DNA from: Lutibacter sp. UBA4458 | Lineage (GTDB): Bacteria; Bacteroidota; Bacteroidia; Flavobacteriales; Flavobacteriaceae | Direction: 5' to 3' | Length of the DNA: 12,280 nucleotides | Assembly (NCBI GenBank): GCA_002390165.1 | Contig: DGOU01000144.1 | Span: forward strand, 17,683-29,962 | In this document: positions 1-12,280 of the stretch, one piece after another | Layout of the letters: the number at the start of each line of letters is the position of its first letter | How positions within the stretch are numbered: the first letter of the stretch is position 1 | Translations under genes and position numbers: made by a program | Notes under the pieces: model-generated | The model's input: the letters and a program-made list of their open reading frames with translations, nothing else | Database searches by the model: none | Told to the model about the DNA's origin: nothing

Positions 1-2
1 AA

Positions 3-311
3 CTTAAAATTTATGATGAAATAGTGTCCAAATGCCATAGGTTTGAGCGAAAAGGAAAGACTATGCCTTATACTTCTGCAAATGGCTATATGTTTTCGCT
101 TTTCAATAAAGCTGGGGAAATTGGGTTTCGGTTTTCTAAAGAAGTTCAACAAAAGTATATTAAAAAATTTGATTCTTCCATTTACAAATCTTATAATGCT
201 GTTATGAAAGGTTATGTATTAATACCAGAGCAAATGCTTTCTGATTTAGATATTTTAGCAAAATACCTAAATGAAAGTTTTGATTATGTTATGAGCCTTG
301 AACCTAAATAG
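3..311 (+). CDS. Small protein of unknown function, 5' end outside the window (possibly TfoX/Sxy- or YjbR-like)
   Basis: The reading frame is open from the left edge, so the visible 102 residues are a C-terminal fragment and the GTG at 24 is most likely an internal Val codon, not the start. The visible protein is soluble, with no membrane segment. It has a central beta-rich part (ANGYMFSLF, then GEIGFRFSKE), a conserved-looking VMKGYVLIP stretch, and a helical tail ending SLEPK. The short fold with 'KGKT..YTSANGYMFS' followed by 'MK.YV.IP' resembles small bacterial TfoX-N/YjbR-like proteins, but this is from memory of the family and is tentative. It stops 18 nt before the VanZ-like gene and could be co-transcribed with it. 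No function is claimed. Confidence 0.6.
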   Translation, partial: LKIYDEIVSKCHRFERKGKTMPYTSANGYMFSLFNKAGEIGFRFSKEVQQKYIKKFDSSIYKSYNAVMKGYVLIPEQMLSDLDILAKYLNESFDYVMSLEPK

Positions 312-329
312 ATAATTCTAAATATATTT

Positions 330-764
330 ATGCCACTTTTTACTTCTTCCTTAGAAAAAAGATTTTGGTTATACTCATTATTGGTTTTAGTTGCAATACT
401 ATTTTCTCTTACTTTTGGTCGTCCATTGCAAAAAATATTTGTAAACCAAAACGTTCAAGCAGTTTTCTTTTTATTAGGAATGGTTTTAGTTGGTATAACC
501 ATTTTAATATATGGTTTAAAAGCCCAAACAAGTAAATCAGAATTAGCTATATGTGCAGTTTACATTATGTTAATTTTTAGATTAGGCGCCCCCGAACGCA
601 GCCATTTAATTGAGTATAGCGTTTTGGCAATTTTTATACATAAAGCACTTTTAGAAAGAATAAATAGTAAAAATAAAATGTTAAAAACTGCTGTTTTAGC
701 ATTCACTTTTACATTTATAATTGGTGTACTTGATGAAACCATTCAAGTATTTTTACCAAATTAG
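330..764 (+). CDS. VanZ-like membrane protein, C-terminally short
   Basis: A 144-aa integral membrane protein with hydrophobic segments at about residues 13-30, 43-62, 72-86 and 119-134. VanZ-family hallmarks are visible: ERSHLIEY (89-96) followed by a helix, then DETIQVFLPN at 135-144. In the family the latter motif (DE..Q.f.p.R) is normally followed by an Arg, an Asp-containing loop and a final membrane helix of about 25-30 residues. Here a TAG stop falls directly after the Asn, so that helix is missing, and none of the downstream frame resembles it. The VOC gene starts 39 nt later. VanZ proteins are linked to glycopeptide tolerance in some Gram-positives, but in Bacteroidota the role is unknown. 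The gene could be functional but short, or a remnant of a deletion. Confidence 0.75.
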   Translation: MPLFTSSLEKRFWLYSLLVLVAILFSLTFGRPLQKIFVNQNVQAVFFLLGMVLVGITILIYGLKAQTSKSELAICAVYIMLIFRLGAPERSHLIEYSVLAIFIHKALLERINSKNKMLKTAVLAFTFTFIIGVLDETIQVFLPN

Positions 765-803
765 AAAATAAAAAAAAATTATAACCAATTAAATTTTAAT
801 ATT

Positions 804-1241
804 ATGGCAAGAATTAATCCTTATTTAACCTTTAATGGTAATTGCGAAGAAGCATTTAACTTTTATAAATCCGTTTTTGGGGGCGAATTTGATCACATTG
901 GAAAATTTAAGGATATGCCAGAAAATCCTGAATGTCCAATTTCTGAATCGGATAAAAACAAAGTAATGCATGTTTCACTTCCTATAAGTAAAGAAACCAT
1001 TTTAATGGGCTCTGATACAAGCGGAGAGTGGTCTAACAATTTTAATCAAGGGAATAATTTTTCTATTTCAATAAATACAGATAATATTAAAGAAGCAGAT
1101 AAACTTTTTAGTGATCTTTCGCAGAAAGGGAAAATTATGATGCCCATGAATAAAACGTTTTGGAATTCATATTTTGGAATGTTTACGGATAAATATGGTA
1201 TTCAATGGATGGTAAGTTGTGCCTTAGATGGTGATAAATAA
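804..1241 (+). CDS. PhnB-like VOC (glyoxalase/bleomycin-resistance fold) family protein
   Basis: A 145-aa cytoplasmic protein. The N-terminus (INPYLTFNGNCEEAFNFYKS, residues 4-23) is the classic PhnB-like / '3-demethylubiquinone methyltransferase-like' VOC opening. It is followed by VFGGEF, a metal-side strand MHVSLPI (about 55-61) with ILMGSDT (66-72), a second beta-alpha unit with ISINTDNIKEADKLFSDLS, and the typical C-terminal FGMFTDKYGIQWMV (124-137). Length and order match single-gene PhnB-like proteins, which dimerise to build the two-module VOC site. The substrate cannot be read from the sequence, and PhnB itself has no firmly assigned reaction. It starts at an ATG 39 nt after the VanZ-like gene and precedes an SRPBCC gene by 35 nt, a pairing typical of small ligand-binding or detoxification genes. 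Confidence 0.88.
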   Translation: MARINPYLTFNGNCEEAFNFYKSVFGGEFDHIGKFKDMPENPECPISESDKNKVMHVSLPISKETILMGSDTSGEWSNNFNQGNNFSISINTDNIKEADKLFSDLSQKGKIMMPMNKTFWNSYFGMFTDKYGIQWMVSCALDGDK

Positions 1242-1276
1242 GTATATGTAATTAAATAGATTAACACTCAAAAAAA

Positions 1277-1729
1277 ATGGAACTAAGCGTAAATGTTGAT
1301 ATAGAAAAACCTATTAAAGAAGTTTGGAAAGCTATTACTGATTTTAAAAACTGTACAAGCTACATTAAAAGTATAATTAAACTAGATATTATTGAAGAGC
1401 CAAAAGGGACTTTAATTGGGTTTAAATGGAAAGAAACTAGAATGATGTTTGGTAAAGAAGCAACAGAAACTATGTGGATTACTGATTATGCCAAAAATAA
1501 ATTTTATCAAACAAAAGCTGAAAGTCATGGGTCTGTATATGTTTCAAAATTAATGGTTGAGCCTAATAATAAAAACACCAAATTAACCATGTCATTTTCC
1601 TCTGAACCACAAACGTTATTTGTAAAAATATTCTCTTTTTGCACTGGATTTATGTTAAAAGGTTTTATGAAAAAAGAATTATTAAAAGATTTAAATGATA
1701 TTAAATTTCATTTGGAAAACATAAAATAG
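1277..1729 (+). CDS. SRPBCC (START/Bet v1-like) family protein
   Basis: A 150-aa protein with the SRPBCC layout. It opens with MELSVNVDIEKPIKEVWKAI (strand 1 plus the 'P..VW..l.D' helix, residues 1-20), then FKNCTSYIKSI, a long curved sheet (IGFKWKETRMMFGKEATETM) and a C-terminal helix containing MLKGFMKKELLKDLNDIK (127-144). This fold makes a hydrophobic ligand-binding cavity. Members include polyketide cyclases, lipid-transfer proteins and AHSA1-like proteins, and nothing here fixes the ligand. It is the last of four same-direction genes and converges on the dinB-type gene across an 84-bp gap. The start follows an A-rich stretch (AAAAAAATGG), common for Bacteroidota genes with no Shine-Dalgarno sequence. 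Confidence 0.8.
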   Translation: MELSVNVDIEKPIKEVWKAITDFKNCTSYIKSIIKLDIIEEPKGTLIGFKWKETRMMFGKEATETMWITDYAKNKFYQTKAESHGSVYVSKLMVEPNNKNTKLTMSFSSEPQTLFVKIFSFCTGFMLKGFMKKELLKDLNDIKFHLENIK

Positions 1730-1813
1730 AATTATTTAATCGAATAATTTCAATTAATTAGTAGACATCAATAAAAGCTAAATTAGTACAGCCAATATTT
1801 TTTTGGAGGAACA

Positions 1814-3031
1814 TTATCGTCTCCTATTTGCCAGTAAAGGTGGAGGTTCTCCATTAAAAGAATTCCATCGGCTAATACTTTTTGCACCAATGCCTGAAGC
1901 CCTAATAACCGCTCTGTCTCCATAACGTTCACGCATTTTATCCATTGCTTGATATAAGTTTATTATTTTATCATTGTCTTCAAATAAATTAATTTGATGC
2001 CCACCACTTACCAAATGGCTAAATTTAACACCAATTAACCGCACTAATAATCTACGTTGGTATAATGTTTTGTACAAGTCCATTACAATTGGTAAAATAG
2101 AATGATCTGAAGAACTATATGAAATCCGTTTTTGCTTAGTATACGTTTGAAAATCAGAATACCGAATTTTAAACGTAATACAAGCGGTTAATTTATCGCC
2201 TCTCCGTAATTGGAAAATTAAATTTTCGGTCATTGCTACAATAATACTTTTCAGTTTTGTAATATCAGTTGTGTCTTTATCAAATGTTCGTTCTGTTGAA
2301 ATGGATTTTCGTTCATGGTATTTTATAACTGGTGTGTTATCAATTCCGTTAGCTTTTTTCCAAATAATGCTACCAGACTTTCCAAAAACTTTAGACATCA
2401 TATTAACTGGCATTTCTTGTACCGTTTTTATCTGCTTAATACCTAAATCACATAAAGTATTGTATGTTTTTTCACCTACCATTGGTATTTTACGAACCGA
2501 TAAGGGAGCAAGAAAAAACTTTTCTGTACCTACATTTACTTTTATTTCGTTGTTAGGTTTAGCTTCGCCAGTGGCTATTTTTGAAACCGTTTTATTTGCT
2601 GATAACCCAAATGAAATAGGCAAACCCGTTTCTCTAATAATTTTAGTTCGCAATTCTGAAGCCAATTGATGGCACCCAAAAAATTGATCCATTCCTGTTA
2701 AATCAATATAAAACTCATCAATAGATGATTTTTCATATAAAGGAACGGCATCCTTTATAACATCCGTTACTAGCTTAGAATATTTGGTATAAATTCCACT
2801 ATTGCCACGTAACACAATAGCTTCTGGACAAAGTTGTTTTGCCATACGCATAGGCATTGCAGAATGTACACCATATTTGCGAGCTTCGTAACTACAACTG
2901 GCAACAACACCTCTATCGGATGTACCACCAATTAAAACAGGTTTTTTTTCTAATCTGCTATCAAGTAGACGTTCACACGATACAAAAAAGGTATCTAAAT
3001 CCATATGTACAATGCTTCGTTCTAAACTCAT
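1814..3031 (-). CDS. dinB: Y-family translesion DNA polymerase (DNA polymerase IV type)
   Basis: A 405-aa Y-family polymerase for copying past DNA lesions. Motif I is MDLDTFFVSCE (10-20), with metal-binding D11 and probable steric gate F16. The palm motif is SSIDEFYID (102-110), with D105 and E106, so all catalytic carboxylates are present. GLSANKTVSKIA (142-153) is the conserved finger/palm segment, a helix-hairpin-helix follows at about 180-200 (KIPMVGEKTYNTL), and the little-finger domain at about 240-345. QINLF at 346-350 is a textbook beta-clamp binding motif. The C-terminus ends in a Pro/Arg-rich tail (GEPPPLLANRRR) that I associate with the Bacteroidota branch. Its ATG overlaps the stop of the upstream dnaE-type gene (ATGA, 3028-3031), implying translational coupling. 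Unlike ImuB of proteobacterial mutasomes, it is not catalytically dead. Confidence 0.95.
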   Translation of the reverse strand: MSLERSIVHMDLDTFFVSCERLLDSRLEKKPVLIGGTSDRGVVASCSYEARKYGVHSAMPMRMAKQLCPEAIVLRGNSGIYTKYSKLVTDVIKDAVPLYEKSSIDEFYIDLTGMDQFFGCHQLASELRTKIIRETGLPISFGLSANKTVSKIATGEAKPNNEIKVNVGTEKFFLAPLSVRKIPMVGEKTYNTLCDLGIKQIKTVQEMPVNMMSKVFGKSGSIIWKKANGIDNTPVIKYHERKSISTERTFDKDTTDITKLKSIIVAMTENLIFQLRRGDKLTACITFKIRYSDFQTYTKQKRISYSSSDHSILPIVMDLYKTLYQRRLLVRLIGVKFSHLVSGGHQINLFEDNDKIINLYQAMDKMRERYGDRAVIRASGIGAKSISRWNSFNGEPPPLLANRRR

Positions 3032-5997
3032 ACATATTCTTTTTTAAAATTATCTGTATATCTTGAATCTTGAATTATTGCTTGTTTTTCAAAAGTTATC
3101 ACTTCAATACTTATGCAATCAAATTCTTCTACAACCTTGCCTTTTATTTTATATACTCCTCGTCCTTTAATAGGATATTTTTTTACAGTTGGCGGAAAAT
3201 GTACCGTATCTATATGATCTCCTTTTTTATCTACAAAAGTTCCAAAATACATTAATTCACCTTTTGAAGTACTGGTTCTTTTTGCCGTTACATAATAGCC
3301 ATATACCGTAACAACTTTTCCAATAAAGTTTGTAAAATCTTTTGCTGCTATCTTTTGTTTAATAGGTTGGGTTAATAAATTAAAAGGATTGCATAATGGA
3401 AATCCTAAATACTGAATTTCATCAAAAGCATCTTCAAAGTTATCACAACTTAAAGTGGGGGTGTTATACACTACTTTTTCTGATTTAAAAAGCGTAACAA
3501 TGTGTTCTTCTTGTGGTACTTTATTTACTTTCATATAAGCTTCCCATAGCAACTCTCGCTTATTTCTTCCTGTAAATTTAAAAGCGTTTATTTTTATTAA
3601 AATAGCCAGTTGTTCTAATGAAATAGAAACACGCTCTATAAAATCATCTAAATCTAAAAAAGGACCATTTTTTTTACGTACTTCTACAATTTTTGAGGCA
3701 TTTTTAACTTCAAAACTTTCTAACATCATAAAACCTAAATAAATATTATTTTCTTCAATATAATTTTGATAATAGGATTTATTAATGGTTGGCGGATGAA
3801 TAACAGCTCCGTTCATTCTAGCATCGTGTACATAATATTCTGGACGATAAAAACCACCAAAATTATTGAGTGTTGCTACTAAATATTCTAACGGATAATA
3901 GGCTTTTAAAAACAAACTTTGATAGCTTTCAACCGCATACGATGCTGAATGCCCTTTGGCAAAAGCATATCCGGCAAAACTTTCAATTTGTCGCCAAATT
4001 TCAGAGGTTAAAGTATACGCATGACCTTTTGCTTTGCAATTATTAAAAAACTGATTTTTAACTTTTAAAAATTCTTCACGCGATCTAAATTTTCCACTCA
4101 TACCACGCCGTAACATATCGGCTTCTCCTAAATTTAATCCTCCAAAATAATGTGCCACTTTTATAACATCTTCCTGATATACCATAACGCCGTAAGTTTC
4201 TGGCATAATTTCTAATAATATTGGATGCGCATCTTTTCTGCGTTTAGGATTTCGATATCTTTTTATATATTCACGCATCATACCTGATTTTGAAACGCCT
4301 GGCCTAATAACAGAGCTGGCGGCAACCAATCCTAAATAATTATCTACTTGTAATTTTTTTAATAACATTCGCATTGCTGGCGATTCTACATAAAAACAAC
4401 CTATTGCTTTTGCGTTTCTTAATAAATATTTAATTTTTTCATCTTCTTTAAAACGCTTAATATCATGAATGTCAATTGCTGAATGCGTTGGATGGTTATA
4501 TTTTACTATATCTACTGCTTCGCGTATTTTTCCTAAACCACGCTGACTTAAAATATCAAATTTGTATAATCCAATATCTTCGGCAATTACCATATCAAAC
4601 ATAGCTGTAGAAAACCCTTTTGGAGGTAAATATGTTGCCGTATAATAATCTATAGGTTTCTCTGAAATTAAAATTCCACCAGGATGAATACCCAAATAAT
4701 TTGGAAACCCCTGAATGTATTTACTATAAATTAGCACTAATTTTGATAAATTATCTAATTGATTAGGATTAAAATTATTGGTTGTTAGCTTGTCTATTTC
4801 ATCTTTTGGCAACCCAAATACTTTACCTAATTCTCTAACGGAAGCTTTGTATTTAAAGGTATTATAAACTGCAATTAAAGAAGTGTTTTTAAATCTTTTG
4901 AAAATAAAAGTCATAATATCATCTCTATCTCTCCACGAAAAATCCAAATCAAAATCGGGCGGATTAGTACGATATAGGTTTATAAACCGCTCAAAATACA
5001 AATCTAGTTCAATAGGGTCAACATCTGTAATTCGTAACAAATATGCAACAATACTATTGGCTCCACTTCCTCTACCAACATAGTAATATCCCATACTTCT
5101 GGCATATTTTAAGATTTTCCAATTAATTAAAAAGTACGATACAAATTGCTTTTCTTTTATAATTGCAAGCTCTTTTTCTAATCTGGTAAACACGCGTTCT
5201 CCTAGTTTTTTATAACGATAATCTAAACCGCTATACGCTAATTTTCGAAGTAATTTAAAATCTAATATTTCATTATTACTATATGTCTTTTGATTTTTAG
5301 GAATTCCTTTTTTAATATCAAATTTAATAGTACAAGCGGCTATTAACTTTTGAGTATTTTTAATAATTTGAGGATATTCTGCATATATTTCTTTTAAGAT
5401 ATCTTCAGAAATCATAATATCACTTTCCTTTCCTTGTTCCGATTTTGGTAATTTACTTAACAACGTATTATTATCGATAGCTCGTAATAATCGGTGGGTA
5501 TTAAATCCTTTTTTATGTTGAAATGAAACTGGTTGCAAAATCACTAATTTATCTTGTTGAAATCGCCATTCAGAAAATTTTAAGTGATTTAAATCCGATG
5601 GTTTAACGCCTATAAATTCATTTTTATTCAGTTTAAATACTTCATTTTTAAAAGGATAAATAACAAATGTATTTGAAAGTTGCCTTGCTGTTTTTGGAAC
5701 AGAAAACTTATCTAAATGTAATAATTCAGATAAATAATTATTAATCTGCTGGTAGCCTTTATTGTTTTTTGCTATAATAATAAATTGCTGTTTTACTCCA
5801 TTTCTAAAATCTACTCCAAGCACTGGTTTTACAGCATATTTAGTTGCTAAACGCACAAAATCTAGATTTGCTGAAGTACTATTTATATCTGTTAAACAAA
5901 GTGTTGAAATTTTAAGTTTAGAAGCCAAAAACAACAATTCCTCTGGCTTTATGGTGCCATATCGTAAACTAAAATATGTATGCGTGTTTAAATACAT
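3028..5997 (-). CDS. dnaE2: Error-prone-type DNA polymerase III alpha subunit (short DnaE, DnaE2-like)
   Basis: A C-family polymerase of 989 aa, shorter than replicative DnaE (about 1150 aa or more). Order: degenerate PHP domain (about 1-100), palm with GRGSGANSIVAYLL (308-321) and PDFDLDF (347-353; catalytic D350 and D352), third catalytic Asp in KFDIL (D481), fingers with YQEDVIKVAHYFGG and LGEADMLRRGM, FAGYAFAKGHSASYA (674-688), helix-hairpin-helix (about 760-815), and a C-terminal OB fold (about 890-970). Where the PHP metal site normally has HxH, this protein has NTH (4-6), and the usual TDH is TDI (36-38), so metal-dependent proofreading is unlikely. A degenerate clamp motif, IVTLF (833-837), lacks the Gln. 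It is coupled to the dinB-type gene by a 4-nt overlap and divergent from the S24 regulator. The symbol reflects similarity to error-prone DnaE2; biochemical fidelity is inferred. Confidence 0.92.
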   Translation of the reverse strand: MYLNTHTYFSLRYGTIKPEELLFLASKLKISTLCLTDINSTSANLDFVRLATKYAVKPVLGVDFRNGVKQQFIIIAKNNKGYQQINNYLSELLHLDKFSVPKTARQLSNTFVIYPFKNEVFKLNKNEFIGVKPSDLNHLKFSEWRFQQDKLVILQPVSFQHKKGFNTHRLLRAIDNNTLLSKLPKSEQGKESDIMISEDILKEIYAEYPQIIKNTQKLIAACTIKFDIKKGIPKNQKTYSNNEILDFKLLRKLAYSGLDYRYKKLGERVFTRLEKELAIIKEKQFVSYFLINWKILKYARSMGYYYVGRGSGANSIVAYLLRITDVDPIELDLYFERFINLYRTNPPDFDLDFSWRDRDDIMTFIFKRFKNTSLIAVYNTFKYKASVRELGKVFGLPKDEIDKLTTNNFNPNQLDNLSKLVLIYSKYIQGFPNYLGIHPGGILISEKPIDYYTATYLPPKGFSTAMFDMVIAEDIGLYKFDILSQRGLGKIREAVDIVKYNHPTHSAIDIHDIKRFKEDEKIKYLLRNAKAIGCFYVESPAMRMLLKKLQVDNYLGLVAASSVIRPGVSKSGMMREYIKRYRNPKRRKDAHPILLEIMPETYGVMVYQEDVIKVAHYFGGLNLGEADMLRRGMSGKFRSREEFLKVKNQFFNNCKAKGHAYTLTSEIWRQIESFAGYAFAKGHSASYAVESYQSLFLKAYYPLEYLVATLNNFGGFYRPEYYVHDARMNGAVIHPPTINKSYYQNYIEENNIYLGFMMLESFEVKNASKIVEVRKKNGPFLDLDDFIERVSISLEQLAILIKINAFKFTGRNKRELLWEAYMKVNKVPQEEHIVTLFKSEKVVYNTPTLSCDNFEDAFDEIQYLGFPLCNPFNLLTQPIKQKIAAKDFTNFIGKVVTVYGYYVTAKRTSTSKGELMYFGTFVDKKGDHIDTVHFPPTVKKYPIKGRGVYKIKGKVVEEFDCISIEVITFEKQAIIQDSRYTDNFKKEYV

Positions 5998-6081
5998 TAT
6001 TTGTTAAAATATTAGGTAGCTCGTTATTTTTTGCTAAATTAGCTTATTATTTGAGCATTTGTTGCTCATAAAATTAGCATT
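5998..6081. promoter_or_regulatory. Divergent control region between dnaE2-like and S24-regulator genes, with candidate operators
   Basis: This 84-bp gap must hold the promoters of both arms of the damage module. Two inverted repeats are visible. One is TGAGCA-N5-TGCTCA (6052-6068, perfect 6-bp arms) and the other is GCTAA-A-TTAGC (6033-6043). There is also an imperfect direct repeat: TTGCTAAATTAGC at 6031-6043 and TTGCTCATAAAATTAGC at 6062-6078. A near-consensus -7 element for the rightward gene, TATTATTTG (6045-6053, one base too long between TA and TTTG), overlaps the start of the 6-5-6 palindrome. A repressor bound there would block RNA polymerase. I could not identify a convincing leftward promoter. 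That the S24 protein binds here is inferred from position and symmetry. Confidence 0.55.
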
Positions 6082-6855
6082 ATGAATTTTTTACCCAATA
6101 ATATTAAACATATTAGAACCTTAAAAGGCTTAACCCAAGAGCAATTTGCAGAAGATTTAAATGTATCTCGCTCAAGAATAAGCTCTTATGAAGAGAATAG
6201 AGCAATTCCTCCAATAGATTTTTTAGTGCAACTTTCAGATTATTTTACAATTCCGATTGATGTTTTAATTAAAAACGATTTATCTAAAACAAATAATAGT
6301 TCGTTTATTGAAATTGGAAATAAAAGAGTATTATTTCCTATAACTATTGATGGTGCTAACGAAGATTTAATTGAAATTATTCCTGTTGAAGCTTCCGCAG
6401 GTTATTTAAGAGGTTACGCCGACCCTGAATATATAGAACATTTAAACAAAATAAAATTACCATTTTTACCTGTAGGAACACACAGAGCGTTTCCTATTAA
6501 AGGAGATTCTATGATTCCTGTAAAAAGTGGTTCGTACATTGTAGCACGTTTTATTGAAAATGTACAAGATATAAAAGATGGTAAAACCTATATTATACTC
6601 ACTTTAAATGATGGAATAGTATATAAACGTGTATATAAAGAACTAGAAGAACACAACATGTTACTTTTAGTTTCTGATAATAAAAAGTATGACCCGTATT
6701 ATGTAAAAGAAGAGGAAGTGTTAGAATTGTGGGAATTTACCTGTAGTATTAACACTCAGGAATATGAAGAACATGAACTAAAAATAAGTAGTATTGCAAC
6801 TATGCTTACACAATTAGGAGTAGAATTAAAGGAATTAGAAAAAACCTATAAATAG
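6082..6855 (+). CDS. LexA/cI-like repressor: HTH (XRE) plus S24 self-cleaving peptidase
   Basis: A 257-aa regulator. Residues 6-62 form an XRE/cI-type helix-turn-helix (IRTLKGLTQEQFAEDLNVSR, then SRISSYEENRAIPP) rather than the winged helix of classical LexA. The C-terminal half is an S24 peptidase with a potential Ala-Gly cleavage site A106-G107 (VEASAGY), nucleophile S143 in FPIKGDSMIP, and general-base K182 in GIVYKRVY. Spacing from cleavage site to Ser (37) and Ser to Lys (39) is close to LexA, so RecA-stimulated self-cleavage is plausible. A tail of about 35 residues (222-257) beyond the peptidase fold ends in a helical, possibly coiled-coil stretch. It is divergent from the dnaE2-dinB pair and overlaps the next gene by 1 nt. 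Functionally it is the likely LexA equivalent for this module; orthology to LexA is not claimed. Confidence 0.9.
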   Translation: MNFLPNNIKHIRTLKGLTQEQFAEDLNVSRSRISSYEENRAIPPIDFLVQLSDYFTIPIDVLIKNDLSKTNNSSFIEIGNKRVLFPITIDGANEDLIEIIPVEASAGYLRGYADPEYIEHLNKIKLPFLPVGTHRAFPIKGDSMIPVKSGSYIVARFIENVQDIKDGKTYIILTLNDGIVYKRVYKELEEHNMLLLVSDNKKYDPYYVKEEEVLELWEFTCSINTQEYEEHELKISSIATMLTQLGVELKELEKTYK

Positions 6856-8264
6856 TGTATTCCATAATTGATATAGAAACTACCGGACACAGTAACAAAA
6901 TTACTGAAATTTCCATTTTTGTTTTTGATGGAGAAAAAGTGATTGATGAATACACCACTCTTGTTAATCCAGAAGGTACAATACCGCCATTTATTACCAA
7001 TTTAACAGGTATTACAAATGCTATGGTAGCCAATGCACCTAAGTTTTATGAAATAGCAAAAAAAGTAAATGAAATTACAAAAGACACCGTTTTTGTAGCT
7101 CATAATGTAAATTTTGATTACAACATTATTCGACAAGAATTTAAAGATTTAGGGTTTGATTTTAAACGAAAAAAACTATGCACCATTCGCTTGTCTAGAA
7201 AATTAATTCCAGGATTAAAATCGTATAGTTTAGGAGCGCTTTGCTCTACCCAAAACATAGTTATTAAAGATAGACACCGAGCTAAAGGAGATGCCCAAGC
7301 TACCACCATTTTATTTGAAAAATTGTTGCGTTTAGATACTAATCAAACGGTGTTTAATTCCTTTTTAAATCCTCGATCAAGACAAGCAATTTTACCTCCT
7401 TTATTAGCAAAAGAAGTTGTAGATAATCTTTCGGAAAAAACAGGAGTTTACTATTTTAAAAACAATAAAGATGAAATTATTTATGTTGGAAAAGCTAATA
7501 ACATTAAACAACGAGTACTAAGTCATTTTTATGATAAAACAAAAAAAGAAATTAGTATGTGCCTGGAAACAAGCAACATAACTTTTACTGAAACAGGTAG
7601 TGAACTAGTTGCTTTATTAATGGAATCTTCTGAAATTAAAAAAATATTTCCAAAATATAACAGAGCACAAAGACGAGCACAGGAAAGTATAGGATTGTTT
7701 AGTTATGAAGACAGAGAAGGCATTATCCACTTAGCATATAATCGACTAAAATTAATTTCAAAACCTCTGATGAAATTTTACAATGAGACTGAGTGTAGAG
7801 TTTTTTTAGAAAAATTATGCGAACAATTTGAATTATGCCCAAAATATTGTCATTTACAATCTAATGTTGCAACTTGTTTTCACTATCAAATAAAGCAATG
7901 CAAAGGCATTTGTAGAAATGAAGAAGATGCCATCACTTATAATCAAAGGGTTCAACAAGCAATTCAGTCTGTTCAATTTAACACCAATAACTTTGTAATA
8001 AAAGAAACAGGAAGAACCAATAAGGAATACTCCTTTGCTTTAGTTTTAAATGGAATTTATAAAGGTTATGGTTTTATCAGCAAACGTAAAAAAATAAAAA
8101 CCACAGAAGATTATTTAAAAGCTATAATAGCTCAAAAAGATAATAATGATATTAAACGAATTTTGCGCTCGTATCTTAAAAAAAAGGTAGATACCATAGA
8201 AACATTAAGCGATTATACTCCTGAATTAAATTCATTTGAATTATGTGCTATCAAACAAAAATAA
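6855..8264 (+). CDS. DnaQ-like 3'-5' exonuclease fused to GIY-YIG/UvrC-like (Cho-type) endonuclease
   Basis: A 469-aa two-nuclease fusion. Residues 1-165 are a DEDDh exonuclease: D6 and E8 in IIDIETTG, D88 in AHNVNFDY, and H141 with D146 in HRAKGDA. Residues about 193-275 are a GIY-YIG domain: GVYYF (197-201), IYVGKANNIKQRV (209-221, catalytic-type R220), and MESSEIKKIFPKYN (256-269), equivalent to the UvrC 'E..lIK...P.YN' segment. A Cys-containing part (CPKYC 328-332, CFHYQIKQCKGIC 341-353) resembles the UvrC/Cho region after the nuclease. No UvrC C-terminal RNase H-like or tandem HhH domain is present, so it resembles E. coli Cho joined to DnaQ; similar fusions are known in actinobacteria. 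The GTG start overlaps the previous stop (TAGTG). It is the only usable start, because the frame has a stop 4-6 nt upstream and the catalytic D is residue 6. Confidence 0.9.
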   Translation: MYSIIDIETTGHSNKITEISIFVFDGEKVIDEYTTLVNPEGTIPPFITNLTGITNAMVANAPKFYEIAKKVNEITKDTVFVAHNVNFDYNIIRQEFKDLGFDFKRKKLCTIRLSRKLIPGLKSYSLGALCSTQNIVIKDRHRAKGDAQATTILFEKLLRLDTNQTVFNSFLNPRSRQAILPPLLAKEVVDNLSEKTGVYYFKNNKDEIIYVGKANNIKQRVLSHFYDKTKKEISMCLETSNITFTETGSELVALLMESSEIKKIFPKYNRAQRRAQESIGLFSYEDREGIIHLAYNRLKLISKPLMKFYNETECRVFLEKLCEQFELCPKYCHLQSNVATCFHYQIKQCKGICRNEEDAITYNQRVQQAIQSVQFNTNNFVIKETGRTNKEYSFALVLNGIYKGYGFISKRKKIKTTEDYLKAIIAQKDNNDIKRILRSYLKKKVDTIETLSDYTPELNSFELCAIKQK

Positions 8265-8887
8265 CAAAGCAAAAAGAAGAAATTAAGCAACGTTTCAACG
8301 CAGATGTAGGTGAATTAAATTTCTTTGAACTCAAAGAGTTTTGTAGTGCATTTGACTATCCCAAAACACCGGTTATTACAAATAGTTCACCAAATAATAT
8401 TCAGTTATTTAATTGGGGGTTAATACCTTCTTGGTCTGAAGATGTCGCTATTAGAAATTACACCTTAAATGCCAGAGTAGAAACTCTATCCGAAAAAAAA
8501 TCGTTTAAAGATGTAATGCAAAACAGATGTTTAATAATTGCAAATGGATTTTATGAATGGAAATGGTTGACCAAAAGTGGCTCTAAAAAGCAAAAATATT
8601 TAATTACCTTACCTAATGAAGAATTGTTTGCTTTTGCAGGCATTTATACGGAATGGACAGACTTTAATAACGAAAAAACAAACTCATACACTATAATAAC
8701 TACACAAGCTAATCCATTAATGTGTAAAATTCATAATACCAAACAAAGAATGCCAATAATTCTAAAAAAAGAAGATGAAACTTTTTGGCTACAAGGTAAA
8801 AACTACACTGATTTTGCTTTTCCGTACAGCACAGAACTTTTTGCAACGTTGTTGGATAAAAATAATGAGCAATTTGAGCTTTTTTAA
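8243..8887 (+). CDS. yedK: SRAP family protein (SOS response-associated peptidase, YedK/HMCES-like)
   Basis: A 214-aa SRAP protein. Family members cross-link to abasic sites in single-stranded DNA through the amino-terminal Cys, protecting them from cleavage and error-prone bypass. All key residues are visible: C2 (exposed after Met removal), N76 and R78 in TLNARVET, E105 in NGFYEWKW, and H164 with R169 in IHNTKQRMP. Spacing is close to E. coli YedK (C2, N75, E105, H160). The start is fixed at 8243 because Cys must be the second residue, which means the gene overlaps the preceding nuclease gene by 22 nt in another frame. The overlap strongly suggests translational coupling with the DnaQ-GIY-YIG protein and placement in the S24 regulator's operon. 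The symbol is by family; Bacteroidota genomes can carry several SRAP paralogues. Confidence 0.93.
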   Translation: MCYQTKITKQKEEIKQRFNADVGELNFFELKEFCSAFDYPKTPVITNSSPNNIQLFNWGLIPSWSEDVAIRNYTLNARVETLSEKKSFKDVMQNRCLIIANGFYEWKWLTKSGSKKQKYLITLPNEELFAFAGIYTEWTDFNNEKTNSYTIITTQANPLMCKIHNTKQRMPIILKKEDETFWLQGKNYTDFAFPYSTELFATLLDKNNEQFELF

Positions 8888-8979
8888 AATTAATTTTAGT
8901 TATAGAATGACTATAAATTATTTAAAAGATAGTAAAGTTCTTTTTAAATTTTATTAAAATAATTTAATCTACTAAAAAA

Positions 8980-8999
8980 GTGTGTTCGTTTGTGTGTTC
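8980..8999. repeat. Short direct repeat GTGTGTTC x2, 12-bp period
   Basis: GTGTGTTC occurs at 8980-8987 and again at 8992-8999, separated by GTTT. Just beyond it AATTTCG occurs twice with an 11-bp period (9009-9015 and 9020-9026). The spacer from 8888 to 9029 otherwise shows only AT-rich sequence with no gene-like frame. One-turn spacing could mean a protein-binding site or could be chance in AT-rich DNA. No role is assigned. Confidence 0.4.
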
Positions 9000-9029
9000 A
9001 AAGTTAAGAATTTCGATTAAATTTCGCAT

Positions 9030-9060
9030 AAAAAAAACGGTTTAATGTGAACTAAACCGC
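9030..9060 (-). terminator. Intrinsic terminator of the tRNA gene
   Basis: Reading leftward, a 7-bp stem (arms 9053-9059 and 9038-9044, CGGTTTA/TAAACCG, 8-nt loop) is followed by eight T residues (9030-9037). It lies 24 nt past the tRNA 3' end. In the rightward direction the T-run is poor (TTGATTTG), so it would serve the SRAP operon only weakly. Confidence 0.85.
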
Positions 9061-9083
9061 TTGATTTGAAATACTTAATCTTG

Positions 9084-9157
9084 TAGCGAGATCGAGAATT
9101 GAACTCGAGACCTCCGGGTTATGAATCCGACGCTCTAACCAACTGAGCTACCTCGCC
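9084..9157 (-). tRNA. tRNA with CAT anticodon, probably tRNA-Met (elongator)
   Basis: A 74-nt cloverleaf can be drawn. The acceptor arm is GGCGAGG/TCTCGCT with G-T wobbles at both ends and discriminator A. The D arm is GCTC...GAGC with an AGTTGGTTA loop, the anticodon loop is TTCATAA (CAT), the variable loop AGGTC, and the T arm TCGAG-TTCAATT-CTCGA. The first pair G1-T72 and the D-loop are not those of initiator tRNA (which has a mismatched 1-72 pair and three G-C pairs in the anticodon stem). Elongator Met is therefore favoured, though Ile with a modified CAU anticodon cannot be excluded. The anticodon stem has an A-C mismatch at its loop end. The CCA tail is not encoded (CAA follows). Confidence 0.93.
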
Positions 9158-9171
9158 ATTTATTGAGGGTG

Positions 9172-9203
9172 CAAATATAAAAATAAATTAATTGTTGCTA
9201 CAA
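9172..9203 (-). promoter_or_regulatory. Bacteroidota-type promoter of the tRNA gene
   Basis: On the minus strand TATATTTG (9172-9179) matches the -7 consensus TAnnTTTG exactly. A TTG (9201-9203) lies 21 bp upstream as the -33 element. Transcription would start roughly 5-10 nt before the tRNA 5' end at 9157, a short leader typical of tRNA genes. Confidence 0.75.
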
Positions 9204-9282
9204 GTTAATGGCTGATTTTTTTTTAAAACTTAATTTTTTTTACATAATTTATTTATATATATTGTGCTTTTAAATAGAATAT

Positions 9283-9666
9283 ATGTTAACACAAACAAAA
9301 TTTGAATTAGAATTTCCAATACAGGCTTCACCTCAAATGTTATTTCAATATTTTGCAACCCCATCAGGCTTATCAGAATGGTTTGCAGATAACGTAAATT
9401 TAAGAGGTGATATTTATACTTTTATATGGGATGGGGCTGAAGAAAAGGCTAAAGTACTTCAGGAAAGACCTAATGAAAAAATAAAATTTACTTGGCTTGA
9501 AGAAGAAAACGAAAAAATTTATTTTGAATTTAAAATTCAAGTAGATGAATTAACTAAGGATGTCTCATTAATTATAACAGACTTTGCTGAAGAAGATGAG
9601 GTAGATGAATCTAAAATGTTTTGGGAAAACCAAATTGAAGAATTAAAACACACCATTGGAGCATAA
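9283..9666 (+). CDS. START-like / SRPBCC domain protein (AHSA1-like)
   Basis: A 127-aa protein with an SRPBCC/START-like fold. LEFPIQASPQMLFQYFATPS (about residues 9-28) gives strand 1 and the first helix, followed by GLSEWFADNV, the hallmark 'L..Wfa..V' of AHSA1-like members. Next come a strand with YTFIWDGAEEKAKV, IKFTWLEEE, and a terminal helix after MFWENQIEELK. It is unusually acidic (DFAEEDEVDESK near 107-118). It is a single compact domain conserved in flavobacteria; the ligand or partner is unknown. It stands alone on its transcript: a tRNA transcribed the other way lies upstream, and an intrinsic terminator lies 22 nt downstream. The promoter is not clear. Confidence 0.82.
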   Translation: MLTQTKFELEFPIQASPQMLFQYFATPSGLSEWFADNVNLRGDIYTFIWDGAEEKAKVLQERPNEKIKFTWLEEENEKIYFEFKIQVDELTKDVSLIITDFAEEDEVDESKMFWENQIEELKHTIGA

Positions 9667-9680
9667 CTTCTTTAACATAA

Positions 9681-9716
9681 CTAAAAAGCCTTGATTTTTT
9701 CAAGGTTTTTTTAGTT
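9681..9716 (+). terminator. Intrinsic terminator after the START-like gene
   Basis: CCTTGA (9689-9694), a loop of five T, TCAAGG (9700-9705), then seven T (9706-9712). The flanking AACTAAAAA and TTTTTTTAGTT are also complementary, so the hairpin can extend and could work in both directions. It separates the START-like gene from the aminotransferase gene. Confidence 0.85.
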
Positions 9717-9740
9717 CCCATAAGTTAAAATATAGAATTA

Positions 9741-10556
9741 ATGAATTTAAACGGTAATTTAATTCAAAATAACAAGCAAATATTTAATAACTTAAATAGA
9801 GCATTTAAATATGGTGATGCTTTATTTGAAACTATTAAAGTAGCGGATTTAAAAGTTATTTTTTTAGAAGATCATTATTTTAGATTAATGGCATCTATGC
9901 GAATGTTGCGCATGGAAATACCAATGAATTTTTCTTTGGATTTTTTTCAAGAAGAAATTATTAAAACGGTTACCGAATCAAATTTTCAAAATGCAAGGGT
10001 AAGAGTTACGGTTTTTAGAAATGATGGAGGACTTTATTTGCCTGAAGATAATAAAGTTAATTTTTTGATTGAAGTTAGTGAGCTAAAATTAGGTTCAAAA
10101 CAAAATTATGAAATAGATGTTTTTAAGGATTATTTTATTTATTCCGGATTGTTATCTACAATTAAAACTACCAATAAATTAACTAATGTATTGGCAAGTA
10201 TTTATGCCTCTGAAAACGGATTTGATAATTGTATTTTGTTAAATGAAAAAAAGAATGTTGTAGAAACTTTAAATGGAAATATATTTTTAGTTAATAATAA
10301 TACTTTAAAAACACCTCCAATTTCTGAAGGCTGTATAAAAGGGATTGTTAGAAAAAAAATTATTGAAATTGTAAACAAAAGCGATAAATTTAATTTGGAG
10401 GAAACTCAAATTTCACCGTTTGATTTGCTAAAGGCCGACGAAATATTTATTACCAATGCTATTATTGGAATTCAATCGGTCACAAAATATAAAAAGAAAG
10501 CCTTTAATAAAGAGGTTGCTAAGGAATTAGCAGAAGAACTACAAAAACTAGTTTAA
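9741..10556 (+). CDS. Class IV (fold type IV) PLP aminotransferase/lyase, aminodeoxychorismate lyase-like
   Basis: A 271-aa fold-type IV PLP enzyme. Visible: NRAFKYGDALFETIKV (19-34), the standard N-terminal signature; HYFRLMASM (45-53); PLP-Schiff-base lysine K142 in STIKTTNKL; E175 in VVETLNGNIF (binds the pyridine N); and cofactor-phosphate loop candidates FITNAIIGIQSV (236-247). The Lys-Glu spacing (33) equals that of E. coli PabC, and the length (271 aa) is also PabC-like rather than IlvE-like (about 300 aa or more). PabC makes p-aminobenzoate for folate; related members act on branched-chain or D-amino acids, and the sequence alone does not decide. No pabA/pabB is adjacent. The stop codon region overlaps that of the convergent yqgE gene by 9 bp. 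Confidence 0.85.
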   Translation: MNLNGNLIQNNKQIFNNLNRAFKYGDALFETIKVADLKVIFLEDHYFRLMASMRMLRMEIPMNFSLDFFQEEIIKTVTESNFQNARVRVTVFRNDGGLYLPEDNKVNFLIEVSELKLGSKQNYEIDVFKDYFIYSGLLSTIKTTNKLTNVLASIYASENGFDNCILLNEKKNVVETLNGNIFLVNNNTLKTPPISEGCIKGIVRKKIIEIVNKSDKFNLEETQISPFDLLKADEIFITNAIIGIQSVTKYKKKAFNKEVAKELAEELQKLV

Positions 10557-11105
10557 AGATGGGTTTTTAGGTGCATTTGCCCAAATTTGATAATCACCAC
10601 CTAATTTTAAAATTTGATTTTTCCAAATATCCTTACTTTCTAATCCTAATAAATCAGGATATTTATTGTCAACCACAACCCAGTTAGATTCAGATAATTC
10701 TTCTTTTAATTGATTTTCAGTCCATCCAGAGTATCCTAAGAAAAAACGAATGTCCGACTGGTCAACTTTGCGGTTGTTTAATAAGTTAGTTAGCGTCTTA
10801 AAATCCCCTCCCCAAAATATACCATTAGAAATTTCAATGCTATTTGGAATTAAATCAGGAATTTTATGAATAAAGTATAAGTTTTCTGGTTCTACAGGGC
10901 CACCGCTAAAAATTTTAAAGTCGCAGTCTATATCAGGAATTAAATCTTTTAATACAAATTCAGTTTTTTTATTAATAATAAAGCCAACACTTCCATCTAT
11001 ATTGTCTTCCGTTAAATATATAACAGACCTATTAAAAGACCTGTCATTTAAAATGGATGGTTCAGAGATTAATAATTTACCTTTTAAAAGATTTTTTACT
11101 GACAT
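10548..11105 (-). CDS. yqgE: YqgE/AlgH family protein (UPF0301)
   Basis: A 185-aa protein, usual length for the family (about 185-190). Family signatures run in order: KGKLLISEPSI near 8-18, FNRSVIYLTE (24-33), GSVGFIINKKT (38-48), FSGGPVEPENLYFIH (66-80), FWGGDF (97-102), FFLGYSGWTENQL (121-133) and WVVVDN. The fold is known from structures but the biochemical role is not settled; 'AlgH' comes from an alginate-regulation phenotype in Pseudomonas. It is transcribed from just left of the HU terminator, probably from its own promoter at about 11110-11150, where TATATTTA is a near match to the -7 consensus. Its 3' end overlaps the aminotransferase gene tail by 9 bp, and no separate terminator was seen. 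Confidence 0.95.
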   Translation of the reverse strand: MSVKNLLKGKLLISEPSILNDRSFNRSVIYLTEDNIDGSVGFIINKKTEFVLKDLIPDIDCDFKIFSGGPVEPENLYFIHKIPDLIPNSIEISNGIFWGGDFKTLTNLLNNRKVDQSDIRFFLGYSGWTENQLKEELSESNWVVVDNKYPDLLGLESKDIWKNQILKLGGDYQIWANAPKNPSLN

Positions 11106-11148
11106 TTATCATAAACATTTCTTTAAATATATAAAATTTATAATAAAT

Positions 11149-11178
11149 AAAAAAACTCTCTTTAAAAAAGAGAGTTTG
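11149..11178 (-). terminator. Intrinsic terminator of the HU gene
   Basis: Leftward reading: a perfect 10-bp stem AACTCTCTTT/AAAGAGAGTT (11154-11163 and 11167-11176) with a 3-nt loop, leading into a T-run (11149-11155). It lies about 26 nt after the HU stop codon and isolates HU from yqgE. Confidence 0.9.
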
Positions 11179-11203
11179 AATAATTTAAAAAAAATCTTTA
11201 AAA

Positions 11204-11476
11204 CTAGTTTACAGCATCGCTAAAACCAGCTCCAGCTTTAAATTTCACTACGTTTTTAGCTTTAATTTGAATTGTAGCTCCTGTTTGAGGATTTCTACCA
11301 GTTCTTGCAGCTCTATTAGATACTGACCAAGTTCCCCATCCAACTAAAGCAACTTTTCCACCTTTTTTTAAAGTTTTTGTTACATTGTCAGTTAATGATT
11401 CTAATGCTGATTTTGCAGCTGCTTTTGTGATGCCAGCATCTGCTGCCATAGCATCAATTAAATCTGATTTGTTCAT
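11204..11476 (-). CDS. HU-family histone-like DNA-binding protein
   Basis: A 90-aa protein, exactly HU/IHF subunit size. It has an N-terminal helical dimerisation part (MNKSDLIDAMAADAGITK, then AAAKSALESLTDNVTKTLKKGG), the saddle strands KVALVGWGTWSV (41-52), and the flexible DNA-binding arm with GRNPQTG (60-66), where P63 is the intercalating proline. VVKFKAGAGF closes the family pattern. The usual 'GFGtF' is WGTW here, a conservative aromatic change. It bends and compacts DNA as a dimer in the nucleoid. It is monocistronic, with a strong promoter upstream and a strong terminator downstream, consistent with high expression. A heterodimer partner is not visible in the window. Confidence 0.96.
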   Translation of the reverse strand: MNKSDLIDAMAADAGITKAAAKSALESLTDNVTKTLKKGGKVALVGWGTWSVSNRAARTGRNPQTGATIQIKAKNVVKFKAGAGFSDAVN

Positions 11477-11530
11477 AATTTAAATGTTAAATTTATTTAG
11501 GTTAAACATATTTTGCTTTTAAAAGCTTAA

Positions 11531-11560
11531 CAAAGTTATACGGAATAAGGGCTTGTGCAA
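11531..11560 (-). promoter_or_regulatory. Bacteroidota-type promoter of the HU gene
   Basis: On the minus strand TAACTTTG (11531-11538) matches TAnnTTTG, with TTG at 11558-11560 as the -33 element 19 bp upstream. The predicted start is near 11524, giving a 5' leader of about 50 nt. The leader is AT-rich with no Shine-Dalgarno sequence (TTTAAATT before ATG). Confidence 0.8.
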
Positions 11561-11632
11561 GTTTTTGGTATAAAAACTAACCTTTTTGTTAATAAATGAG
11601 GGTAAATGTTAATAAACTTGTGTTTATAATTC

Positions 11633-11666
11633 AAAAAATACGGCTAGCCCTATAAAATAATGGGCT
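11633..11666 (-). terminator. Weak candidate terminator after fmt
   Basis: Leftward, a 5-bp G/C-rich stem AGCCC/GGGCT (11662-11666 and 11646-11650) includes the last base of the fmt stop codon. Six T follow at 11633-11638, but only after a gap of 7 nt. The gap and short stem make this a weak call. Confidence 0.35.
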
Positions 11667-12280
11667 TACAGCATTTTAGCATCCGATAAAAAACTATAGC
11701 CGTTTAATAAACTTTTAGTATCCATTTTTCTTTTGCCAGCCAACTGTAAACTTTTTATTTTTAACAAGCCATTGTCCACTGCAATTTTAATTTCATTTTT
11801 GCTAGAAATCATTTTCCCAATAGTATAAGAATGATTTACTACTTCTTTTTCAACATCAAATATTTTAACTTTAATTTTATCTTCTCCATTTAAAAGAAAA
11901 CTCCAAGCTGCAGGATATGGGTTTAGTCCTCTAATTAAATTATAGATTTCATTTAATGGCTTGCTCCAATCTATTTTACAAGTTTCTGTATAAATTTTAG
12001 GAGCGGATTTACTTTCTAAATCTTTTTGAGGAAATGTTTTAATATTGTTCTCCGAAATTAGTTGCGCTGTTTTTACAACAAGTTTACTGCCTATTTGTAA
12101 TAATTCATCGTGTAATTCGCCAACATTTGTATTTTCCGTAATAGCTACTTTTTCTTGCAAAATAATAGAGCCAGTATCAATTTTTTCATCAATAAAAAAT
12201 GTGGTAACTCCAGTTTTATTTTCTCCATTAATAATTGCCCAGTTTATAGGGGCAGCACCTCTGTAATTTGGTAATAATGA
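11666..12280 (-). CDS. fmt: Methionyl-tRNA formyltransferase, N-terminal third outside the window
   Basis: The frame is open to the right edge, giving the last 204 residues of an enzyme normally about 310-320 aa. It formylates Met on initiator tRNA using 10-formyl-THF. The visible part begins in the catalytic domain with SLLPNYRGAAPINWAI (the conserved SLLP.yRGaaPi segment just after the catalytic Asn/His), then TGVTTFFIDEKIDTGSII, whose Asp in IDTG matches catalytic D144 of E. coli. The C-terminal OB-like tRNA-binding domain follows, with IDWSKPLNEIYNLIRGLNPY, PAAWSF and LQLAGKRKM. A TTG near 12160 is internal, not the start. Downstream lies the HU gene with its own promoter, so fmt is probably the last gene of its transcript. 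Confidence 0.96.
   Translation of the reverse strand, partial: SLLPNYRGAAPINWAIINGENKTGVTTFFIDEKIDTGSIILQEKVAITENTNVGELHDELLQIGSKLVVKTAQLISENNIKTFPQKDLESKSAPKIYTETCKIDWSKPLNEIYNLIRGLNPYPAAWSFLLNGEDKIKVKIFDVEKEVVNHSYTIGKMISSKNEIKIAVDNGLLKIKSLQLAGKRKMDTKSLLNGYSFLSDAKML

Follow-up and report, generated by a model that had tools for sequence, protein, structure and literature searches.

Does the gene cluster of Lutibacter sp. UBA4458 in which two error-prone polymerase genes face the gene for an S24 repressor constitute a regulatory unit in its own right, or is it one of many targets of a genome-wide regulator? Before 2021, Bacteroidetes were believed to be without an SOS response; in that year regulators called “non-canonical LexA” were described in this group, with predicted regulons that hold dinB-dnaE, a GIY-YIG exonuclease and SRAP (PMC8565304). 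We analyzed a 12,280-nucleotide stretch of DNA (the window) that contains the cluster, and we consider it likely that the five genes form a small self-regulated SOS-type module under the control of their own S24 repressor. The sequence-only reading had described five intact genes, with overlaps of 4, 1 and 22 nt, arranged around an 84-bp divergent gap, and this description is borne out by ORF calls and Pfam matches (Table 1). The host genome is a MAG of 2.47 Mb in 263 contigs, estimated to be 69.9% complete, and both the best protein matches that bear an organism name and the named loci nearest to the window’s module belong mostly to Lutibacter, within the Flavobacteriaceae.

Table 1. Features of the divergent module, in window coordinates.
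Feature	Position	Strand	Basis
Y-family polymerase PolY (labelled dinB)	1814..3031	-	ORF call, Pfam IMS/IMS_C
dnaE2, C-family error-prone polymerase	3028..5997	-	ORF call, Pfam Pol III alpha NTPase, finger, PHP
Divergent control region, 84 bp	5998..6081		Gap between ORFs
Operator-like site 1, GCTTA-TTATT-TGAGC	6042..6056		Promoter comparison
Operator-like site 2, GCTCA-TAAAA-TTAGC	6064..6078		Promoter comparison
S24 repressor	6082..6855	+	ORF call, Pfam HTH_3 + Peptidase_S24
DEDDh exonuclease fused to Cho/UvrC-N-type GIY-YIG nuclease, GTG start	6855..8264	+	Pfam RNase_T + GIY-YIG
SRAP (abasic-site crosslinking family) protein	8243..8887	+	ORF call, Pfam SRAP

The S24 protein carries a CI-like HTH (it matches HTH_3 and HTH_19 and no LexA DNA-binding model in Pfam), and its six PDB matches all fall within the HTH region. 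The residues that we take to be the catalytic dyad (Ser143/Lys182) and the cleavage site (Ala106-Gly107) are intact in the window. Across 51 aligned proteins, a set that includes the 75-aa HTH-only protein of locus L185, the Ser and Lys are present in 50 (with one gap), the cleavage-site Gly in all 51, and the Ala in 48 (Met in two, a gap in one). In a phylogenetic tree of the S24 proteins collected here, the clade of the window’s S24 protein is split with support 1.0 from a clade in which five of six promoters contain GGA-N5-TCC.

The S24 protein belongs to the kind of regulator published for Bacteroidetes as non-canonical LexA. One such regulator binds a dyad-N5-dyad site, and its own gene and a divergent error-prone polymerase gene are mitomycin-induced (PMC8565304). 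Members of the CTAA-N5-TTAG group, as described there, share with the module a CI-like HTH joined to S24, a dyad-N5-dyad in their own promoter, a divergent error-prone polymerase gene, and predicted regulons that include SRAP and a GIY-YIG exonuclease, and several genes have two or more sites per promoter (PMC8565304). Unlike in those regulators, the site of the module follows the looser GCTnA-N5-TnAGC and occurs as a pair at 22 bp, no pair was found at recA of relatives, and the regulon is apparently narrow. A more distant parallel is UmuDAb-umuDC of Acinetobacter, in which a non-LexA repressor also controls error-prone polymerase genes and a divergent gene; that repressor is UmuD-type, and both its family and the polymerase, Pol V, differ from those of the module, as far as the published description goes (PMC7273328).

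The two operator-like sites of the control region lie 22 bp apart (start to start), and three nucleotides separate the end of site 2 from the S24 ATG. Their motif relaxes the published CTAA-N5-TTAG. Scored as a pair against the consensus GCT-n-A/C-N5-T/G-n-AGC (maximum 16, cut-off 13 or more), which was derived from the same loci in which it is counted, the 22-bp arrangement reached the cut-off in 80 of 94 loci, a set in which near relatives are represented and at least one locus is probably counted twice (L050 and L218 each sit on a contig of 71,387 bases). Each other spacing from 15 to 33 bp reached it in 0 to 9 of these loci. The pair scored 16 in 19 of the 27 Lutibacter-type named loci and 14 or 15 in the other eight, and 64 of the 88 loci with a pair share the 3-nt distance between site 2 and the S24 start. 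A fixed 22-bp double operator would be new as far as the literature was searched. Our first operator candidate, GAGCA-N5-TGCTC, has four exact sites in the genome, and the three outside the module are inside ORFs; it consists of the inner half-sites of site 1 and site 2 and was superseded by the two-site model.

With the Bacteroidota -7 consensus, which we take to be TAnnTTTG, a -7-like box of the polymerase arm adjoins site 1 as an exact match in 37 of 88 loci and with at least five of six bases in 70 of 88 (background 1.7%), and an exact box of the S24 arm lies inside site 2 in 36 of 88 (background 0.27%). In the window itself, the polymerase-arm box matches at five of six bases and abuts site 1, and the S24-side box is not recognizable (one of six bases matches).

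To place the locus among its relatives, we surveyed 149 genomes of the family, 65 of which have an S24 match at E 1e-20. These searches located 72 S24 places, of which 57 were fetched with wide flanks, the other 15 being weak or partial matches, and neighborhood counts drop matches below 60 bits. Close S24 orthologues, defined by 62% identity or more, occur at 45 loci in 43 genomes. The gene arrangement around S24 is conserved and not due to chance, because a polymerase gene lies opposite the close S24 gene at 36 of the 45 loci (a fragment only at two of the 36) and a nuclease gene directly follows it at 21. Thirteen loci have both arms (two with a polymerase fragment), 23 the polymerase arm only, eight the nuclease only and one neither. 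Among the 44 named loci (L214-L257), where contig ends limit the counts for at least L250 and L257, the corresponding numbers are 14, 17, 10 and three. Since an adjacent nuclease gene is absent at 24 of the 45 loci and the polymerase arm at nine, the five-gene set is not required.

At a cut-off of E 1e-220, dnaE2 was detected in 78 of the 149 family genomes and in 44 of 296 genomes of a phylum-wide sample. Within the family, 37 genomes have both close S24 and dnaE2, six S24 only, 41 dnaE2 only and 65 neither (Fisher p 8e-8, with genomes treated as unrelated). The sequence-only reading had proposed that the two arms belong together and would co-occur in related genomes. Because dnaE2 is present in 37 of 43 genomes with close S24 versus 41 of 106 others, and because the arms are nonetheless separable, the idea of a module survives in a weakened form.

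Separable arms raise the possibility that S24 controls its own arm only, with the polymerases constitutive or under other control. Four family genomes (G113, G003, G084 and G013) have close S24 and dnaE2 elsewhere, and in three of them the relocated polymerase operon has a 22-bp pair that none of 200 single-base shuffles equalled in each case; the operon of G013 has no such pair (66 of 200 single-base shuffles did as well), only weak sites 23 bp apart. Thirteen named loci are without the polymerase arm, and ten of their genomes were searched for dnaE2. It was found elsewhere in six, all six with the 22-bp pair (0/200 single-base shuffles as good, each). Thus, nine of ten relocated polymerase operons in genomes with close S24 keep the double site, a retention that is new as far as our literature search extended. 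At 15 of 20 non-adjacent dnaE2 operons fetched, GGA-N5-TCC sites are found instead (14 of these operons with two or more sites, 13 of the 14 at 19-bp spacing), and at L188 and L189 neither operator type is clear. The presence of either the 22-bp pair or GGA-N5-TCC at relocated operons leads us to suggest that polymerase operons of one type seem to have come under one or the other of two groups of repressors. The GGA-N5-TCC operons are what an independent polymerase arm would predict, yet the retention of the double site after relocation, together with the position of the polymerase-arm -7-like box directly against site 1, argues against S24 control of its own arm only, which we regard as very unlikely.

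A self-regulated module also implies a narrow regulon. Strict operator sites number 19 in the window’s own genome: two in the module, 15 inside ORFs and two intergenic. Two of the intra-ORF sites lie within 200 bp upstream of an aminotransferase gene and an HlyD-type gene; one intergenic site lies 166 bp ahead of a 64-aa ORF that matches no Pfam family, and the other (L137) precedes a frame for a DNA/RNA non-specific endonuclease whose match begins mid-profile. The sister genome G047 (99% complete) has 25 strict sites, two in the module, 19 inside ORFs and four intergenic. The genes that begin within 300 bp downstream of its stray sites encode a transposase, a symporter-domain protein, ribosomal S18, HypD and one protein of no Pfam family, and a recJ-like gene lies 394 bp downstream of a site located inside an ORF. 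A 22-bp pair was not found upstream of recA in any of 30 relatives (best score 11/16). Six of the 30 recA promoters have a single 7/8 site (that of G003 is GCTATAATTTGTAGC), which 4 to 19 of 100 single-base shuffles equalled.

These counts bear on the view that S24 is a global SOS regulator, that this locus is one of many targets, and that its self-contained look is an artefact of a strict scan in an incomplete genome. Published relatives have larger regulons, as reported for them (PMC8565304). The motif exceeds its reversed control in both genomes (19 versus 8 sites in the window’s genome, 25 versus 12 in G047), and the L137 endonuclease frame, the recJ-like gene of G047 and the single recA sites are candidate further targets. 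A strict-site scan misses weak sites, recA was not found in the window’s assembled genome, and, with that assembly 70% complete and recA absent from it, regulon members can be missing. Against a global role, the genes near the stray sites of the nearly complete G047 are the miscellany listed above, and the recA promoters show no pair and single sites that shuffled sequence also reaches. We therefore judge a global role unlikely; the S24 regulon is probably narrow and appears to lie mainly at its own locus, which is new as far as the literature was searched.

What would such a regulon produce? The catalytic positions of the Y-family polymerase, which we take to be D11, D105 and E106, are kept in all 53 aligned orthologues. 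The protein has a clamp-type motif, QINLF, and a profile comparison aligned 27 columns of its C-terminal tail with the N-terminus of RecA (score 21.3, E 4e-4, a modest probability of 34.8%), compared with a score of 15.7 for the best of 100 column shuffles. The label “DinB” that the sequence-only reading gave it has to be replaced: the module protein is a PolY bearing a RecA-NT-like motif, and the canonical Pol IV is encoded on another contig of the same genome (451 bits to PRK02406, versus 274 for the module’s PolY), these being the two Y-family genes of the 69.9% complete assembly. DnaE2 has intact residues at the presumed catalytic aspartates, and its relatives share them. Two presumed PHP ligand positions are replaced (Asn4 and Ile38 in the window); the first is Asn in all 55 sequences that have a letter there, and the second is Ile in 55 and Val in one of 56. 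Given these two changes, DnaE2 is probably without PHP proofreading.

The pairing of these enzymes is itself known. The proposal of a Bacteroidetes system that combines DnaE2 with an active PolY bearing a RecA-NT motif dates from 2019 (PMC6511836), the name DnaE2B-PolY-RecA was given to it in 2026 (PMC12926913), and the module’s dnaE2 and active Y-polymerase pair corresponds to this system. In the Cellulophaga algicola type (PolY2 + DnaE2), as in the module, dnaE2 adjoins a catalytically intact RecA-NT Y-polymerase gene and the locus has no ImuA or ImuB. As far as the literature was searched, those papers deal with the polymerases and do not describe the double operator, the nuclease/SRAP arm or the transfer of the unit. 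An association of SRAP with DinB and DnaE paralogues has also been noted (PMC3765255), as has XRE-type control of Myxococcus dnaE2 (PMC12288472). The earlier suggestion that the module was under-described thus does not hold for its parts, since both the polymerase pair (PMC6511836, PMC12926913) and S24 regulons (PMC8565304) have been published. The proposal, in the sequence-only reading, of a counterpart to the imuA-imuB-dnaE2 cassette holds in part. Both have DnaE2 and a Y-family partner under repressor control, and the module has divergent control and a conserved neighborhood; unlike the cassette, it has an active Y-polymerase in the place of the catalytically dead ImuB, and a scan of the window’s main ORFs turned up no ImuA-like gene and no RecA-like family.

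Since both polymerases keep their active sites, each might act alone, the Y-polymerase as a Pol IV and DnaE2 by itself, with no joint mutasome. The presence of a separate canonical Pol IV and of the RecA-NT-like motif argues against this, as does gene order: dnaE2 is first (as in the window) or dinB is first in different members of the family, and the pair stays together in either order. We consider separate action of the two enzymes improbable.

On the other arm, nine residues of the nuclease that we take to be catalytic (DEDDh, and the Tyr/Tyr/Arg/Glu of GIY-YIG) are conserved in 22 of 22 sequences. The SRAP protein resembles PDB 2f20, HMCES and YedK; in the alignment to 2f20 its Cys2, Asn and Glu are kept, and the alignment of the His is ambiguous. 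SRAP and the nuclease gene were found side by side in the window, G047, L215, L216, L218, L229 and L233, that is, only in Lutibacter and close relatives among the loci surveyed, and six of the 45 family loci instead have a distant SRAP on the far side of the polymerases. A literature search on GIY-YIG, DnaQ, UvrC or DEDD nucleases in Bacteroidetes returned no paper. We rejected a defence-system reading of the locus: PADLOC matches are limited to the HTH, to a hit of candidate family PDC-S48 over the DEDDh domain (residues 1-172, E 1.2e-41) and to a weakly matching stretch of the GIY-YIG domain (E 7.7e-05).

The core of the module appears to have moved. Between Brumimicrobium (Crocinitomicaceae) and Polaribacter-type loci, the best six matches are 90-94% identical in S24, 89-92% in dinB and 82-84% in dnaE2, and the RecA cores are 81-84% identical. 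For B. mesophilum and Polaribacter sp. IC066, the values are 93.3% (S24), 91.6% (dinB), 83.9% (dnaE2) and 82.4% (RecA). DNA similarity between L248 and P. filamentus is limited to positions 3782-8761 of 16.7 kb, which correspond to the three core genes. These comparisons point to transfer of the dnaE2-dinB/S24 unit between two families, which is new as far as the search of the literature went. Relatives are also carried on plasmids. Five Bacteroidota records of the plasmid set (two of them larger than 1 Mb) have dnaE2 genes 45-49% identical to that of the module, and a Desulfosarcina plasmid has one at 29%. A conjugative Emticicia plasmid has SRAP and an S24 regulator gene facing dinB-dnaE, a Chryseobacterium plasmid has a regulator facing dinB-dnaE, and an Adhaeribacter plasmid has SRAP-dinB-dnaE; none of the operator types that we tested was recognized at the Emticicia and Chryseobacterium copies. 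Among the listed titles and opening lines of abstracts on dinB/dnaE2, the repressor and conjugative plasmids in Bacteroidetes, we found no paper on the module.

Mobility and a CI-like HTH could also mean that the locus is the remnant of a prophage or integrative element, a CI repressor with captured repair genes. Plasmid-borne relatives and transfer between families would fit this origin. The flanking genes in the window are, however, chromosomal in look (AlgH-like, HU and methionyl-tRNA formyltransferase), and only two of 50,697 phage records have a relative of the S24 protein at E 1e-10 (30-32% identical). The case for a phage origin is thus weak, and we regard a prophage or integrative-element remnant as very unlikely.

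Returning to the self-regulated module, we propose that the LexA-like, phage-CI-type S24 protein would sit on the two 15-bp operators, about two helical turns apart, and block both divergent promoters, including its own. Upon DNA damage, RecA-ssDNA would trigger self-cleavage of S24 at Ala106-Gly107 and release both arms. The left arm would yield a RecA-tethered mutasome in which PolY binds RecA by its RecA-NT tail and the clamp by QINLF, with a DnaE2 partner that has an apparently inactive PHP proofreading site. From the right arm would come an abasic-site shield (SRAP) and an enzyme for 3'-5' exonuclease and Cho-like incision activity, both of which may act with the polymerases, and this arm would remake the S24 repressor such that the switch closes again. 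If this is correct and the cassette moves horizontally, a host could gain damage-induced mutagenesis as a plug-in that stands apart from its global regulator, and the 37-bp double operator and the two-polymerase mutasome are testable objects.

A further, tentative proposal concerns a third such object, found in Lutibacter loci where the arms are split. In five of these (L266-L270), and in G113 (L185), an HTH-only paralogue of S24 faces the moved polymerase operon. This mini-repressor is 72 aa long (75 in G113), its protease domain is absent, and it is followed by SRAP at all six loci, with the SRAP of L268 matching in short pieces only. The mini-repressor would be uncleavable, with its recognition helix mostly kept, and would be made on induction from the same operators, such that it could shut mutagenesis down while RecA is still active and thereby set its duration. 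The resulting picture, an autonomous, transferable mini-SOS that controls essentially itself and has an uncleavable brake in the split Lutibacter loci, we hold to be possible rather than probable. A copy of the mini-repressor was not found in the window’s assembled genome or in G047 (one S24 match each), and a search for shortened or non-cleavable LexA with negative feedback returned no paper; a protease-less mini-repressor at a moved polymerase arm would be new within the literature searched.

A homologue search that admitted proteins of 40-126 aa recovered 28, of which 20 are exactly 72 aa long; the seven that were left out of the alignment are all of other lengths. As judged by dN/dS, the mini-repressor is under purifying selection, with values of 0.10-0.34 in 12 of 15 pairs; dS is high in these 12 computable pairs (0.57-2.99) and the other three are saturated. 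The stretch VSRSRISSYE is invariant in 22 aligned mini-proteins and in the window’s S24 protein, and variants are found in L. citreus (VTRGRICAYE) and G113 (VTRSRISSYE). In the Urechidicola MAG (L271), the start codon of the mini-repressor is lost.

In a same-genus sister of the window's genome (L050 of G047; also L218, probably a duplicate record), the genes encoding the S24 repressor, the nuclease and the SRAP protein are retained together with both operator-like sites, while dnaE2 is reduced to a 120-residue match and dinB is absent from this locus. At other Lutibacter loci where the polymerase operon has moved (L266-L270), and at L185, dinB-dnaE2 is faced by a conserved, 72-75 amino acid, HTH-only paralogue of the S24 repressor, with an SRAP gene downstream of the paralogue gene and the predicted tandem sites again present.

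At a further set of polymerase operons (L190-L204), the 22-bp pair is replaced by GGA-N5-TCC sites, the type associated with another S24 clade; 14 of the 15 carry two or more, usually spaced 19 bp apart. Compared with the loci bearing the 22-bp pair, this appears to be the same operon with its repressor swapped.

Relatives of the dinB-dnaE pair also occur on three plasmids (L264, L265 and L272), one of them conjugative, accompanied by SRAP and/or an S24 regulator. The window's flank, given the genes it carries (see table), looks like ordinary chromosome. Elsewhere in the same genome (L137), a DNA/RNA non-specific endonuclease frame, its start seemingly incomplete, lies downstream of a strict operator-like site and is possibly a further S24 target.

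The Polaribacter-type three-gene unit is present in Brumimicrobium (Crocinitomicaceae; L248, L251 and L254), and between this family and that of Polaribacter S24 is more alike than RecA. In Brumimicrobium glaciale (L254), the 3' end of the S24 gene and the bases following it are duplicated about 2.8 kb downstream, and between the copies sits an AbiE-like two-gene pair.

Coordinates of features in the window and at other loci
Feature	Location	Remark
HTH-only S24 paralogue	L266-L270, from about 4532	dnaE2-minus orientation
HTH-only S24 paralogue	L185 9483-9710	reversed orientation
AlgH-like protein, HU protein, part of methionyl-tRNA formyltransferase	window 10548-12280	
Strict operator-like site	L137 2766-2780	own genome
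Canonical Pol IV gene	G000:C169 (L126 1469-2563)	own genome, separate from module
Repeat copies, S24 3' end	L254 8654-8871 and 11451-11673	Brumimicrobium glaciale
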